A stretch of 64,000 bases of DNA from Parasutterella excrementihominis YIT 11859 (GTDB taxonomy: Bacteria; Pseudomonadota; Gammaproteobacteria; Burkholderiales; Burkholderiaceae_F): the NCBI RefSeq assembly GCF_000205025.1, contig NZ_GL883745.1, positions 1-64,000 on the forward strand. Reading direction: 5' to 3'. Made by a program: the position numbers and the translations under genes. Below the pieces are notes generated by a model. The model had not been told where the DNA came from. It saw nothing but the letters and a program-made list of their open reading frames with translations, and ran no database searches. This document shows, in pieces, positions 1-64,000 of this stretch (position 1 is the first letter of the stretch; every line of letters starts with the position of its first letter).

Positions 1-370
1 GCCAGCCTTTGCGCTTGGTGCGGATGCGGTTGCCGAATCTCGGTGTACGGTAGCGCGTTTTGCGGTTACGGCGGCACTGTCGTAACGCACGACGAGCAGA
101 GAGCAGATCAGAGACGTCCTGACGGAGTTCGACTTCGGATGCATAAAGTTCAGCCTTTTCCGTTGATGCGGAAAGGCCGACATGTTTGTATCCGGCATCA
201 ACACCCAGACTTACCGGCTGTTTGGTCTCGCCTGTCGCAATCGTCAGCTGAATGGTGAAAGGCGTACGCCTTGCCACAATAGCTTTCTTCTCTTTAAGCA
301 GATGTCGCGCTTTTGCCGGTGAACAGGGCATCAGCGGTTTTCCGCGTTTGTTTAGGACAAATACTCTCAA
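1..370 (-). CDS. iscB: IscB-type RNA-guided nuclease, N-terminal part (cut by window edge)
   Basis: Only the first 123 codons are in the window; the rest lies left of position 1. Seen in the translation: an N-terminal PLMP domain (GKPLMPCSPAKAR, residues about 10-22), a segment KEKKAIVARRTPFTIQL, the RuvC-I catalytic Asp in LGVDAGYKHVG (about residues 56-66), then an arginine-rich bridge helix (RRALRQCRRNRKTRYR). This order is diagnostic of the IscB/IsrB family, Cas9-like nucleases carried by IS200/IS605-related elements that cut DNA guided by an omega-RNA. The start is TTG at 370-368: an in-frame TAA lies two codons upstream and GAGGAG sits about seven bases before it. Whether the HNH domain (IscB) or its absence (IsrB) follows cannot be seen. 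No transposase is in the window. Confidence 0.9.
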   Translation of the reverse strand, partial: MRVFVLNKRGKPLMPCSPAKARHLLKEKKAIVARRTPFTIQLTIATGETKQPVSLGVDAGYKHVGLSASTEKAELYASEVELRQDVSDLLSARRALRQCRRNRKTRYRTPRFGNRIRTKRKGW

Positions 371-612
371 GTTTTATCTCCTCGGTCTTTCGACCGGTTG
401 TGATCCTTCGCCAATGTTGGAAGGGGTTTCAAGCCGACAGCACCGCTCCTACCTCTCAGAGCTTTTAACCATCGGCCGCAGAGCGCGGGACTAGGATCTG
501 CATCCCGAGGTGCTTATGGATTCCCGACCAACGTAGTCCGCCAAATGACGGCCTGAGGCTAGTCAACTAGAGGCTTTTTCAAGCCTCGGCCTTAAGGCCG
601 AAGTAGTTGACT
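371..612 (-). ncRNA. omega-RNA (HEARO-like) for the IscB nuclease
   Basis: A gene-free stretch directly upstream of iscB on the same strand is rich in stems, which is where the guide RNA scaffold of IscB systems is encoded. Seen: a perfect 9-bp closing stem 561-569/604-612 enclosing two hairpins (570-576/581-587 and the palindrome at 587-600), and, just before the nuclease ribosome site, a 5-bp stem with a GAAA loop (383-387/392-396). The middle segment with the GGGAATCC and CTCGGGATGCAG blocks resembles what I recall of HEARO RNAs, which is memory and not a search. The guide would be the sequence 5' of the closing stem, at about 613-630 in plus coordinates. Exact ends are estimated. Confidence 0.75.
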
Positions 613-761
613 CGAAAATTTCAGTTAAGAAGAGATTCAGGAATTATAGTGAAGTCACTTCGCCGCCCAAAGTATGCACATAAATAAGGGATACAGCGTC
701 TGAACAATTCTCGCCCATATATACTGAATTTAAGGAATTGAGTGACCATGAGGAGCAGAAA
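613..761. promoter_or_regulatory. Intergenic region: omega-RNA guide/element boundary and promoter of the next gene
   Basis: Non-coding. The part next to 612 should hold the omega-RNA guide and the end of the mobile element. On the plus strand a TATACT -10-like hexamer at 720-725 precedes the gene starting at 762; no good -35 is visible. AGGAG at 751-755 is the ribosome site for the ATG at 762. Confidence 0.3.
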
Positions 762-1289
762 ATGCTTACCTTTCAACATCTGAAGCGATACACGGCGATC
801 TTCTGTTTTGCCGGAGTGGTTTCAATGCCGTCACTGGCCGGCGTGCATGTTGATGTCAACATCGGTGTGGGTTCCCCCGGATATTATGGGGTGCTTCCGC
901 TCCAAGGCGTTACTCCCTCCCTCTGGAATGCCAACCCGATCGTCGCAATCGGAGCTGCGCTCGCAGGCGCTCCGATTTACCTAACGGTTCCTGATAAGCA
1001 TCGTCGCCATTGGAAACGTTACTGCGCCGAGTACGGAGCGTGCGGTGTTCCGGTGTATTTCGTCAGACGCGGCTGGTACAACAACTACTATGGACACGCA
1101 GCTCCCCCGCCTCCTCCTCCGGGCCCTGGGTTCATGCCTCCTCCCCCACACCATGCCGCCCCGCCCCCTCCGCCGAGAGAATACGGCGGGCCAAGACACT
1201 TTAAAGATCATGGTTGGAAACATCGGCCGCCAGGTCACGATTGGGACGGTCACGGACACGGCCATAAGAAAAAGCACCACAAAGATTAA
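762..1289 (+). CDS. Exported Pro/His-rich protein of unknown function
   Basis: A 175-residue protein. The ATG at 762 is chosen because AGGAG lies six bases before it and it gives a clean signal peptide (a hydrophobic stretch ending PSLAG near residue 27); a TTG at 738 in frame is less likely. The mature part has a conserved-looking block with YCAEYGACGVPVYFVRRGWY, a motif I associate with small periplasmic proteins of betaproteobacteria, followed by a low-complexity tail of proline runs and many histidines (GHGHGHKKKHHKD end). Function is unknown. The His-rich tail could bind Ni, Zn or Cu, but this is inference from composition only. It is transcribed away from the IscB element. Confidence 0.7.
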   Translation: MLTFQHLKRYTAIFCFAGVVSMPSLAGVHVDVNIGVGSPGYYGVLPLQGVTPSLWNANPIVAIGAALAGAPIYLTVPDKHRRHWKRYCAEYGACGVPVYFVRRGWYNNYYGHAAPPPPPPGPGFMPPPPHHAAPPPPPREYGGPRHFKDHGWKHRPPGHDWDGHGHGHKKKHHKD

Positions 1290-1399
1290 TTTTTGTCGAA
1301 TTTCGGCATTTATCCGGAGATCCGGCCGGAACATCGGTTCGGATCTTCTTTGTTTGTTCTAAAATGCCGAGAAAGATTCAAAATGGGGTTGAGAGCAAC

Positions 1400-1978
1400 A
1401 TGAGCAATAACGGCTTTGCGGTCGACAGAGATCCGCTGTTTAACGAGAATAATCTGATTTGGATGGATTTGGAAATGACCGGCTTAGAGCCGCAGATTAA
1501 TCGCATTCTCGAAATGGCGGCTGTCATTACGGATCCGCAGCTCAATGTTATTGCAGAAGGGCCGGTGGTCGCAATCCATCAGGATGCATCGATTCTCTCC
1601 AATATGGACTCCTGGAATACCGCTACGCATACTCGCAGCGGCCTCGTAAATCGCTGTCTGGAAAGCAAAGTCACGGAAGACGAAGCAGCACAAATTTTTA
1701 TTGATTTCTTCTCCAAATACGTTCCGGCAGGCAAGAGCCCGCTCTGTGGCAACTCTATCGGTCAAGACCGTCGTTTCATGGCCCGCTGGACACCGCGCCT
1801 GGAGCAGTTCTTCCATTACCGCAACCTCGACGTTTCTTCCTTCAAAGAATGCGTCAAACGCTGGGCTCCTGAAGTGATGAAAAAATATCAGAAGACTTCT
1901 CGTCACGAAGCTCTGTCCGATATTTATGACTCTGTCGAAGAACTTCGTTTCTATCGTCAAGAAATCATGAAGATCTGA
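1400..1978 (+). CDS. orn: Oligoribonuclease
   Basis: A 192-residue 3'-5' exonuclease that degrades 2-5 nt RNA (and pGpG) to mononucleotides in the cytoplasm. It has the DEDDh signature: IWMDLEMTGL with Asp23 and Glu25, a GNSIGQDRRF block with the third acidic residue, and SRHEALSDI with the general-base His and the final Asp. Length is close to the E. coli enzyme. An in-frame ATG at 1364 would add 12 residues with no ribosome site, so 1400 (preceded by GAGAG) is preferred. A strong hairpin follows the stop. Confidence 0.95.
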   Translation: MSNNGFAVDRDPLFNENNLIWMDLEMTGLEPQINRILEMAAVITDPQLNVIAEGPVVAIHQDASILSNMDSWNTATHTRSGLVNRCLESKVTEDEAAQIFIDFFSKYVPAGKSPLCGNSIGQDRRFMARWTPRLEQFFHYRNLDVSSFKECVKRWAPEVMKKYQKTSRHEALSDIYDSVEELRFYRQEIMKI

Positions 1979-2000
1979 TTTTTTCTCGCTCCCAAAAACA

Positions 2001-2029
2001 CGAAAGCCTCGGAAATCCCGAGGCTTTCG
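2001..2029. terminator. Bidirectional hairpin between convergent genes
   Basis: A perfect 12-bp stem (CGAAAGCCTCGG at 2001-2012 with its complement at 2018-2029) and a 5-nt loop lie between the stop of orn and the stop of the convergent dehydrogenase gene. It can serve both strands. Confidence 0.75.
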
Positions 2030-2045
2030 CGCTATTTAGAAGCGA

Positions 2046-2966
2046 TTAAGACTTCTTCGGTTCTCTGTTGAGCCGGAGAATCAGAGAGGAGGTATCAAAT
2101 CTGCCTCCGCCCATGTTCTGAACTTCACCATAGAACTGATCGACAAGTGCGGTCAGAGGAAGGTCTGCGCCGGTCTTGCGGGCCTGCTCTAAGCAGATGC
2201 CTAAATCCTTGCGCATCCAGTCCACAGCAAATCCGAAATCAAACTTGCCTTCAATCATTGTGTCGCCGCGGCGATGCATCTGCCAGGAAGAAGCGGCACC
2301 TTTGCCGATCACATCCAGAACCGTGTGCATGTTGATGCCCGCGGTCTGCCCGAAAGCAATCGCTTCTGCTAAGCCCTGAACAACGCCGGCGATACAGATC
2401 TGATTGCACATCTTGGCAAGCTGTCCGGAGCCGACCGGTCCGATTCTGCGAATCGAGCACGCAAAAGCGTCCGCAATCGGTTTGACGCGTTCAATGATTT
2501 CTGCATCTCCGCCGCACATGACGGTAAGACTGCCGCTGACTGCGCCGTCCTGACCGCCGGATACCGGTGCGTCAACAAAGTGCAGACCGCGGGACTCAGC
2601 TTCAGCCGCCATTTCTTTAGCGACTTCTGCAGAATCTGTGGTGGCGTCCCAAAGGACGGCGTCTTTTTTCATGCCGGCAAAAGCGCCGTTTTCTCCGAGC
2701 AGCACACTGCGCAGATCGTTGTCATTGCCGACACAGGTAAAGACGACGTCAGCATCTTGTGCGGCTTCACGAGGTGTTGCGACGGCTTTGCCGCCGAATT
2801 TTTCTACCCAGGCCTGGGCTTTAGAGGCCGTGCGGTTATAAACGGTAACCTGACAGCCTGCATGCAGGAGGTGAGCCGCCATCGGAAAACCCATTGTGCC
2901 TAGGCCGATAAAGGCTACTTTGGTTTCGGCCGGAACCGGGGAATAGTCTTTAGCTTGAAAATACAT
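2046..2966 (-). CDS. NAD(P)-dependent beta-hydroxyacid dehydrogenase (3-hydroxyisobutyrate/tartronate semialdehyde type)
   Basis: A 306-residue member of the 3-hydroxyisobutyrate dehydrogenase family. It has the Rossmann motif FIGLGTMGFPM (residues 19-29), the substrate loop DAPVSGG (132-138) and the catalytic Lys in GQLAKMCNQ (Lys185). Family members oxidise or reduce small beta-hydroxy acids such as 3-hydroxyisobutyrate, tartronate semialdehyde or L-threonate; the exact substrate cannot be read from sequence. Its ATG overlaps the TAA of the upstream racemase gene (TAATG), so the two are translationally coupled and probably act on the same small acid. Confidence 0.88.
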   Translation of the reverse strand: MYFQAKDYSPVPAETKVAFIGLGTMGFPMAAHLLHAGCQVTVYNRTASKAQAWVEKFGGKAVATPREAAQDADVVFTCVGNDNDLRSVLLGENGAFAGMKKDAVLWDATTDSAEVAKEMAAEAESRGLHFVDAPVSGGQDGAVSGSLTVMCGGDAEIIERVKPIADAFACSIRRIGPVGSGQLAKMCNQICIAGVVQGLAEAIAFGQTAGINMHTVLDVIGKGAASSWQMHRRGDTMIEGKFDFGFAVDWMRKDLGICLEQARKTGADLPLTALVDQFYGEVQNMGGGRFDTSSLILRLNREPKKS

Positions 2967-4420
2967 TAGCGAACACCTCTGATTTTTGTGATTTCTCCGG
3001 CAACTTTAACAACACGGCGAGCGAGTGAAGCGGTCGGATCCACAATGGCAGCATGTCCGTCTCCGAGCTTGATGTTGTCAGTTTCTTCCAGAATTAAAGG
3101 CAGCTCCGTGCAGCCGAGAATAAGAGCTTGAGCGCCTTTATCTCTGACCAAATGCTCGGCAGCTTTAAGCAGAACTTCTTTGCAGTGGCCGTCGGTAAAG
3201 CCGGCTTTGACGCCTTTTTCACCGTAAATAGCTTCCATGACCATGGCCTGATGCTCTTTATCAGGAACGACCATGGCAAGTTTCATGGATTTGGCTTTAC
3301 GGCCGTAAATGCCTGTCTCAATGGTTCCGTCAGTGGCCATCAAGCCGATGACGACATCCGGTCCGAATCTATCGCGGATCTCTTCGAGCGTTACCTGCTG
3401 CATATTGATGAGCGGAACGCTTAAGTGCGGGACGATGGTTTCAAAGTAAGCGTGCGCGGTATTGCAGGCAATCACGATTGCGTCAACCGCATCTTTCTCG
3501 AGCTTGCGGCAAGCGGCATACAAAGAAAGTGTGGGATCCACGCCGCCGTGAAGCAGGTATTTGGTACGGTCAGGAATCTGGGGATTCTGTTCGACGGCAA
3601 CTTTGATGTGTTCCTGGTCATTCTTAGCAGGAGTTGCCTTAGTAATTTTGTCGTAAAGGTCGACAGTGGCAGCCGGTCCGAGACCGCCGACAATACCGAT
3701 CTTGAAGGGTTTAGGAAGTTTTTCCCAATCGGTGAAGCAAAGGTAGGAAACGTAGGCACTCATGGAATCCAAAACGTTGTAACCCTCGGACTTCAGGGCG
3801 GCCGCAAATAATGCCTGCATGACGCAAGTCGGGAAAACCAATTCGGCGCCTTCGCTCAGAAGGTTAGAGCAGACTTTGCCGAAGAGTTCACAGGCTTTCT
3901 TCTGATCGGGAATCACTGCACAGTGAGAGCCGCTTTCGAGTTCGTCGAACACTTCGAGCATAGCTTCGCTCGGATAAACCCATTCCACAGGGACTTCGCG
4001 GCTGACGGTTTCTGTAATGAGTTTGGCTTTATCTGTACCCGGACGGCCGAGATAACCGAGTTTCTTAACAGGATTCTTCTTGAGCTCTTCGATGCAGGCC
4101 TGAAGGATATCCGTCACAGGAGTTGTGATTTCTGTTTGAACTTCATTTAAGAAACTGATGTTTCTGAAGTTGCACAGTGCGATGACTTGAGCGCCTTTTT
4201 CGATGAGCTGATACGACTCTTCCAAAACGTGAATCTTAACGTCGCCTTCTTGGACTAACTTCGGAGCGTCTGCATCCGGAGAAGACCAGTCGAGATCTAC
4301 AAGTTCAATGCGGGGACGTGAACCGTCAGGAAGGAAAGTGGATTGGAGTCTTTCCTTCAAGGCTCTGACGAAGGGGGCGGGACTAAAACTTTGGCTGATG
4401 CCGATGACTTTATGGTTCAT
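2966..4420 (-). CDS. Double-domain aspartate/glutamate racemase family protein
   Basis: 484 residues, about twice the usual length of an Asp/Glu racemase, made of two tandem domains. The C-terminal half (from about 238) begins with FKIGIVGGLGPAAT and has both catalytic cysteines in canonical context: IVIACNTAHAY (Cys319) and ILGCTELPLIL (Cys437). The N-terminal half is divergent: it keeps one Cys in ALCNFRNIS (Cys83) and one in VFPTCVMQAL (Cys199) but lacks the CNT and GCTE signatures, so it may be a binding or regulatory domain. It is the first gene of a two-gene operon with the dehydrogenase. The substrate (aspartate, a hydroxy-aspartate or another small dicarboxylate) is not known. Confidence 0.85.
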   Translation of the reverse strand: MNHKVIGISQSFSPAPFVRALKERLQSTFLPDGSRPRIELVDLDWSSPDADAPKLVQEGDVKIHVLEESYQLIEKGAQVIALCNFRNISFLNEVQTEITTPVTDILQACIEELKKNPVKKLGYLGRPGTDKAKLITETVSREVPVEWVYPSEAMLEVFDELESGSHCAVIPDQKKACELFGKVCSNLLSEGAELVFPTCVMQALFAAALKSEGYNVLDSMSAYVSYLCFTDWEKLPKPFKIGIVGGLGPAATVDLYDKITKATPAKNDQEHIKVAVEQNPQIPDRTKYLLHGGVDPTLSLYAACRKLEKDAVDAIVIACNTAHAYFETIVPHLSVPLINMQQVTLEEIRDRFGPDVVIGLMATDGTIETGIYGRKAKSMKLAMVVPDKEHQAMVMEAIYGEKGVKAGFTDGHCKEVLLKAAEHLVRDKGAQALILGCTELPLILEETDNIKLGDGHAAIVDPTASLARRVVKVAGEITKIRGVR

Positions 4421-4448
4421 AGTTACTCACCGTTGTTAGATTCGGATG

Positions 4449-4477
4449 ATTATAGAGCCGCTGTAACGTTTTGACAC
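4449..4477 (-). promoter_or_regulatory. Sigma70-like promoter of the racemase operon
   Basis: Reading the minus strand, GTGTCA (4477-4472) and a perfect TATAAT (4454-4449) are separated by 17 bases, about 30 bases upstream of the racemase start codon. Confidence 0.6.
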
Positions 4478-4532
4478 CTCTAATTTTCCTTAATAGCTTC
4501 GGCGCCAGGCATTCATCGGAGAAACAAAAGAA

Positions 4533-4557
4533 TTGAGCCCGCATATTACGGGCTCAA
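4533..4557 (-). terminator. Terminator of the AI-2E family permease gene
   Basis: A perfect 9-bp stem (TTGAGCCCG with its complement) and a 7-nt loop, followed on the minus strand by TTCTTTTGTTT, lie about 50 bases beyond the stop of the permease gene. Confidence 0.7.
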
Positions 4558-4610
4558 AAGCAAGAATCATCGAAAAAACCGAAGTCTTCGGTCATGAAAA
4601 ACATCGTTCT

Positions 4611-5819
4611 CTATTTTTGTCCGTCATTCTTAGGCTGGCTGTAATGATGGTGGTTAGAGCTTCTCTGTTCTCCGGTGACGTCCGAAACGATGTCGGATTC
4701 GATCGAATTTTTAGACAGCTTCTTAAGAACGGTCTCGGTTTTGGTGGTCGGCTGGTCTTTATCGTTGACCGTGGCAGAAACGGACAGCCAAGTCTTGCTC
4801 ATCGCAATACCAACGGCAATAACAACCGGTCCCAGAATAATGCCCATGAATCCGAACGCCAGCACGCCGCCGAATACGCCTAAATAGATGAGCGACAAGG
4901 GCAGGGAAGCGCCCTTGGAAATCAGGATCGGCTTTAAGAAGTTATCCACACTGGAGACTGCAAGCGAACCCCAAAGCACGAGGAAGATCGCCATGCCGAC
5001 TTCGCCTTTGTAATAGAGCCAGAAAGCAGCAGGACCCCAAACTAAGGGAGGCCCGATAGGAACGGCAGATAAGACGAACACTGCGACACCCAATGTGATG
5101 GCGCCGGGAACACCTGCGATCCAGAAGCCGATTAAGGCAACGACGCCTTGGCCGGCAGCACTTCCGACAATGCCGAAGACGACGCTGCGGGTTGTGTTGA
5201 CGATAATGTCGCGAACTTCGGCACCGATGCTGCCGCTCATGCGCGTTAAGAGTGCCAAAGATTTTTGAGAAAGGACTTCGCCGTCGCGATAGAAGAAGAA
5301 AATCACGAACAGCATGAGGAATAACTGGAGAAGTCCGTCGCCTAACATCACGGCACCTGCAAGAGCCGCGCGGCTCACAGGATCAAAGAGCTTTTGTGCA
5401 ATGGCGGCGAGCTCCTCTTTATTGCCCAGCAGATGCGCAGCTTGTGTGTAGGCCCATTCACCGACAAAGGGAATTTCCTTGAGTTCTTCTGGAACAGTAA
5501 AGCCAGAGGCAATCCATTCACGCACATAACGAATTAAGGTCGGGATTTCCTGGGCCGATACTAAAGATAATCCGGCAATCGGAAGCACAATAAGGATGGC
5601 CAGCAGGGACACCATGATCAGTGTCGCAACAAGATTCCTGCCTCCGACTTCCTTTCGGACTCGTTTAAAGAGAGGCCAAGAGACGATCGCGATCACAGCC
5701 GCAACCGACATCGCTGTTGCAAAGGGCCAAACGACTAAAAAACAGCCGATGGCGATGAATGAACCGAAGAGAAACCGCACCACATAATCGGCACGGTCCC
5801 TGAGGGAAGGCAATAGCAT
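4611..5819 (-). CDS. AI-2E family transporter
   Basis: A 402-residue polytopic inner-membrane protein of the AI-2E/UPF0118 (PerM) family. Seen: two hydrophobic segments near the N-terminus, a third after a short loop, a soluble region around residues 80-170, then a series of helices with the typical GPPLVWGP and GVFGGVLAFGFMGIILGPV blocks. Members export AI-2 or act as Na+/H+ antiporters or general permeases; the substrate here is unknown. The C-terminus is a charged tail rich in Lys and Thr. ATG at 5819 is preferred over an in-frame TTG at 5828 because GAGAG sits just before it. Confidence 0.88.
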   Translation of the reverse strand: MLLPSLRDRADYVVRFLFGSFIAIGCFLVVWPFATAMSVAAVIAIVSWPLFKRVRKEVGGRNLVATLIMVSLLAILIVLPIAGLSLVSAQEIPTLIRYVREWIASGFTVPEELKEIPFVGEWAYTQAAHLLGNKEELAAIAQKLFDPVSRAALAGAVMLGDGLLQLFLMLFVIFFFYRDGEVLSQKSLALLTRMSGSIGAEVRDIIVNTTRSVVFGIVGSAAGQGVVALIGFWIAGVPGAITLGVAVFVLSAVPIGPPLVWGPAAFWLYYKGEVGMAIFLVLWGSLAVSSVDNFLKPILISKGASLPLSLIYLGVFGGVLAFGFMGIILGPVVIAVGIAMSKTWLSVSATVNDKDQPTTKTETVLKKLSKNSIESDIVSDVTGEQRSSNHHHYSQPKNDGQK

Positions 5820-5890
5820 GGCTCTCAATAAAAAATGATTTAGGAAAATTTTAGTTGAAATGTGCTTTGCAACACGGAGTTGTTCTGATT

Positions 5891-6283
5891 TTAGGCACTA
5901 GGGAGCTTCTTCATCGAACAGCAAGGTTTCGTCCCTTGATTGAGCAGGTACTGACTGCCCCATTCGTACATCGACTCTAGAATCGGCCGAAGAGAGGTTC
6001 CCAGCGGCGTTAGGGAGTATTCAACTTTCGGAGGAACGACGGCATAAACCTTTCTGATGAGCAGTCTGGCATCTTCCAGCTCTCGAAGCTGCTGAGTCAG
6101 CATTTTTGGCGTTGCCGACGGAATCAGCCGACGCAGTTCGGAAAAGCGCAGTGTCTTGCCGATGAGGTTCCAAAGAATAAGCGTTTTGTATTTGCCGCCG
6201 ATCAAAGAGAGTGTGGCTTCAACGGGACAATGGAACTCTTCAGACTGAAAAGCTTCAGAGGGTTCGGATTTAACTTTATCCAT
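5891..6283 (-). CDS. HxlR-family transcriptional regulator
   Basis: A 130-residue winged-helix regulator. The family signature is present: [20 protein letters not shown] near residues 18-37, then [26 protein letters not shown] as the DNA-recognition part. HxlR proteins often sense redox or electrophiles through the conserved N-terminal Cys. This one also ends in KPCCSMKK, a vicinal Cys pair unusual for the family, and it is divergent from the copper ATPase gene, so copper or redox control of that gene is a fair guess. ATG at 6283 is used; a TTG start at 6310 would add nine residues without a ribosome site. Confidence 0.85.
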
Positions 6284-6376
6284 AGTATCTAAAAAGTAAC
6301 TATCTATCAAAAACGGAAGTTCTTGCGTAAAAGGTAATAATACTTAGAATGATTTCGTTCGACAACGGAATTAAAT
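6284..6376. promoter_or_regulatory. Divergent promoter region, HxlR regulator/copA
   Basis: 93 bases between divergent starts. The stretch AGTATCTAAAAAGTAACTATC next to the regulator start has spaced TATC/GTA half-sites of the kind HxlR dimers bind. A weak plus-strand promoter (TTGCGT 6323-6328, 16 bases, TAGAAT 6345-6350) faces copA. No MerR/CueR-type long-spacer promoter was recognised. Confidence 0.4.
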
Positions 6377-9175
6377 ATGAAGAAGAATTTTGATGTCACC
6401 GGAATGACATGTTCAGCCTGCTCTAATCGAGTAGAGAAGGCTGTGTCGCACGTACCCGGCGTTGAAGACGTGAACGTCAATCTGCTGAAAAACAGTATGA
6501 CCGTCGATTACGACGAAACTAAAACCGGACTGGAGCAGATCATTCAGGCGGTGACGGACGCAGGCTACGGTGCGAGTGAAAAGCAGGCTGCAGGTTCTCC
6601 TGCTGCTAAATCCGTCGATCCCACGCTGGCGGCCAAAAAGGAAGCCGCACAGATGAAGACTCGTCTGTACGTTTCGCTCTTTTTTGCGGCCATCCTCATG
6701 ATGCTGGCAATGGGTCCGATGGTAGGGATGCCGCTTCCGGAAGTCATGTCCGGAACAAAGGGTGCACCGATCAATGCTCTGACACAGTTCCTTTTAGCTC
6801 TGCCGGTTGTCTTCGTGAATTTCAAGTATTTCACGGTCGGATTTAAGACGCTCTGGCAAAGATCTCCGAACATGGATTCTCTTGTGGCGATCGGATCTTC
6901 GGCCTCCATGTTGTTCGGACTCTTTGCGCTTTACATGATGCTCTATGCATTAGGACAAGGCGACGAGGCAACACTTCATCATTACGCGCACAACTTGTAC
7001 TTCGATTCTGCCGCGATGATCCTTGCCCTGATCACATTGGGCAAGTACTTCGAATCCAGAGCTAAACATAAGACGACGGACGCCATTTCTCAGTTGATGT
7101 CCTTGGTTCCTGATAAAGCTGTCGTTTTAAAGGATGGCAAAGAGACGGAAGTTCCGGTCAGTTCCGTTCAAGTCAGGGACATCGTTGTCTTAAAGACTGG
7201 CAGCCGAGTGCCGGTCGATGGAATTGTCGTTAAAGGCTCGGGCGCCTTGGATGAATCTTCTCTTACCGGAGAAAGCATTCCTGTAGATAAAAAGGAAGGA
7301 GAAGAACTGTCCGCTTCGACGCTTCTGACGCAAGGCTATATCGAAATGCGGGCCACGAAGGTCGGCGGTGACACAGCCTTAGCCCAGATTATTAAATTGG
7401 TGGACGAGGCGACTTCCACTAAGGCGCCGGTCGCCCGCTTAGCAGATAAAGTCAGCGGAATCTTTGTTCCGACAGTCATCAGCATCGCAATCATTGCTGC
7501 CATCGTTTGGATGTTGTGCGGATATTCCTGGGAGTTTGCGCTTGAGATTGCTGTTTCCGTACTTGTGATTTCCTGCCCGTGCGCATTAGGTTTGGCGACC
7601 CCGACCGCCATTATGGTGGGAACCGGTCGCGGTGCACGAAACGGTATTCTTTTCAGAAGCGCAGAAGCCATCGAATCCTTAGAAAAAGTCGATGCCGTGG
7701 TTCTCGATAAGACCGGAACAGTGACTTCCGGCAAACCTTCTCTGACGGACGTCATAGCTTTCGGGAACGTAAAACCTGAAGAACTTCTCACGCTTGTCGC
7801 TTCTGTTGAGCAGAAATCCGAACATCCTCTGGCGACTGCCATTGTCGAAGGTGCTAAAGCGCTCAATCTTTCTTTGAAGGAAGCTTCTGACTTTGTCCAG
7901 CAGCTTGGCAACATTTCCGGAACCTGCGACGGCAAATCAGTCCGTATCGGCAATAAGTCGGTGATTTCTTCGGAAGATGCTAAAACGAAAGAACTTGCAG
8001 ACGGACTTGCCGACGAAGGAAAAACGCCGCTTTACGTCATCGCTGACGGCAAAATGGTCGGACTGTTAGCGATCGCGGATCCGATTCGTCCGGACAGCAA
8101 GCAGGCGATTGAAGCCATGCAGGCTAAAGGCAAAGAAGTTTGGATGCTGACCGGCGACAATGAAAAAACCGCCCGTGCCGTGGCTGCTCGTGTCGGTATC
8201 AAGAACGTTCGAGCCGAAGTCAAGCCTGCCGACAAAGAAGCCGTTGTTCGCGAACTTCAGGCTCGGGGCAAGAAAGTTCTTATGGTGGGCGACGGCATTA
8301 ACGATGCTCCCTCACTGGTTAGAGCAGATGTCGGTGCTGCTATCGGCGCCGGAACCGACGTAGCAATTGAAGCGGCAGACGTTGTGCTGATGAAGAGTCG
8401 TTTGTCTGACGTGGTCAACGCTTCGGCCTTGTCTCATTCGACGATGCTCAATATTCGTGAGAACTTGTTCTGGGCGTTCATATACAACATCATCGGCATT
8501 CCGGTTGCTGCAGGCGTTTTCTACACGGCTTTCGGATGGATTCTGAATCCGATGATCGCGGCAGCAGCGATGAGCATGAGCTCCGTGAGCGTGGTAACGA
8601 GCGCGCTTCGTTTGAGAGGCTGGAAACCGGTACTGAGAGATTCAGGAAACAGTGATAAATCTTCTGATCAAGTATTGCTTCCCTCACTCCGGCAGCTGGC
8701 CGATGTTGCTGTTGAGGCTGAACAAAAGGACGCAACGGGCTTCGTTTATAAAGTAGGCGTCGAAGACATGATGTGCGAACACTGTGTCAAAGCAGTTAAA
8801 GGCGCATTAGAAAAAATTCCGGGCGTAGTTTCTGCCGATGTTTCGTTGGAACAGAAGAGTGCCGTTGTCCGCGCAGATCGTGCCTTGTCTCAAGAAGAGG
8901 TAACGGATGCGATCAAGGCAGAAGATTATGAAGTGACGTCTTTTGAAGCAGTTTCCACTCCGAAAGAAGCCGTCGCAATCAAGATTGACGGCATGATGTG
9001 TGAACACTGCGTGAAAGCTGTAACAAAGGCACTTTCCGGGATTGACGGCGTTACGGTGCTGTCGGTTTCTCTTGAAGACGGATTGGCCAAAGTGGCTGTT
9101 CCGGAAGGTTTTGATACTGAAAAACTGAAGGCTCCGATTGAGGACGAGGGTTACCAAGTCGTCAATATTGAGTAA
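6377..9175 (+). CDS. copA: Cu(I)-translocating P-type ATPase with N- and C-terminal metal-binding domains
   Basis: 932 residues, longer than most bacterial CopA (about 730-830). Order: N-terminal HMA domain with GMTCSAC (Cys12, Cys15), eight membrane segments, the A-domain loop SLTGESIPV, the ion-path CPC motif in SCPCALGLATP (about 399-401), the phosphorylation site DKTGT (about 444), SEHPLATAI (the HP locus) and the hinge GDGINDAPSL. After the last helix come two further HMA-like domains, each with a MMCEHCVKAV site (about 798 and 875). P1B-1 ATPases export cytosolic Cu(I). Two metal-binding domains at the C-terminus in addition to one at the N-terminus is an unusual arrangement. It is divergent from the HxlR gene. 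Confidence 0.95.
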   Translation: MKKNFDVTGMTCSACSNRVEKAVSHVPGVEDVNVNLLKNSMTVDYDETKTGLEQIIQAVTDAGYGASEKQAAGSPAAKSVDPTLAAKKEAAQMKTRLYVSLFFAAILMMLAMGPMVGMPLPEVMSGTKGAPINALTQFLLALPVVFVNFKYFTVGFKTLWQRSPNMDSLVAIGSSASMLFGLFALYMMLYALGQGDEATLHHYAHNLYFDSAAMILALITLGKYFESRAKHKTTDAISQLMSLVPDKAVVLKDGKETEVPVSSVQVRDIVVLKTGSRVPVDGIVVKGSGALDESSLTGESIPVDKKEGEELSASTLLTQGYIEMRATKVGGDTALAQIIKLVDEATSTKAPVARLADKVSGIFVPTVISIAIIAAIVWMLCGYSWEFALEIAVSVLVISCPCALGLATPTAIMVGTGRGARNGILFRSAEAIESLEKVDAVVLDKTGTVTSGKPSLTDVIAFGNVKPEELLTLVASVEQKSEHPLATAIVEGAKALNLSLKEASDFVQQLGNISGTCDGKSVRIGNKSVISSEDAKTKELADGLADEGKTPLYVIADGKMVGLLAIADPIRPDSKQAIEAMQAKGKEVWMLTGDNEKTARAVAARVGIKNVRAEVKPADKEAVVRELQARGKKVLMVGDGINDAPSLVRADVGAAIGAGTDVAIEAADVVLMKSRLSDVVNASALSHSTMLNIRENLFWAFIYNIIGIPVAAGVFYTAFGWILNPMIAAAAMSMSSVSVVTSALRLRGWKPVLRDSGNSDKSSDQVLLPSLRQLADVAVEAEQKDATGFVYKVGVEDMMCEHCVKAVKGALEKIPGVVSADVSLEQKSAVVRADRALSQEEVTDAIKAEDYEVTSFEAVSTPKEAVAIKIDGMMCEHCVKAVTKALSGIDGVTVLSVSLEDGLAKVAVPEGFDTEKLKAPIEDEGYQVVNIE

Positions 9176-9212
9176 CTCATTAATTAAGTAAATTTATTGG
9201 GCCGAGTAAGAT

Positions 9213-10172
9213 TTAATTCTCCTCGGCTCTTTGTTCAACCGGATTAGCCAAGATCGTTTCAAAAGCTCGCTTAACGTAGGTAAGAAGTTCTTCAGTGAAA
9301 GGCGGTTTATGCGCGGAAGATGCATAAACGGCCCAAATATCAACGAGGATGCCTCGATATTCAGGAAGAACGACTTCCAAGCGGCCTTCAAGAACATCAA
9401 GAAGGGACTCAGAAATCGGAAGATAAGCAATTCCCTGGCCCCGCAAACAGGCCCGGAAGAGAGGTTCACTGTAATTACAAGCAAACTTAGGTGCGACTTT
9501 AAGTTTTTCTCGTCTATCGCCATGCGTGAACCACCATGTGTAGACGCCGCGTCCTTTGACATGCAATAGCTCCTCGCCTAAGTCTTCGTCAATCACTAAG
9601 TTGTGCAGAAGATCTTGTTTGAGAAGATCTTTGATTGTTTCCGGCCTGGAGTGAGTGTCTAAATAAGAAGGTGAAGCACACATCCATGAATTAGATTTTC
9701 CAAGGCTTCTCTTGATATAGAGAGGGTTGACTTTGCCCCCGATCTGAAACCGCAGGTCGATTCTATTTTGAACCAGCGGCAGAGGAGAGGCCGATAGTAG
9801 CAGCTCTATCCTTAGACCCGGATGTAATTTCTGAAATTCTTCGATTAGCTCGGGAAGTTTGAAATTCGCATAAGTTGTCGCGATATTGATGCGGTAAAGA
9901 CCGTCGTATTTTTCTGAGTGTCGTGGAGAATGGAAAATATCCGAAGCCATGTTCAGCAGTTCGCGAGCTCTCGGCAAAAAACTTTCTCCGGCAGAGGTCA
10001 AAGAAACCCTGCGTGTGTTCCGGAACAAGAGCTTTTGATTTAAATCCTTTTCCAGCTCTGCCATTAATCGGGTGACCGTGGGTCTGGAGAGGTTTAAAGA
10101 ACGTGCCGTCTCATAGAAGGAACCGGTTTCTGCGATCTTGGAAAACACTTCTAACTTTGTTAGCCGATCCAT
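9213..10172 (-). CDS. LysR-family transcriptional regulator
   Basis: A 319-residue LysR-type regulator. The N-terminal helix-turn-helix (ETGSFYETARSLNLSRPTVT, about residues 15-34, followed by the wing helix MAELEKDLNQKLLFRN) is clear; the rest is the periplasmic-binding-like effector domain. It is transcribed divergently from the flavoprotein operon starting at 10318, with 145 bases between starts, so it most likely controls that operon in response to its substrate. It is convergent with copA, separated by 37 bases that contain a short GCCGAG/CTCGGC hairpin. Confidence 0.93.
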   Translation of the reverse strand: MDRLTKLEVFSKIAETGSFYETARSLNLSRPTVTRLMAELEKDLNQKLLFRNTRRVSLTSAGESFLPRARELLNMASDIFHSPRHSEKYDGLYRINIATTYANFKLPELIEEFQKLHPGLRIELLLSASPLPLVQNRIDLRFQIGGKVNPLYIKRSLGKSNSWMCASPSYLDTHSRPETIKDLLKQDLLHNLVIDEDLGEELLHVKGRGVYTWWFTHGDRREKLKVAPKFACNYSEPLFRACLRGQGIAYLPISESLLDVLEGRLEVVLPEYRGILVDIWAVYASSAHKPPFTEELLTYVKRAFETILANPVEQRAEEN

Positions 10173-10317
10173 TTTCTATTATTCCAAAAAATGAAATAGT
10201 CTTATTATTTTCTAATCGAATTATTTAATTAATTTTACTTAGTATTTCCGACAGAAAGGCAACTTAATTTTTACCGTTCTTCTGGTTTAAGACGCAATTT
10301 CCATTTAAGGAGTAAAA
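10173..10317. promoter_or_regulatory. Divergent LysR/flavoprotein control region
   Basis: An AT-rich region with several T-N11-A arrangements around 10180-10240, as expected for LysR binding, but no single clear operator. The plus-strand gene has a strong ribosome site (AAGGAG at 10307-10312). Confidence 0.4.
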
Positions 10318-11808
10318 ATGACATTCACCAGACGGAAATTTTTTACTTTCAGCGGATCTGTGGCAGCCCTCTCTTTATTCAGTCAAGCAGAGGCAATGCC
10401 CGTTGAACCTCCGACAAAATACGACGGGGATTTTGATATTGTTATTGTGGGCGGTGGCGGCGCCGGTTTGTCAGCAGCCTGCGCGGCATCAGAACTAGGC
10501 GCTTCAGTTCTTGTTCTTGAGAAAAGACCTTTTCTTGGCGGATCCTCTCTTATTACCGACGCAATGTTTGCCGTCGGAGGAACGAAATTACAAAAATCCA
10601 GAAATATTAAAGATTCTCCGGAACTCTATGCGAAAGATTTGTATGAAGTCGGTAAACATTTCAATCAAAAAGGACTTCCGGAAGCTCTTTCCCAAGCAGC
10701 GTTAAAACAGTATGAGTGGATGGAAAATGTGTTAAATGTCCATCCCTTCACGCTGGAGCATCAGGGCGGCCAATCAGTTCCTCGGTCACATCAATTTAAG
10801 GCACCGGAAGTTATCGAAGCCATGACGAAATTTGCTCGAAGTCACGGTGTGAAGATCTTGACCGGAGTTTCAGCCAATCGTTTGTATTGGGATGAAAAGG
10901 GAAAAAGAATCTGCGGTGTTAAAGCGGTTAATGCTAAGAAAGAGATTCTGAGTTTTCATGCCAAACGAGGCGTTATTGTCACTTCAGGCGGATTTGCAAG
11001 AAATCCGCAGGTCCTTCAGCGTTTTGCTCCGTATCTTAAAGATGTCCAGGTACTTTCAGGCACAGGTTCTTTAGGAGAAGGAATGTTAATGGCGCAAGCC
11101 TATGGTGCCGATGTTAGAGATACTTCCTTTATCGCTGCTACCTTCGGCGCCAAGAAAGGCATGACAGACATAAGTGAATTGTCCTTCATCCAATTTAACG
11201 GAGGCGTTGTCGTCAATAAAGAAGGGAAGCGATTCGTTGATGAATCAAAAACCTATATGGAGATCAGCGAGCAGGCGGTCAAACAGCCGGAAGGCAAAGC
11301 CTATACGGTTTTTGACAGCAATATTGTTAGAGAAGCAGTAAAAGATACTCCGGCACTTTCGAGGATGTGGCTCGCGATTCCCGAGGGCAGGATACCCGAT
11401 TACGTTTACTCAGGAAATACATTAGCGGAAGCAGCGAAAAAGGCTGGTATGGATGGCGCCGAACTCGAGAAAACAATTAAAAAGTACAACGAAGACGTAG
11501 CAAAAGGCACAGATTCAAAGTTCGGTCGGCAGTATTTAGAAGGAAAGGTCGGGAAGCTCGTAAAAATCGAGAAAGCACCGTTTTTCGTATTTCCGACATC
11601 AAGCGTTATTTTCGGAACCTACTGCGGCTTGCTTATCAATGCGTATGCACAGGTTATAGATGTGTTCGGAGATGTTATTCCGGGACTCTATGCGGCAGGA
11701 GAGGTAACGGGCGGTCTCCACGGAGCGGGCTACATGAGTGGTTCAGGGTATGCAAAGGCCCTCAGTTTCGGAAGAGTGGCCGGTCAAAAAGCTTTTCAGG
11801 ATAACTGA
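10318..11808 (+). CDS. Tat-exported FAD-dependent oxidoreductase, fumarate reductase flavoprotein family (paralogue A)
   Basis: A 496-residue periplasmic flavoenzyme. The N-terminus has a twin-arginine signal (TRRKFFTFSGS, cleavage near QAEA at about 26). FAD binding is shown by IVIVGGGGAGLSAA (about 41-54) and VIPGLYAAGEVTGGLHGAGY near the C-terminus. Compared with Shewanella fumarate reductase, the dicarboxylate-binding residues are missing: the HHTMGG-type His is replaced in FGTYCGLLI, the NRLGGN Arg is replaced in GAGYMSGSG, and the proton-donor Arg region reads ESKTYMEIS. It therefore probably reduces (or oxidises) something other than fumarate; a catalytic Tyr as in ketosteroid dehydrogenases is possible. 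No heme domain is fused, so an external electron donor is needed. Confidence 0.87.
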   Translation: MTFTRRKFFTFSGSVAALSLFSQAEAMPVEPPTKYDGDFDIVIVGGGGAGLSAACAASELGASVLVLEKRPFLGGSSLITDAMFAVGGTKLQKSRNIKDSPELYAKDLYEVGKHFNQKGLPEALSQAALKQYEWMENVLNVHPFTLEHQGGQSVPRSHQFKAPEVIEAMTKFARSHGVKILTGVSANRLYWDEKGKRICGVKAVNAKKEILSFHAKRGVIVTSGGFARNPQVLQRFAPYLKDVQVLSGTGSLGEGMLMAQAYGADVRDTSFIAATFGAKKGMTDISELSFIQFNGGVVVNKEGKRFVDESKTYMEISEQAVKQPEGKAYTVFDSNIVREAVKDTPALSRMWLAIPEGRIPDYVYSGNTLAEAAKKAGMDGAELEKTIKKYNEDVAKGTDSKFGRQYLEGKVGKLVKIEKAPFFVFPTSSVIFGTYCGLLINAYAQVIDVFGDVIPGLYAAGEVTGGLHGAGYMSGSGYAKALSFGRVAGQKAFQDN

Positions 11809-11923
11809 TCTAAACAGGAAGAAGTTAGCTGTTATCAATGGTGACTTGCAGAAGCTCTTACATTGGTTAATTCGGAGCTTCACTAGATTCTCGCAGGTCC
11901 GCATTATCACATAGGAGAAAGTG

Positions 11924-13405
11924 ATGGAAGTTTCAAGAAGAAATCTTTTCAAGGGAATGACCGTCAGTGCATTAATGATGAGTGCACCGGCATTTGCTCA
12001 ACTGGAAGCTCCGCAAAAATGGGATGCTGAATATGACATCGTGATCGTGGGAGGCGGCGCTGCCGGATTATCAGCTGCAACTGTGGCAGCTGATGAAAAG
12101 CTCTCAGCGGTCTTATTTGAAAAGCAGAGTTTCCTCGGTGGTTCCTCTGTACTTAACGGCGGAATGTTTACTGTTGCAGGGACAAAGGAACAGGAAAAAC
12201 AGGGCATCAAAGATTCTCAGGAACTGTTTTTCAAAGACATGATGCGTGCGGGTAAGAATAAAAACAATCCTGATGTTGTCAAAGCTTTTGTTAAAACAGC
12301 AAACGAGCAATATGACTTTATTCTGAACAAGCTCAAACTTCATCCTGACATGGTGGTCCATCAAGGCTATCAAAGCGTTCCGAGATCCCATCATTTCGTG
12401 ACTTCTCAAATTCTGACGGCTATGGCCGCTTACGCAAAGAAGGGCGGCGTCAAAATTGAGACAGGAGTTAAAGTACTCCGCTTGGTCTGGAATAAAGATC
12501 ACAGTCGGATTGCAGGCGTTGAAATTGAGAGCAAAGGCAAAAAACAATTCGTATTGGCGAAAAAGGGTGTTCTTTTGGCTGCCGGGGGCTTCTCAAGAAA
12601 TCCCGAATTGCTAGGCCGTTATAATCCTCCGCTTGAAAGTGCAGCTTCAATAGCCGGCGCCGGCACACAGGGTGATGGAATCTTGATGGGACTTTCTGTC
12701 GGGGCAGACATGCTTGATGTGGCTTATATCAAAGCGACATATGGATTCAGATTGAATCCGAAGCATATTGACGAGCAGTCTCAGTTGTACTGGTCCGGCG
12801 GCATTATCGTCAACAAAAACGTCAAGCGTTTTACAGACGAATCTCAGTCATACAAGGTCTTGGCAGACTTTGCTTTAGCTCAGCCTGAAGGAAAGAGCTA
12901 TATTGTCTTTGACCGCCAAATGGCTGAAAACGACTTCAAGAACAATCCCCAGGGACGTATCTTGATCGAATCTATTGTTAAAGAAAACAAAGTTCCTGAA
13001 TGGATTTTTGCGGGCGAGACAATCGAAGATGCGGCAAAGAAAGCCGGCCTTAATCCAAAAGAATTGGCGAAGACTGTTAAAGAATACAACGAAGGAATCA
13101 AGAATGATTCGGACGCATTCGGGCGTAAGACTTTGGTGGACACTAGCGGCAAACCTATCCCGTTAGATAAAGGACCGTTCTACATCATGCCCGCCACTGC
13201 GGCAGTTATCGCGACTTACTGTGGATTGAAGATTAACAAAGATGCCAAGGTTCAAAATGTATTCGGTGAAGTTATTCCGGGTCTCTGGGCTGCCGGGGAG
13301 ATGACCGGCGGAGTTCATGGTGCGGGTTACATGTCTGGATCTGCCTTTGGAAAGGCTCAGACTTTCGGTCGTATTGCTGCAAAGGATATTGCTAAACAGA
13401 AATAA
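11924..13405 (+). CDS. Tat-exported FAD-dependent oxidoreductase, fumarate reductase flavoprotein family (paralogue B)
   Basis: A 493-residue paralogue of the preceding gene with the same architecture: Tat signal (VSRRNLFKGMT, cleavage after AFAQ), FAD motif IVIVGGGAAGLSAA, and the same non-fumarate active-site replacements (ATYCGLKI, GAGYMSGSAFG, DESQSYKVL). ATG at 11924 is used: AGGAG at 11913-11917 is correctly spaced for it but too close for the GTG at 11921. The 115-base gap after paralogue A may carry its own promoter. It is followed 61 bases later by the TIGR04076-like gene, which it probably shares a transcript with. Confidence 0.87.
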   Translation: MEVSRRNLFKGMTVSALMMSAPAFAQLEAPQKWDAEYDIVIVGGGAAGLSAATVAADEKLSAVLFEKQSFLGGSSVLNGGMFTVAGTKEQEKQGIKDSQELFFKDMMRAGKNKNNPDVVKAFVKTANEQYDFILNKLKLHPDMVVHQGYQSVPRSHHFVTSQILTAMAAYAKKGGVKIETGVKVLRLVWNKDHSRIAGVEIESKGKKQFVLAKKGVLLAAGGFSRNPELLGRYNPPLESAASIAGAGTQGDGILMGLSVGADMLDVAYIKATYGFRLNPKHIDEQSQLYWSGGIIVNKNVKRFTDESQSYKVLADFALAQPEGKSYIVFDRQMAENDFKNNPQGRILIESIVKENKVPEWIFAGETIEDAAKKAGLNPKELAKTVKEYNEGIKNDSDAFGRKTLVDTSGKPIPLDKGPFYIMPATAAVIATYCGLKINKDAKVQNVFGEVIPGLWAAGEMTGGVHGAGYMSGSAFGKAQTFGRIAAKDIAKQK

Positions 13406-13466
13406 GTAACTTAACTTAGGCGGGGATTTAGTTAAGTCCCTGCCTAATCATTTGATTGGAGTCAAA

Positions 13467-13862
13467 ATGAAACATCGCGTGAAAGTAACTGTGTTGGATA
13501 CTCTGCTTTATGAAGATCTTCAGCGTGAGTATTGTCAAAATCCTTGCTCAGGCAAATGCCCCGTCTACAACAAAGGCGATGTTTTTGTCTTTTACCGTGA
13601 AGACGGAAAGGACAGTTTTTGGCAGTGCGGCTTGAATACATTAGTCTCAACAAATGGGAATCCGGCGGAGGTAGCCGGTGGCTCCGCTAAGCCTTTTTGT
13701 TCCGAAGCTTGGGATGCAATATCAAGGTATATCTACACCGGTCTGCAGGGCGGTTCGATTATGAAAGGCTGGATGAAGGAAGAAAACACCATGATTGCCT
13801 GTTGTTCTGATGGCACGAGACCAGTCATTTTTAAAATTGAAAGGATCGACGTGTCGGAATAG
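13467..13862 (+). CDS. TIGR04076-like small protein
   Basis: 131 residues. The start KHRVKVTVLDTLLYEDLQRE, the CSGKCPVYNKGDVF block, AKPFCSEAWDAISRYIY and the end DGTRPVIFKIERI fit the TIGR04076 family, small proteins of unknown function found in anaerobes beside oxidoreductases. There are seven cysteines, including CQNPCSGKC and CC, which suggests metal or redox chemistry. GGAG at 13458-13461 selects the ATG at 13467. It is the last gene of the flavoprotein cluster; I infer a role in maturation or electron supply only from position. Confidence 0.75.
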   Translation: MKHRVKVTVLDTLLYEDLQREYCQNPCSGKCPVYNKGDVFVFYREDGKDSFWQCGLNTLVSTNGNPAEVAGGSAKPFCSEAWDAISRYIYTGLQGGSIMKGWMKEENTMIACCSDGTRPVIFKIERIDVSE

Positions 13863-14024
13863 AAACCAGTCGTATGTCGCAACTAAGTCATGGGCGATGC
13901 ATCGCTTGTTCGTAGGTTCCAAGAAAACTTATAACCTTGTTGCGTAGTATGAAGGCGCAATGGATTGAAGTGGAACGCTTCGATGAAAATTTTATCTTCC
14001 AATCTTTTGAAATCCAAAATTTAA

Positions 14025-14059
14025 CGGCCGCTTCCCAACAAGAACCTCGGAAACGGCCG
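14025..14059. terminator. Hairpin between convergent genes
   Basis: An 11-bp stem with one C-A mismatch (14025-14035 with 14049-14059) in the 225-base gap between the TIGR04076-like gene and the convergent sulfatase gene, followed by an AT-rich stretch. The rest of the gap holds nothing I recognise. Confidence 0.55.
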
Positions 14060-14087
14060 CCTTATTTAAATTGAGGGGGCTCAAAGT

Positions 14088-16118
14088 CTATTCTTGAAGG
14101 CCTTTCCTCACAATGTATTCACTAATCGCTCTTTGGGCCCTTGCTTCTTTACCCATTGTCTCTTGTTCATTGGAACAAGATTCGGCCTTAACGAGCTTGT
14201 CGTCCCGCCAGTTGTAACACTCTAAATTTTTCCCATTGAGTGTTACCATCCCCGGTTTTCCGATAACGAAGCCAGATCCTGACCAGCCAATGAAAGAGAC
14301 GGCACCTTCTTCGGTATCTTTAGCAAAAAGGTTCCTGCCTTTTTCGTTTCCAAGGATTTTTCCTGTGGACATCGCTAAAAGAGAAGGAAGAATGTCCCTG
14401 TGAGAAACCCATCGATCAGTATCGACGGATGCTTTTAAATTTTGATCAGGGAGCCAAAATAGGACAGGGACCCCGAAAACATGGTGCCAATTGCCCTCAG
14501 ACTGATACCTCATTCTTGCGTTGTGATCCCCGGTTGCTGCCACGATCGTATTTTTCAACCAACCTTTATTCCTAAGGTCAAGAATGAAATTTCCCAAAGA
14601 GTTAGCCGCATACTGATAAGTCTTCAGAAGCATTTTCATGTTTCCGTCATAAGAACCCTCAAGATTGATGGTCTTTGGCAGCTTACTGATATCTACTTTT
14701 GAAACTTGTTCTCCGTCCGGAACCTTAAAAGGCGGATGATTGGTCGTCGAAAGCATCATGATAAACACAGGCCTTCCGGTTCCCTCTGCCTCTTTCAGCA
14801 AATCTTCAGCGAACTTAAACATCCACTTATCTCCGATTCCCCAAGGGCTTTTCTCGGCGTTAGGAAATTTTTCTCCGATGGCGGCTTGACCATAGATCTC
14901 TTCGAATCCATAGAACTTAAAGGTGTCATTGATTTGACGCCAAGGTTCAGGGCAGCCTGTAAGGAAGATCGTTCTGTATCCTGCTTCCTTAAAAGCTCGT
15001 ATTTGGGAGAATGAAAGTTCTTTTCTTCCGTAGATGCTCTGAGATATCGGACTTATCGGAGTGTCAAAAAGAAGGCCTTCCAGAGAAGGAAAAGTTCCGT
15101 TTTCGATACTTACGGCTTTTCGGAAGACGACTGCATCTTCTAAAGCGGTATCCAAAGCTCCTAACGTGTTGTTCACTAGTGAATCATGAGAGTTAAAAAT
15201 GTCTCCGCTCATTGATTCCATGACGGCGAAGACAACATTAGGTCTAAAACTTAACTGTGTGGACGTATGTGCTCTAACAGCAAGATCTTTTTTAGCCTCT
15301 TCAATATTCGAATATCCGAATTTAGTGAGCGCTTGAGAAGGTTCTCCTTTGATCTGAAAATTTCTCCAGGCTTTAGTGGCTTCATATAAAGCTGCGGCTC
15401 CATTAGGAACAGAAGCATTGATTAACTGAACTTTACTGACTGCGAAATCTTCCTGTCGAAGCGGAAATTTTCCAATTGAACCGCGTATAAAAAAGGCAAA
15501 AAGAAGGATGCTGACAATACTTAGTAAAAAGAGTTGATAGTCTCTGGGACTTGCCTTAAGTCGGTTGAAGAAAAGAGAAGCTGCGACAAAAGGAACTGCG
15601 ATGCCGCAGAATAAAACTAAAAGATAACTTAAGATTGGCCAATCTTGCCAAAGCGTTTGTAATATGGCCTTTGTGTCGTCCTGGAAAAAACCGAATACTA
15701 AAGGGCTTATAGGAGTCTTGTAAAAACTAAAAAATCCGAAATTAACGGCGTCCAAGAGGACCATTCCGAACAGACCAAACCCTGCGAGAACGGCTGCATA
15801 CTTAAAAAGGAACGGTTTCCAATATGAAAAAAGGAAAACCAAAAAAGCTGGAAGCAGCGCTAACGAGAGCCATTTAGCATCTACACGAATCCCAACCCCT
15901 AGCGCAGGGAGAAAATTGGCGCCGGTAATGTTGAGGCCCGCAGAGAAATAATAAAGAAAGAAAATGCGGAAAAGGCTTAGAACAATTATCGAGGCAATAA
16001 AGAAAACGACGGCCTTAAAGAAATGTTTTAACCAATAATCTTCTTGTTCAATTGAAGTTTCGTGATCCATAACAACGTAGGTAATTAATTCGTGCTGTTT
16101 AGAATTAAAGTTATGCAT
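14088..16118 (-). CDS. LTA synthase-like membrane sulfatase/phosphotransferase
   Basis: 676 residues. About five membrane helices occupy residues 30-210, followed by a periplasmic sulfatase-fold domain of the LTA-synthase/phosphoglycerol transferase type: FRPNVVFAVMESMSGD (metal-binding Glu), NGTFPSLEG with the nucleophile Thr near 342, TTNHPPF and ATGDHNARM (metal ligands). Such enzymes move glycerol-phosphate or phosphoethanolamine from lipid donors onto glycans. Its place at the end of the LPS locus suggests it decorates core or O-antigen. An internal ATG at residue 17 is an alternative start. Confidence 0.85.
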   Translation of the reverse strand: MHNFNSKQHELITYVVMDHETSIEQEDYWLKHFFKAVVFFIASIIVLSLFRIFFLYYFSAGLNITGANFLPALGVGIRVDAKWLSLALLPAFLVFLFSYWKPFLFKYAAVLAGFGLFGMVLLDAVNFGFFSFYKTPISPLVFGFFQDDTKAILQTLWQDWPILSYLLVLFCGIAVPFVAASLFFNRLKASPRDYQLFLLSIVSILLFAFFIRGSIGKFPLRQEDFAVSKVQLINASVPNGAAALYEATKAWRNFQIKGEPSQALTKFGYSNIEEAKKDLAVRAHTSTQLSFRPNVVFAVMESMSGDIFNSHDSLVNNTLGALDTALEDAVVFRKAVSIENGTFPSLEGLLFDTPISPISQSIYGRKELSFSQIRAFKEAGYRTIFLTGCPEPWRQINDTFKFYGFEEIYGQAAIGEKFPNAEKSPWGIGDKWMFKFAEDLLKEAEGTGRPVFIMMLSTTNHPPFKVPDGEQVSKVDISKLPKTINLEGSYDGNMKMLLKTYQYAANSLGNFILDLRNKGWLKNTIVAATGDHNARMRYQSEGNWHHVFGVPVLFWLPDQNLKASVDTDRWVSHRDILPSLLAMSTGKILGNEKGRNLFAKDTEEGAVSFIGWSGSGFVIGKPGMVTLNGKNLECYNWRDDKLVKAESCSNEQETMGKEARAQRAISEYIVRKGLQE

Positions 16119-16152
16119 TGGCGAAGGTTTCTAGTATTAAGCACGATCTATT

Positions 16153-16776
16153 CTAGAAACTAATGGTCTGTTTACCGCCTCGTCTTCTTTGCCAAGTGGC
16201 GTCGAAGGTTCGTCTAAACTTCGCCCATTGTCGGTCAATTTTTTTTCTTCCGAAGTAACGAAAGTATTTTGCCAGAGGAATTGCTTCGGGACTTCCAAAG
16301 CCGTCCACCACAATTAACCGCTTAATATTCCCAGCTTCGTCACAGTAAATCATCATATTACCGGCGTGCAGGTCGCTGATAATGATATTTTTGTCTTTGA
16401 GTTCCCTATAGAGTTCCCGGAATAATTGTTCCAGCTTAGCTAGTTGTTTATCTGAAGCATCTGCAACAAATTCTTCCACACGAAATGCAAACAGATTTTG
16501 TTCAGGGTGGTCAGTGATTAATTCCTGCTCGATTATGATTTCTTCTTTGGTTTCAAAGTTATCGATAAAGGCGGGAATAAAGGAAGAAGAAATGCCCCGT
16601 TTTTTAAGAAACTTAAAGTACTTTATCTCTCGGCGTGTTTCTTTAGAGTGAATCTTTTTGCTGATTTTGAAACAAGAAAATTGATCCTTCAAATTTCTTA
16701 CGCATATTCTTTCGGCTCCGGTGGCAACCACAGGGCCAAAGAATTTAGAGAATTCACTTTGCGTCTTCGTACTCAT
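16153..16776 (-). CDS. YrbL-like kinase-fold protein
   Basis: 207 residues with a protein-kinase-like core: an ISDLHAGNMMIY catalytic-loop equivalent (Asp and Asn present) and a VDGFGSPEAIPL block in the place of DFG. This pattern matches the PhoP-regulated YrbL family as I recall it. It could phosphorylate an LPS sugar, like other small kinase-fold proteins in LPS loci, but no substrate can be named. It sits 34 bases upstream of the sulfatase gene on the same strand. Confidence 0.65.
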   Translation of the reverse strand: MSTKTQSEFSKFFGPVVATGAERICVRNLKDQFSCFKISKKIHSKETRREIKYFKFLKKRGISSSFIPAFIDNFETKEEIIIEQELITDHPEQNLFAFRVEEFVADASDKQLAKLEQLFRELYRELKDKNIIISDLHAGNMMIYCDEAGNIKRLIVVDGFGSPEAIPLAKYFRYFGRKKIDRQWAKFRRTFDATWQRRRGGKQTISF

Positions 16777-16938
16777 GCCTACACACTTTCATTGATATCA
16801 GGAAAAACCTGATCCATGAAAAAATTATAAGGTAAAGGTGAATGGACCGTTAGAAGCGTAAGGAACGAAGGTCTTTCTAAATCATCTTTATCTAATTCAA
16901 GACAGCAGGGAAGAGTTCTGAAGGTTGAGATGCTGAGT

Positions 16939-16988
16939 GTCTATGGCAGGGGATATATTGGATATTTGACTGCCTCCCTCCCATAGAC
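16939..16988 (-). other. Inverted repeat downstream of the GT8 gene
   Basis: GTCTATGG (16939-16946) and its complement (16981-16988) are 34 bases apart and abut the stop of the GT8 gene. It could be an mRNA 3'-end hairpin but has no clear T-run. The rest of the 212-base gap (16777-16988) shows nothing else. Confidence 0.35.
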
Positions 16989-18014
16989 TCATTTTTTGAT
17001 TTCTAATGTGCGATTTTTTTTAGATAATTTGCGTTTTTTCCTTTCAATAAGTACTGATAAGTAGATCAGTAAAAGTTTTGTGAATCTGCCGAAATCTTTG
17101 TTTTTAAGATGCCATAAAGCATATCTTCTGATGCTATTGGGGTCCTTTTTATAAACTAGCTCTTTTGAAAACCCCTTCCAAGGACTTGAGCCATAGTATT
17201 TCTGATATAAGCGCGTCGAGAAAGCTTCTGTCCACGGCTTGGAGCGGTTTGCATAATGGACAATGACGGAATCAGTTGGGCGATCTTGATCCTGTTCGCC
17301 ATGGACGGTTAGCTCTTGAATGAAATTAAATTTTTTCGGAAGAATGACTCTTCTGTCTTCCAGTGCGTCATTTAGAGCCATCTGATCGGGAGATTTATAT
17401 TGACGATTATTCTCAAGAACAGTAAGAGTCTTTTGAGCTATGTCAGACTCAACGTATGGTTTGACGTTAATAAGCATCATTCCTGAATTGAAGTCTCTCC
17501 TGCCATGCCGCACAGATGAACCATCTTTTGCCTTTATGTCCAGAACAACAGCGGCTAATTTGCCCTTCAAGTCTAGATCCGCAAGCTCTTTGAGACTTCC
17601 GACACAGAGGGTGTCACCGTCAAGGTACAACATTTTGCTTAACGCAGGGAACAACTCTGGAAGGAAGATTCTGACGAAACTTGCGGGAGGAAAATGAAGA
17701 GTGGAGCGGCTAGCGGTGATTTTTTCACACTCTTTCGCCGTCAGGGAGTGAAAAAGGATTTCTGAATTCGGAGAGCAATTCAGCTGCTTGAAGTAGTCCA
17801 AATTCTTATCGGAGACGTCAACGCCCACAAGATGAACGTTCAAAGGAAGCGTTTTGTTGTTTTCCAAGACAGAGAAGGCACTAATTCCGGTCGGCAGACA
17901 GAATGCATCGTCAAAGCAGAAGAAAACATCCAATGCTTCTTTTACGTTCTTATCCTTTCTTGGGATCAAGACTGAGGAAACGATACTAGGCAGCTTTTCC
18001 GTTTCGGTGGTCAT
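16989..18014 (-). CDS. Glycosyltransferase family 8 (LPS core galactosyl/glucosyltransferase type)
   Basis: A 341-residue GT8 enzyme. Seen: the metal-binding DXD motif in MLYLDGDTLCVGS (132-134), the acceptor-region FNSGMMLINV and the C-terminal VIVHYANRSKPW (second metal ligand His). The GT8 retaining transferases WaaI/WaaJ/WaaO add UDP-hexose to LPS core. The C-terminus is highly basic, as in peripheral inner-membrane enzymes. ATG at 18014 is preferred; the in-frame TTG at 18047 has no ribosome site, while GGAG lies 11 bases before the ATG. Confidence 0.88.
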   Translation of the reverse strand: MTTETEKLPSIVSSVLIPRKDKNVKEALDVFFCFDDAFCLPTGISAFSVLENNKTLPLNVHLVGVDVSDKNLDYFKQLNCSPNSEILFHSLTAKECEKITASRSTLHFPPASFVRIFLPELFPALSKMLYLDGDTLCVGSLKELADLDLKGKLAAVVLDIKAKDGSSVRHGRRDFNSGMMLINVKPYVESDIAQKTLTVLENNRQYKSPDQMALNDALEDRRVILPKKFNFIQELTVHGEQDQDRPTDSVIVHYANRSKPWTEAFSTRLYQKYYGSSPWKGFSKELVYKKDPNSIRRYALWHLKNKDFGRFTKLLLIYLSVLIERKKRKLSKKNRTLEIKK

Positions 18015-18079
18015 TGTGGATGTTTCTCCGGAATAAATGGATTGCAAAAAAATTCAAATAGGTGGGAATTAAGACAATT

Positions 18080-19903
18080 CTAGTGCTTCTTTAAGAAACG
18101 AGAACTTTCCTCTAAAACCTGTTTCAGATAAGGAGGTACAGATTGGTCTTTTGCCGGGTTGTAAGCAGGATCTAGGAAAGAAAGAACTCCGATTTCATTA
18201 ATCAAAACAACCCTGTCTTTTTCTACAAAAGCATCTTTTGAGTAATTACTGACATAAACAAAAGGGTTTCTTCCACTGGGTTCAAAAAGGTCTTTGCCAA
18301 CACTGTAATCAGACACAGGATTCTTGCATCCAAGGACTCGAGGCAGCAGAGTGGGCACGACATCTAAGGCAGAAGTTCGATAGCCAATATCTATAGAAGC
18401 TTTGCCGGGCCACTTAACGATAAAAGGAATTTGTGCCTGATATTTTGTAAAATTGCCGTTGTGTCCCCAATAGTTTTTCCCCGTATCATTAAATTCTTCT
18501 CCGTGGTCAGAAGTGATAACGATGATGGTCTTATCGATATCGATGTTCTTGCCTAAGAATGAAAGCGCACGCCCTAGATTTTTATCTGTGAAGAAGACGG
18601 AGTTTTTATACCTATTGAAATAGGGAGTCCTGTCAAAATCGTTTGAAAGCTTGATTTGGTTGACTTCTTTCCAGTAAGGTTTGAAGACGGTAAATTCTTC
18701 TGTTTCCGGAAAGATAGCCGAATGTACTGAATCTAGGAAAAGAAAGGCGAAGAAGGGCTTGTTTTTTGGCACAGACGTTAACCACTTTTCCATGTCTTCT
18801 ATTGCAGATTCGTCTTTTTCAATGGGATTATTTCCTTTGGAATTTAAGCGAGCGTCCGGCAAGGTAGCAAAAACCGTCTGGTTAAATTCCGGCATTGTGA
18901 GCGGGGCAGAGGCAAAAAGGCCGATCTCGTAGCCTCGAGTCTGTAGAGCTTTAATCAAAGCAGAGCCCGATTTTGACGCTTTGGAGCTGTCCCAATATGA
19001 ACCTGGAATTCCAGTAAATAGCGTGAAGATCCCGTGTCGAGTGTTAATGCCTCCAGAGTAATGGTCCTTAAAATTTATAGCATTCTTCGAAAACGCAGTG
19101 ACATTAGGCATCGTTTGTTCAGTGATCATGTCAAAGCGGAGAGCATCGACAACTAAGAAAACGATGTTATAGCCTTCTCCTCCGGAGCAATCGAGCTTAC
19201 TCAGAGGATAATTCATAGCGCCTTTTGCGTCTGTTTTTTTGAATGTGTATACATCTTCTCTGGAAACCAATCCTGTTTTTATCAGAAGTTTATTGAAATG
19301 CAAAGGACGACTTAAAGGTAAGTTCTCCTCAACTTTTGAGGTGTACGGGTTATGGTAGGCAAAGCCGAATCCGTACACGCCTTGGCAGACAAACAAGCCG
19401 ACGAGAGTAAAAGCAAGAAGATAAGAAGGCTTGAAGCGGGGTTGAGTATTAGAGAGTACGTTAGCCAACCAAAAACAGACGAGGGCAGCAATGAAGCAGG
19501 CTCCCATTAACAGACAGATCTGAAGAATCATGGAACCAGAGAAACTGACCACTTGCCCCCCGCCAAGTAAAGTCATTTGCAGCATTGCAATATTTAAATG
19601 CAACCTGAATTGCTGATAGACGAAGCTGTCGGTCACAAAGAAAATCAAAAATACCGACAAAACGATATAAGCACAAAATTTCCCAACTTTTTTATTTACA
19701 AGAGAAATCAGAGCAAAAGGGGCGGCCAGAAGCAGGTTTAAGAAAGAGTAATAAAAAAATGAATAAGAGAAAAAATAGACAGGGCTCCATACAGGGGCGC
19801 CTGTAAACTCATCCGGAGAGGTAAAACGGAAACTTAAAATTGAAAAAATGAGTCCAAGAAGAAGCGGAAAATAGATAAAAAACTTCATATTTTTTGTATT
19901 CAT
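18080..19903 (-). CDS. YejM/LapC-like membrane sulfatase-fold protein (copy 1)
   Basis: 607 residues with five N-terminal membrane helices including the DUF3413-type segment FRLHLNIAMLQMTLLGGG, then a periplasmic sulfatase-fold domain (NIVFLVVDALRFDM, INTRHGIFTLFTG with the usual Thr position, SDHGEEF, WGHNGNF). This is the architecture of E. coli YejM (PbgA/LapC), which senses periplasmic LPS and controls LpxC turnover. Here it is embedded in an LPS operon and has a close paralogue at 30719, so transferase activity on LPS is also possible. AAGG seven bases before the ATG supports the start; it lies 12 bases after the GT2 gene. Confidence 0.87.
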   Translation of the reverse strand: MNTKNMKFFIYFPLLLGLIFSILSFRFTSPDEFTGAPVWSPVYFFSYSFFYYSFLNLLLAAPFALISLVNKKVGKFCAYIVLSVFLIFFVTDSFVYQQFRLHLNIAMLQMTLLGGGQVVSFSGSMILQICLLMGACFIAALVCFWLANVLSNTQPRFKPSYLLAFTLVGLFVCQGVYGFGFAYHNPYTSKVEENLPLSRPLHFNKLLIKTGLVSREDVYTFKKTDAKGAMNYPLSKLDCSGGEGYNIVFLVVDALRFDMITEQTMPNVTAFSKNAINFKDHYSGGINTRHGIFTLFTGIPGSYWDSSKASKSGSALIKALQTRGYEIGLFASAPLTMPEFNQTVFATLPDARLNSKGNNPIEKDESAIEDMEKWLTSVPKNKPFFAFLFLDSVHSAIFPETEEFTVFKPYWKEVNQIKLSNDFDRTPYFNRYKNSVFFTDKNLGRALSFLGKNIDIDKTIIVITSDHGEEFNDTGKNYWGHNGNFTKYQAQIPFIVKWPGKASIDIGYRTSALDVVPTLLPRVLGCKNPVSDYSVGKDLFEPSGRNPFVYVSNYSKDAFVEKDRVVLINEIGVLSFLDPAYNPAKDQSVPPYLKQVLEESSRFLKKH

Positions 19904-19915
19904 TTAAAAACCTTA

Positions 19916-20698
19916 TTACTTCTTAGAACTCTCAGATAACTTTTCCATGGCGATAACATAACGGTAAAACGTCGTATGAAATGCAGAAACGCCGATCAGG
20001 AAGCCTCTCCATCCATCTAAAAAACCTCTTCGCAAGAAAAAATGTCGACAAAATGCCCAAGAAGCGTGGCCTAACCCTCTGAACATTCCAATTTTTTTGT
20101 TTTTAGCAAGCATGGCGTCGGCACCCAGGTCCGCATATTGCATCTCTTTAGCCATAAGCGTTTTGACAGTAGGGAAAGAGTAGTGTCGGAAAGAAGATTT
20201 CAACTTCTCAACCCTCCCTGATGTAGTAAAACCTTCATGAACCTTTCGGTAGGTATAACGATATTCGCTCTTTTTAAATAAAACGGCATGTCTAAAGTCA
20301 GGATTCCAGCCGGAATGCAGAACCGGTTTTCCGAGAAGAAAAGTCAGTCTATTGGCGAGATAGGCAGAAGCAGAAGGATTTTTTAACGTCTCCTGAATTT
20401 CTTCAGCTAGTTCAGGGGTGCAAACTTCATCAGCATCAAAGCAAAGGACCCAGTCAGAAGTTAGATGGTCAAGTATTCTGTTCCGGGTTGTACCGAAACC
20501 ATCAAAGGATACCTCAATTACAGCGCAGCCCAATGATTTTGCGATTTCTTTAGTTTTGTCAGAAGAACCAGTGTCGGCGACCACAATTTTCGGACACCAT
20601 GAAAGAGCTTGAATACAGCGGGCGATGCAGTGCTCTTCATTTTTAGTCATTATGTAAGCCGTTAAATCCGGTAGGCTTTTTATAGTTTCAGTTTGCAT
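19916..20698 (-). CDS. Glycosyltransferase family 2 (WaaE/KdtX-like)
   Basis: 260 residues. An N-terminal GT-A domain with YIMTKNEEHCIARCI, IVVADTGSSDKT and the CFDADEV acidic motif, followed by HEGF and a C-terminal amphipathic region with RRGFLDGWRGFLIG. This is the WaaE/KdtX type of GT2 that adds beta-glucose to inner-core heptose. It overlaps the upstream GT4 gene by 11 bases, so the genes are co-translated. Confidence 0.9.
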   Translation of the reverse strand: MQTETIKSLPDLTAYIMTKNEEHCIARCIQALSWCPKIVVADTGSSDKTKEIAKSLGCAVIEVSFDGFGTTRNRILDHLTSDWVLCFDADEVCTPELAEEIQETLKNPSASAYLANRLTFLLGKPVLHSGWNPDFRHAVLFKKSEYRYTYRKVHEGFTTSGRVEKLKSSFRHYSFPTVKTLMAKEMQYADLGADAMLAKNKKIGMFRGLGHASWAFCRHFFLRRGFLDGWRGFLIGVSAFHTTFYRYVIAMEKLSESSKK

Positions 20699-21776
20699 TT
20701 TCTTTTCTTGCTAACTCACAAACTTCAAGAAGCTTGGAGATATGTTTATCCAAAGAAAAATCGACTAAGAATTTTTCTGAAGCTCCTTTTTTGGAGGCTT
20801 CTGTCATGGAATCTTTCCGATTGAGGCAGTTTCGGATTGCGTTGTCGAGAGAATCAATTGAAAAAGGATTGAACTCTTCTTTCACAGCCTTTGAGATATA
20901 GTCTTTACAACCAAGATTTTCAGAAATCGCTACCGGTACACCCATACAGAGTGACTCGATAGGAACGAGTCCGAAAGGTTCGTAAATAGAAGCGAGGATA
21001 GAGAAGTCGGTCTGCGCATACAAAGCCGCCATATTTTTCTCATAGCCCACGTAACAAATATTCTTATAGTCTTTTCTACTAATAGGACGCCCTGCCACAG
21101 CTAAAGCAATCGGAAGGTCGGTATTTTCAAAATACTTTTCTAAGAGTTTGAACCCTTTCCTGGCGTGACTGGAAGACACAAAAAGAAATGTCGTTTTGTC
21201 CTTTAACTGTGGGAAAGAAGAAAGTCGAATTCCACATGGCTTCTCCCCCTCATCTTTTTGAGGCTTAAAAATGCTCAGGTCGACAGGAGGCGGTATCAAA
21301 AAAAGACGCTGCACAGGAATTTGGTAGTAAGTTCGGATTTCCCCTTCAACTAGCCGAGAGTGCGCTACTACATACTTTGCCTCCTGGTATGAGGCCTTTT
21401 CGAAGGGAAGAACGAATCTGTCGAAAATGCTTTTTTTCTTTCCCGTTGCCTTGAGAAAACCGGGGTGAGTTCCGCCACATATCACAACGTCTACATGTCT
21501 TGAGCGACAGCAGCCTAACATGACATCCACCGGATATTTTTTCCTTAAACCGGGAAGGAGATTAGAAATATAAAAGTCTCTTAGTCTTTTTGGCAAAAAG
21601 GAAGCATTGATTTTTACTGTCTTCACAAGAGTCGCTTCGTAAAGGCTTCTATCGATCTTTCTCGTAAAAACTGTAAGTTCATGCCCCGCAGATACAAAGC
21701 CCCTGATAATATCCAGTGTGTATCGTTCCATTCCGCCGCTGTTAGCGAGGGCGTTACAGACAATCCCTATTTTCAT
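20688..21776 (-). CDS. Glycosyltransferase family 4 (WaaG-like)
   Basis: A 362-residue GT-B transferase. It has the N-terminal donor/acceptor glycine loop NSGGMERY, a central FVSSSHARKGFKLL and the retaining GT4 motif EPFGLVPIESLCMGVPV (E-x7-E). WaaG-type enzymes add the first hexose to heptose II of the LPS core; a precise sugar cannot be assigned. The start overlaps the ligase stop by four bases (ATGA). Confidence 0.9.
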   Translation of the reverse strand: MKIGIVCNALANSGGMERYTLDIIRGFVSAGHELTVFTRKIDRSLYEATLVKTVKINASFLPKRLRDFYISNLLPGLRKKYPVDVMLGCCRSRHVDVVICGGTHPGFLKATGKKKSIFDRFVLPFEKASYQEAKYVVAHSRLVEGEIRTYYQIPVQRLFLIPPPVDLSIFKPQKDEGEKPCGIRLSSFPQLKDKTTFLFVSSSHARKGFKLLEKYFENTDLPIALAVAGRPISRKDYKNICYVGYEKNMAALYAQTDFSILASIYEPFGLVPIESLCMGVPVAISENLGCKDYISKAVKEEFNPFSIDSLDNAIRNCLNRKDSMTEASKKGASEKFLVDFSLDKHISKLLEVCELARKENAN

Positions 21777-23017
21777 ATCTCGGTTTTAGTGTGTTGAAAG
21801 AGAGAAAACGAATTAGCGGAGGCTTTATTTTCAGTCTGGTGGGCTAACACAAGAAGGCAACCCAAGGTAGCCCAGTAGTATTTAATAACGGCAGAGTTCC
21901 CAAAATTATATTCAGTGAACCCCTGAAGGAGCAGGGCTAAAGAGCTGCCGAATATTAATACATAATAGGGCGAACATTTAAAGAAGGCGTTTTTTAGTGA
22001 AGACAAAAGAATATAGCCAAACAACAAACAAAAACCAATAAATCCGGCTACACCGTTCTCAGCAAGCATTTGAAGAAAGTTGTTGTGACAGTGGTTCTGC
22101 TTTTCTTTGGCCTCCGGCGACTTATATTCATTTAAGTACTTTGATGCGTATTGGCCAATACCAACTCCAAATACTGGATGATCTTTAAACATTTCGTAGG
22201 CTGACTCCCACATCAAGAGCCTTTCAGTATTTGACTGCATTGTTGTGCTCGTAATGCTTTCCGCTCGATTTTGAAGTTGCGGAGAATTAAAAAATACCAA
22301 AGAAGTCCCGACTGCGAAAATAACAAGAAAAAGGATCTTTTTGATGGAGTGATCATAAAGAACAGCAACTAAAGGAAGAGAGACTGCCAGCGCTAGCCAT
22401 GCACCTCGAGTTCCGTTCAGAAGGAGTCCGGTAAAACCTATTAGAAAGAACATAATAGTCACGAATAAGGTTTTTCGGTCCTGTTTCCAATCCAAAAGGA
22501 AGCAAAACAATATAGGAAGCGAAGTCAGGAGAAATCCTGCTAAGGTCATTGGGTGTCCGTAAAGTCCTCTTAGGCGCGGTCCGTCCCCGTGAATGATCAT
22601 TCCACCGATGACGTCGAGGACGCAAGATAAGATACTCAGTGCTAAAAAGAATGACGCGTATCTTTTCTTTCCAAAAAAGAAAAGGATTATGAATAAAGGG
22701 AAGGTCCTGTAAACAAACTGGCCTAAAAATATCTTGAGTCCCTTAATCGGGGCGCCGCTTGCTAACGCCGAACAAAAGATAGTCAGCCAAAAAAATCCAA
22801 AAAGCCAAATTAACCACTTGTTTTCTTTATAAATTGTAGTCAAAGACTGATTTGAAATTGAACCTTTGGTGCGTATTAATTGCAATACGAGGAAAAAAAC
22901 AGAAAAACCGAGGGCTATGTTTGCAGCTGCAATCGAAAGACATTGGAGTAAGACAAATAAACTAAAGAAAACGAAAGCAGCCCGTTCAAGTCTTCCTAGT
23001 CCGGTTAAAAAGTTCAT
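21773..23017 (-). CDS. waaL: O-antigen ligase (WaaL family)
   Basis: A 414-residue polytopic membrane protein with about ten to twelve helices. The Wzy_C/WaaL signature is visible: GLLLNGTRGAWLALAVSLP, and, in the large periplasmic loop, HPVFGVGIGQYASKY followed by NHCHNNFLQMLAENGVAGF with the conserved His. It transfers undecaprenyl-linked O-antigen to lipid A-core in the periplasm. A Wzy polymerase of the same fold cannot be ruled out, but the position in a core-sugar operon favours the ligase. It is the first gene of the operon waaL-GT4-GT2-sulfatase. Confidence 0.85.
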   Translation of the reverse strand: MNFLTGLGRLERAAFVFFSLFVLLQCLSIAAANIALGFSVFFLVLQLIRTKGSISNQSLTTIYKENKWLIWLFGFFWLTIFCSALASGAPIKGLKIFLGQFVYRTFPLFIILFFFGKKRYASFFLALSILSCVLDVIGGMIIHGDGPRLRGLYGHPMTLAGFLLTSLPILFCFLLDWKQDRKTLFVTIMFFLIGFTGLLLNGTRGAWLALAVSLPLVAVLYDHSIKKILFLVIFAVGTSLVFFNSPQLQNRAESITSTTMQSNTERLLMWESAYEMFKDHPVFGVGIGQYASKYLNEYKSPEAKEKQNHCHNNFLQMLAENGVAGFIGFCLLFGYILLSSLKNAFFKCSPYYVLIFGSSLALLLQGFTEYNFGNSAVIKYYWATLGCLLVLAHQTENKASANSFSLFQHTKTEI

Positions 23018-23148
23018 AGGGTCAATAGCACAAAGGCTTAGTGGACAAAATAGAGTTAATTAGATACAAAAGACAGTTTTGAATCCAACATTCTAATTGA
23101 TAGGCGTTATCGAGTTCTAATTTTGAGATTTCAGCCTTAAATGTCAAA

Positions 23149-23167
23149 ACCCGGCTTAAGGCCGGGT
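23149..23167 (-). terminator. Terminator of the HU gene
   Basis: On the minus strand a GACCCGGC/GCCGGGTT hairpin with a 5-nt loop is followed by TTTTG, about 20 bases after the HU stop. Confidence 0.75.
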
Positions 23168-23186
23168 CTTGAGATACCAGAAGAAA

Positions 23187-23504
23187 TTATTTCTTGGCTT
23201 TGGCTCTTCCCTTACGGGCAGGTTTCTTGGGAGCATTTACAGCATCCTTGAAAGCCTTACCTGCAGTGAACTTGGGAACCATAGCTGCTGGAATCTTGAT
23301 TTCGACTCCGGTTGATGGGTTGCGGCCGGTACGCGCTTGGCGCTGGCTTGCATAGAATTTGCCAAAACCGATAACTGTATATTCTCCGCCTTCTGCAACC
23401 GTCTTCACGATTGTGTCGGTATAGGCGTTAAGAACTTTTGCGACCTCTGTTTTGGCGAGACCGGTTTCAGAAGCTACGGCTTCAATCATTTCAGTCTTGT
23501 TCAT
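23187..23504 (-). CDS. hup: HU-family nucleoid protein
   Basis: 105 residues. The HU/IHF fold is complete: MNKTEMIEAVASETGL, the signature FGKFYASQRQARTGRNPSTG in the DNA-binding arms, and IPAAMVPKFTAGKAFKDAV. A lysine/alanine-rich C-terminal tail (PARKGRAKAKK) extends it about 13 residues beyond E. coli HU, as is common in betaproteobacteria. AGGAG precedes the ATG at 23504; an upstream in-frame start is not supported. It sits between the core and rhamnose operons without an obvious link to them. Confidence 0.95.
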   Translation of the reverse strand: MNKTEMIEAVASETGLAKTEVAKVLNAYTDTIVKTVAEGGEYTVIGFGKFYASQRQARTGRNPSTGVEIKIPAAMVPKFTAGKAFKDAVNAPKKPARKGRAKAKK

Positions 23505-23531
23505 TGGAATTCTCCTATGAGAGCTGTGTCT

Positions 23532-23543
23532 GTTCACGTGAAC
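23532..23543. promoter_or_regulatory. Palindrome upstream of the HU gene
   Basis: GTTCACGTGAAC is a perfect 12-base palindrome 28 bases upstream of the HU start codon, within the likely promoter, so it is a candidate operator. Confidence 0.35.
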
Positions 23544-23667
23544 TCAGTTATCTTACCCTTATTTACATTTATTTAGAAGTTTTTCAATGTCGAGTTCATA
23601 GGCTTACCGTTTTTTTTCAAAGAAAATAAAGGAGCTCTATGCAGACAATGGCACGACTAAAGCATTG

Positions 23668-24459
23668 CTACCACAATTTTTTCTCAATACAAGGCTGCTT
23701 AACAAAGGGATTTTCATTTCCTTGGATTCGTTCAATTCGTTTTGTTCTCACGCACTCCCATCTCTCAACGGGATATTGCCTGTCCCAAACGTCCATTAAT
23801 CTTTCTTGTTCCTTGCTCAACTTGAAAATTGGATATGCGTAAGCCATATATTTATAAGCACGGGCGATAGTGCCCCTTGCGTACTTAGGCGGTTCTGCTC
23901 TGTTGCTTGAAATTTTCATCGCACAGGAACCGAATGTGTTTTCAGCTGAGGCGGAAAGGAGCCCAAAATTTTTGTTGCCCCGTTCTGCATTAACTGCGCC
24001 GATGACGGGAAAAAGGTTATACATGTCACTTTGCATCAGCCTGAACGTGATGTTTGATTTTTCCGCGCATTTTCTTCCTTTAAGAGGAGCACCTCTGTTA
24101 TCAGTGCACATTGGCGAACCTTCCCTCCATTCCGGGAAGAATCGTCCGAAGTTTTCGGCAGGTACGACATGTTCCCATTCGACTCTGTTAGCTCTTTTTT
24201 TATGGACTTGGGTAGTGAAACCAGGGGGAAGAGAAATCCATTTGTCTTTATCAAATGGGGCGTTGCAATAAAGCGTAACGCGATGATCGAATATCACCTG
24301 ATGCTCTAATATTTTTTTTGCTTTATTAAAGCTCTGGAAAGTTTCGTTTCCTCTGAAGACATCAGAACAAAATCCGTTCGGAGCTGCGGCTATACCAAAA
24401 GAAAGAGCAAAGATACTTGCAACACCACGATTAAAGAAAGAGAACAAACTAGGATTCAT
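23668..24459 (-). CDS. endA: Periplasmic DNase, endonuclease I family
   Basis: 263 residues with an N-terminal signal peptide (hydrophobic segment residues 12-28). It has the endonuclease I signature NRVEWEHVVPAENFG (catalytic His97) and the downstream NLFPVIGAVNAERGNKNF block, with several cysteines for disulfides. Endonuclease I cuts double-stranded DNA in the periplasm. No good ribosome site is seen; the ATG at 24459 is used rather than the TTG at 24474. It is 30 bases downstream of rfbC and may be read with it. Confidence 0.9.
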   Translation of the reverse strand: MNPSLFSFFNRGVASIFALSFGIAAAPNGFCSDVFRGNETFQSFNKAKKILEHQVIFDHRVTLYCNAPFDKDKWISLPPGFTTQVHKKRANRVEWEHVVPAENFGRFFPEWREGSPMCTDNRGAPLKGRKCAEKSNITFRLMQSDMYNLFPVIGAVNAERGNKNFGLLSASAENTFGSCAMKISSNRAEPPKYARGTIARAYKYMAYAYPIFKLSKEQERLMDVWDRQYPVERWECVRTKRIERIQGNENPFVKQPCIEKKLW

Positions 24460-24503
24460 TATTTTTATAGTCAAGGTCTAAGGGTTATAAGGATATTTCG
24501 AGA

Positions 24504-25061
24504 TCAAAGGGTATTTTCGCTAAAAGAGATTTCTTTAAAGGGTAAGCCGTTTCTGTCTTTTTCACTTAATAAAACGGTTGAAGCTGGAGGTATGGGCCAA
24601 TCAACCCCGATGTCTTTGTCGTTCCACAAGATTCCTGCTTCGTCTTCAGGATGATAATAGTCAGTGCATTTGTATTCGAAGAAGGCTGTTTCTGAAAGAA
24701 CATAAAATCCGTGTGCAAATCCTGGCGGAATCCATAGTTGATTGCATTTTTCTGCGCTTAAGACAAGGCCGAACCAATTCCCATAAGTATTGGAACCCCT
24801 CCTTAAATCTACGGCTACGTCAAAAACTTCCCCAAATATCACGGAAACAAGTTTTCCTTGCGGGAAACGTTTCTGGAAATGAAGACCTCTCAATGTGCCT
24901 CTTGAAGAGAACGAGCGATTATCCTGAACGAATTGATAATGGATTCCAGCCTCTTCATACCGTTTTTTTTGCCAAGTCTCCAAGAAAAAGCCTCTTTTAT
25001 CACCAAAAACTTTGGGCTGAATTTCTAAGAGGCCTTGAATAGGTGTCTCAATTATTTGCAT
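24504..25061 (-). CDS. rfbC: dTDP-4-dehydrorhamnose 3,5-epimerase
   Basis: 185 residues, the usual RmlC length. Cupin motifs include [14 protein letters not shown]-like (here [15 protein letters not shown]), TLRGLHFQ with the catalytic His, and [13 protein letters not shown], with the Tyr in YKCTDYY. It converts dTDP-4-keto-6-deoxyglucose to dTDP-4-ketorhamnose in the cytoplasm. It overlaps rfbA by 14 bases. Confidence 0.95.
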
Positions 25062-25938
25062 TTTTATTTCCGACTAGATTTAAAAGATAGCGACCGTAGG
25101 CATTTTTTTTATGAGGTTCAGCCAATTCTTTTAGCCGTTCATTGTTTATCAGTTTGTTCAGCCATGCAGCTTCTTCTGGAGAGCCGACCATTAATCCTTG
25201 TCTTTCCTGGACTGCATGTATAAACGACCCTGCTTGCAAAAGTGATTCGAAGGTTCCTGCATCGAGCCAAGCCACGCCTCTTTCTATTACCTTAACTCTT
25301 AGGCTGCCTTCAGAGAGGTAAGTTTTATTTATATCTGTTATTTCTAATTCCCCTCGTTTTGAAGGGGTAAGTGATTTGGCGATCTTAATCACTTTCGTGT
25401 CGTAAAAGTACAAACCGGGGATCGCATAAGGCGACCTTGGAAATTCCGGTTTTTCTTCTATTGAGACAGCTCTGTTTTCCTTGTCAAACTCAACGACACC
25501 GTACCGTTCCGGATCGTTTACTCGATAACCAAAAACGGTTGCGCCCGCAGGGGAAGACATGGCCTCCTTAGCTAAGTCAATAAGTCCGTTTCCGTAAAAA
25601 ATGTTATCGCCGAGAACCAGGCAAGTAGGGCTGTCTTTAATAAACTCTTCGGTTATCAAAAAGGCCTCTGCAAGTCCGGTAGGTTTTTCCTGGATGAAAA
25701 ATTCAAAATGACAACCTAACTGACTGCCGTCCGAAAGAAGCTTTTTAAAAAGATGCTGCTGATCAGGCGTGGTAATAATTGCAATTTCTCTTATGCCGAT
25801 CTGAATTAAAGTACTCAGCGGGTAATAGATCATCGGCTTATCATAAACAGGGAGCAATTGCTTACTTATGGCCGTCGTGAGGGGAGCAAGGCGGGTACCA
25901 GAGCCTCCGGCCAAAATTATTCCCTTCCAAGAACTCAT
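25048..25938 (-). CDS. rfbA: Glucose-1-phosphate thymidylyltransferase
   Basis: 296 residues. The nucleotide-binding [11 protein letters not shown] (11-21), [14 protein letters not shown] and the VLGDNIFYG active-site Asp are all present, as is [15 protein letters not shown]. It makes dTDP-glucose, the first step of dTDP-rhamnose synthesis. Its start is directly adjacent to the rfbB stop. Confidence 0.96.
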
Positions 25939-27000
25939 TTATCTTTCCTCATAGTTTTTCTTGATCCAATCTTGGTAATTGCCATTTTTGACATTTTTTA
26001 CCCATTCTGCATTCTTCAAATACCAAAGGACAGTCTCTCGGATGCCTTGGTCAAAATTAAATTTGGGCGTCCAGCCTAAATCTTTCTTAATTTTTGAAGC
26101 ATCAATGGCGTAACGAAGATCGTGTCCGGGACGGTCTTTCACAAAATGAATTTGTTCAGAATAAGATTTTCCGTCTGAGCGCGGCATTTCTTGGTCGAGA
26201 ACATTGATAATTGCCGCCACAACTTCTAAATTGTTTTTTTCTGAATTTCCTCCGACGTTGTAACACTCACCCGGCATAGCTCTTTCTAGCATGAGGGATA
26301 TTGCGCCGCAGTGGTCTGAAACATGCAGCCAATCACGGATGTTTTTGCCGTTTCCATAGATTGGCAAAGGCTTACCTTCGATGGCATTCAGAATCATCAA
26401 AGGTATTAATTTCTCGGGAAATTGTCTCGGTCCATAATTGTTAGAGCAATTGGATATTAGGGTCGGCAGTCCATAGGTTTCATGAAAAGCCCTGACAAAG
26501 TGGTCACTAGATGCTTTTGAGGCTGAATATGGACTATTAGGGGCGTATGGTGTGTCTTCTCTAAAGGCCGAATCTTTAAAGCCCAGAGATCCATAAACTT
26601 CGTCAGTTGAGATGTGATGAAACCGGAATCTTGTTCTTTCTTCTTGAGAAAGTGACTTCCAATACTCCAATGTCTCTAGAAGGAGGTTGGAGGTCCCGAG
26701 AACATTCGTTTTTACAAATGATTCAGGATCTACCACCGACCTATCAACATGCGTCTCTGCGGCGAAATTAACCACGGCGTCCGGACGGAATTCGGAAAGG
26801 ATTTTTTGAGTTAGGATTTTGTCACCGATATCGCCTTGTATGAAGGAGTAGTTTTCGTTGTCTTGGACTGATATCAAATTATCAAGGTTACCTGAATAGG
26901 TTAACTTGTCCAGATTAAGTACTTTGTCTCCTTTTTCTATTCTGTCCAGAATGAAATTTGATCCGATAAATCCTGCACCACCAGTTATTAGTAATTTCAT
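25939..27000 (-). CDS. rfbB: dTDP-glucose 4,6-dehydratase
   Basis: 353 residues of the extended SDR family. NAD motif GGAGFIGSNF (7-16), the STDEVYGSLG active-site Asp-Glu pair and the YSASKASSDH catalytic Tyr-x3-Lys are intact. It produces dTDP-4-keto-6-deoxyglucose. The start codon overlaps the TGA of the preceding gene (TGATG), so the four genes from 28154 to 24504 form one operon. Confidence 0.96.
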   Translation of the reverse strand: MKLLITGGAGFIGSNFILDRIEKGDKVLNLDKLTYSGNLDNLISVQDNENYSFIQGDIGDKILTQKILSEFRPDAVVNFAAETHVDRSVVDPESFVKTNVLGTSNLLLETLEYWKSLSQEERTRFRFHHISTDEVYGSLGFKDSAFREDTPYAPNSPYSASKASSDHFVRAFHETYGLPTLISNCSNNYGPRQFPEKLIPLMILNAIEGKPLPIYGNGKNIRDWLHVSDHCGAISLMLERAMPGECYNVGGNSEKNNLEVVAAIINVLDQEMPRSDGKSYSEQIHFVKDRPGHDLRYAIDASKIKKDLGWTPKFNFDQGIRETVLWYLKNAEWVKNVKNGNYQDWIKKNYEER

Positions 27001-28154
27001 CAGTTTGTTCCAAGGCTAAAAATTGATTTGTCGACGGGTTTCATTGGGGAAATGAGAAAATGCTTAATGGCGTCAGGGTTGATTTCATTCCCCTCGGAAA
27101 AAACAAACATCCTGCTTGCATCATAAAAAGGCTCGTTTAGTATGCACGTTCTATTAGTAATAATCTTCGAATTGAGTGTCAGAGCCTCTGATATTCTGAA
27201 GGAATAGCCCTCACCAGGCGCTAATCGCCAGAGATCTATTACTGCACGACTTTCACTCATTAATCGTAAGTAGTTTTCGTAAGACACGATCTCTCTGTCG
27301 ACCTTAAAGTCCTCCAACTCGGAGTAGGGATAGTCTACAAGTAAAATTTTGACATTTAAATTGGCCTTTTTTAATGCGCTCAACAAAGGCCTTAAAGATT
27401 TTTCTCTATCTAGGCTATATGCTGCCAAGAAACAAACATCGTATTTCTTTTTAACATTCAGGAAATTAATAAGCTTTGAAGTGTTTACCTTGTTCATGGC
27501 ATAGGGAATGCCAAATTTAGAGGAAGTGGACTGGTCATACACAGAGATCTTGATATCGTTTGACAACGAAAAATTTTTAATCCAAGTAAATTCTTTAATT
27601 CTACTTGGTCGCAAAATGTCAAAGTATCTAACCTCTATATTTGCAAGAGGATATTTTTTTCTTAAGTACCGAAGGAGTTCAGGAGAAAAAAGCCCAACGA
27701 TGAAAATTCTTTTCTTTACTTCTTTCGGCTTAACTTGAGAGATCAGCCTATTTAGAGCTTTGTTGCTCTTGGCGATCAGATTGATTGTTTCAACTCCTTC
27801 GACCACTACATCATTTTTCTTTGCATAATGGAATTTGATTAACTCAGCCCCAACGGAACCTCCGATAAAGAATAAATCTTTTTCTTTCTGCTTGTTTAAG
27901 AAAGAGTCTAATAATTTAGGTATCTTTTGCCTATAGTATTTTCTAAGTACAAAAGAAAGCAGTGCGAAACAAATTAATTTAAAGTTTCTTGTTTTTAGGA
28001 GAGAAGGAAGTTTAAAGACAACGCAAGTTACGCCGCCAGAGAAGAGTTCAGAGAAAGCAGGTAAGTTTGGTAACGGCTTTTCTTTTCCCAGGAAGGGCTC
28101 TTTTGCCGTGCAATATATTTTTCCGTTCTTTGTGTAAATATGGAGGACTGCCAT
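27000..28154 (-). CDS. Probable polysaccharide biosynthesis glycosyltransferase-like protein
   Basis: 384 residues, not confidently assigned. It has a GT-B-like C-terminal region: SYENYLRLMSESRAVIDLWR then APGEGYSFRISEALTLNSK and IITNRTCI, reminiscent of the E-containing donor site of glycosyltransferases found in O-antigen loci. The N-terminal half shows a short hydrophobic stretch (LICFALLSFVLRKYY) but no clear Rossmann motif. It heads the rhamnose operon and is translationally coupled to rfbB, so a rhamnosyltransferase is plausible. It is AT-rich compared with the neighbours, which fits horizontally acquired O-antigen DNA. Confidence 0.6.
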   Translation of the reverse strand: MAVLHIYTKNGKIYCTAKEPFLGKEKPLPNLPAFSELFSGGVTCVVFKLPSLLKTRNFKLICFALLSFVLRKYYRQKIPKLLDSFLNKQKEKDLFFIGGSVGAELIKFHYAKKNDVVVEGVETINLIAKSNKALNRLISQVKPKEVKKRIFIVGLFSPELLRYLRKKYPLANIEVRYFDILRPSRIKEFTWIKNFSLSNDIKISVYDQSTSSKFGIPYAMNKVNTSKLINFLNVKKKYDVCFLAAYSLDREKSLRPLLSALKKANLNVKILLVDYPYSELEDFKVDREIVSYENYLRLMSESRAVIDLWRLAPGEGYSFRISEALTLNSKIITNRTCILNEPFYDASRMFVFSEGNEINPDAIKHFLISPMKPVDKSIFSLGTN

Positions 28155-28388
28155 AGTGTTAAATGAAATTTTTCTTTATTTTGAGTAAGTTTTGAAGTTT
28201 GCGCAGGGTTATTTTAAATAACTGGATTAGTGATCGGTAAAACTATTATTAGGCTAAAGTTTATAGGCAGCCTGTAAGGGGAGATTCTAGTAACTTGTTA
28301 AGTTGCCTTAGAAAATATTATGTGATAGTTTTCTGCGCGTGTCAGCTCTTTCTTAGAGTGATTTTTTAGTCTTGAATCGCTTACTCCA
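28155..28388. promoter_or_regulatory. Divergent promoter region of the rhamnose operon and the acyltransferase
   Basis: 234 AT-rich bases between divergent starts. A short palindrome GTTATTTTAAATAAC lies near 28208. No clear ribosome site precedes the acyltransferase ATG. Confidence 0.35.
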
Positions 28389-29138
28389 ATGTCTTCCTTG
28401 ATTCTTCCACCCATCAAGCCATCTCATTATCGGCCAGATATTGATGGTCTGAGGGCGATAGCAATTGTTTCGGTTGTTATTTTTCATACTTTTCCGACTC
28501 AACTCCCTGGAGGATTTGTTGGTGTAGATGTTTTTTTTGTCATTTCTGGCTATCTCATTTCGACGATTATCTTTAGGTCTCTCGAAAAGGAGTCATTTAG
28601 TTTTTTAGATTTCTACGCGAGAAGGATTCGTCGAATATTTCCAGCGCTTGCCTTTCTTTTGCTTGGTGTCATATTACTTGGCTCTCTCTTTTTAACACCA
28701 GAGGAATTCAAAAATCTCGGAAAGCAGACTATTTATGGATCTGCATTTGGAGAGAACATTTTCCTTATCCGTCATTCCGGTGGTTATTGGGATACAGCTA
28801 CCGAAATGAAACCTTTGATGCATTTGTGGACTTTGGCTGTTGAGGAACAATATTACATTTTCTATCCCTTACTTTGCTGGATCCTCTGGAAGGTAAAGAA
28901 AAGAGTCTTACCGCTCCTTTGTGTCTTATGGCTGGTTTCTTTTGGTTTCGATCTTTATCAGAGTCAAACTTCATCTATTGTTGCTTTCTTTTCTCTCCAT
29001 ACTCGTTTCTGGGAACTTTGTACAGGATGTATTCTTGCTGCTTTAGTAAACCCTAGCATTTCTTCAAAAGGATTGGTCCAGCCCATAGCCTCAAAATTAA
29101 GAGAAGAAAGAGCACGGGAACTGGGAGGGGGGGGGTAA
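28389..29138 (+). CDS. O-antigen acyltransferase, N-terminal part; frame broken at a poly-G tract
   Basis: 249 residues, the first part of an OafA/YrhL-type acyltransferase-3. Seen: RPDIDGLRAIAIVSVVIFH with the catalytic His, GGFVGVDVFFVISGYL, FYARRIRRIFPAL and HLWTLAVEEQYY, then several membrane helices. The reading frame runs into nine consecutive G (29127-29135) and stops at the TAA immediately after it. With one G fewer (eight) the frame continues directly into the ORF at 29149, giving a 680-residue protein of normal OafA-SGNH length. The gene is thus a probable phase-variable acyltransferase, here in the OFF register. A fixed frameshift or an assembly error in the homopolymer are the alternatives. 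Confidence 0.85.
   Translation: MSSLILPPIKPSHYRPDIDGLRAIAIVSVVIFHTFPTQLPGGFVGVDVFFVISGYLISTIIFRSLEKESFSFLDFYARRIRRIFPALAFLLLGVILLGSLFLTPEEFKNLGKQTIYGSAFGENIFLIRHSGGYWDTATEMKPLMHLWTLAVEEQYYIFYPLLCWILWKVKKRVLPLLCVLWLVSFGFDLYQSQTSSIVAFFSLHTRFWELCTGCILAALVNPSISSKGLVQPIASKLREERARELGGGG
29127..29135 (+). repeat. Homopolymeric G9 tract, candidate phase-variation switch
   Basis: Nine consecutive G inside the acyltransferase coding sequence. With 8 (or 11) G the two halves are in one frame; with 9 translation ends in TAA just after the tract; with 10 it ends at a TGA about 13 bases downstream. Confidence 0.85.
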
Positions 29139-29148
29139 AATTAAGTTA

Positions 29149-30432
29149 TTGACTAATCTTCGTGAGAAGCGCAACTCCATCGGTAGCGTCGCCGGCCTTG
29201 TATTTATTTCTGCGGGTATTCTGTTTGCAACAGGAGATGCGACTTATAGACCGCTTTTGATATTACTTCCAGTCTTCGGCACATTATTACTTATCATTTT
29301 TCGTGATTCTTGGATAAATAAAAATGTTTTGAGCTCGAGTCCCTTTGTCTTTGTTGGCCTCATCAGTTATACCTGGTATCTTTGGCATTGGCCTCTCTTG
29401 TCAATAGCTAGGAACCTTAATGGAGGAAATCTCCCTAATTACCCAACTTGTTTTTTTCTTTTGTTAATCGGCTTAGCTCTTTCTCTCTTTAGTTATTTCA
29501 TTATTGAAACCCCTATCCGAAAGAAAGCAATTACAAAAAAGTTAACAATTTCTCTCTCAATTTGTGTTTTCTGTTGCACCTTACTTGGTTTGCTGGTCCA
29601 AAGTCTGGACGGATTTCCAGGCAGATTAGGAGACTCCGCTGCCGCGGCTCTTTCTAGTAAGAACACTTTTCCTAAACAGAATAAATATGCAAAGGTCAAA
29701 TATGGTTGTCCTGCAGATTTGGAGTTTTGTTGGGCCCCTGAAAATTCTCAGCCTTCTCTAGCTTTAATTGGAGATTCTCACGCACACCATCTAGCTTTTG
29801 GATTACAGAAAAATTGGGGCAAGCAGTTTCTTCTAATAGGCCATCCAGGTACTCCTCCTGTGAAGGGAATAATATCGTTAAAACACGAAAAAAGCAGTAA
29901 GCAGCCCTTAATGAGTAAGGCTTTGGATACTGTAATTAACGATCCCGATATAAAGACGGTGGTGTTGAGTGCCCGATGGCATTATTTTGTTAATTCCAAA
30001 AAAGGAGACTTCCAGTTATTAGATTACAAAAATGACAGTAATCTAATCACTTTGGGAAAACTTCTATCCCAAACCATTAGTGAACTCATCATGCATAAGA
30101 AAAAAGTAATCGTGGTATTAGATGTTCCCCAGATTCCATTAAATCCGAAGAACTGTATAAAAAGTCGCCCATTGCAAACGACTGCAGGAAATTGCACCTT
30201 CCAAGAAGATCAGAGAAGAAATAATGATGCCAAAATCAACGAAATGATCGGAAAAGTTGCAAAGAACTTTTCGTCTGTCACGGTTGTTGATGCGTCAAAG
30301 GCAATATGCGATCAGGGAATTTGTTCTGTGGGAGATGGGGTAAATTCGATTTATTACCATGATGACAATCACTTAACAAATAAAGGAAGCGATCTTGTAG
30401 TAAGCAAGATTCTTCAACAAGGCAAGTTCTAG
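29149..30432 (+). CDS. O-antigen acyltransferase, C-terminal part with SGNH domain
   Basis: 427 residues that complete the broken gene. Four to six membrane helices with the family block FVFVGLISYTWYLWHWPLL and YFIIETPIRKKA are followed by a periplasmic SGNH esterase-like domain: LALIGDSHAHHL (nucleophile Ser, block I) and the C-terminal YYHDDNHLTNKGS with the catalytic Asp-x2-His. The TTG at 29149 has no ribosome site, so independent translation is doubtful; the coding frame is open back through the G tract. OafA-SGNH proteins O-acetylate O-antigen sugars such as rhamnose. Confidence 0.82.
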   Translation: MTNLREKRNSIGSVAGLVFISAGILFATGDATYRPLLILLPVFGTLLLIIFRDSWINKNVLSSSPFVFVGLISYTWYLWHWPLLSIARNLNGGNLPNYPTCFFLLLIGLALSLFSYFIIETPIRKKAITKKLTISLSICVFCCTLLGLLVQSLDGFPGRLGDSAAAALSSKNTFPKQNKYAKVKYGCPADLEFCWAPENSQPSLALIGDSHAHHLAFGLQKNWGKQFLLIGHPGTPPVKGIISLKHEKSSKQPLMSKALDTVINDPDIKTVVLSARWHYFVNSKKGDFQLLDYKNDSNLITLGKLLSQTISELIMHKKKVIVVLDVPQIPLNPKNCIKSRPLQTTAGNCTFQEDQRRNNDAKINEMIGKVAKNFSSVTVVDASKAICDQGICSVGDGVNSIYYHDDNHLTNKGSDLVVSKILQQGKF

Positions 30433-30718
30433 TTATTTGATAGTTTTCTCCGGGCAGGCTCTGTGACCAAATTTGACTTCTTCACCTAAATTAGAGCTTG
30501 AGACCAAACTTTATCGTTCAGTCTGAGGCTCAAGAGTTTGTCTATCAATCATCGTTGGGCAGGTTTGTTACCTGTTTGGTCCACTGAGGTCTACTTTCAG
30601 CTGAAGACTGGTTTTGGAAATAAAATATGTACGCTTTGTTGGTTATAAAGAGTTATAGGGACAAAGGCAGCATTTCAAAAGTAAAGTGCTGAAGGATAAT
30701 TCTTACCGAACATGTTTT
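30433..30718 (+). promoter_or_regulatory. Intergenic region upstream of the second YejM-like gene
   Basis: 286 bases without a gene. It contains an imperfect stem CTTGAG(A)CC/GGCTCAAG around 30499-30534 and a CAGGT/ACCTG hairpin near 30562. Either may be a terminator or leader structure. No convincing promoter was found. Confidence 0.3.
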
Positions 30719-32554
30719 ATGAAGAAGGATAGTAATTTGTTCAATTTCGCTTTTGTTACTATTAACGCTCTTTTGTTAGGCCTAGGATCGCTTTGCTTGG
30801 GCCTTCGCAGCATTTTTTCTGCCGGCGTTCTTGCTGGTTGGGACAAAGGCCAACTCCTTATTTTTTCTAGCTATACCTTCGGTTTATTTACCCTTATTGC
30901 GCTAGTTTTAGGTTCAATATTCCTTGCTTATCCTTTGCTCAGAAAGAATAAAAAACTTCTCTTTGGAATTACGATTTTTCTAGATTGGATATTTCTGATC
31001 TACCTGGCTGCCGACGCTTTTATTTATCCTTTGTACCGCACACATTTGAATTTTGCAATGATTCAAATGACATTCCTCGGAGGCGGAAGAATCATTTCGT
31101 TTTCTCTTCCGATGATATTTGAAATAGCAGCTTGGATATTAGGTTTAGGATTGCTGTCTTGGATATTTACCTTTATATCTTTCAAGTTGGCGACCTTCAA
31201 AAAGCTATCGCTCACGGCTTTGGTTCTAGTTTTAGCCGGCTTTTGTTGTTCCAACCTCTGTTACTCCTGGGGATTTGCTAATTTCAACACTCGACTTGTT
31301 TCCGTTTTTGACAAGATTCCGCTCGCTCGCCCTCTTAGGATGAACACGCAGCTTCAAAAGCTCGGATTAATCGACAAAAAAGCCATCGACGCAAGAAAGG
31401 TCTCTTTAGACGAACACGGAAAATTAAACTATCCGCTCAATCCTTTGGTGTGTAAGCCCTCAAAAGATTACAACATTCTTTTTCTGTTTGTAGACACTCT
31501 TCGGTACGACATGCTGACAGAAGAAGTTATGCCTAATACCTGGAAATTTGCCTTAAAAAATTCAAGGTTTAATAACCACTATTCGAACGGGAATAATACA
31601 AGGCACGGTATTTTTTCATTGTTTACAGGGCTCCCCGGAAATTATTGGACAGGCTCCCTGTCAAGCGGAACTCCCGGGATTTTGCTAATAGCGCTCCAGA
31701 AGAGAGGCTATGAAATAGGGATTTTTGCCGGCGCACCGTTGAATATGCCAGAGTTTCATAAGTCCATATTTGCAGGGATTTCTAATCTTCCAATCTATCC
31801 AAGAGGAAAAGGCGCTGTCGATTCCGATGCATTTGCCGTAGAAGATTTTGAAAAGTGGCAGTCTTCTCTCAAACCCGGCTCCCGCTTCTTTAGTTTCATT
31901 TTCTTCGACTCTGTGCATGCATATAGTTTTCCAAAGGAATCGAAGTACGAGGTATTTAAGCCATATTGGGGATCGATTAATCACATGGAACTGAATAATT
32001 CCTTTGATCCCGCTCCTTACCTGGCAAGATACAAAAATTCCGTCCGTTACGCCGACAACCTCATCCAAAAAGTTTTGGATTATTTAGAGGAAAAGCATCT
32101 TCTTGATGAAACGATAGTGGTTATCAGTTCTGACCACGGTGATGAATTTAATGACAATAAGCTGAATTTTTGGGGCCACGGAGGAAACTTTACGGATGCT
32201 CAAATTAAGGTCCCTCTGGTGATTCATTGGCCCGGTAAGAAACCTGCCAACATTGAATACATGACTTCACATCTCGATCTTGTACCGACCTTGCTGCCTG
32301 AGGTTCTGGGATGTGAAAACCCCACGGAAGATTATTCAGTCGGAATGTCTATCTGGAAGGAAGCGGGGCGCCGGAATTGGGTGTACTCCAAAGGATGGAG
32401 CAGAGACGCTTTTGTTGAGCCCAATAGGATTGTTCTAATCAACGCCGCAGGTGCATTGGAGTTTTTGGACAAAACTTATCGTCCGTCAAAGGATAAAACT
32501 ATCCCTGCATACATTCCAGAGGTTTTGAAGGAGAATTCCAGATATCTCAAATAG
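30719..32554 (+). CDS. YejM/LapC-like membrane sulfatase-fold protein (copy 2)
   Basis: 611 residues, a paralogue of the gene at 18080-19903 on the opposite strand. It has the same five N-terminal helices with the signature FIYPLYRTHLNFAMIQMTFL, then YNILFLFVDTLRYDM, NNTRHGIFSLFTGLPGNYW, SSDHGDEF and FWGHGGNF. ATG at 30719 is chosen over a GTG at 30686; neither has a good ribosome site. The two copies flank the waaL/rhamnose genes. Either copy could be the LPS sensor and the other a decorating enzyme. It ends convergently with rfbD, overlapping by 8 bases. Confidence 0.85.
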   Translation: MKKDSNLFNFAFVTINALLLGLGSLCLGLRSIFSAGVLAGWDKGQLLIFSSYTFGLFTLIALVLGSIFLAYPLLRKNKKLLFGITIFLDWIFLIYLAADAFIYPLYRTHLNFAMIQMTFLGGGRIISFSLPMIFEIAAWILGLGLLSWIFTFISFKLATFKKLSLTALVLVLAGFCCSNLCYSWGFANFNTRLVSVFDKIPLARPLRMNTQLQKLGLIDKKAIDARKVSLDEHGKLNYPLNPLVCKPSKDYNILFLFVDTLRYDMLTEEVMPNTWKFALKNSRFNNHYSNGNNTRHGIFSLFTGLPGNYWTGSLSSGTPGILLIALQKRGYEIGIFAGAPLNMPEFHKSIFAGISNLPIYPRGKGAVDSDAFAVEDFEKWQSSLKPGSRFFSFIFFDSVHAYSFPKESKYEVFKPYWGSINHMELNNSFDPAPYLARYKNSVRYADNLIQKVLDYLEEKHLLDETIVVISSDHGDEFNDNKLNFWGHGGNFTDAQIKVPLVIHWPGKKPANIEYMTSHLDLVPTLLPEVLGCENPTEDYSVGMSIWKEAGRRNWVYSKGWSRDAFVEPNRIVLINAAGALEFLDKTYRPSKDKTIPAYIPEVLKENSRYLK

Positions 32555-33389
32555 ATGTTTTGAGGTACTTGGCCAGTTCTTCTTTCCATTCAGGCATGGG
32601 CGCTAGCCCCAACATTTGAATGACCCTTTTCTCCAGCCGAGAATTGCTCGGCCGGGGAGCAGGGCGCACAAATTCTTTCGATGTACACGGAACCACTTTC
32701 TGGTGTAATCCAGACAATTCAAAAATGGTTTTTGCAAAGTCATACCATGTCGCGGAGCCTTCACAGGTACCGTGAACAACACCTTTGTAATCAGTTCGTA
32801 ATAAGTCTTTTATGAGGTATGTCACTGCAGACGTGCTTGTCGGATTGCCTATTTGATCGTTGACAACTTTTATCTCGCTTAAATTTTTCTCGGCAAGAGA
32901 AAGCATTGTATCTACGAAATTTTTACCATTGTTGCCGTAAAGCCATGCGATTCTGACGATCAAATGATTAGGGCAAAGCTGCCTAATGAATTGTTCTCCG
33001 GCAAATTTAGTCTGTCCGTAAACAGTTTTACCTCCATTTGCGACGTCAAATTCATGATAGGGTCGAGAAGAGTCACCTTCAAAAACATAATCTGTCGAGA
33101 TACTTATTAAACGAGATCCGACCGTGCTGCAAGCGAGTGCTAAATTTCTACATCCCCATGCGTTGACCATCCAGGCGAGATCTTTTTCTGTTTCGCAGGC
33201 ATCCACGTTTGTAAAAGCCGCGCTGTTTATTACGGTATCCGGCTTATTTTGTTTGCAAAAATTTAGGACTGCGTTTTCGTTAGAGATGTCGAGATCACTT
33301 CGGCCGGTCAGAAGCAGATCATGAGAAGACAGTTTCGACGCGAGTTCAGTGCCAAGCATGCCTGAAGCTCCTGTAATCCAAATTTTCAT
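32547..33389 (-). CDS. rfbD: dTDP-4-dehydrorhamnose reductase
   Basis: 280 residues. SDR motif ITGASGMLGTEL, NSAAFTNVDACE and ISTDYVFEGDSSRPYHE, with YGQTKFAGEQ holding the catalytic Tyr-x3-Lys, identify RmlD, which makes dTDP-L-rhamnose. It is detached from rfbBAC by the acyltransferase and sulfatase genes and lies on the minus strand 34 bases downstream of wbaP, so it is probably read with wbaP. Confidence 0.95.
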   Translation of the reverse strand: MKIWITGASGMLGTELASKLSSHDLLLTGRSDLDISNENAVLNFCKQNKPDTVINSAAFTNVDACETEKDLAWMVNAWGCRNLALACSTVGSRLISISTDYVFEGDSSRPYHEFDVANGGKTVYGQTKFAGEQFIRQLCPNHLIVRIAWLYGNNGKNFVDTMLSLAEKNLSEIKVVNDQIGNPTSTSAVTYLIKDLLRTDYKGVVHGTCEGSATWYDFAKTIFELSGLHQKVVPCTSKEFVRPAPRPSNSRLEKRVIQMLGLAPMPEWKEELAKYLKTSI

Positions 33390-33423
33390 CGTTGTTTATC
33401 GCGGAGTAAAAGGGTTCAATTAG

Positions 33424-34875
33424 TTAGTAAGCGCCGGATCGAGAAGACAGGACTACTCTTACTGTTTTGACCAGTAAACTGATATCAAGCCAGATGTTCC
33501 AGTTTCTGACGTACCAAGCATCCAAACGAACTCGTCGAGAGTAAGAAGTATCGCTTCGACCGCTTGTCTGCCATAAGCCTGTCATCCCGGGTCTAACCAT
33601 TGTGTAATCGGAAAAGAAGACGTCATATTTAATGACTTCCTCATCCACGATAGGCCTTGGGCCGACAAGACTCATTTGACCGCGAATGACATTAAAAAGC
33701 TGAGGCAATTCATCAAGCGAAGTTTTACGAAGGAATGCTCCGATCTTAGTCACTCTAGGATCATGCTTGAGTTTATGAGTCTCTTCCCACTCTTTTGCCG
33801 CTTCAGGGTTAGCCCGCAAATATTCTTGTAAGCGCCTGTCGGAGTCGACCACCATTGAGCGGAATTTATAACAGTTGAAATGAATACCGTCTTTACCGAT
33901 ACGCCGATGAGCGTAAAAGGCCGGTCCCGGACTTGAGGCTTTGATGGCAATGGCGATCCCTAAAAGAATCGGTGAAATCGCAATCGTCCCGACGGTTGCG
34001 ACCGATAGATCGAATGCTCTCTTAAGGAATTGGTTGTACCACCGTGAGAGATTATTTTTAACGGAAATGACGACAAGATTTTCAGAATACAGTCTGTGCA
34101 TTTCCATATTGGATACGGGCAGCTCCTCCGTTTCCGGTACGAAGGAAATATTCTTAACCAGAGGAAAAATTTCATCAATAAGCGTGTAAAGCCGCCGTTT
34201 GTCCATTCTCGGGGCCAGGATCAGGATGTTTTGTACTCCTGTCCGAAGGATAATTCTTGCGGCCTTGTCCGTAGAGCCGAGCCGGGGGTATTTTCCTTCG
34301 AGGGCGGTCCCAGAAATTTTATCATCGATAATTCCTACGACTTTGATTCCAAAAAAGGAATTTGTCGCGGAATAGTTCAAGACGCGTTTTGCAGTGTCGT
34401 CGGATCCGATGATGATCGTCGGTTCTAAAAGGATATTGGCACGGTTACAGAGGTAACGAACAAGAAGGCGAGAGCCGCAAACAAAAACGAAAACAAAACA
34501 GCCTAAGAATGCAATAAAAAGGCGCGAAACGACAGGAGCTTTCCCCGCGATAAATAAAACGACAATAGAGACGACAATGGCATAGATTACCGAGTAGAAG
34601 GTTCTCCGAATCATCTCTCCGATAGAAAGCAAACGAATATAGGTTCTGCCCCAATGGAGGAAAACCATGAAAATGAGAGGTACAAACAAGTAGAAATAAA
34701 AATTGTTCAGCTCGAACCAATCGTTCTTTCTTCCGAGTAACTCTAAAACAATGTCCCTGCCTCCGACGGCACACCACTCGGCAATAATAATAGCCAAGTA
34801 GTCCGTAGCCAACAGGAGCAGCGGCTGGAGCGTCGAACTGTACCTGTCGGTAAAAGAGATAGAGGGGTTTGCCAT
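33424..34875 (-). CDS. wbaP: Undecaprenyl-phosphate sugar-1-phosphate transferase (WbaP type)
   Basis: 483 residues. Four N-terminal helices and a Rossmann-like middle domain (IIGSDDTAKRVLNY) precede a fifth hydrophobic helix and the catalytic domain: KRAFDLSVATVGTIAISP, YKFRSMVVDSD, LRKTSLDELPQLFNVIRGQM, SLVGPRPI and RPGMTGLWQTSGRSD. These enzymes start O-antigen units by linking galactose- or glucose-1-phosphate to undecaprenyl phosphate at the inner membrane. The full five-helix form fits WbaP. The exact sugar is not determined. Confidence 0.92.
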   Translation of the reverse strand: MANPSISFTDRYSSTLQPLLLLATDYLAIIIAEWCAVGGRDIVLELLGRKNDWFELNNFYFYLFVPLIFMVFLHWGRTYIRLLSIGEMIRRTFYSVIYAIVVSIVVLFIAGKAPVVSRLFIAFLGCFVFVFVCGSRLLVRYLCNRANILLEPTIIIGSDDTAKRVLNYSATNSFFGIKVVGIIDDKISGTALEGKYPRLGSTDKAARIILRTGVQNILILAPRMDKRRLYTLIDEIFPLVKNISFVPETEELPVSNMEMHRLYSENLVVISVKNNLSRWYNQFLKRAFDLSVATVGTIAISPILLGIAIAIKASSPGPAFYAHRRIGKDGIHFNCYKFRSMVVDSDRRLQEYLRANPEAAKEWEETHKLKHDPRVTKIGAFLRKTSLDELPQLFNVIRGQMSLVGPRPIVDEEVIKYDVFFSDYTMVRPGMTGLWQTSGRSDTSYSRRVRLDAWYVRNWNIWLDISLLVKTVRVVLSSRSGAY

Positions 34876-35104
34876 TTATTGCTTACTCGAAATATCTTGA
34901 ACCTGAATTTTACTCCGAACCTTATTTTTGACGAATGAAAGATCTGGTCCTCACCTAGGCGTGACCGTAAAGGATCATTTTTTCACGATGTATTTTTGAT
35001 TGAGCGATTATTTCACCGACAAGAATTGATGTTGCGGCGTAAACCGTCGCACTGTTGGTTAGATTAGAGTCTTTAGAATAGAGCCGAATTGTTCGAGAAT
35101 AGAT

Positions 35105-36556
35105 ATGGCAAGTAAATCCAAAACGAAAACCGCATGGGTGTGTTCAGAGTGCGGATACGATGCTCCGAAATGGTTCGGACAGTGTCCTTCCTGTAAAGCC
35201 TACAACACGATGAAAGAATTCCGAATCGAAGCGGAGTCTTCTAATCGTTATGCGCGGGCAGAACAGGCCACTGCAGCTTCCTCGGCAAGAGGCAGGACAG
35301 CCCTCGCCGGGACCAGCGATATTCTCGACTTATCAGAAATTGAAGCAAAGGAAAGCCCGAGAATCTTAATCGGCTTCAGCGAACTCGAAAGGGCGCTGGG
35401 TGGAGGCTTTGTTCCAGGCTCCGTCGTGCTAATCGGCGGTGACCCCGGGATCGGAAAATCGACCTTGCTGCTCCAAGCAATGTGCAAAATGGTTGCTTTG
35501 GGTCAGGTTTGCCTTTATGCGAGCGGCGAAGAAAGTCCGACTCAGGTTGCGCTTCGCGCTCAGCGTCTCGGCGTTAATACTAAAGGTCTCAAATTTATCA
35601 GCGAAATTCAGCTTGAAAAAATTGAAGCGATCATTGAAGAAACTAGCCCCCAGTGGGTTGTGATTGACTCGATTCAAACACTTTTCTCCGAAGATTTAAG
35701 TGCGGCGCCGGGGTCTGTTTCTCAGGTTAAAGAATGTGCAGCGCGGCTGACGAGAATTGCCAAACGAAAGGGCATCGGCGTTATCTTCGTCGGACACGTC
35801 ACAAAAGAGGGCGCTATGGCCGGCCCTCGCGTCTTGGAACACATGGTTGACACTGTTCTTTATTTTGAAGGGGATCCGGAGTCGAATTACCGTATTCTTC
35901 GCGCGTGTAAAAATCGTTTCGGTTCTGTCAACGAAATCGGTGTTTTCGGGATGACAGACAAGGGGTTGCGCGGTGTCAGAAATCCTTCGGCTCTTTTTCT
36001 GGCAGAAAGACGAGAAGGTGTGGCCGGGAGCGTGACCTTTATTAATTTAGAGGGTACGCGTCCGATCCTTATCGAGATTCAAGCTTTGGTTGACAAATCC
36101 ATGCTCCCGAATCCCAAACGCCTTACTGTCGGTACCGATGCCCAGCGTCTCACGATGCTTCTTGCAATTTTGCATCGTCATGTGACCCTTTCTACCTATG
36201 ACCAAGATGTTTTTCTAAACGCAGTCGGCGGTATCAAAATCAGTGAAACGGCCAGCGACTTAGCTGTGCTTATCGCAATTGTTTCTTCGATGACGAATCA
36301 GGCGGTGAGCAGTAAGACCGCGATTTTCGGAGAAGTAGGCTTGGGCGGTGAGATTAGGCCGGTCTCCAGAGGACAGGAACGTATCAAAGAAGCTTCCAAG
36401 CTTGGCTTCACAAGAATCATTGTTCCGCTTAAGAACAAAGCGGCAGATATTCCCGGCGTTGAAATTATCGGAGTGGATAATCTTAGAGATGCGGTGAAGG
36501 TGGTATTCGGATCGAATCGTGTTAACCACGACGATCAGGTATATCCTGACGAGTAA
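35105..36556 (+). CDS. radA: DNA repair/recombination protein RadA
   Basis: 483 residues. An N-terminal C4 zinc finger (CSECGYDAPKWFGQCPSC), a RecA-like core with Walker A GGDPGIGKSTLL, the RadA signature KNRFG and a C-terminal Lon-protease-like domain (LNAVGGIKISETASDLAV, EVGLGGEIRPVSRGQERIKEA). It is a helicase that drives branch migration in recombination. Length and order are typical. It marks the end of the LPS locus and has its own promoter in the 229-base upstream gap (34876-35104), in which I see no other gene. Confidence 0.96.
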   Translation: MASKSKTKTAWVCSECGYDAPKWFGQCPSCKAYNTMKEFRIEAESSNRYARAEQATAASSARGRTALAGTSDILDLSEIEAKESPRILIGFSELERALGGGFVPGSVVLIGGDPGIGKSTLLLQAMCKMVALGQVCLYASGEESPTQVALRAQRLGVNTKGLKFISEIQLEKIEAIIEETSPQWVVIDSIQTLFSEDLSAAPGSVSQVKECAARLTRIAKRKGIGVIFVGHVTKEGAMAGPRVLEHMVDTVLYFEGDPESNYRILRACKNRFGSVNEIGVFGMTDKGLRGVRNPSALFLAERREGVAGSVTFINLEGTRPILIEIQALVDKSMLPNPKRLTVGTDAQRLTMLLAILHRHVTLSTYDQDVFLNAVGGIKISETASDLAVLIAIVSSMTNQAVSSKTAIFGEVGLGGEIRPVSRGQERIKEASKLGFTRIIVPLKNKAADIPGVEIIGVDNLRDAVKVVFGSNRVNHDDQVYPDE

Positions 36557-36560
36557 ATAA

Positions 36561-36602
36561 TGGGCTGATGCAAAGCCTGGCCCCCGGTTTTGCAGCAGCC
36601 CA
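36561..36602. terminator. Long hairpin between radA and the convergent FeS gene
   Basis: A 14-bp stem with one mismatch (36561-36574 with 36588-36602) lies between the two convergent stops. On the minus strand it is followed by TTATTT. Confidence 0.65.
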
Positions 36603-36637
36603 AATTAAAGTCTCAATAATTTCCCAGTATTTGAAAG

Positions 36638-37270
36638 CTACTTCAGGGCAACTTCTCTGAAATCCATATTGCTGCAGATGTAGCGAACTTTAGGCTTAGT
36701 GTTTACTCCGGCCTTTAATGAAACTGCTTTAGCCAGCAGCGCCTTCTGTTTTTCAGTAGGCGCGTCAAAATCGACTAAAGTCAGCGCTTTTGCCGGACAG
36801 ATTTCCACACAAGCCGGTTCTTTGCCTTTAGCCAGACGATGAGAACATAGCGTACAGTGTTCTGCTTTTCCAGGTTGGGCGTTTTTGGTCGGAGGATTAG
36901 ACGGTGAGAATAAAGGCTGTTTTTCACCGAAATAACTTGTCAGTTTCTGATCATTGAACATCGGCATTCCATAGGGGCAAGCGGCTAAGCATGCCTTGCA
37001 GGCAATGCATTTATCCTGATCAATCAGAATCTCTCCGTGAGGTCCTTTGTAAACCGCCTTCATCGGACAAACTTTTAGACAGGCCGGATCCTCGCAGTGC
37101 TGGCACGAGGCACGAAAATAATTAATGATGTTTTTTTCTCTATTTTCAACCTTACGGATCCGATTCCATTGAATATTCGGGGAGACTTGGTTCTCCTGCT
37201 TACAGGCAATGAAACAGGCGTGGCAGCCGATGCATTCATCGACATTGACAATAATTCCCATTCGACTCAT
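36638..37270 (-). CDS. Molybdopterin oxidoreductase iron-sulfur subunit (DmsB/PsrB/TtrB type)
   Basis: 210 residues with four cysteine groups for four [4Fe-4S] clusters: CIGCHACFIACKQEN, CQHCEDPACLKVCP, CIACKACLAACPYG and CTLCSHR...CVEICP. It passes electrons between a quinone-linked donor and the catalytic subunit encoded directly upstream, with which it overlaps by four bases (ATGA). It has no signal peptide of its own and probably travels with the Tat-exported partner. No NrfD/PsrC-type membrane anchor gene follows. Confidence 0.92.
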   Translation of the reverse strand: MSRMGIIVNVDECIGCHACFIACKQENQVSPNIQWNRIRKVENREKNIINYFRASCQHCEDPACLKVCPMKAVYKGPHGEILIDQDKCIACKACLAACPYGMPMFNDQKLTSYFGEKQPLFSPSNPPTKNAQPGKAEHCTLCSHRLAKGKEPACVEICPAKALTLVDFDAPTEKQKALLAKAVSLKAGVNTKPKVRYICSNMDFREVALK

Positions 37271-39480
37271 TTTTGGCTCCCGACTTTTCTAACTTCTACA
37301 TTGACTTCAAAATACGGCGCATATCCGGAGAGGGGATCCCATTGTCTCGGAACGAGTCTTTGCGTGTCTTCTTCACCTTTCCAACCGTACTGAGCGTCTA
37401 TTGTTCCAGGGGGAACCAAAATGGATACTTCTAAATTTGCCTTCACCGGCCCTCCGAAGGGACTGAAAATTTCGACACGATCTCCGTCTGCCAAACCCCT
37501 CGCAGAAGCATCCTTCGGATGCATAGTAATCGTGCTGCACGCTTCGAGTTCTAATAAATAAGGAGCATCCGAACGGGTTTTAGAGTGCGTGATGTATGGC
37601 TTGCGTGCTCCGTTGATCATTCTTAGATTGAAACGGCCGTCTGGCTCCATCATCGGTTTATAGACAGGCAGACCGTCGAAACCAAATTTTGCACATCGTG
37701 TTGAGAAGAGCTCGATCTTGCCCGTAGGAGTATTAAAGCCGGCTTGTCCATCTGGTCTAAGCAGCCCTTTTTCATATTTTTTCGGTTCGTTCTTTCTGCA
37801 TTCCAGCGAGGAAACCTGAGGCAAAGCAGCCACTGCGGCTTCGTACTCTGCACCCCACTCTTTGAGAATGGCGTTGCACGCTTTAACTGGGTCTCCGTTG
37901 AAAAAGTGCTTCGGATCGTCCAGGATACATCCGAGTTCCAGTGCAATTCTCCAGTCTTCTTTGGCCTCACCCAGCGGCTTAACCGGAGTTCGCGGAGCAA
38001 ATTTTGATCCGTAGACTCCGAAGGGAGCAAAGCGTTCAAAATTCATCGCCGCCGGAAGGATGAGATCCATATCTCTGTGGCTTTCTTTTCGATAGAAGTA
38101 GTCGGCGCAGAAAGCGAAATCGAGTTTCTTTAAAGCTTCTTGATACTGCTGAGGCTGCGGCCAAATGAATGAATTGAATCCCCAGCCGCAGAAGGCTTTG
38201 ATTTTGCCTGCATCAATGTATTCCGGGAGACGATTCGGGTTGTACATGATCATCATGTCATGCCAAAGCGGAACAAAGTCTTTGTCAAGACGTCTGTCCT
38301 TCTGAGCTTTGGCGTTCCACCACTTGGCCTCATAGAATTTAGGCTGCAGCCCCATCCCGCAGGCCTGAAGCCCTTTCGGTGAAAGCGGAAAACTAACACC
38401 GCCGGGAACATCGATATAACCGAGAATACACGGAATGAGAAGTAAGGCTCGAGCATTGTTGACGCCGTTGGTATTATGGGTCAGGCTCTGAGATGTCAGA
38501 GAAAATGAGCCGGGACCGTCGGCGTACATGCGGGCTGCATCAATGATCTTTTGAGCCGGTACTCCGGTAATTTCCTCCGTACGCTCTGGGGTAAAAGACT
38601 CACAATAGTTTTTAAGTTCTTCAAAGCCGTGGCACCATTTATCGACAAAGGCTTTGTCATAAAGATTTTCTTTGACAAGAACACGGATGATGCCCATAGC
38701 GAGTGCAGCATCTGTTCCCACTTTTGGTGCTAGATGGATATCGGCAAACTGCGCGGTTTTCGTGTTTCGGGTATCAATCACGATAATCTTGCAGCCGCGT
38801 TTTTTGGCTGCGGTCAGAGATTGCCACCATCCAAGCGGGCGCGACCAGACGTTGGAGGCAAGGACCATAAAAGATTTAGTTTTTACATTCGGCATGGATC
38901 CCTGAGACGGACGTCCCCACGTGAGGATTTCAGCCTGCATACAAGCCGCCCGACAAGCGACCGAGGACTCAGTACCGAGGTGAACTGAGCCAAAGTAGCG
39001 AGCAAGACGCATAATCGGCGGACGCGGCTCCTTAGGATCGCCGATATAAAACATCACAGAATCAGCTCCGTCTTTAGCTTTAATTCTGGTGAGATTTTCG
39101 ACAATAATACGATAAGCTTCATCCCAGCTGCAGCGCACAAATCCCGGATCGTCGCTGCCTTTAGGATTGGTCCGTTTCATCGGGTAGAGCAGACGGTTCG
39201 GGTTGTAGAGCCTCTGTAGTGTGGAAAGGCCTTTGGAGCAGAGAACATGCCGAGGATTTTCACTCCAATTGCCGATGGACTGAATGATGTTTCCGCAAGC
39301 TTTAAATTTTATTCCACAGGACGGAACCTGATTGCAGTTATCGCATATTGAATAACCGATCCACTCGTCTAATGAAGTTTTCTCGGCTGCAGCTGACTTA
39401 ACAAAGGCTGTTGAAGGAAGGGAGAGGGTACCTAGGATTCCTTTTAAGACTGATCTTCTCTTAATGGTTTGAGGGGTCAT
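37267..39480 (-). CDS. Molybdopterin-containing oxidoreductase, catalytic subunit (thiosulfate/polysulfide/tetrathionate reductase-like)
   Basis: 737 residues. A Tat signal (KRRSVLKGILG) is followed by a [4Fe-4S] site (CDNCNQVPSCGIKFKAC and HVLCSKG), the bis-MGD domains with GTESSVACRAACMQAEILTWG (probable Cys ligand of Mo) and a C-terminal dinucleotide-binding domain with DGDRVEIFSPFGG. The length fits PsrA/PhsA better than the longer TtrA (about 1000). The substrate is unknown, but the TtrS-like sensor nearby suggests a sulfur oxyanion or another terminal acceptor. It acts in the periplasm. Confidence 0.88.
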   Translation of the reverse strand: MTPQTIKRRSVLKGILGTLSLPSTAFVKSAAAEKTSLDEWIGYSICDNCNQVPSCGIKFKACGNIIQSIGNWSENPRHVLCSKGLSTLQRLYNPNRLLYPMKRTNPKGSDDPGFVRCSWDEAYRIIVENLTRIKAKDGADSVMFYIGDPKEPRPPIMRLARYFGSVHLGTESSVACRAACMQAEILTWGRPSQGSMPNVKTKSFMVLASNVWSRPLGWWQSLTAAKKRGCKIIVIDTRNTKTAQFADIHLAPKVGTDAALAMGIIRVLVKENLYDKAFVDKWCHGFEELKNYCESFTPERTEEITGVPAQKIIDAARMYADGPGSFSLTSQSLTHNTNGVNNARALLLIPCILGYIDVPGGVSFPLSPKGLQACGMGLQPKFYEAKWWNAKAQKDRRLDKDFVPLWHDMMIMYNPNRLPEYIDAGKIKAFCGWGFNSFIWPQPQQYQEALKKLDFAFCADYFYRKESHRDMDLILPAAMNFERFAPFGVYGSKFAPRTPVKPLGEAKEDWRIALELGCILDDPKHFFNGDPVKACNAILKEWGAEYEAAVAALPQVSSLECRKNEPKKYEKGLLRPDGQAGFNTPTGKIELFSTRCAKFGFDGLPVYKPMMEPDGRFNLRMINGARKPYITHSKTRSDAPYLLELEACSTITMHPKDASARGLADGDRVEIFSPFGGPVKANLEVSILVPPGTIDAQYGWKGEEDTQRLVPRQWDPLSGYAPYFEVNVEVRKVGSQK

Positions 39481-39565
39481 GATGGCTTTGCCTTCGAGCG
39501 GTTATTTGGGACAGTGGTTTTCAACAAAACAACTCTTTCTTAAATTCTCAAGAATCTTCCGGAGG

Positions 39566-39589
39566 CCGGCCTCTGGAAAAAGAGGCCGG
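39566..39589. terminator. Hairpin downstream of the flavoprotein gene
   Basis: A perfect 9-bp stem CCGGCCTCT/AGAGGCCGG with a GGAAAA loop lies in the 160-base gap between the flavoprotein stop and the Mo enzyme start. No strong T-run follows, so it may end or attenuate transcription. Confidence 0.5.
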
Positions 39590-39640
39590 ATCCTAATTAA
39601 AGTTCAAGTTATTTCGTTGTTATCGGATATAACCGATCGG

Positions 39641-41134
39641 CTAGCGCGAGCTTTCTTTAGCTGCGTTCTCTCCGGCAATTCTTCCGAAAACGAATACGTC
39701 CAGAAGCGCATTACCGCCCACGCGGTTGGTACCGTGAATACCTCCTGTGATTTCACCGGCAGCATACAGACGCGGAATCGGAGTTCCTGTTGCATCCAGA
39801 ACCTGCGCTTTGGTGTTGGTATTGAGGCCGCCCATCGTGTGGTGGACTGTCATTCCGGTATAACAAGCCCAGAAGGGACCCTGAGCAATTTTTCGGGTCA
39901 GATTCCGAGGAGCCTTATGGAAGTCCGGGTCTTCTTTATTCTTAATAAGGACGTTGTTATAGCGATCAATAGTTTTTTGAAGACCTTCTGGGTCAACCCC
40001 CATTTTCTTGGCTAGTTCTTTAATTGTCGGTGCGGTCCAAGCTTCGTCAATCGCAATTCCGCGTTCCACGGCATCATGAACTGCGCTGTTATAAGAGTTG
40101 TATTGGTTGTTGTCCACAACTGTATAGGCATACCGTTCAGGTGTGCCGAGAACCGCATCGCGAATCACGTCACGGCGTGCGCCTTCATCGACAATACGAT
40201 TTCCTCGTTTGTCTACATAGATGGAACCGTCAACGTTGGAGTTCAAAATGATTTTTAGTTTTTTGCCTGCGGGGGCGCCCGGAGTAGATTGGATGAAATC
40301 CATCCCGACCAAGTAGCCCCCAATGCGGTTGGCCGCCAGCATTACGTCCCCGGTGTGGCCGGGAAGGTTATCCGTACCGAGACCCGCGGTTCTCGGATCA
40401 TGCAGCTCTCTGAGGTATTGATTGCCCGAGAAACCGCCGGCGGCTAAGACCACGGCTTTATTCGCTTTGATGTTAAGGGTGTGGCCCTTGCTGTTTTGCA
40501 GTTTGACCCCGATCACATCGCCGGACCAAGGCTGTTCACGGTAGATCTCAACGACGGAGTATCCCAATTTAAACGGAACGTTTCTTTCCTTGAGAGCTTT
40601 GCTTAATACGCCTGTATAGCCGATACCTTTCGGTACAGCGGGAGAGTGAGCGCGAGGATAAAGTCCTCCGAACATTTGGTGGACAGTCGGCTTAAACTCC
40701 ATTCCGAGGCCCTCCAGCCAAGTGATTACGCTATAGGCGTTGTCACAGAGCACCTTAACGCGTGCGGGATCACCTCTGAAATCTCCTGCGGCCAATGTTT
40801 GGGCGGCGTGCTTAGCCGGAGAATCTTCAATATTTTGTTTCGGCTGCCGAACAGGGTCCGCAGCATTAATCTGACCTTGAGCGGCCATGGTATTACCGCC
40901 GGCAAAAGGCAATCTTTCGATAATGACGGGCTTGGCTCCGTTTTGAGAAGCGAGAAGAGCTGCAGCCATCCCGGCTCCGCCTCCGCCTACGACTACGACG
41001 TCATAATTTTCATCCCAAACTTCGGGAAGGTATGGATTCTTCGGAGACTTTTCCTGAGCAAGAACAGGAACAGAGGTGAGGGCAGCTGTACCGGCGCCGA
41101 CATATTTAAAAAGACTTCTTCTGCTAAGTGTCAT
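39641..41134 (-). CDS. Tat-exported flavoprotein reductase of the fumarate/urocanate reductase family
   Basis: 497 residues. Tat signal LSRRSLFKYVGAG, FAD motif VVVVGGGGAGMAAA, and near the C-terminus TVHHTMGGLNTN and GGIHGTNRVGGNALLD. Unlike the two paralogues at 10318 and 11924 it keeps the substrate His (HHTMGG), the carboxylate Arg (NRVGGN) and the proton-donor Arg region (GARRDVIRD), so it is likely a reductase of an unsaturated carboxylate. The first substrate His of fumarate reductase (in QIHPT) is replaced in FIQSTPG, as in enzymes with non-dicarboxylate substrates. It needs an external electron donor. Confidence 0.88.
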   Translation of the reverse strand: MTLSRRSLFKYVGAGTAALTSVPVLAQEKSPKNPYLPEVWDENYDVVVVGGGGAGMAAALLASQNGAKPVIIERLPFAGGNTMAAQGQINAADPVRQPKQNIEDSPAKHAAQTLAAGDFRGDPARVKVLCDNAYSVITWLEGLGMEFKPTVHQMFGGLYPRAHSPAVPKGIGYTGVLSKALKERNVPFKLGYSVVEIYREQPWSGDVIGVKLQNSKGHTLNIKANKAVVLAAGGFSGNQYLRELHDPRTAGLGTDNLPGHTGDVMLAANRIGGYLVGMDFIQSTPGAPAGKKLKIILNSNVDGSIYVDKRGNRIVDEGARRDVIRDAVLGTPERYAYTVVDNNQYNSYNSAVHDAVERGIAIDEAWTAPTIKELAKKMGVDPEGLQKTIDRYNNVLIKNKEDPDFHKAPRNLTRKIAQGPFWACYTGMTVHHTMGGLNTNTKAQVLDATGTPIPRLYAAGEITGGIHGTNRVGGNALLDVFVFGRIAGENAAKESSR

Positions 41135-41243
41135 AGTGTTGCCTCTTTTAAGTGAAATTTGATAATTGAAAGACTGAATTCGAAAACTATTGCTTTGAAA
41201 AAATGAGAGGTAGCCTTGTAAAGGGCAAAATCTCTCCTAACCA

Positions 41244-41256
41244 GTGACAAGGTCAC
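41244..41256. promoter_or_regulatory. GTGAC-AAG-GTCAC palindrome upstream of the flavoprotein gene
   Basis: A perfect 5-bp inverted repeat with a 3-nt centre, 110 bases upstream of the flavoprotein start, in the 179-base gap after the response regulator gene. It could be a regulator site; nothing else is clear in the gap. Confidence 0.35.
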
Positions 41257-41313
41257 GGGCGGTTAAATCAAGGAATGAGGAGGTAGGTCAGCCGATTCGG
41301 CCAACCGCTCCGG

Positions 41314-41934
41314 TTAAATATCGACGTGTGAGAGAAACTCTTTGAGTTGCTGAAGGTCCTTGACACCTACTTTTTTATAGGCGTTGGCCCGATGAGTCTC
41401 TACCGTTCGTTCGCTTAAACCAAGCCTCTGTGCAATTTGGTAGTTCATCAACCCGGCATTGACGCTGTTGAGGATTTGCTTTTTTCTCTGTGGGAGAGCA
41501 TCGTAAAACTCCTGATAACGCACAATGCGGAAATCTTTCTGACGGAATGCAAAATCGCTTTCGACTGCTCGCTCAACGGCTTCTAATAAAATTTCTGATG
41601 AAACAGGCTTCTTCAAGATATCTGCGGCTCCGCTGCGGAAAGCCGAGATAGCCATATCTACGTCAGCATGAGCTGTTAAAAAAATGATTGGCTGTCTATA
41701 ACCTTTATGGGCCAGAATGTCTTGAAATTCCAAGCCATTGACGAGCGGCATCTGATAATCCAGGATAATGCACCCGGGAACGTCGGGATCATCCTTTTTA
41801 AGGAAAGTCCCGGTTTCGGAGTAATAAGAAACCAGCCATCCGTCGGTTTTGAGCATAAATCGAATCGCATCGCCGAAGCCCTCGTCATCGTCTACGATTC
41901 GAATTACTGCTTTTTCCTTGTACTGACTGTTCAT
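41314..41934 (-). CDS. Response regulator, FixJ/TtrR type (LuxR output)
   Basis: 206 residues. An N-terminal receiver with the acidic pocket VDDDE (15-17), phospho-acceptor Asp59 in IILDYQMP, Thr/Ala in FLTAHAD and Lys in ILKKPV; a C-terminal LuxR helix-turn-helix with LPQRKKQILNSVNAG, NYQIAQRLGLSERTVETHR. The order and size are those of FixJ and TtrR. It is 31 bases downstream of the porin gene on the same strand and faces away from the TtrS-like kinase at 43288, its probable partner. Confidence 0.93.
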   Translation of the reverse strand: MNSQYKEKAVIRIVDDDEGFGDAIRFMLKTDGWLVSYYSETGTFLKKDDPDVPGCIILDYQMPLVNGLEFQDILAHKGYRQPIIFLTAHADVDMAISAFRSGAADILKKPVSSEILLEAVERAVESDFAFRQKDFRIVRYQEFYDALPQRKKQILNSVNAGLMNYQIAQRLGLSERTVETHRANAYKKVGVKDLQQLKEFLSHVDI

Positions 41935-41965
41935 TTCATTTCCCCGGTCTCACGTTCCTGCAGTG

Positions 41966-43108
41966 TCAGAAATTATGCTGGACTCCAAAAGCCGTCAGAA
42001 GACGAGTTGCTTTGGCTTCTGCTTTGTTGAACATTCCCGTTCCCCGAGCATAAGTGCCTAATGCATAAACCAATGTTCGCTTTGAAAGCGGATATTGATA
42101 CTTCAGAGAAGCAACCCAGCGGTTGCCGTCACGGTCAGCATCTTTCTTCGCACTGGTTCCCTGCCATTTTCCCACATTCCATTTGAAGGCACCAAAAATT
42201 CTGCCGCCGGCCAGAGGTGTGCTCGCACCGATGACAAATGTGTCTGAGCGAAAGCCTTTTTTGCTGCCTTTGACCACTGCGGTCGAACCGAAACCTAAAT
42301 CTTTTGCATAGAACGCATTTGGGCCTCCTCCGAGACTTCTGGAATTCCAAACGTGCTGATAATCAAAATGGACACGGGTTTGATCAAAGGTTTGATTTAC
42401 GGCGAAGAAGAGGTTGTAGGTCGGATCAGAGTCAGCTCCGTTATTGGCTCCGCTTTGGCGATAATCAATGACCGTAAAAATGGTCCCTAAATTAAATCCC
42501 TGATTTTTATATTGAGCGGATAAGCCATAGTAATGGTTGTTTTTGGCCCACTTGGCTTCGTCCGTTGAAATGCCGTTTGAATACTGTGCCGTGAGCGTAA
42601 GGGTGTTTGTCGGCTTAACTTGGTATGTGACTGAATTGTTGAGCATTCCAGAGTTAACTAACGAACCGATTAATGCTGCGTCAAGATAGTTGCAGGCCAT
42701 CGGGTTCGCACTCATCTTCGGGAATTGTCCAAAATACCCGGTCGTTCCCATTAGTGATCCGGATCGCCCGAATCCAAGTTCGCCCCAACGCCCTCCGATA
42801 ATGAGAAGAGAGTCTCTGTCGAAAAGAACTCCGGAAGTTTGTCCCTCGCCGTTGTTAATCTTGAGACCTTGTTCCAGGACGAATTTAACGTAGCTGCCTC
42901 CCCCGAGGTCCTCTTGTCCTTTTAAACCCCACCGGCTGGCGGCGTTGCCTCCGGAAATAGCCTGCACTTTGGCAGCTTGTCCTTTGCCTTTAGAGACGCC
43001 GAATCCGGTATCAATGACGCCATAAACGGAAACTGAACTAGCTGCGGCTGCCGACATTGCCGTTAAACAAGTGATTGCAGCGGCACTTTTGATTATTTTG
43101 ATATTCAT
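41966..43108 (-). CDS. Gram-negative porin (Burkholderia OpcP/Porin_4 type)
   Basis: 380 residues. Signal peptide (cleavage near SAAAA at about 23), then SSVSVYGVIDTGFG, the typical first strand of betaproteobacterial porins, SRWGLKGQEDLGGGSYVKFVLEQG, and a C-terminal strand ending in Phe. AAGGAG nine bases before the ATG at 43108 fixes the start. It forms a trimeric outer-membrane channel. Placed between the two halves of a two-component system, it probably admits the substrate of the adjacent reductases. Confidence 0.93.
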   Translation of the reverse strand: MNIKIIKSAAAITCLTAMSAAAASSVSVYGVIDTGFGVSKGKGQAAKVQAISGGNAASRWGLKGQEDLGGGSYVKFVLEQGLKINNGEGQTSGVLFDRDSLLIIGGRWGELGFGRSGSLMGTTGYFGQFPKMSANPMACNYLDAALIGSLVNSGMLNNSVTYQVKPTNTLTLTAQYSNGISTDEAKWAKNNHYYGLSAQYKNQGFNLGTIFTVIDYRQSGANNGADSDPTYNLFFAVNQTFDQTRVHFDYQHVWNSRSLGGGPNAFYAKDLGFGSTAVVKGSKKGFRSDTFVIGASTPLAGGRIFGAFKWNVGKWQGTSAKKDADRDGNRWVASLKYQYPLSKRTLVYALGTYARGTGMFNKAEAKATRLLTAFGVQHNF

Positions 43109-43184
43109 GCTGAATTTCTCCTTGAAAATCAACTAGGTGAGAAAATGCAAAAAACCATCTGCAGAAAAGATTAATGAACAGCTC

Positions 43185-43207
43185 ACTTAAGTGCCCGGTA
43201 CTTAAGT
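43185..43207. promoter_or_regulatory. Twin ACTTAAGT sites between the porin and sensor genes
   Basis: Two copies of the palindrome ACTTAAGT (43185-43192 and 43200-43207), 7 bases apart, lie in the divergent control region of 146-179 bases. This is a good candidate binding site for the response regulator. Confidence 0.45.
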
Positions 43208-43287
43208 AGTGAAAACCGTGAAAATCCTGAGGACTAAAACGGTTTGTCCGTGAGATGATGAGCACGAAAAAACATGGACGGCTGTTT

Positions 43288-45042
43288 ATGAAACGATTGA
43301 TTATTTCGATGTTCCTGTTGCTTTATCTCTCGGGGTGTACGGCCTCTGCTGAATACGTTATCGGGATAGGAACAGGAGCTATGGCGGCAAGTCAGAAGTT
43401 GTTTTTTGAGGAGACCGCTAAATACTTGGAAAAAGAGTTTGGCGCAAGGACGATAGAACTCAAAGGTCCCATTGCTTTGGGAGAATTAAAGGAATTAATC
43501 CGTACCAAACAGATTGATTACTTTATTTCTTCTGCCGGATTTGCCAGATTATTAGGCGAAGAAGGCGTGAGAGAATTGGTCATCTATCGACCGGGACCAA
43601 ACGAGCAGGATCGTAATGAACTCGGATCGACATTTTTTGTCGCTAAAGACTCAAAAATCAATACCCTCGCAGGGATGAAAGGCAAAAGGTTTATCGCAAA
43701 TGATCCGAATGCTTTTTATAGTTACGTAGCTCCCCTCGGAGAAATTTCTTACGCAGGTTATGATCCCTCAGCATTTTTTAGTTCCATTCATTTTCAATAC
43801 AAACGGCCGCTCGATTTGTTTAAGGCGTTGAAGGACGGAAGTGCCGATGTTGCGGCATTGCCTAGCTGCTTTTGGGAGAGTCGGCTAATGGACAACCCTG
43901 AGCTCGCAAACGCTGTTAAACCGGCAGCGATCGTAAGTGAACAGCCCTGTTATCGTTCAACTCGTACCTATCCCAACTGGGTGCTTTCCTCTACAAGAGG
44001 GGCAGATCCTGCATTCACTAAGCGCCTTGTAGCCGCGCTCTTAGCTATGCCGCATCTTCCCGACGGCGCCTCGTGGTCGGTTCAAACTGATCTTTCAAGG
44101 GTAGATGCTGTTTTTAAGCAGCTTAATATCGCTCAGTTTTCAGGCGCCAAGCCCTGGACGATCCGAGATTTTCTTCAGAAATATTCTTTTTCCGTATTCG
44201 TATTTACTATCTTTTTGTTAGGACTGCTTACATTCATAGGTTTTTTATACTTTCAGTTGAGAATACGGTCGGCACAGCTCATCAAGACCCTAAAAGAAAA
44301 ATTTCATGCCGACCGAGCGATGAGAGAAACTGAGGCTCGGCTTCTCTCTCTTCAAAAAATTACAACGATCGATCATATGAGTTCGATGATAGCCCATGAA
44401 TTGCCGCAGCCGCTGGGAGCAATTTTGGCGTATTCGGAAGGACTGCTTCGTCTTCAGAAAACGGGCCCTGTTGATGATGAGCTTCTTACAGAGATGCTTA
44501 TAAAGATCGTTTTTCAAACGCGCAAGGCCGAAGAAATAGTGACCTCTGTTCGTTCTTATGCCAAAGAGCAAAAACTAAAAAAATCGCCTCTGAGTGTCAA
44601 TGAGGTTGTGACTGAAGCAGTTAAAGATTTCACCTCAACTCTGCAGGACTATCCTCTCCAAATTGAATTTGAAGAGGATCCTCGTTCTCCGATTTGCAGC
44701 TTGGCACCGTTAGAGTTTGAGCTTGCAGTTTTTAATCTTCTTAAAAACGCCAAAGAAGCTTTAAAGGCTCAGAAAGCCGATGAACCAAAAGTGTTCGTAA
44801 AGATTTCGAGTGGTGAAACTCATTGCTTTGTCGATATCTCAGACAATGGAGCTGTCATTTCCGATTCCGATTTTGAACGCATGGGTTCGGTTTTTAAGTC
44901 CGGAAAAGCTTCCGGCCTTGGTATCGGCTTATCAATAGTCCGCTCAATCGTTCAAAATCACAATGGCAGCTTGGTGCTGGAAAGAGGGAAGAACGGCGGT
45001 TTAGTTTGCAGAATTCGTTTACCGATTTTTAACGCTGAGTAA
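43288..45042 (+). CDS. TtrS-like sensor histidine kinase with PhnD-type periplasmic domain
   Basis: 584 residues from the ATG at 43288 (an ATG pair at 43255/43258 is in frame). A signal peptide ends in a lipobox-like LSGC (Cys17). A periplasmic phosphonate-binding-like domain (about 20-295) with FFVAKDSKINTLAGMKGKRF and DGSADVAALPSC matches the PhnD-type sensor of TtrS. One transmembrane helix (about 305-330) leads to the DHp with AHELPQPLGAIL (His370) and an HATPase domain (NLLKNAKEAL, SDNGAV, GLGIGLSIV). The usual Asn of HELNQPL is Pro here, and the G1 box is DNGAV instead of DxGxG. It probably detects the substrate of the neighbouring reductases. Confidence 0.85.
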   Translation: MKRLIISMFLLLYLSGCTASAEYVIGIGTGAMAASQKLFFEETAKYLEKEFGARTIELKGPIALGELKELIRTKQIDYFISSAGFARLLGEEGVRELVIYRPGPNEQDRNELGSTFFVAKDSKINTLAGMKGKRFIANDPNAFYSYVAPLGEISYAGYDPSAFFSSIHFQYKRPLDLFKALKDGSADVAALPSCFWESRLMDNPELANAVKPAAIVSEQPCYRSTRTYPNWVLSSTRGADPAFTKRLVAALLAMPHLPDGASWSVQTDLSRVDAVFKQLNIAQFSGAKPWTIRDFLQKYSFSVFVFTIFLLGLLTFIGFLYFQLRIRSAQLIKTLKEKFHADRAMRETEARLLSLQKITTIDHMSSMIAHELPQPLGAILAYSEGLLRLQKTGPVDDELLTEMLIKIVFQTRKAEEIVTSVRSYAKEQKLKKSPLSVNEVVTEAVKDFTSTLQDYPLQIEFEEDPRSPICSLAPLEFELAVFNLLKNAKEALKAQKADEPKVFVKISSGETHCFVDISDNGAVISDSDFERMGSVFKSGKASGLGIGLSIVRSIVQNHNGSLVLERGKNGGLVCRIRLPIFNAE

Positions 45043-45162
45043 GGTTCTGATAACTACATGGAAGGGGTTATTTTTAGCCTGGTAATTTACCGGAATCCTT
45101 GCCGGGACGCAAACTAATTATCTTGAAGACTTGCAGTTTCTGCCGCCTTGTGGACATGCAAG

Positions 45163-45192
45163 AAAAAAGGCCGCCCTGACGGAGGACGGTCC
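45163..45192 (-). terminator. Terminator of the DUF805 gene
   Basis: On the minus strand CCGTCCT/AGGGCGG pairs around a 5-nt loop, then six T, 20 bases beyond the stop of the DUF805 gene. Confidence 0.8.
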
Positions 45193-45211
45193 AAAAGTAC
45201 ATAGAACTCGA

Positions 45212-45916
45212 TTATTTGCCTGAGAGCTTATTTAAACGAGCGACTAAGGAAGATTCTTCCCCTCTCATCGGACGATGAGTTTCGCTCTTGGACGGTGAGG
45301 CCGCGGCCGGTCTGTCTTCGAGGCCGGCCTGAGCGTCGGCGTTAGCAAGATTTTCGTGCATGATTTCGTCCATGACGGAACCTTTTGCCGGCGTATTCTG
45401 ATTTTGCTGTGTCACTGTTTCATCTCCATTGGATTGTGGTCTGTAGGCGACAGTTCCGTACGGACCGTAAATATCTGCTCCGGCCTCGGGGACCTTTTCT
45501 CCCGGGAATCTCGGCGCGCGAAGCCCATAATAATTCGGGTACGGAGAAGATGGCAAGAGCAGCATCAGCAAAACTACAAGATTAAGAAGCGGAATTAACT
45601 GAGCAATGACCCAAAACCCGCTGTGGTTCCTGTCATGCAGACGTCGTACCGTAACCGCGAGGGACGGGAAGAAAATCGCTATGCAGAAAATCAAATAAAG
45701 GCTTCCGAAAATTAAAGCGAGAACAGGATCTTTTGGAAAAACTGGTATACCCTCGGACATTGCTTCTTCCGGGATGTCAACAAGCTTGGATATGAACCAA
45801 AATACCCATAAAATCAAAAGGTTGATGATGGTGAAAGACCAATACTCAGTACGGGAAGCACGCCCCTGAAACGTAAAGTATTTACTAAAGCAGTAGCGAT
45901 ACCACTGAAAATACAT
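45212..45916 (-). CDS. DUF805 family inner-membrane protein
   Basis: 234 residues. The N-terminus FTFQGRASRTEYW is the DUF805 signature and is followed by three to four hydrophobic helices, the second with the VRRLHDRNHSGFW block. A charged cytoplasmic tail of about 95 residues is extra compared with short family members (about 120-150). Function is unknown. It is divergent from the lipoprotein gene. Confidence 0.88.
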   Translation of the reverse strand: MYFQWYRYCFSKYFTFQGRASRTEYWSFTIINLLILWVFWFISKLVDIPEEAMSEGIPVFPKDPVLALIFGSLYLIFCIAIFFPSLAVTVRRLHDRNHSGFWVIAQLIPLLNLVVLLMLLLPSSPYPNYYGLRAPRFPGEKVPEAGADIYGPYGTVAYRPQSNGDETVTQQNQNTPAKGSVMDEIMHENLANADAQAGLEDRPAAASPSKSETHRPMRGEESSLVARLNKLSGK

Positions 45917-46065
45917 TTTTTACTCCTTTGTTCTTGATTCATTGTATTGGTGTTCGGGAGTTTTTGTTTGTCGAGTCTCCAAAACGTGCAATGAAAATCC
46001 TCCCGCGTTTCCTGACGAAAATCTCGGAAACCAATAGAATTTCAGAAAACATTAAGGGCCGATTT

Positions 46066-46758
46066 ATGAGAACTATCCCAAAGCTTTTCTTTTCCGCTGC
46101 CGTAGCAGGTTCCGCACTCGTCATGGCAGGATGCCAAACTGCAGAGCCTTACGTTTCTTATCCTTATGAAGTCACAGCTCAGAATGCTCGTATTTTGAAG
46201 CGGCTGGATGTTAAAGATGTTGCAGTCGATCAGGTACGCGTGGTTAAGGCGATGGATCTTGAATGTGCCGGAAACATTATTCCTATCCCCGGCCAAGAAG
46301 GATTTAAAACAATCACCGGAGCATTTTCTAATTATTGGCGCAATGCTTTGATGTCTGACTTGAATCAGGCCGGAATCCTGAATCAAAAAAATCCTAAGGT
46401 CAAAATCTACAACTTAATTGACAGTGTCAAGATTCAGGCAGAACCGACATTTTTAGCTTGGCGCATCAACATGGAATTGTTCTCCTCTAACGGGCACTCA
46501 ATGAAACTGGATGTGGTTTACAACGCGCCCACCGACGGACTGAAGAACATGCAGGACGGTTGCCGCCGGGTTGCCGAGACCTTAAATAAGGCGGTGAAGT
46601 GGTCTGTTCTTAAGGCAATTAGCGACCCGAGATTTGAGGCCTTAGTTGAGCCGGGACTTGATTTCACACCTTCGATGAAGGCTCAAAGCTTCCAGTCCTT
46701 GTTTCTGGGAGAAGATGAGGACGATCGATGGGTCGATAAAGCACCGAAGAAGCCATAA
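46066..46758 (+). CDS. Putative lipoprotein of unknown function
   Basis: 230 residues. The ATG at 46066 is preferred: AAGGG lies eight bases upstream and it gives a lipoprotein signal peptide with the lipobox VMAGCQ (Cys about 22). The open frame further upstream reads through from a TTG without a ribosome site. The mature part has no family I recognise; a single later Cys and an acidic C-terminus (GEDEDDRW) are seen. It probably faces the periplasm on the outer membrane. Confidence 0.7.
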   Translation: MRTIPKLFFSAAVAGSALVMAGCQTAEPYVSYPYEVTAQNARILKRLDVKDVAVDQVRVVKAMDLECAGNIIPIPGQEGFKTITGAFSNYWRNALMSDLNQAGILNQKNPKVKIYNLIDSVKIQAEPTFLAWRINMELFSSNGHSMKLDVVYNAPTDGLKNMQDGCRRVAETLNKAVKWSVLKAISDPRFEALVEPGLDFTPSMKAQSFQSLFLGEDEDDRWVDKAPKKP

Positions 46759-46776
46759 CAATTGAGATTTTTAAAA

Positions 46777-46813
46777 ACGACTGGGACCTGCATCTGGTGG
46801 GTCCTCGTTTTTT
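46777..46813 (+). terminator. Terminator of the lipoprotein gene
   Basis: An imperfect hairpin (ACGA...GGACC with GGTCC...TCGT) followed by TTTTTT, shortly after the stop. Confidence 0.65.
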
Positions 46814-46885
46814 GAAACTCTTAATTTTCCGTTGAGTCAATTCATATGGAACTCTCAAGAATATCTTGGTTTTGTGTCAAGAAAG

Positions 46886-47851
46886 TCAGCTAAGCAGTTC
46901 TTCAAAGTACGGTTTTGGGATAACCTTTTGCAGTCTTAACTCACAGCTTTTTTCTACTGCACCTAACTCTAAGGCGAAAAACTCGACAAAACTTCTCACC
47001 AGAGGTTTTTTCCAATCGTCTTTATGAACAGCAACATAATTCTGCTGGCTTGGTCTGTGCCAACCATTGAGGATCGGAACTAAGCGACCGGCTTCAAGTT
47101 CATCGATACAGCAAAATAAAGGTAAGGAAAGTGCGATGCCCATTCCTTGCAGAACAGCTTCTTTAGCCATTTCAACACTTGACCATCGAATGAAGGAATC
47201 GTGCGGAACGTTTAGTACCACTCCTTTTTTCTTTAGAACAAAGTTCACGGTAAATGAGTATCGCTTCGGATAAAGGTTCCCAAATGTAATGTGATTCTGA
47301 AGATCTTGGGGAGAGTTAATGCAGCCGTGCTTTTCAATATATTCTTTTGAGGCGGCAGGAATGAAAACCATTCTTCCTCTTGATCGGAATATGTAATCGG
47401 GCAAAGATGCCAGGCCGGAAATGATGCTCACATCTGCTTGTCTCTGCTTGAATTCATTTAAGTCAACGGGAGCGATTACATTAAATCTTGTTTGCGGGTG
47501 TATCTCTCTGAATTTTTTGAGAATGTTTGGCAAGTATCTTCCTTGCGAGTTTCCAACCATCAGTCTGATGATTTGACCTTCATCATAAACACGGTTGGCA
47601 AGAACGGAAGCGATTCTTTCTTTTGTGCTGACTAATTCCTTCGCATAATGAATGAGTTCTGATGCGACGGGCATAGGTGAAAACGGTCTTTGATTTCGGT
47701 CAAAGAGCGTGACGCCCAGTCTTTTTTCTAAACCCTTTAGTTTCTTGGAAACGGTTGGAGCATCAAGGTTTAACTTTTCAGCTGTCTCTGCAATGGAGCC
47801 GTTTGAATAAACAAGGACAAAAATTTCCCAGCTAAGAATATCGTCGTTCAT
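46886..47851 (-). CDS. LysR-family transcriptional regulator
   Basis: 321 residues. The helix-turn-helix NGSIAETAEKLNLDAPTVSK (about 17-36) and the wing KGLEKRLGVTLFDRN are clear, then the effector domain. It is divergent from the amide-catabolic operon with 117 bases between starts, and its own start lies next to the likely operator at 47857-47871, so it probably autoregulates and controls that operon. Confidence 0.93.
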   Translation of the reverse strand: MNDDILSWEIFVLVYSNGSIAETAEKLNLDAPTVSKKLKGLEKRLGVTLFDRNQRPFSPMPVASELIHYAKELVSTKERIASVLANRVYDEGQIIRLMVGNSQGRYLPNILKKFREIHPQTRFNVIAPVDLNEFKQRQADVSIISGLASLPDYIFRSRGRMVFIPAASKEYIEKHGCINSPQDLQNHITFGNLYPKRYSFTVNFVLKKKGVVLNVPHDSFIRWSSVEMAKEAVLQGMGIALSLPLFCCIDELEAGRLVPILNGWHRPSQQNYVAVHKDDWKKPLVRSFVEFFALELGAVEKSCELRLQKVIPKPYFEELLS

Positions 47852-47856
47852 ATATA

Positions 47857-47871
47857 TTTCTAAATTAGAAA
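47857..47871. promoter_or_regulatory. Candidate LysR operator TTTCTAA-A-TTAGAAA
   Basis: A perfect 7-bp inverted repeat with a one-base centre, six bases from the LysR start codon. It fits T-N11-A-type recognition and would repress lysR while activating the divergent operon. Confidence 0.55.
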
Positions 47872-47968
47872 TCTATATTTTAATTTTAGAATTCTCCTGT
47901 TACGGTTTATTTCCTTGGAACCCTAAAATTATTCTCAAAAATCAACTTCAACATCCCAAGGAAAAAAA

Positions 47969-49378
47969 GTGCTTGACTTACTCATACGCGGGGCGGTTGT
48001 CGTCGACCCCCTCAACCACATTCATTCAAAAAAAGATATCGCCGTTATCGATGGCAAAATATCGGATATAAGAGAAGAGATCACGCTTCCTGCCAGAAAA
48101 GTTATAGAAGCTGACGGCAAAGTGGTCATTCCCGGAATTATCGATATGCACACGCATATGCGTACGGTTCTCGGCCATAAACATGCCCAAAGAATGATTG
48201 CATTGGCAGGCGTCTGCACGACGCTCGACATGGCCGGTCCCCTTGAGGATATCCTCACATCGATTCCGGAAAGCGGAGCCGGTGTCAATATTGCTATCTT
48301 AGAGGCTGCAAGAGAAGGGATGACGATTTCATCCTCTCGTCCTTCTGTTCAGGAACAATCCGACTTCATTGACAGAACATTGGAGCAAGGCGGGATTGGA
48401 ATCAAACTCTTGGGCGGTCATTTCCCAATGGACTTGGATATCAGCAAGAGTTTTATAGATCTCGCCAATGATAAAAAGGCTTGGGTTGCCTGGCATGTGG
48501 GGAGCACCGCCCACGGCTCGAACATCGAAGGTCTTAGAGAAGCGGTCTCTTCGGCGGCAGGGAAGTTTCTGCACATTGCACACGTAAATAGCTATTGCCG
48601 TGGTCAGATTTCAAATGAGACAGCAGAGGCTGTTGAAGCGATACAGCTTCTCAAAAATAATCCCAACCTTTTTTCCGAGTCCTATCTGTCTCCTCTGAAC
48701 GGCACTCGAATCATCGTAAAGGATAATGTTCCTCTCAGCAAAGTGACATCTACTTGCCTAAAGAAACTTGGCTACTCTGACGATTACGCCGGAATGAAAA
48801 AGGCAATCTTTGAGGGAGCGGCAGGAGTTTTAGTCGATAACGGTACGGTCGGCGAGCTTTTAAAGGGTCAGGAAGGCGTTGACTATTGGGAAGCTCATGA
48901 AACCAAGTGCACCGGCAGTTTTGCAGTGAATCCTGCAGTGAGCCGTTTCCTTCTTGCAACGGCAAAACGCGATGACGGCTCCTTCGTCGTTGACTCCTTC
49001 TCAACAGACGGGGGCTGCTACCCGAGAAATGTCATAGTCGAAAACGGGATGCTTCTGGTTAAATTCGGAGCGCTAACGCTTTCTGAATACGCTGTAAAGG
49101 CAAGTCTAAACGGAGCACGGGCACTAGGCCTTAAAAATAAAGGTCATCTGTCGGTAGGCGCAGACGCGGACATTACGATCCTGGATCTGCAAAACGAAAG
49201 AGCATATGCGACGATCGTAGAGGGAAATGTCATTATGCTCAACGGCCTTCTTTTAGGGTCCGGCACAACCATTATTTGTGACGAAAGAGGCTCCCGCACT
49301 TTATCTAAACGGGGAATTAAACACGTTGTAAAAGCCCCGGTTTGTCTTAAAACAATCGAAAACCGCTTCATCCCATAA
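47969..49378 (+). CDS. Amidohydrolase (D-aminoacylase/dihydroorotase-like)
   Basis: 469 residues, GTG start with AAGGA at a proper distance. The metal site is seen in IPGIIDMHTHMRTVLG and later KLLGGHFP (probable carboxylated Lys), WHVGSTAHG and IAHVNSY (His ligands), STDGGC (Asp). The C-terminal part LSVGADADITILDL is the usual small beta-domain. Such enzymes hydrolyse cyclic amides or N-acyl amino acids; the closest general type is the D-aminoacylase/hydantoinase group. It is the first gene of a four-gene operon with a C4-acid carrier, asparaginase and amidase, which suggests an amide-linked dicarboxylate as substrate. Confidence 0.82.
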   Translation: MLDLLIRGAVVVDPLNHIHSKKDIAVIDGKISDIREEITLPARKVIEADGKVVIPGIIDMHTHMRTVLGHKHAQRMIALAGVCTTLDMAGPLEDILTSIPESGAGVNIAILEAAREGMTISSSRPSVQEQSDFIDRTLEQGGIGIKLLGGHFPMDLDISKSFIDLANDKKAWVAWHVGSTAHGSNIEGLREAVSSAAGKFLHIAHVNSYCRGQISNETAEAVEAIQLLKNNPNLFSESYLSPLNGTRIIVKDNVPLSKVTSTCLKKLGYSDDYAGMKKAIFEGAAGVLVDNGTVGELLKGQEGVDYWEAHETKCTGSFAVNPAVSRFLLATAKRDDGSFVVDSFSTDGGCYPRNVIVENGMLLVKFGALTLSEYAVKASLNGARALGLKNKGHLSVGADADITILDLQNERAYATIVEGNVIMLNGLLLGSGTTIICDERGSRTLSKRGIKHVVKAPVCLKTIENRFIP

Positions 49379-49392
49379 ATTCGGAGAAAAAT

Positions 49393-50790
49393 ATGTTTGG
49401 ACTGATTGTTGTCTTACTCGGCATCGTTCTTGTCGGGTACTTAATCGTGAAGAAATATTACGCGCCCTGGTCACTTTTACTTGTTGGTCTCATTCTGCTT
49501 TTGATCGTAGGGCTTTTTACCGACACCGCAATTGTGACAGGTAAAAAAGCGACGAACAGCTGGCTTCTGGATATTGTCCAAGTTGTTACCAATATTTCCT
49601 CATCTACATTAGCCGGTCTAGGTCTTCAAATTATGGTGATCTCCGGATTTGCAGATTACTTGGATAGGATCGGCGCCACGAAATCCTTCGTTAAGATTTG
49701 CGCAAAACCGCTTGAATATATCCACAGCCCCTATACGCTTCTTGCGATTTCCTATTTAGTGGGTCAGTTCATCAATATTTTTATTCCTTCCGCCGTCGGG
49801 CTCGGTGTATTGTTAATGCTCACCGTTTATCCTCTTTTAATGGCTGTAGGGGTTTCAAGTGTTTCTGCCTGTGCCGTGATTGTGACGGCCAGCTGCCTGG
49901 ATCTTGGTCCGGCTTCTGCCAACTCCATTGTCACCGCTAAACTGCTGGGGACAAGTGCGATGGAATATTTCTTGGAAGGTCAGCTTCTGATCGGCTCTAT
50001 CTCAGCCCTCGCAATAGCAGTCTCCCATGGCTTAATTCAAAAATACTTTGATAAGAAAGATTTAGCTTCCGGCAGACTAACTGCAGACGACTTTAAGCTC
50101 AAAAGTGAGCTGATTGCGGCTTCAGCTAAAGACAAACAACCGGATGCACCTCGTTTCTACGCAATACTCCCGGTTCTTCCGATTGTTTTCCTCTTTATTT
50201 TCTCGAAATTCTGCTACACAGGCGTAAAACTGCAGCTTGCCACCGCCATGTTCCTTTGCATGATTCTCAGCTTCCTTGTTGATTTACTGACGAGAAGAAA
50301 ACTGAAGGAATGCATTGCAAACACCAAAGCGTTCTTCCAAGGGATGGGGCGTGTTTTAACTTCTACAGTATCCCTCATCATCTGCGCCATGGTGTTTGCT
50401 GAAGGCTTAAAGCTTTCCGGCGGGATTGCTTCGATTATCAGCTGGGCGGCTTCCATGCAGAACACAGGAGGAGTTGTCATGCTGGTTGTGATGTGCGCTT
50501 TATTGGCGATTGCCTCAATCCTCACGGGTTCGGCCAACGCAGCCTTCTTTGCCTTTAATTCTTTACTGCCGCACGCAGCTAAGGCAGTTAATTGGGATCT
50601 GATTATTATGGCTTGTCCGGTGCAGTTAGTCAGCGGCATCGCCCGATCTATGTCTCCGATTGCAGGCGTTACGATTGCGGTGTCCAGTATCGCAGGGCTC
50701 TCTCCGTTCGAGGTTGTTCGCAGAACGATTCCTGTGATGATCATCGGTATGCTCACAGCTATTTTGAGCTCCCTCATTCTTCTAGGTTAA
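49393..50790 (+). CDS. DcuC-type anaerobic C4-dicarboxylate carrier
   Basis: 465 residues with about twelve hydrophobic helices. The family features GLGLQIMVISGFADYLDRIGA and FINIFIPSAVGLGVLLM, and near the end QLVSGIARSMSPIAG, match the DcuC family that exchanges C4-dicarboxylates such as succinate and fumarate under anaerobic conditions. GGAG precedes the ATG, 14 bases after the amidohydrolase stop. In this operon it may import the amide substrate or export the resulting dicarboxylate. Confidence 0.88.
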   Translation: MFGLIVVLLGIVLVGYLIVKKYYAPWSLLLVGLILLLIVGLFTDTAIVTGKKATNSWLLDIVQVVTNISSSTLAGLGLQIMVISGFADYLDRIGATKSFVKICAKPLEYIHSPYTLLAISYLVGQFINIFIPSAVGLGVLLMLTVYPLLMAVGVSSVSACAVIVTASCLDLGPASANSIVTAKLLGTSAMEYFLEGQLLIGSISALAIAVSHGLIQKYFDKKDLASGRLTADDFKLKSELIAASAKDKQPDAPRFYAILPVLPIVFLFIFSKFCYTGVKLQLATAMFLCMILSFLVDLLTRRKLKECIANTKAFFQGMGRVLTSTVSLIICAMVFAEGLKLSGGIASIISWAASMQNTGGVVMLVVMCALLAIASILTGSANAAFFAFNSLLPHAAKAVNWDLIIMACPVQLVSGIARSMSPIAGVTIAVSSIAGLSPFEVVRRTIPVMIIGMLTAILSSLILLG

Positions 50791-50802
50791 CCAAAAAAGA
50801 TT

Positions 50803-50826
50803 AGGCGTCTCGTTTCCGGGACGCCT
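50803..50826 (+). terminator. Intra-operon hairpin
   Basis: AGGCGTC/GACGCCT pairs around about 10 bases between the carrier and asparaginase genes. It can reduce read-through; the downstream start lies 17 bases beyond. Confidence 0.5.
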
Positions 50827-50843
50827 TAATTAATGAGCAAAAA

Positions 50844-51839
50844 ATGAGCAAACGAGTTTTGATTGTGTCTACCGGGGGCACCATATTAAGTTCCGGCGAT
50901 TCTCCTTTTCAACTCACGAACTATACCTGTCAGGGAGTCACGATTAAGGATGTTTTAGGTAATGCGGAATTAACAGAAGATGTAGATTTAGATTGTCGAG
51001 AGATTTTTACAATCCCGAGCAGCCGCATCACTTTCAAGCACTGGAAAAAGCTTGTCGAATTCTTAAACCGTGAGCTTTCCGACGAAGACTTGATGGGCGC
51101 CGTCATTGCTCACGGGACGGATACGCTGGAAGAGAGCGCATTTTTTGCGAATCTCTTTTTGAAAACCGATAAGCCGGTCGTTTTTACAGGTGCCATGCGG
51201 CCTAATACGGCGCTGGGTTCGGACGGTGCACTCAACTTGTTCAATTCCGTACAGGTTGTTCTGAATCCGTCTTCTGCAGCACGAGGCGTTCTTATTTGTC
51301 TTAACGGCAAAATCAGTGAAGCCAGACTGACGACAAAAGCACATACGCTCGAGCCCGGGGCATTTAAGGTTCCTGAATACGGATACTGCGGTTTTGTTGT
51401 TAATGGGATCGTTGAATTTATTTCCAGATGCGAAAAGCCCCATACAAAACAAACTGAATTTAATATTTCCGATCTTTCCCAGATAGAATCTCTTCCCTTT
51501 GTGCCGATTATCTTTGCCTGCGCAGACGAAGGCGCCGAGTTGATCAAAGCTTCCGTCTGCTATGGCGCCAAAGGCATTGTCTACGCCGGTACAGGGCATG
51601 GTTCAATCTCTCTTGAGGCTGAAAACGCACTTAATGAAGCAGCTGAGCAGGGTGTTGTTGTCGTCAGAGCCAGCAGAACCAACGGCCCTGTTTTACCCAG
51701 TAAAGAGCGGTGGGCAAAAGCCGGATTTATTCCTGCCGGAACGCTTAATTGTATAAAAGCAAGGCTGCTGCTCGCGGTAGTCCTGGCATCGGTTGGCAGT
51801 AATCAAAAGCAGATTGAAAGAGTATTTCAAGAGTATTGA
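50844..51839 (+). CDS. Asparaginase family protein
   Basis: 331 residues. The N-terminal nucleophile region VSTGGTILSSG and the second Thr in AHGTDTLEESAFF are typical of bacterial asparaginases I/II, as is FTGAMRPNTALGSDGALNL. There is no signal peptide, so it is cytoplasmic. It would release ammonia from asparagine or a related amide. It ends two bases before the amidase start. Confidence 0.92.
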   Translation: MSKRVLIVSTGGTILSSGDSPFQLTNYTCQGVTIKDVLGNAELTEDVDLDCREIFTIPSSRITFKHWKKLVEFLNRELSDEDLMGAVIAHGTDTLEESAFFANLFLKTDKPVVFTGAMRPNTALGSDGALNLFNSVQVVLNPSSAARGVLICLNGKISEARLTTKAHTLEPGAFKVPEYGYCGFVVNGIVEFISRCEKPHTKQTEFNISDLSQIESLPFVPIIFACADEGAELIKASVCYGAKGIVYAGTGHGSISLEAENALNEAAEQGVVVVRASRTNGPVLPSKERWAKAGFIPAGTLNCIKARLLLAVVLASVGSNQKQIERVFQEY

Positions 51840-51841
51840 CC

Positions 51842-53104
51842 ATGGCATTAAAAGACTCCTTTTTCTTTGAGCGTTCTTTTACGGCGCAGGAAATGGCAGA
51901 GAGGATCCAAGAATTTAATCCGGTATTAAAAGCCGTCAGGGACTGGAGGGCGCCGAACAAGGAAAGAGAGCTGCATGTCCTCGTTAAAAATAACATTGGA
52001 TTGGAAGGTTTCTACACTTCGGCAGGCTCGAAGTTTTTTGAAAACCTGAAACTCGACGACGCCTTCTGCGTCCGCTTATTGAAAAAGCACCAAGTTGACG
52101 TCTTCGGAACGACTCATATGACGGAATTGGCTGGTTTTGTCACCACAACCAATCCCAACAGAGGTTATTCATTCCTCGGCGGTTTCCCGAAAAATCCTAT
52201 ATCGGACACACCTCCCGGCGGTTCCAGTACAGGATCCGCTATCGCCGTAAAGGCAGGCTTTTGCGATGCCGCTCTCGGGACGGAGACTCGAGGAAGCGTC
52301 ATGAAGCCGGGCTTAGCCTGTGAGGTCCTGGCCTTTAAACCGTCTCGGGGATCCATTTCGCGGCAAGGAATTATTCCGCTTTCAAGTCTATTAGACAGCC
52401 CCGGCATATTCGCACGCAATATGCAGGTGTTAAGAAAAATTTATTCGTTTGTTTCTTCCCCTGATCCCGAAGATAAACTTTCGGTGAAGTTCCATTCGAC
52501 AAAGCAGAAATACAGGCAGACCGAGGAGGTAAATTCCTGCCGAATCGGAATAATCGTCACTCATAAAACCCTCAGTAGTGATATTTTGAAAGTACAAAAC
52601 CTGTTGGAAAAAAGAGGTCTGCAGACAGTCATAATTCCGGTGACAGAGACGGACTTTTGTTATAAAAAGATTTCGTCTTTGGATTTTTTGAAAAGCATGA
52701 ATGCTTTTATTAAGACAAACCGCTCTCAGCTTCAAGTCGAAGATGTTTATGAATTGATTCAAAACTATCGGCAAGACAGAGAAGCAAGTCCTTTTGGTAT
52801 GGATCGATTGGAGGACGCTCTTAAGTTCAAAGAACTCAACGACAAGGAACTGGAAGATTTTGCAGCTAGCAGCATAAGAAGAGCTGAAGACCAAATAGAA
52901 AGTCTTTGCCGAGAATTTGACTGCGGTTTTCTTCTTTCATCGGATTTCGAGGACTGGTGGTCAATAAGCGGAGGCCCAAGCATTGTTGTTCCTTTGGTGG
53001 ATAAATCCTGTAAGCAAGCTGTTATGCCCGTCATGGCGGGAACGCGCTTTGGCGCTGATGAAAAGCTGCTGGAACTTGCAGAATACTTAGCTGAAGATAA
53101 ATAG
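51842..53104 (+). CDS. Amidase signature family hydrolase
   Basis: 420 residues. The Ser-cisSer-Lys triad is visible: Lys49 in VLVKNNIG, the cis-Ser in TPPGGSSTGSA (128-129) and the nucleophile Ser152 in GTETRGSVMKP (the family GxDxGGS variant). ATG at 51842 is used; the in-frame TTG at 51836 overlaps the asparaginase stop. Substrates of this family are diverse amides. It completes the operon started at 47969. Confidence 0.88.
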   Translation: MALKDSFFFERSFTAQEMAERIQEFNPVLKAVRDWRAPNKERELHVLVKNNIGLEGFYTSAGSKFFENLKLDDAFCVRLLKKHQVDVFGTTHMTELAGFVTTTNPNRGYSFLGGFPKNPISDTPPGGSSTGSAIAVKAGFCDAALGTETRGSVMKPGLACEVLAFKPSRGSISRQGIIPLSSLLDSPGIFARNMQVLRKIYSFVSSPDPEDKLSVKFHSTKQKYRQTEEVNSCRIGIIVTHKTLSSDILKVQNLLEKRGLQTVIIPVTETDFCYKKISSLDFLKSMNAFIKTNRSQLQVEDVYELIQNYRQDREASPFGMDRLEDALKFKELNDKELEDFAASSIRRAEDQIESLCREFDCGFLLSSDFEDWWSISGGPSIVVPLVDKSCKQAVMPVMAGTRFGADEKLLELAEYLAEDK

Positions 53105-53160
53105 AAAGAAATATCTCATAGCAGCCAGACTTTTGAAAAATCAAACACCTAGGGCATTCT

Positions 53161-53192
53161 TGAAAAGTCTTAGCACCGCATAAGACTTTTCA
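53161..53192. terminator. Perfect inverted repeat between convergent genes
   Basis: A 12-bp stem (TGAAAAGTCTTA and complement) with an 8-nt loop lies between the amidase stop and the convergent SDR stop; the stem itself carries the T-run for each strand. Confidence 0.6.
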
Positions 53193-53218
53193 GGAAGGTT
53201 GTTATGTCTGTTTTTCAG

Positions 53219-54199
53219 CTATGCAATTTTGAGAACGGTTTCCGGATTCTGCCACAAGTAGAAGAAACGGGTCCTGGACTGGTTGTACCAGCGAGGATTA
53301 TTGAGGTACCAGCTTACTGTCTTCTTGAGTCCCTCCTTAAGGGAGGTTTTGCTTGGCAGACCGAGAGGGGCAAGCGTTGACTCGTCTTTGGAAATATCCG
53401 ATGTAATCGGAGCTGTCTCCACCTCTTCGATTAGAGCCTGATAACGGCCGACGGGCGGAGGAAGCGCTTCATTCAGGCTCTCGCAGATCACATCGGCTGC
53501 TTCTAAATTAGACATAGAAGGCGTGGCAGCTCCTAAATGGTAGTGGCCGCTGATTTTTCCGCTCTTTTCAACCAGGACGATTGCGTCAACGACATCCTTG
53601 ACGTAAACAAGGTCAGAGACTTTTTCTTCCGAGTTGACCACCGGAATCGTTTCGCCCTCAATCGCACGATAGATAATCATCGAGATCGGGCTGTCAGGCT
53701 GCTGGAACGGTCCGAATGCCGGGGGAACCAACAGGCTGCTGATCGGAAGTCCTTCCGAAGCATAGTCATCTAATAATTTAAGCAGGCCTGAGTACATCTT
53801 GGCGTAGGAGCCTAGAAGTTTGTAATGCTCGGAGACAACAACGACAATCTTGTGAAGCTTGGCATCAGACATGCCTTTGCTCCAATCAACGACGGTATCA
53901 AAGAATGTACGGAAGTTGTCCAGGCTCGAGTCTACTTGGGGATTTTTTGGTGTAATGCAGAAATAAATCGTGTCGGCAGCAGCCATGAGCAGAGCCTGGC
54001 GTATTTCCTCGGGATTGGAAATATCGCAGCGGGCAAAGCTGTGACGGCTTTGCTGCATAAGCTCGGCAACATTGAGCAAATTTCCGAGACCGGAAAGATT
54101 GTCAAAATTGAAGACTTGCTGTCCGTCTTCAATGAGCTGATAAACGAGGTTGGTCCCAATAAAGCCGGCACCACCAAAAACTGCTGAACGATTGCTCAC
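53219..54199 (-). CDS. NAD-dependent epimerase/dehydratase family protein with altered active site
   Basis: 326 residues of the extended SDR family. GTG at 54199 is chosen because AAGGAG lies just before it; the GTG at 54238 lacks one. The Rossmann motif FGGAGFIGTNLVY is intact. Where RfbB has the TDEVYG acid pair this protein has VSEHYKLLGS, and where YxxxK should be there is SYAKMYSGLLK, so catalysis may be changed or lost. The C-terminus SLKEGLKKTVSWYLNNPRW resembles dTDP-glucose dehydratases. It is not within the LPS locus. Function is unassigned. Confidence 0.8.
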   Translation of the reverse strand: MSNRSAVFGGAGFIGTNLVYQLIEDGQQVFNFDNLSGLGNLLNVAELMQQSRHSFARCDISNPEEIRQALLMAAADTIYFCITPKNPQVDSSLDNFRTFFDTVVDWSKGMSDAKLHKIVVVVSEHYKLLGSYAKMYSGLLKLLDDYASEGLPISSLLVPPAFGPFQQPDSPISMIIYRAIEGETIPVVNSEEKVSDLVYVKDVVDAIVLVEKSGKISGHYHLGAATPSMSNLEAADVICESLNEALPPPVGRYQALIEEVETAPITSDISKDESTLAPLGLPSKTSLKEGLKKTVSWYLNNPRWYNQSRTRFFYLWQNPETVLKIA

Positions 54200-54575
54200 T
54201 TTTTTCTCCTTATTTGTAATTTTAAGTGGGCTCCCCACATTCGCAATTGGTATTTGTCAGTTAGGCTTGACCCTAACTGAAGGGAAATTAAACGGTATTT
54301 GTTCGTTTTATTGAACATTTCGGGATTTCCCTTAAACCATACAAATCAAAAAAACATTGTTCAGAAACCCCTCTGCTTTCTGAGAGGCGAATCTAAAAAA
54401 TCTCAATCTCAGACAAGAAGGTCGAAGAAAAACACCCAAGGTTACACTATTTTTGCTTGCTAAAACCCGCATTCGGTAAAGGAGACGGTTTCCGCTAATG
54501 AGCATGGCCGTCACAATGAGAATCCCGGCTGTGATAGTGTGACGGGATCTTAATTGTTTCTTTCGGAAATCAACA
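54200..54575 (+). other. 376-base gene-free region
   Basis: No coding signal. It holds three short inverted repeats: TCAGTTAG/CTAACTGA (54257-54264/54273-54280), CCTCT/AGAGG near 54370-54387 and ATCCCG/CGGGAT (54522-54527/54543-54548). Promoters for both divergent genes must lie here; I could not place them. Confidence 0.5.
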
Positions 54576-55319
54576 ATGTTTAGAAAGATTATGGTTGCTA
54601 CTGTTTTAGCCGCTGCCGCCATGGGCGCCAATGCTGAGGACTTTTATCTCAAACCCGCGCCTAAAGGCATGGAAATGAATCTGCCGGTGACTGTTCAAAA
54701 GAGTTTTCCTAATGACAAGGCCCGCATCGTTTTTTCTGCGATGTTCGAGGCTAAGGACTTAGCGACGGCACAAAGTGAAGTCAATAAGACGATGGCCGAT
54801 GCCCAGAAGGCAGTTAAAGATTTTTCTTCTCTTGCTCAGATCCGCAACGGCGGTTACTACACCCAGCCCATCTATACGAATCCGAAAAAAGGAGAGGCCC
54901 CGGTCATCTCCGGATGGCGTGCTCGTCAGAACATCATTGTCGAGACGGAAGATGTCAACGGCGTTGCCTCTTTAGTCCAGGTCGGTCAGCAGGCCAAGCT
55001 TGCCCTGGAAAATGTTTCTTACTCACTGAGCGATGAAGCTAAAGCGGCTGCTCAGGATCAGCTCTCAAAGGATGTCATTGAAGCCCTAAATAAGAAAGCC
55101 GAATCTATTGCCGTGGCCATGAAGGTCGCGCCGGACGCCTTACGCATTGAAAAACTCAATTTCAACTCCTTTGATGCTCCCGACGGAGCCGTCTTTGCAG
55201 CACGTTCAATGGGCGTAAATACTGCTTTTAAGAGTGTCGAGACCCCGGTTTTTGAAGCCGGCACATCTAATATGTCGATGTCCGTGACCGCCGTTTTAAA
55301 GACTGAGGCCGCCGAATAG
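54576..55319 (+). CDS. Exported SIMPL (DUF541)-like protein
   Basis: 247 residues. Signal peptide cleaved near GANA (about 20). The mature part has the repeated coil and the signature of SIMPL/DUF541 proteins: KARIVFSAMFEAKDLATAQSEVNK, GWRARQNIIVETED, and ALNKKAESIAVAMKVAPDALRIEKL near the end. Function is unknown; family members are periplasmic or outer-membrane and linked to stress. The gene precedes psd with a 123-base gap. Confidence 0.8.
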   Translation: MFRKIMVATVLAAAAMGANAEDFYLKPAPKGMEMNLPVTVQKSFPNDKARIVFSAMFEAKDLATAQSEVNKTMADAQKAVKDFSSLAQIRNGGYYTQPIYTNPKKGEAPVISGWRARQNIIVETEDVNGVASLVQVGQQAKLALENVSYSLSDEAKAAAQDQLSKDVIEALNKKAESIAVAMKVAPDALRIEKLNFNSFDAPDGAVFAARSMGVNTAFKSVETPVFEAGTSNMSMSVTAVLKTEAAE

Positions 55320-55442
55320 CTCTTCAGTATTCACGGCTCGAAACGTATTAATCCATAGAAATTTGTCTAAAATAGGCCGTTAAAAGGGGAGGGCTGTCCG
55401 CCTTCTCCTTTCCGAAAAATAAACCTATTAAGGAGAAAAGGT

Positions 55443-56225
55443 TTGAAATCAAATTCTTCATATCCCATCCTGGCTAAAGAAGGTTGGGGAATCATCGGCG
55501 CCGCGATTTTTATTACGCTCTTGGTCTGGTGGCTGATCGGAGGGTTCATTTCCTTCATTTTCTTTGTTCTTTTGGTCTTTGTGATCCAGTTCTTCCGTGA
55601 TCCTCCCCGAGCGATCAGCCAGACGCCGCACAGCGTTCTCTCCGGCGCAGACGGCAGAATCTGCAAAGTTCAAAAAGTCGAGAACCCTTACACCGGCAAG
55701 GAAGAAATTCTTATTTCGACCTTCATGAATGTCTTCAACATCCACTCCAACCGCAGTCCGATCGACGGTACGGTGGAAGCGATTTATTACAAGCCCGGCA
55801 GGTTCTTAAACGCCGACTTGGATAAGGCCAGTTCTGAAAACGAACGCAATGCCGTCATTATTAAGTCCGACGAAGGCCCCGTGATCACTTGTGTCCAGAT
55901 CGCCGGATTAATCGCACGCCGAATCATCTGTCATCTCCATATCGGCCAGGAAGTTACCCGCGGTGAACGCTTCGGCTTCATCCGTTTCGGTTCCCGAGTT
56001 GATATTTACGTTCCCTTGAACTCCGAAGTTCTGGTTTTTGTCGGTCAGAAAGTTCGTGCAGCCGATACCGTGCTTGCGCTTTTGAATCCTCAGGAAGAAG
56101 AACCTGAAGTCCGGACTGAAGTTCCTGCCGTTGAAGCCGTCGAAGTGACTGATGCTGCTCCCGCTGACGCTGCTCCTGCCCTAGAACAGAAACCGACAGA
56201 AGAAAAGACTCAGCAGCAGGCTTAA
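55443..56225 (+). CDS. psd: Phosphatidylserine decarboxylase proenzyme
   Basis: 260 residues, TTG start with AAGGAG before it. An N-terminal hydrophobic anchor (about 15-45), QFFRDPPRAI, TFMNVFNIHSNRSPIDG and the self-cleavage site IRFGSRVD (Gly-Ser, giving the pyruvoyl cofactor) define the short prokaryotic class. It decarboxylates phosphatidylserine to phosphatidylethanolamine at the inner membrane. About 45 residues at the C-terminus are a low-complexity Glu/Ala-rich extension. pssA follows 19 bases later. Confidence 0.93.
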   Translation: MKSNSSYPILAKEGWGIIGAAIFITLLVWWLIGGFISFIFFVLLVFVIQFFRDPPRAISQTPHSVLSGADGRICKVQKVENPYTGKEEILISTFMNVFNIHSNRSPIDGTVEAIYYKPGRFLNADLDKASSENERNAVIIKSDEGPVITCVQIAGLIARRIICHLHIGQEVTRGERFGFIRFGSRVDIYVPLNSEVLVFVGQKVRAADTVLALLNPQEEEPEVRTEVPAVEAVEVTDAAPADAAPALEQKPTEEKTQQQA

Positions 56226-56244
56226 TAAGAAGGAGAACGCTTAA

Positions 56245-57123
56245 ATGCCCTTACAGCGAGACAAAGCTAAACAGTTCCATACCCGTCGGAATTTCCGTCC
56301 CCATCCGCGTGTGACGCCGAAGGCAATTGTTCGCGAACGCATCGATACCGTTCGTAAGAAGGGGATTTATCTTCTTCCGAACTTGTTTACGCTTTCGAGT
56401 TTGTTCTCCGGCTTCTATGCCGTCATCATCGCGATGGCCGGTGACTTTGAAAAAGCCGCCATCGCCATCTTCGTATCCATGATTCTGGACGGATGCGACG
56501 GTCGAGTCGCTCGTTTGACTCACACCCAGAGTTCCTTCGGCGTTCAGTTTGACTCCTTGGCGGATATGTGTGCCTTCGGTATGGCGCCGGCTATGGTGGT
56601 TTATCAATGGGCGCTTCATGACCTTGGCCGCTTAGGCTGGGCGGCTGCGTTTGTTTACTGCGCCGGAGCGGCACTTCGTTTGGCTCGCTTTAACGCGAAC
56701 GTGGACGTGGTTGACAAAGGCTTCTTCCAGGGTCTTCCTTCCCCTGCGGCTGCTGCGCTTGTGGCAGGTTTTGTCTGGCTTGCCGTGGATCAGAGAATGC
56801 CGGTTAACAGCGACTGGCTGCCTTGGCTGGCCATGGTCATTACGGTGTATGCCGGTCTAACCATGGTTTGCAACGCACCTTTCTACTCCGGCAAGAGCTT
56901 TCACTACAGTAAGAGCGTACCTTTCTGGGTCTTGATTGCAGCGGTGATCCTTCTGTTTGTTCTCTCAACTGATCCGGCGCTCATGGTCTTCATCCTTTTC
57001 TGCTTGTATGCACTGTCCGGTTTTGCTTACCAGTTTTATCTCTGGTACACAGGTCAGCCGAACCCGGTGATTCCTCATCGCACAGAAGTTGAATTGGACG
57101 AGCCTGCAGATCAGGTTAAGTAA
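56245..57123 (+). CDS. pssA: CDP-diacylglycerol-serine O-phosphatidyltransferase
   Basis: 292 residues. The CDP-alcohol phosphotransferase motif DG-x2-AR-x8-G-x3-D-x3-D is present in LDGCDGRVARL followed by FGVQFDSLAD. About eight hydrophobic helices. It makes phosphatidylserine, the substrate of Psd encoded just upstream, so the pair supplies phosphatidylethanolamine. GGAG precedes the ATG. The psd-pssA-leuA order is typical of Burkholderiales. Confidence 0.94.
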   Translation: MPLQRDKAKQFHTRRNFRPHPRVTPKAIVRERIDTVRKKGIYLLPNLFTLSSLFSGFYAVIIAMAGDFEKAAIAIFVSMILDGCDGRVARLTHTQSSFGVQFDSLADMCAFGMAPAMVVYQWALHDLGRLGWAAAFVYCAGAALRLARFNANVDVVDKGFFQGLPSPAAAALVAGFVWLAVDQRMPVNSDWLPWLAMVITVYAGLTMVCNAPFYSGKSFHYSKSVPFWVLIAAVILLFVLSTDPALMVFILFCLYALSGFAYQFYLWYTGQPNPVIPHRTEVELDEPADQVK

Positions 57124-57142
57124 TCTAATTAGCGTACCTATA

Positions 57143-57168
57143 AACCCGAGCTCGACTCGGGTTTTTTT
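57143..57168 (+). terminator. Terminator of the psd-pssA operon
   Basis: AACCCGAG/CTCGGGTT hairpin with a 5-nt loop, followed by TTTTTTT, just after pssA. Confidence 0.85.
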
Positions 57169-57200
57169 AACGAAATCCGTGGAATTCCTCGGATTTCGTT
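57169..57200. other. Second perfect hairpin after the terminator
   Basis: AACGAAATCCG (57169-57179) and its complement (57190-57200) with a 10-nt loop, immediately behind the first terminator; it may be a back-up terminator. Confidence 0.45.
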
Positions 57201-57446
57201 AAAAATTTTGACCATAATTTATTTTCCACAGTGTGAGCTTTCAGACCCCAAGCAAACTAAAATTGGGAGCAGATATCACTCGAAAAAAAGCGTAACTCGT
57301 CAGATGCTTTCGGGGATTCAGCCGGAGGTTCCGGCATGGAAAATGCGTTTATGCGAAAGTATCGCTGTCTATAGGTAAGGCAGCGAGCTTTACGCCGCTT
57401 TTGGGTGAGGCTCAGATCTCAACAATTTTTGTGACCAGATAGAACA
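57201..57446 (+). promoter_or_regulatory. Structured leader region upstream of leuA
   Basis: 246 bases without a gene, containing the leuA promoter. Short stems are seen: GCCGG/CCGGC near 57320-57333, GCAT/ATGC just after it, TCGCTG/CAGCGA near 57363-57388, and a short GAG/CTC-based element followed by AACAATTTTT just before leuA. This could be an attenuator or an undescribed 5' leader; no known riboswitch was recognised. Confidence 0.4.
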
Positions 57447-59006
57447 ATGACAACTGCAAGAGACAAGCTTTTTATTTTCGATACAACCCTTCGTGACGGA
57501 GAACAAAGCCCGGGCGCAAGCATGAGCCCGCAGGACAAACTCCGTATCGCCAAGCAGCTTGAATTCCTGGGTGTTGATGTGATTGAGGCAGGTTTTGCTG
57601 CTGCCTCGCCCGGAGACTTTGAATCCATCTGCGCGATCTCCAAGGTAATTCGTAACTCTACGGTTTGTTCGCTTGCCCGGGCAAATCCTTCCGATGTGAG
57701 AAAAGCCGGAGAGGCCATTGCCGCAGCCCCGAGACGCCGTATCCATACGTTCATTGCGACTTCTCCCCTTCACATGGAAAAGAAGCTCAATATGACGCCG
57801 GAGCAGGTCATCTCCCGTGCCGTTGAAGCGATTTGCATCGCAAAGGAATACACCGACGACATCGAATTTTCCTGCGAAGATGCTTCTCGCTCCCAGCCCG
57901 AGTTCTTGTATCGCATCATTGAGGCGGCAATTCGAGAAGGCGCAACGACGATCAATATTCCGGATACTGTCGGATATGCTGTTCCGTCCGAGTTCGGCGC
58001 CTTTGTTCGCGATCTGCGGGAACACGTCTATAACTCTGATCAGGCTGTTTGGTCCGTTCACTGCCATAACGACCTCGGACTTGCCGTAGCCAACTCTTTG
58101 TCCGGCGTGATCCACGGCGGCGCTCGCCAGATCGAATGCTCTATCAACGGTCTTGGCGAAAGAGCCGGCAACTGCGCTTTAGAAGAAGTCGTCATGGCGG
58201 TTAAGACCCGAAATGACTTCTTTAAGCTCGGTGTCGACATCAACACGCGTCAGCTTGTTCCGACTTCTAAGCTCGTTTCTTCCGTGACCGGTTTCCCGAT
58301 CCAGCCGAACAAAGCTGTGGTCGGTTCCAATGCCTTCTCGCATGCTTCCGGCATTCATCAGGACGGCGTGATCAAACACCGCGAAACCTACGAAATCATG
58401 ACCGCGGAAGATGTCGGCTGGACAAGCAATCGTATGGTTCTCGGCAAGCTTTCCGGAAGAAGTGCTTTCCGCCAGCGTGTTCGTGAGCTTGGCATTCCGA
58501 CAAAGAGTGAAGCCGAGATCGATGACGCCTTTGCACGATTCAAAGATTTGGCAGATAGAAAAGTCCAGATCTTTGACGAAGATATTCAGTCTCTCTTCGA
58601 TGCGAAGAATATCCAGCCTCAGGAAATTTCCTTCGTTTCTCTGAAACAGGAAAGCCAGACGGGCAAGACACCGGTTGCTGAAGTGACCTATATGGATCAC
58701 GGAGAACAAAGGGTGGGGCGTGCCGAAGGCAACGGCCCTGTCGACGCAACATTCCAGGCTATTGAAAGCTGTGCCAAGAGCGGAGCAGAACTTTTGCTCT
58801 TCTCGATTAACGCTCTGACCAAGGGTGCCGAAGCTCAAGGCGAAGTGACGGTTCGCTTGTCTGTCGGCGGCCGAGTCGTTAATGGCAACGGATCGGACCC
58901 CGATGTGCTGGCGGCTTCCGCTAAGGCCTACTTAGACGCCTTGAATAAGCTGGCTAAAGTTGAAGAGCGCAAGAATCCTCAGTTCGATCATGAGCCGACT
59001 CCGTAA
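57447..59006 (+). CDS. leuA: 2-isopropylmalate synthase
   Basis: 519 residues. The HMGL-like catalytic motifs [16 protein letters not shown] and [14 protein letters not shown] (HxHxN metal site) and the [14 protein letters not shown] motif are present, with a C-terminal leucine-binding LeuA regulatory domain. It condenses acetyl-CoA with 2-oxoisovalerate, the first step of leucine synthesis. Length matches the Burkholderiales enzyme. It follows psd-pssA, as in that order. Confidence 0.96.
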
Positions 59007-59031
59007 GAGCTGACTTACGAGTAGATTGACA

Positions 59032-59053
59032 GACGGGCGCTTCGGCGCCCGTC
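59032..59053 (+). terminator. Hairpin after leuA
   Basis: GACGGGCGC/GCGCCCGTC with a TTCG tetraloop, very stable, 25 bases after leuA and 18 before the next start. There is no T-run, so it may stabilise or separate the mRNAs. Confidence 0.55.
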
Positions 59054-59071
59054 GCTGTAAGGAGAAACACA

Positions 59072-59497
59072 ATGGCTTCAGACGCAGAAATGGCTTCCTA
59101 TATTGCGGACATGCTCAATCCTTTGGGAGAGGTTCGGATTAAGAGAATGTTCGGAGAATACTGTTTCTACGTGAATGAGAAACCCGTCGGCTTTTTGTGC
59201 GATAACGAAGTTCTCGTTAAGACGAATGCAGAAATGAGAACCCTGTATCCTGAGATGCCGCAAAAGCTGCTTTTTGACGGAGCGGTCAATCCGATGTGGC
59301 TGATTGACAACCCGGACGATCGAGAAGCCGTCGAACGATACTTCGGTATTGCGGTAAAGATGCTCCCGGCACCCAAACCGAAGAAGCCGAGAGCGTTAAG
59401 GAAGCCCGCAAAAACACGAAAGTATCGGGACGGAGAAGGGTCGCCGTTGAATGATCCTGCCGTAATGGGCGACGAAACGACAGAAAACAGTGACTAA
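59072..59497 (+). CDS. TfoX/Sxy N-terminal domain protein
   Basis: 141 residues. The TfoX_N pattern MLNPLGEVRIKRMFGEYCFYV and FLCDNEVLVKTN, then MWLIDNPDDREAVERYFGIAV fits small TfoX-like proteins related to competence regulators but without the C-terminal domain. A basic, Pro/Lys/Arg-rich tail (PKKPRALRKPAKTRK) follows. GGAG precedes the ATG. Role unknown. Confidence 0.85.
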   Translation: MASDAEMASYIADMLNPLGEVRIKRMFGEYCFYVNEKPVGFLCDNEVLVKTNAEMRTLYPEMPQKLLFDGAVNPMWLIDNPDDREAVERYFGIAVKMLPAPKPKKPRALRKPAKTRKYRDGEGSPLNDPAVMGDETTENSD

Positions 59498-59544
59498 AAG
59501 TTAAGGATCTGATGGAAAACGAGGAGAAGGATTGATTTTTTAGA

Positions 59545-59550
59545 TATAAT
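59545..59550 (+). promoter_or_regulatory. -10 element of the rpsO promoter
   Basis: A perfect TATAAT about 78 bases before rpsO, with AGA in front. A matching -35 is not clear. Confidence 0.45.
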
Positions 59551-59570
59551 CTCGACTCGTTTTAAACACG

Positions 59571-59593
59571 CTCCGGCGTATTTTCCGTCGGAG
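59571..59593 (+). promoter_or_regulatory. rpsO leader hairpin
   Basis: CTCCGGCG/CGTCGGAG (one G-U pair) with a 7-nt loop in the 5' leader, about 35 bases before rpsO. A position like this fits S15 autoregulation. Confidence 0.5.
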
Positions 59594-59627
59594 TCGCTCG
59601 TAACGCCGAAAGGCAAAGGAAAATAAA

Positions 59628-59897
59628 ATGGCACAGACTACTGCTCAAAAAGCTGAAATCATCGAGAAGTTCGCTCAGTCCAAGGGTGATACCGGATCTC
59701 CTCAGGTTCAGGTTGCACTTCTGACAGCTCGTATCAACGAACTCACAGAGCACTTCAAAGTTAACCCGAAAGACCACCACAGCCGTCGCGGTCTTTTGAA
59801 GATGGTTTCCCGCCGTCGTAAGCTCCTTGACTACCTCAAGGGTCGTGACCTCGCAGCTTACAAGGCTTTGATCGAAGCCCTCAACCTGCGTAAGTAA
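59628..59897 (+). CDS. rpsO: 30S ribosomal protein S15
   Basis: 89 residues, exactly the usual length. The signature [20 protein letters not shown] (helices binding 16S rRNA) and [21 protein letters not shown] are present. It binds 16S rRNA early in small-subunit assembly. AAAGGAAAAT precedes the ATG. Confidence 0.98.
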
Positions 59898-59918
59898 TCT
59901 TACCGGCATACCGATGAG

Positions 59919-59963
59919 CAGCGGTCCGCGGTTTTGTTACCGTTGACCGCTGTGTTTGTTTTT
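59919..59963 (+). terminator. Terminator/attenuator after rpsO
   Basis: CAGCGGTC (59919-59926) and GACCGCTG (59945-59952), then TGTTTGTTTTT. As in other rpsO-pnp operons this limits read-through into pnp. Confidence 0.75.
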
Positions 59964-60032
59964 ACAGATAAGAATTTTTTAAACCGGAACGTACGCGCGT
60001 TGCTGTATGTACGTAAGGCGGTGAGGACCGCC

Positions 60033-60048
60033 GAGTCGTAGATACCGC
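60033..60048 (+). promoter_or_regulatory. pnp leader hairpin
   Basis: GGCGGT/ACCGCC hairpin just before the pnp ribosome site; pnp leaders in other bacteria have an RNase III-cleaved hairpin used for autoregulation. Confidence 0.4.
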
Positions 60049-60082
60049 AATGTGCAGTTCCAAACATAAGGAAAAGAACGAC

Positions 60083-62257
60083 ATGACGATGTTCAATAAA
60101 GTAGTCAAGTCCTTTAAGTACGGCGATCACAACGTCCGTCTTGAAACCGGCGAAATCGCTCGCCAGGCCTCCGGCGCCGTGATCTGCGACATGGACGACA
60201 CTGTCGTATTAGCCACTGTTGTTGCAAAGAAAGAAATTAAACCGGGTCAGGATTTCTTCCCTCTGACCGTTGATTACATTGAAAAGACTTACGCTGCCGG
60301 CCGTATTCCGGGAGGCTTCTTCAAGCGTGAAGGCCGTCCGAGCGAAAAAGAAACGCTCACTTCCCGCCTGATCGACCGTCCGATTCGTCCGCTGTTCCCG
60401 GAAGGTTTCTTCAATGAAGTTCAGATCATTATTCACGTCCTTTCCGTGAACCCCGAAGTTGATCCGGACATTCCTTCCATGATCGCAGCATCTGCAGCTC
60501 TGGCTGTTTCCGGCGTGCCATTTAACGGCCCGATCGCTGCTGCCCGCGTCGGCTACATTAACAACGAATATGTTCTGTGCCCGAACCTTTCTCAGATGAA
60601 AGATTCCAAGCTCGACCTCGTTGTTGCCGGTACGGAACGTGCCGTTCTGATGGTTGAATCCGAAGCCGATCAGCTCTCTGAAGAAGTCATGCTCGGCGCC
60701 GTGATGTTCGGCCACGAAAAAATGCAGGTTGTTATCGAAGCCATCGACGAACTCGTTGAAGAAGCCGGTAAACCGCTGTGGGATTGGGCTCCTGCAGAAC
60801 GCAATCAGCAGCTTGTTGCGCTCATCAATCAGATCGTCGGCAACCGTATTCATGAAGCTTACGAGCATCGCAGCAAACAGGACCGCAACGAATGCCTGCG
60901 CGCGATCTATGACGACGTCAACGAAAAAGTTAACGCTGCTGTTGAAGTCGGCGAACTCGCTGAAATCGGTGAAAACGAAGTCGCAAACATACTCTTCGAA
61001 ATGGAAGCTGCCCACGTCCGCGGCAAGATCCTTTCCGGCGAACCGCGTATCGACGGCCGCGACACTCGCACTGTTCGTCCGATCGAAATCCGTACCGGTG
61101 TTCTTCCGCGCGCTCACGGCTCTGCGCTCTTCACCCGTGGTGAAACACAGGCTCTTGTTGTCACAACTCTTGGCACGAAACAGGACGAACAGATCGTTGA
61201 CGGTCTGACCGGTGAACAGCGTGAACGCTTCATGCTCCACTACAACATGCCTCCGTTTGCTACCGGTGAAACCGGCCGCGTCGGCTCTCCGAAGAGACGC
61301 GAAATCGGTCATGGCCGTCTGGCTAAACGCGCTCTAACTGCCGTTCTGCCGAACGAAGAAGATTTCCAGTACACCATGCGTGTGGTTTCCGAAATCTGCG
61401 AATCCAACGGTTCTTCCTCTATGGCGAGCGTCTGCGGCGGCTGCTTGTCTCTGCTGGATGCCGGCGTGCCTCTGAAAGACTTCGTGGCCGGTGTTGCCAT
61501 GGGCCTGATCAAGGAAGGCAATAAGTTTGCCGTTCTGACCGATATTCTTGGTGACGAAGACCACCTCGGGGACATGGACTTCAAGGTTGCCGGTACCGAT
61601 CACGGCGTGACTGCTCTGCAGATGGATATCAAGATTGAAGGCATCAGCAAAGAAATCATGCAGGTGGCTTTGGCTCAGGCGAAGGAAGGCCGCATGCACA
61701 TCCTCGGCAAGATGCATGAAGCAGTTGAGGGTCCGAAGACCGAACTTTCTCCGTATGCTCCGCGTCTGGTTTCCTTTAAGATTAATCCGGATAAGATCCG
61801 TGACGTGATCGGTAAGGGCGGCGCTGTGATTCGTGCCTTAACTGAAGAAACCGGAACACAGATCAACATCGAAGACGACGGCACCGTCACGATTGCTTCC
61901 GTTGACGAAGCTGCCGGTGCAGAAGCCCGTCGCCGTGTTGAAGAGCTTGCCGCCACCGTTGAAGTCGGCAAGGTATACGAAGGTAAAGTTCAGAGACTGC
62001 TCGATTTCGGCGCCATTGTTCAGGTTCTGCCGGGCCGCGACGGTCTGCTGCATATCAGCCAGATCGCTCACGAACGCGTCAATCAGGTCAGCGACTATCT
62101 CAAGGAAGGTCAGACCGTTCGCGTGAAGGTTCTTGAGATTGATGACAAGGATCGTATTCGTCTTTCCATGAAAGCTTTAATTGAAAAGCCCGAACACAAG
62201 GAAAAGAAGGAAGAAACTGGTCAGCAGGAAGGCAATCCTGACATCATCAAAGGCTAA
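60083..62257 (+). CDS. pnp: Polyribonucleotide nucleotidyltransferase
   Basis: 724 residues from the ATG at 60083, which follows AAGGAAAAG; the ATG at 60050 is less likely. Two RNase PH domains (the second with the active-site block around [17 protein letters not shown]), a KH domain with [20 protein letters not shown], and an S1 domain ([21 protein letters not shown]). It degrades RNA 3'-5' with phosphate and takes part in the degradosome. Expected partner of rpsO. Confidence 0.97.
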
Positions 62258-62290
62258 TTTCCTTTGATTCTGATTTAGCAAATTGACAGG

Positions 62291-62318
62291 ACCGGCGGCA
62301 AAAACCGTCGGTTTTGTC
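62291..62318 (+). terminator. Terminator of pnp
   Basis: ACCGGCGG/CCGTCGGT hairpin with one G-U pair, then TTTTGTC, after the pnp stop. Confidence 0.75.
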
Positions 62319-62412
62319 TTTCAATTTGTTTCGAAAACCTGTAATGACTGCTTCAGATGTCTTTGCCATAATGCAGCGATTCACTGATGCACTGTGACAA
62401 TAAAAAATAGTA

Positions 62413-63612
62413 ATGAAATTGAATGGAAACTCCCTCGATGAAGTACTGAAGAAGGAAGCTTTATCCGATGAGGATATCGTGTTCCTGCTCGGCCTGACGG
62501 AACCTGAAGACTGCAAGAAGCTTCAGGAAGCTGCTTATAAGAAGACAACCGAGCTTATGGGGAATAAGGTTTATTACCGCGGCCTCATTGAAGTCTCTAA
62601 CGTTTGCACGGTTGACTGCCGTTACTGCGGCATCCGTAAAGATAATCATGGCGTTCATCGTTATACGCTCTCGAAAGAGGAAATCTTGGAGGCGGCGATG
62701 TTTGCTGCTGAAAACGGTTACGGAAGCATTTGCCTTCAGGCCGGAGAGCGTAATGATCCTAAGTTTGTCTCATTTATTTCAGATTGTTTGCGTGAGATTC
62801 ATCGAAAGACAGTTTCAGAAAGTCTTCCGAACAGCCTCGGGATCACATTAAGTCTCGGAGACCAGACAAAGGAGGTCTATGAAGAATGGGCGGAGGCCAG
62901 CGGCAACCGACAGAATCTTCGATATCTTGCTCGCTTTGAAAGCTCGAACCAAGAGCTCTTTGACTTTCTTCATAACGTTCTGCACAAAAAGTCCAAACAG
63001 CTTGAACATCGCCTGCAGTGCCTTCAATGGCTTAAAGAGTGCGGTTATCAAGTCGGCACAGGCGTGATGATCGGCATTCCGGGACAGAAATTGGAAGACT
63101 TATGTTCGGATATTCGTTTGTACCAGAAGCTCGAAGCTGACATGATCGGAATGGGCCCTTATCTGATGAGCGAGGGCGGGGACCTGAAGTCCCTCGGACA
63201 GACGGAAAACAAGAAGCTTTTCCAGCTTTCTTTAAACATGATTGCGGTGACGCGTTTGGTGATGGGCAATATCAATATTGCGGCGGCGACTGCGATGCAG
63301 GTTCTTGATCCTCAGGGCCGAGAAACCGCCATTTCTTACGGCGCCAATGTCGTGATGCCGAATCTGACTCCGTTGCAATATCGCGAAGGGTATCAGCTGT
63401 ACGACAAGAAGCCAGGACTCAAGGATGATCCGGAAACGTTCGGTCTGAAGCTGGAAGAACGCATTCAATCGAAAGGCAGAGAGGTCGGCTGGAATCTTTC
63501 CGGATCGTCGAGAAAGTGGCTCAACCGCACCGGCAATTCACAGGAAGGCTACGACGGCAAAAAGGGTGCCGGCGAGCAGTTCGTGGTGTGGATTAAATCC
63601 TCCGAGTCGTAA
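62413..63612 (+). CDS. hydE: Radical SAM enzyme, HydE (FeFe-hydrogenase maturase)-like
   Basis: 399 residues. The radical SAM motif CTVDCRYCGIRKDN (Cys65, Cys69, Cys72) within YRGLIEVSNVCTVDC is the HydE type, as are SKEEILEAAMFAAENGYGS, LQAGE and the barrel features VGTGVMIGIPGQ and NIAAATAMQVLDP. HydE takes part in building the H-cluster of [FeFe] hydrogenases; the family is shared with PylB and BioB. There are about 45 extra residues at the C-terminus relative to the usual 350. No hydF, hydG or hydrogenase gene is in the window. In other Burkholderiales this slot between pnp and tpiA holds a quinone oxidoreductase gene. There is no good ribosome site. Confidence 0.8.
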   Translation: MKLNGNSLDEVLKKEALSDEDIVFLLGLTEPEDCKKLQEAAYKKTTELMGNKVYYRGLIEVSNVCTVDCRYCGIRKDNHGVHRYTLSKEEILEAAMFAAENGYGSICLQAGERNDPKFVSFISDCLREIHRKTVSESLPNSLGITLSLGDQTKEVYEEWAEASGNRQNLRYLARFESSNQELFDFLHNVLHKKSKQLEHRLQCLQWLKECGYQVGTGVMIGIPGQKLEDLCSDIRLYQKLEADMIGMGPYLMSEGGDLKSLGQTENKKLFQLSLNMIAVTRLVMGNINIAAATAMQVLDPQGRETAISYGANVVMPNLTPLQYREGYQLYDKKPGLKDDPETFGLKLEERIQSKGREVGWNLSGSSRKWLNRTGNSQEGYDGKKGAGEQFVVWIKSSES

Positions 63613-63667
63613 AACTACGAGTAAAATTCGGTATTTAGTTTCTACAACAGAGTATTGGAGTTATCTG

Positions 63668-64000
63668 ATGCGCAGAAGTTTGGTGATTGCCAATTGGAAG
63701 ATGAACGGCTCGGTCGATTTCATTGACCAATGGACGAACGTTTTCACAACTTTTTCTCCCGTGAGCACCGAATTAGCCGTGTGTCCGCCTTTTGTCTACA
63801 TTCGCTATCTCCAGCAGAAATTTCTGACAAGCGCACTCGATATCAATGTCGGTGCGCAGGACTGTTCCGTTCACGAATCCGGTGCTTTTACAGGAGAGGT
63901 GAGCGCAGGGATGCTAGCTGACGTTAAATGTCCCTGGGTTATTGTCGGACATTCGGAGAGAAGACAGTATCACGGCGAGACGAATGAAATCGTTGCGGCA
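63668..64000 (+). CDS. tpiA: Triosephosphate isomerase, N-terminal part (cut by window edge)
   Basis: The first 111 codons are in the window; the frame is open to the end. LVIANWKMNGS (the catalytic Asn/Lys region, Lys near 11) and VIVGHSERRQYHGET with the catalytic His are present. It interconverts dihydroxyacetone phosphate and glyceraldehyde-3-phosphate. The start ATG follows TTGGAG seven bases upstream. The gene order pnp-x-tpiA is that of Burkholderiales. Confidence 0.95.
   Translation, partial: MRRSLVIANWKMNGSVDFIDQWTNVFTTFSPVSTELAVCPPFVYIRYLQQKFLTSALDINVGAQDCSVHESGAFTGEVSAGMLADVKCPWVIVGHSERRQYHGETNEIVAA

What the first reader, a model, noticed from the sequence alone, without database searches (positions are those of the whole stretch)
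1..640. IscB RNA-guided nuclease with its omega-RNA at the left edge
Reading the minus strand reveals an N-terminal IscB (PLMP domain, RuvC-I Asp, Arg-rich bridge helix) starting at a TTG with an in-frame stop just upstream, and directly upstream a 242-base structured non-coding stretch of the kind that encodes the omega-RNA. The 9-bp closing stem and nested hairpins are perfect. This is a compact RNA-guided DNA nuclease system in a gut-type betaproteobacterium. The guide would lie at about 613-630, i.e. in flanking DNA. That would make the present site one the system no longer targets if the element moved there by homing.
Basis: partly seen in the sequence, partly recalled or inferred. Interest (0 to 1): 0.88.

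Follow-up and report, generated by a model that had tools for sequence, protein, structure and literature searches.

The report
IscB jumping element at start codons
A small mobile element carrying an RNA-guided DNA cutter (a relative of the ancestor of Cas9) sits in front of a bacterial gene's first codon, and in this genome and its relatives such elements repeatedly settle between a gene's ribosome-binding site and its start codon, apparently bringing a replacement.

Summary
Window 397-611 (-) is a HEARO/omega-RNA (Rfam RF02033, 129 bits) followed by the first 123 codons of iscB; the contig ends inside the gene. Sister copies in the genome give a 427-aa IscB with RuvC-I/II/III and HNH; there are nine left ends. 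The right end, where read, is followed by ATGA (46 of 55 junctions) or ATGG (9 of 55), often the start codon of a co-directional gene: 7 of 9 here, 16 of 20 in one relative. The left flank, i.e. the guide, often holds that gene's Shine-Dalgarno (19 of 31; not clearly in the window copy). The right end carries AAGGAGG, a covarying hairpin and a linker before ATG. One residue (Ser375 vs Arg/Lys) separates elements beside ATGA from those beside ATGG. I infer an IS605-type element that parks between RBS and start codon, uses the leader as guide and the start codon as target-adjacent motif, and supplies a substitute RBS. IscB/omega-RNA and NTG(A/G) motifs (IsrB) are known; I saw no start-codon/RBS description, but the founding papers were not held.

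The parts
2..370 (-). iscB, first 123 codons (PLMP domain, RuvC-I, Arg-rich bridge helix), cut by the contig edge
   Evidence: 93% identical to the full-length C91 copy over residues 1-123
378..383 (-). Shine-Dalgarno-like GAGGAG of iscB, 7 nt before the TTG
   Evidence: read from sequence
397..611 (-). omega-RNA (HEARO); its 5' end (611) is the left end of the element
   Evidence: Rfam RF02033, 129.2 bits, full model; left end shared with the other copies
612..628 (-). guide segment, taken from host DNA: leader of the M48 peptidase gene (no clear Shine-Dalgarno in it)
   Evidence: position relative to the left end; length by analogy with OgeuIscB
611..612 (.). left junction element/host
   Evidence: similarity between copies stops here; the right junction is outside the window, inferred by synteny at G000:C74:40/41 before the ATGA of the M48 peptidase gene
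612..737 (-). host intergenic DNA = 5' leader of the M48 peptidase gene; TATAAT-like box at 643-648
   Evidence: synteny with G001 and G002, where the peptidase gene is the divergent neighbour; the box is by eye only

Best explanation
This is one copy of an IS200/IS605-type IscB element of about 1.53 kb (omega-RNA, iscB, right-end hairpin). It is moved by a Y1 transposase acting in trans, at a target whose sequence is ATG(A/G). The element lands between a host gene's Shine-Dalgarno and its start codon. The host leader upstream becomes the guide, and ATGA, i.e. the start codon plus one base, is the target-adjacent motif that IscB reads. IscB can then cut the re-formed empty site (leader joined to ATGA) and have the element copied back. 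Translation of the host gene would be restored by the right end: an SD (AAGGAGG) at about -56, a hairpin that is looped out, and a 7-9 nt linker to the ATG, helped by iscB translation ending nearby. Shown: IscB and omega-RNA identity, copy number, junctions, start-codon enrichment, SD in left flanks of the set, hairpin covariation, TAM-linked residue. Inferred: cutting, homing, trans-mobilisation here, use of the right-end SD, guide expression from the host promoter, and the pairing of C72 with C74.
For: Identity. Copies. Junctions: 9 of 9 here are ATGA; 20 of 20 G013 loci ATGA in an unfiltered print. Gene starts (ORF>=60 aa from the ATG): own 7/9, G013 16/20 (19/24 with four later ends), G062 5/6 (of seven rows one was left out for Ns after the junction; one with Ns in its left flank counts as a miss), G057 4/5, named MAGs 5/5 (five of the 11 loci had such an end). 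Joined-site test: 30 of 37 against 251 of 1759 ATGA sites in control DNA. Against tolerated sites only: 32 of 40 against a mean 35% (P 9e-9). 20 of 20 downstream proteins tested, of 42, have Pfam domains. Left flanks of 31 start-type sites: SD-like 4-mer in 19, against 7 and 4 in the two windows upstream; anti-SD energy p 0.0024; in 11 other sites 1 against 2 and 1. Hairpin: 13 of 14 pairs change on both sides, 89.1% paired against 37-44% slid. Ser375 in 28 of 30 ATGA (one Thr, one gap), Arg/Lys in 7 of 7 ATGG. A solo right end remains before an MBL-fold gene.
Against: In our genome alone start enrichment over tolerated sites is not significant (7/9, P 0.15). The window copy's left flank shows no clear SD. 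The right-end SD could be mere iscB coding: synonymous-codon controls give 0.09-0.64 in seven elements. TnpA-side ends in G013 share hairpin and target but lack the SD and still sit before ORFs of 60 aa or more in 4 of 9 cases, against 19 of 24 for IscB elements (p 0.09). The SD-to-ATG distance of about 56 nt works only if the hairpin is looped out. No intact typical TnpA in this genome. Right-end patterns required NTG after the end. No expression or cleavage data exist.
Confidence: 0.65

Rival explanations
1. An ordinary IscB transposon whose transposase simply cuts at ATGA/ATGG; start codons are over-represented because they are among the few tolerated ATGR sites in dense genomes, and the right-end SD is coding sequence without function.
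For: IsrB TAMs NTGA/NTG/NTGG and the TAM-equals-target rule for TnpB are published. In our window 37 of 67 tolerated ATGA sites are near gene starts. Synonymous control 0.09-0.64. TnpA-side ends without the SD are also found before ORFs (4 of 9).
Against: Over four genomes 32 of 40 against 35% expected of tolerated sites. Elements without the SD are mostly not at starts by both tests (1 of 7 against 30 of 34, p 0.0003), though by ORF length alone the contrast is weak (4 of 8 against 38 of 46, p 0.06). Genes with signal-peptidase, Mfd and FtsX/MacB-type domains carry the element, so their translation presumably survives.
Confidence: 0.28
2. A decayed, immobile IscB family: copies are relics with no transposase, kept only by drift.
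For: C57 copy has a stop and Ns, C27 is a solo right end, no intact typical Y1 transposase in this genome.
Against: Two copies intact at 427 aa; the other IscB pieces are 88-93% identical to the C91 protein; nine left ends; in G013 transposase genes lie beside the same end hairpin. The genome is a draft in 93 contigs, so a transposase may be missing from the assembly.
Confidence: 0.15
3. A domesticated regulator: IscB with a guide from the host leader binds or cuts the start region of host genes to control them.
For: The guide is the leader of the gene that follows.
Against: The element's own insertion destroys the target, and no exact other target was found for the window copy (other copies' guides not searched). 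The nuclease motifs are retained in the C91 copy.
Confidence: 0.04

Closest known systems
IscB-omega-RNA (OMEGA) systems, e.g. OgeuIscB; Rfam HEARO RF02033; NCBIfam NF040563
   Same: PLMP, RuvC, bridge helix, HNH, C-terminal region; upstream omega-RNA with 5' guide
   Different: OgeuIscB reads NNRR; here ATGA or ATGG judged by junctions. Multicopy, often at start codons, with an SD+hairpin right end
IsrB (DtIsrB, BbIsrB)
   Same: TAMs NTGA, NTG, NTGG; Arg323 reads G3 and Gln326 reads A4, and Gln326Arg accepts G (PMC9581776, passages); here Arg372 and position 375 are three residues apart too, a suggestive likeness, not an alignment
   Different: IsrB lacks HNH; that paper has no occurrence of 'start codon'
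IS200/IS605 tnpA-tnpB elements
   Same: G013 has nine ends with the same hairpin and ATGA (TCAT) target, eight beside Y1 genes; one (L166) was read as tnpA followed by a tnpB-like gene
   Different: carry tnpA instead of omega-RNA/iscB, hairpin end lies ahead of tnpA, no SD before the hairpin
IStrons
   Same: a mobile element carrying a device that spares the host gene (PMC4227781: abstract in the listing, passages)
   Different: IStrons splice themselves out of RNA; here the inferred device is a substitute ribosome-binding site

Membership tests
IscB (NF040563) | whole-protein score above the curated cut-off (175 bits) | tested here: met
   357.7 and 341.7 bits for the C91 and C81 copies; the cut window fragment has 154.4 bits over 123 aa
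IscB (NF040563) | HNH inserted between RuvC-II and RuvC-III | tested here: met
   alignment of the C91 protein to solved IscB 11hr in two stretches; not testable in the window copy, which is cut
HEARO / omega-RNA | match to RF02033 above the gathering score, directly upstream of iscB | tested here: met
   129.2 against 83 bits; 5 of 5 HEARO matches in the genome over cut-off
HEARO / omega-RNA | RNA-guided DNA cleavage | not testable with these tools
   no biochemistry
IS200/IS605 superfamily | insertion next to a short motif without target duplication | tested here: met
   ATG(A/G) at the right junction only; the left flanks listed do not repeat it. Joined flanks restore RBS-ATG order; the lolC-like site aligns as one match in eight sister genomes and as two pieces in a ninth. 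Base-level precision is not proven, as sisters are 69-82% identical there
IS200/IS605 superfamily | subterminal hairpin ends | tested here: met
   right end: covariation in 13 of 14 pairs
IS200/IS605 superfamily | Y1 transposase (TnpA) in the element | tested here: not met
   no tnpA in the element; in the genome only a broken one (C34) and a weak partial match (C62); in G013 Y1 genes lie beside the shared hairpin

The most novel reading that the evidence does not exclude
A clade of IscB elements in Sutterella-type bacteria is specialised for start codons. Transposase target and nuclease TAM are the start codon itself (ATG plus A or G), the guide is the host leader, usually with its Shine-Dalgarno, and the right end is a portable ribosome-binding site (SD, looped-out hairpin, ATG-proximal linker). 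Insertion is therefore nearly neutral even in front of important genes, and solo right ends become permanent RBSs. A single residue (Ser375 to Arg/Lys) retunes the TAM from ATGA to ATGG without leaving start codons.
Probability: 0.48. Interest if true: 0.82.

Novelty: new variant of a known kind. Interest (0 to 1): 0.66.

Why it matters
It would explain how RNA-guided transposons reach 20 or more copies in a genome without killing the host: they target a place present in most genes and bring a replacement ribosome-binding site. It would also make the homing question testable, because guides are known gene leaders and TAMs are start codons, and it gives a one-residue prediction (375) for changing the motif of a 427-aa nuclease.

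Tried and rejected
Extending the ORF in place: impossible, contig edge. Pairing contig ends into copies: done only for the window copy (C72 with C74). I first took the 12-mer TTTCGAATGAAT, shared by the joined C72/C74 flanks and G002, as proof of the exact joint; it lies 14 nt before G002's start codon, so it is not the homologous position and I dropped it. Proof that the right-end SD is selected at the nucleotide level: failed. TnpA-side ends as a control for the SD: suggestive only (4 of 9 against 19 of 24, p 0.09). A looser search for the right-end hairpin in 21 further IscB loci found one hairpin (L150), not before a long ORF, and none in 20, so the arrangement looks clade-specific. Order sample: matches at E<=1e-40 in 9 of 399 genomes, and those with 67% identity or more only in three genomes of this family. 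Structure prediction and fold search were not run. Papers: ten searches (37 limited to papers up to 2021; in 31, 56, 79 and 86 only part of the papers found was listed) showed no description of IscB/HEARO at start codons. Weinberg 2009, Kapitonov 2015, Altae-Tran 2021 and Meers 2023 are not held; I recall, without a call, that HEARO was reported to integrate at ATGA or GTGA.

Full report
What is in the window. The minus strand of 1-611 holds the left part of an IscB element. Rfam HEARO matches 397-611 over its full length (129.2 bits, gathering score 83; the only match above gathering in 64 kb). The ORF 370-2 starts at TTG and runs off the contig; its 123 residues match PF14239 (2.2e-43) and the first 123 positions of the IscB model. 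The window begins at base 1 of contig C72 of a 2.83-Mb, 93-contig assembly.

The rest of the element. The genome holds three copies with both ends (C91, C81, C57), six left-only places (C72, C63, C65, C81 end, C47, C18), all at contig ends, and six right-only places, five at contig ends (C73, C20, C3, C7, C74) and one inside a contig (C27), plus a weak left-end remnant at C67. That is nine left ends, so about nine copies that broke the assembly. C91 and C81 encode a 427-aa IscB with 357.7 and 341.7 bits against a cut-off of 175; the C91 protein aligns to solved IscBs from the PLMP domain to RuvC-III. C57 has an in-frame stop and Ns. The C27 end is a solo right end of about 74 nt, without omega-RNA or iscB, in front of an MBL-fold gene.

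Where the window copy sits. Upstream of window 738 the related genomes G001 and G002 have, divergently, an M48 peptidase gene. In our genome that gene begins contig C74, directly after an IscB right end. Its first residues line up at the same start (MNSAAAFE here, MNYSSAFE in G001, MSNAQCFE in G002). So the window copy most likely lies directly before the start codon of the M48 gene, and its guide is that gene's leader. The pairing C72/C74 is inferred from synteny, not assembled. The 12-mer TTTCGAATGAAT made by joining the two flanks also occurs in G002, but 14 nt before its start codon, so it does not prove the exact joint; I leave it unexplained. The window copy's left flank has no clear Shine-Dalgarno. 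No exact guide+ATGA target was found in the genome: three places have 2 mismatches, one of them the element's own left end; at up to 3 mismatches 19 hits against 7 for the reversed control pattern.

The right end and the start codon. All 9 right junctions of our genome read ATGA. Family-wide, 17 of 67 genomes have an IscB match at E<=1e-30, with 27 matches (not all separate copies) in G013. In 20 of 20 G013 loci whose sequence after the iscB stop was printed without filtering, it reads ...TTTCT|ATGA. I then read right ends with patterns taken from these copies; the patterns demanded NTG after the end, so this count is conditional on that: 55 junctions in 54 of 65 loci, 46 ATGA and 9 ATGG; 11 loci gave no end (L128, L135, L141, L145, L146, L148-L150, L152, L153, L156). 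From the ATG an ORF of 60 aa or more runs in 7/9 (own), 16/20 (G013), 5/6 (G062; of seven rows one is left out for Ns after the junction, and one with Ns in its left flank counts as a miss), 4/5 (G057), 5/5 (named MAGs; six more of the 11 loci gave no such end or were cut), 1/3 (L142-L144), 1/2 (viral contigs, of four loci) and 3/4 (distant clade). A later search found four more G013 right ends with the SD, three of them before ORFs of 332 aa or more and one before 25 aa: 19 of 24 in all.

Controls. With both flanks known, 30 of 37 close-clade sites pass two tests (ORF>=60 and at most 70 open codons upstream in the joined site), against 251 of 1759 ATGA sites in control DNA of the same four genomes; in the distant clade 1 of 4 passes. 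Because insertions inside genes would be purged, I also compared with tolerated ATGA sites (intergenic, or in the first 30 codons of a crudely called gene): 32 of 40 against a mean of 35%, P 9e-9; by genome P = 0.15 (own), 1e-5 (G013), 0.006 (G062) and 0.016 (G057). This null used ATGA only, although six of the 40 junctions are ATGG; gene calling was greedy by ORF length; copies in one genome share a history. Gene identity is supported by 20 of 20 tested downstream proteins having Pfam domains (20 of the 42 ORFs listed), with matches starting near residue 1 such as aminotransferase 4-347, response regulator 4-112 and epimerase 4-227. The names LepB, SerC, LolC and NtrC that I use for some are recalled readings of these matches. 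At the lolC-like site of G013 eight sister genomes align as one match across the joint, and a ninth in two pieces. Of eight put into, six are in readable orientation and have ATG, GTG or TTG at the column of G013's ATG; two (L179, L185) were left in the wrong orientation and say nothing.

The left flank. If the element splits a gene's RBS from its start codon, the last 20 nt before the left end should look like an RBS. In 31 start-type sites the mean anti-SD energy is -5.4 kcal/mol at -20..-1, against -1.7 and -2.9 in the two windows upstream (Wilcoxon p 0.0024 against -60..-41); SD-like 4-mers occur in 19, 7 and 4 of 31. In 11 other sites: 1, 2 and 1 (the 11 include one row with N in the right flank). 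Examples: gataaggaggataagaa|ATGAAG (L068), aaaggagaatccc|ATGAAA (L132), attaggagcagtt|ATGAAT (L009). Twelve of the 31 lack such a 4-mer.

The right end as a substitute RBS. In most of the close clade it reads GAAAGGAGG or similar, a hairpin with an internal loop, 7-9 nt, ATG. The hairpin is conserved by base pairing: 13 of 14 pairs change on both sides, 89.1% of cells paired against 37-44% when slid (23 sequences). It also serves the transposase, by inference: in G013, 9 further matches cover hairpin and linker only, and 8 of the 9 lie beside Y1 transposase genes; one of these, L166, was read as tnpA followed by a tnpB-like gene. So the hairpin is a transposon end, and the SD part is the piece peculiar to IscB elements. 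Elements without the SD (L143, L144, L105, L147, L151, L154, L155; L065, whose SD is weak, counted with them) are rarely at starts by both tests: 1 of 7 against 30 of 34 (p 0.0003); by ORF length alone 4 of 8 against 38 of 46 (p 0.06); a mixed count gave 2 of 8 (p 0.002) and is superseded. Against function: synonymous-codon controls in seven elements gave 0.09-0.64, and the G013 TnpA-side ends, without the SD, stand before ORFs of 60 aa or more in 4 of 9 cases, one of exactly 60 (p 0.09 against 19 of 24).

The nuclease reads the start codon. In 37 IscB proteins (30 beside ATGA, 7 beside ATGG; near-full-length rows plus four distant ones; many G013 rows near-identical) a single column separates the groups at 80% or more: position 375 of the C91 protein, Ser in 28, Thr in 1 and a gap in 1 of 30, against Arg in 6 and Lys in 1 of 7. 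By eye this happened at least three times (G057/G062 sub-clade, L067, L155); no tree was built. In DtIsrB Arg323 reads G3 and Gln326 reads A4 of the TAM, and Gln326Arg accepts G (PMC9581776, passages); Arg372 and position 375 here are likewise three apart, though the distant clade has three more residues between them, so this is a likeness, not an alignment. It supports the right-flank ATG(A/G) as the TAM of these IscBs. TAM = transposase target, and a nuclease that protects the insertion site, are published for TnpB (PMC11870625, passages).

Known and new. IscB, omega-RNA, guide from the left flank and IsrB TAMs NTGA/NTG/NTGG are known. The pattern of start-codon residence, leader-as-guide, right-end SD plus hairpin, and the residue 375 switch I found in none of the listings or passages that I saw (searches under Tried and rejected); the founding papers were not held, so priority is open. 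Taxonomy is inferred: named relatives are Succinivibrionaceae (75%), a Sutterella sp. MAG (67%) and Erysipelotrichaceae (55 and 52%); four of the six closest records name goat jejunum or deer rectum.

Noticed in passing
G000:C67:37430 (L043 about 1501-1542): A degenerate 42-nt left-end remnant (83%) of the IscB element about 0.3 kb upstream of a tnpB-like gene (by eye) that is broken into two overlapping frames.
   Followed up: partly
G000:C34:23893-24248 (L062): A frame-broken Y1 transposase next to an intact 452-aa ORF on the other strand that looks tnpB-like by eye.
   Followed up: partly
L053:1760-1833 (G000:C27): Solo right end of the IscB element (SD, hairpin, linker) directly before an MBL-fold gene; possibly the gene's only RBS now.
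   Followed up: partly
L131 (G062:C4:7571-10523): Two IscB elements head to tail about 0.1 kb apart with a run of N between them, both followed by ATGG.
   Followed up: no
L063:7649-7880: A second HEARO RNA (101 bits) about 3.7 kb downstream of the first in a Succinivibrionaceae MAG.
   Followed up: no
L054:63-359 (G000:C3): One right end lies directly before a probable addiction-module antidote gene (PF21716), so the element may alter an antitoxin's expression.
   Followed up: no
L050 about 1310-1321 (G002:C18): TTTCGAATGAAT, the 12-mer made by joining our C72/C74 flanks, occurs in G002 with its ATG 14 nt before the M48 start codon, not at it; unexplained.
   Followed up: partly
window 738-1289: Proline/histidine-rich, apparently secreted protein next to the element; a shorter homologue in G001, none found by tblastn in the G002 stretch.
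   Followed up: no
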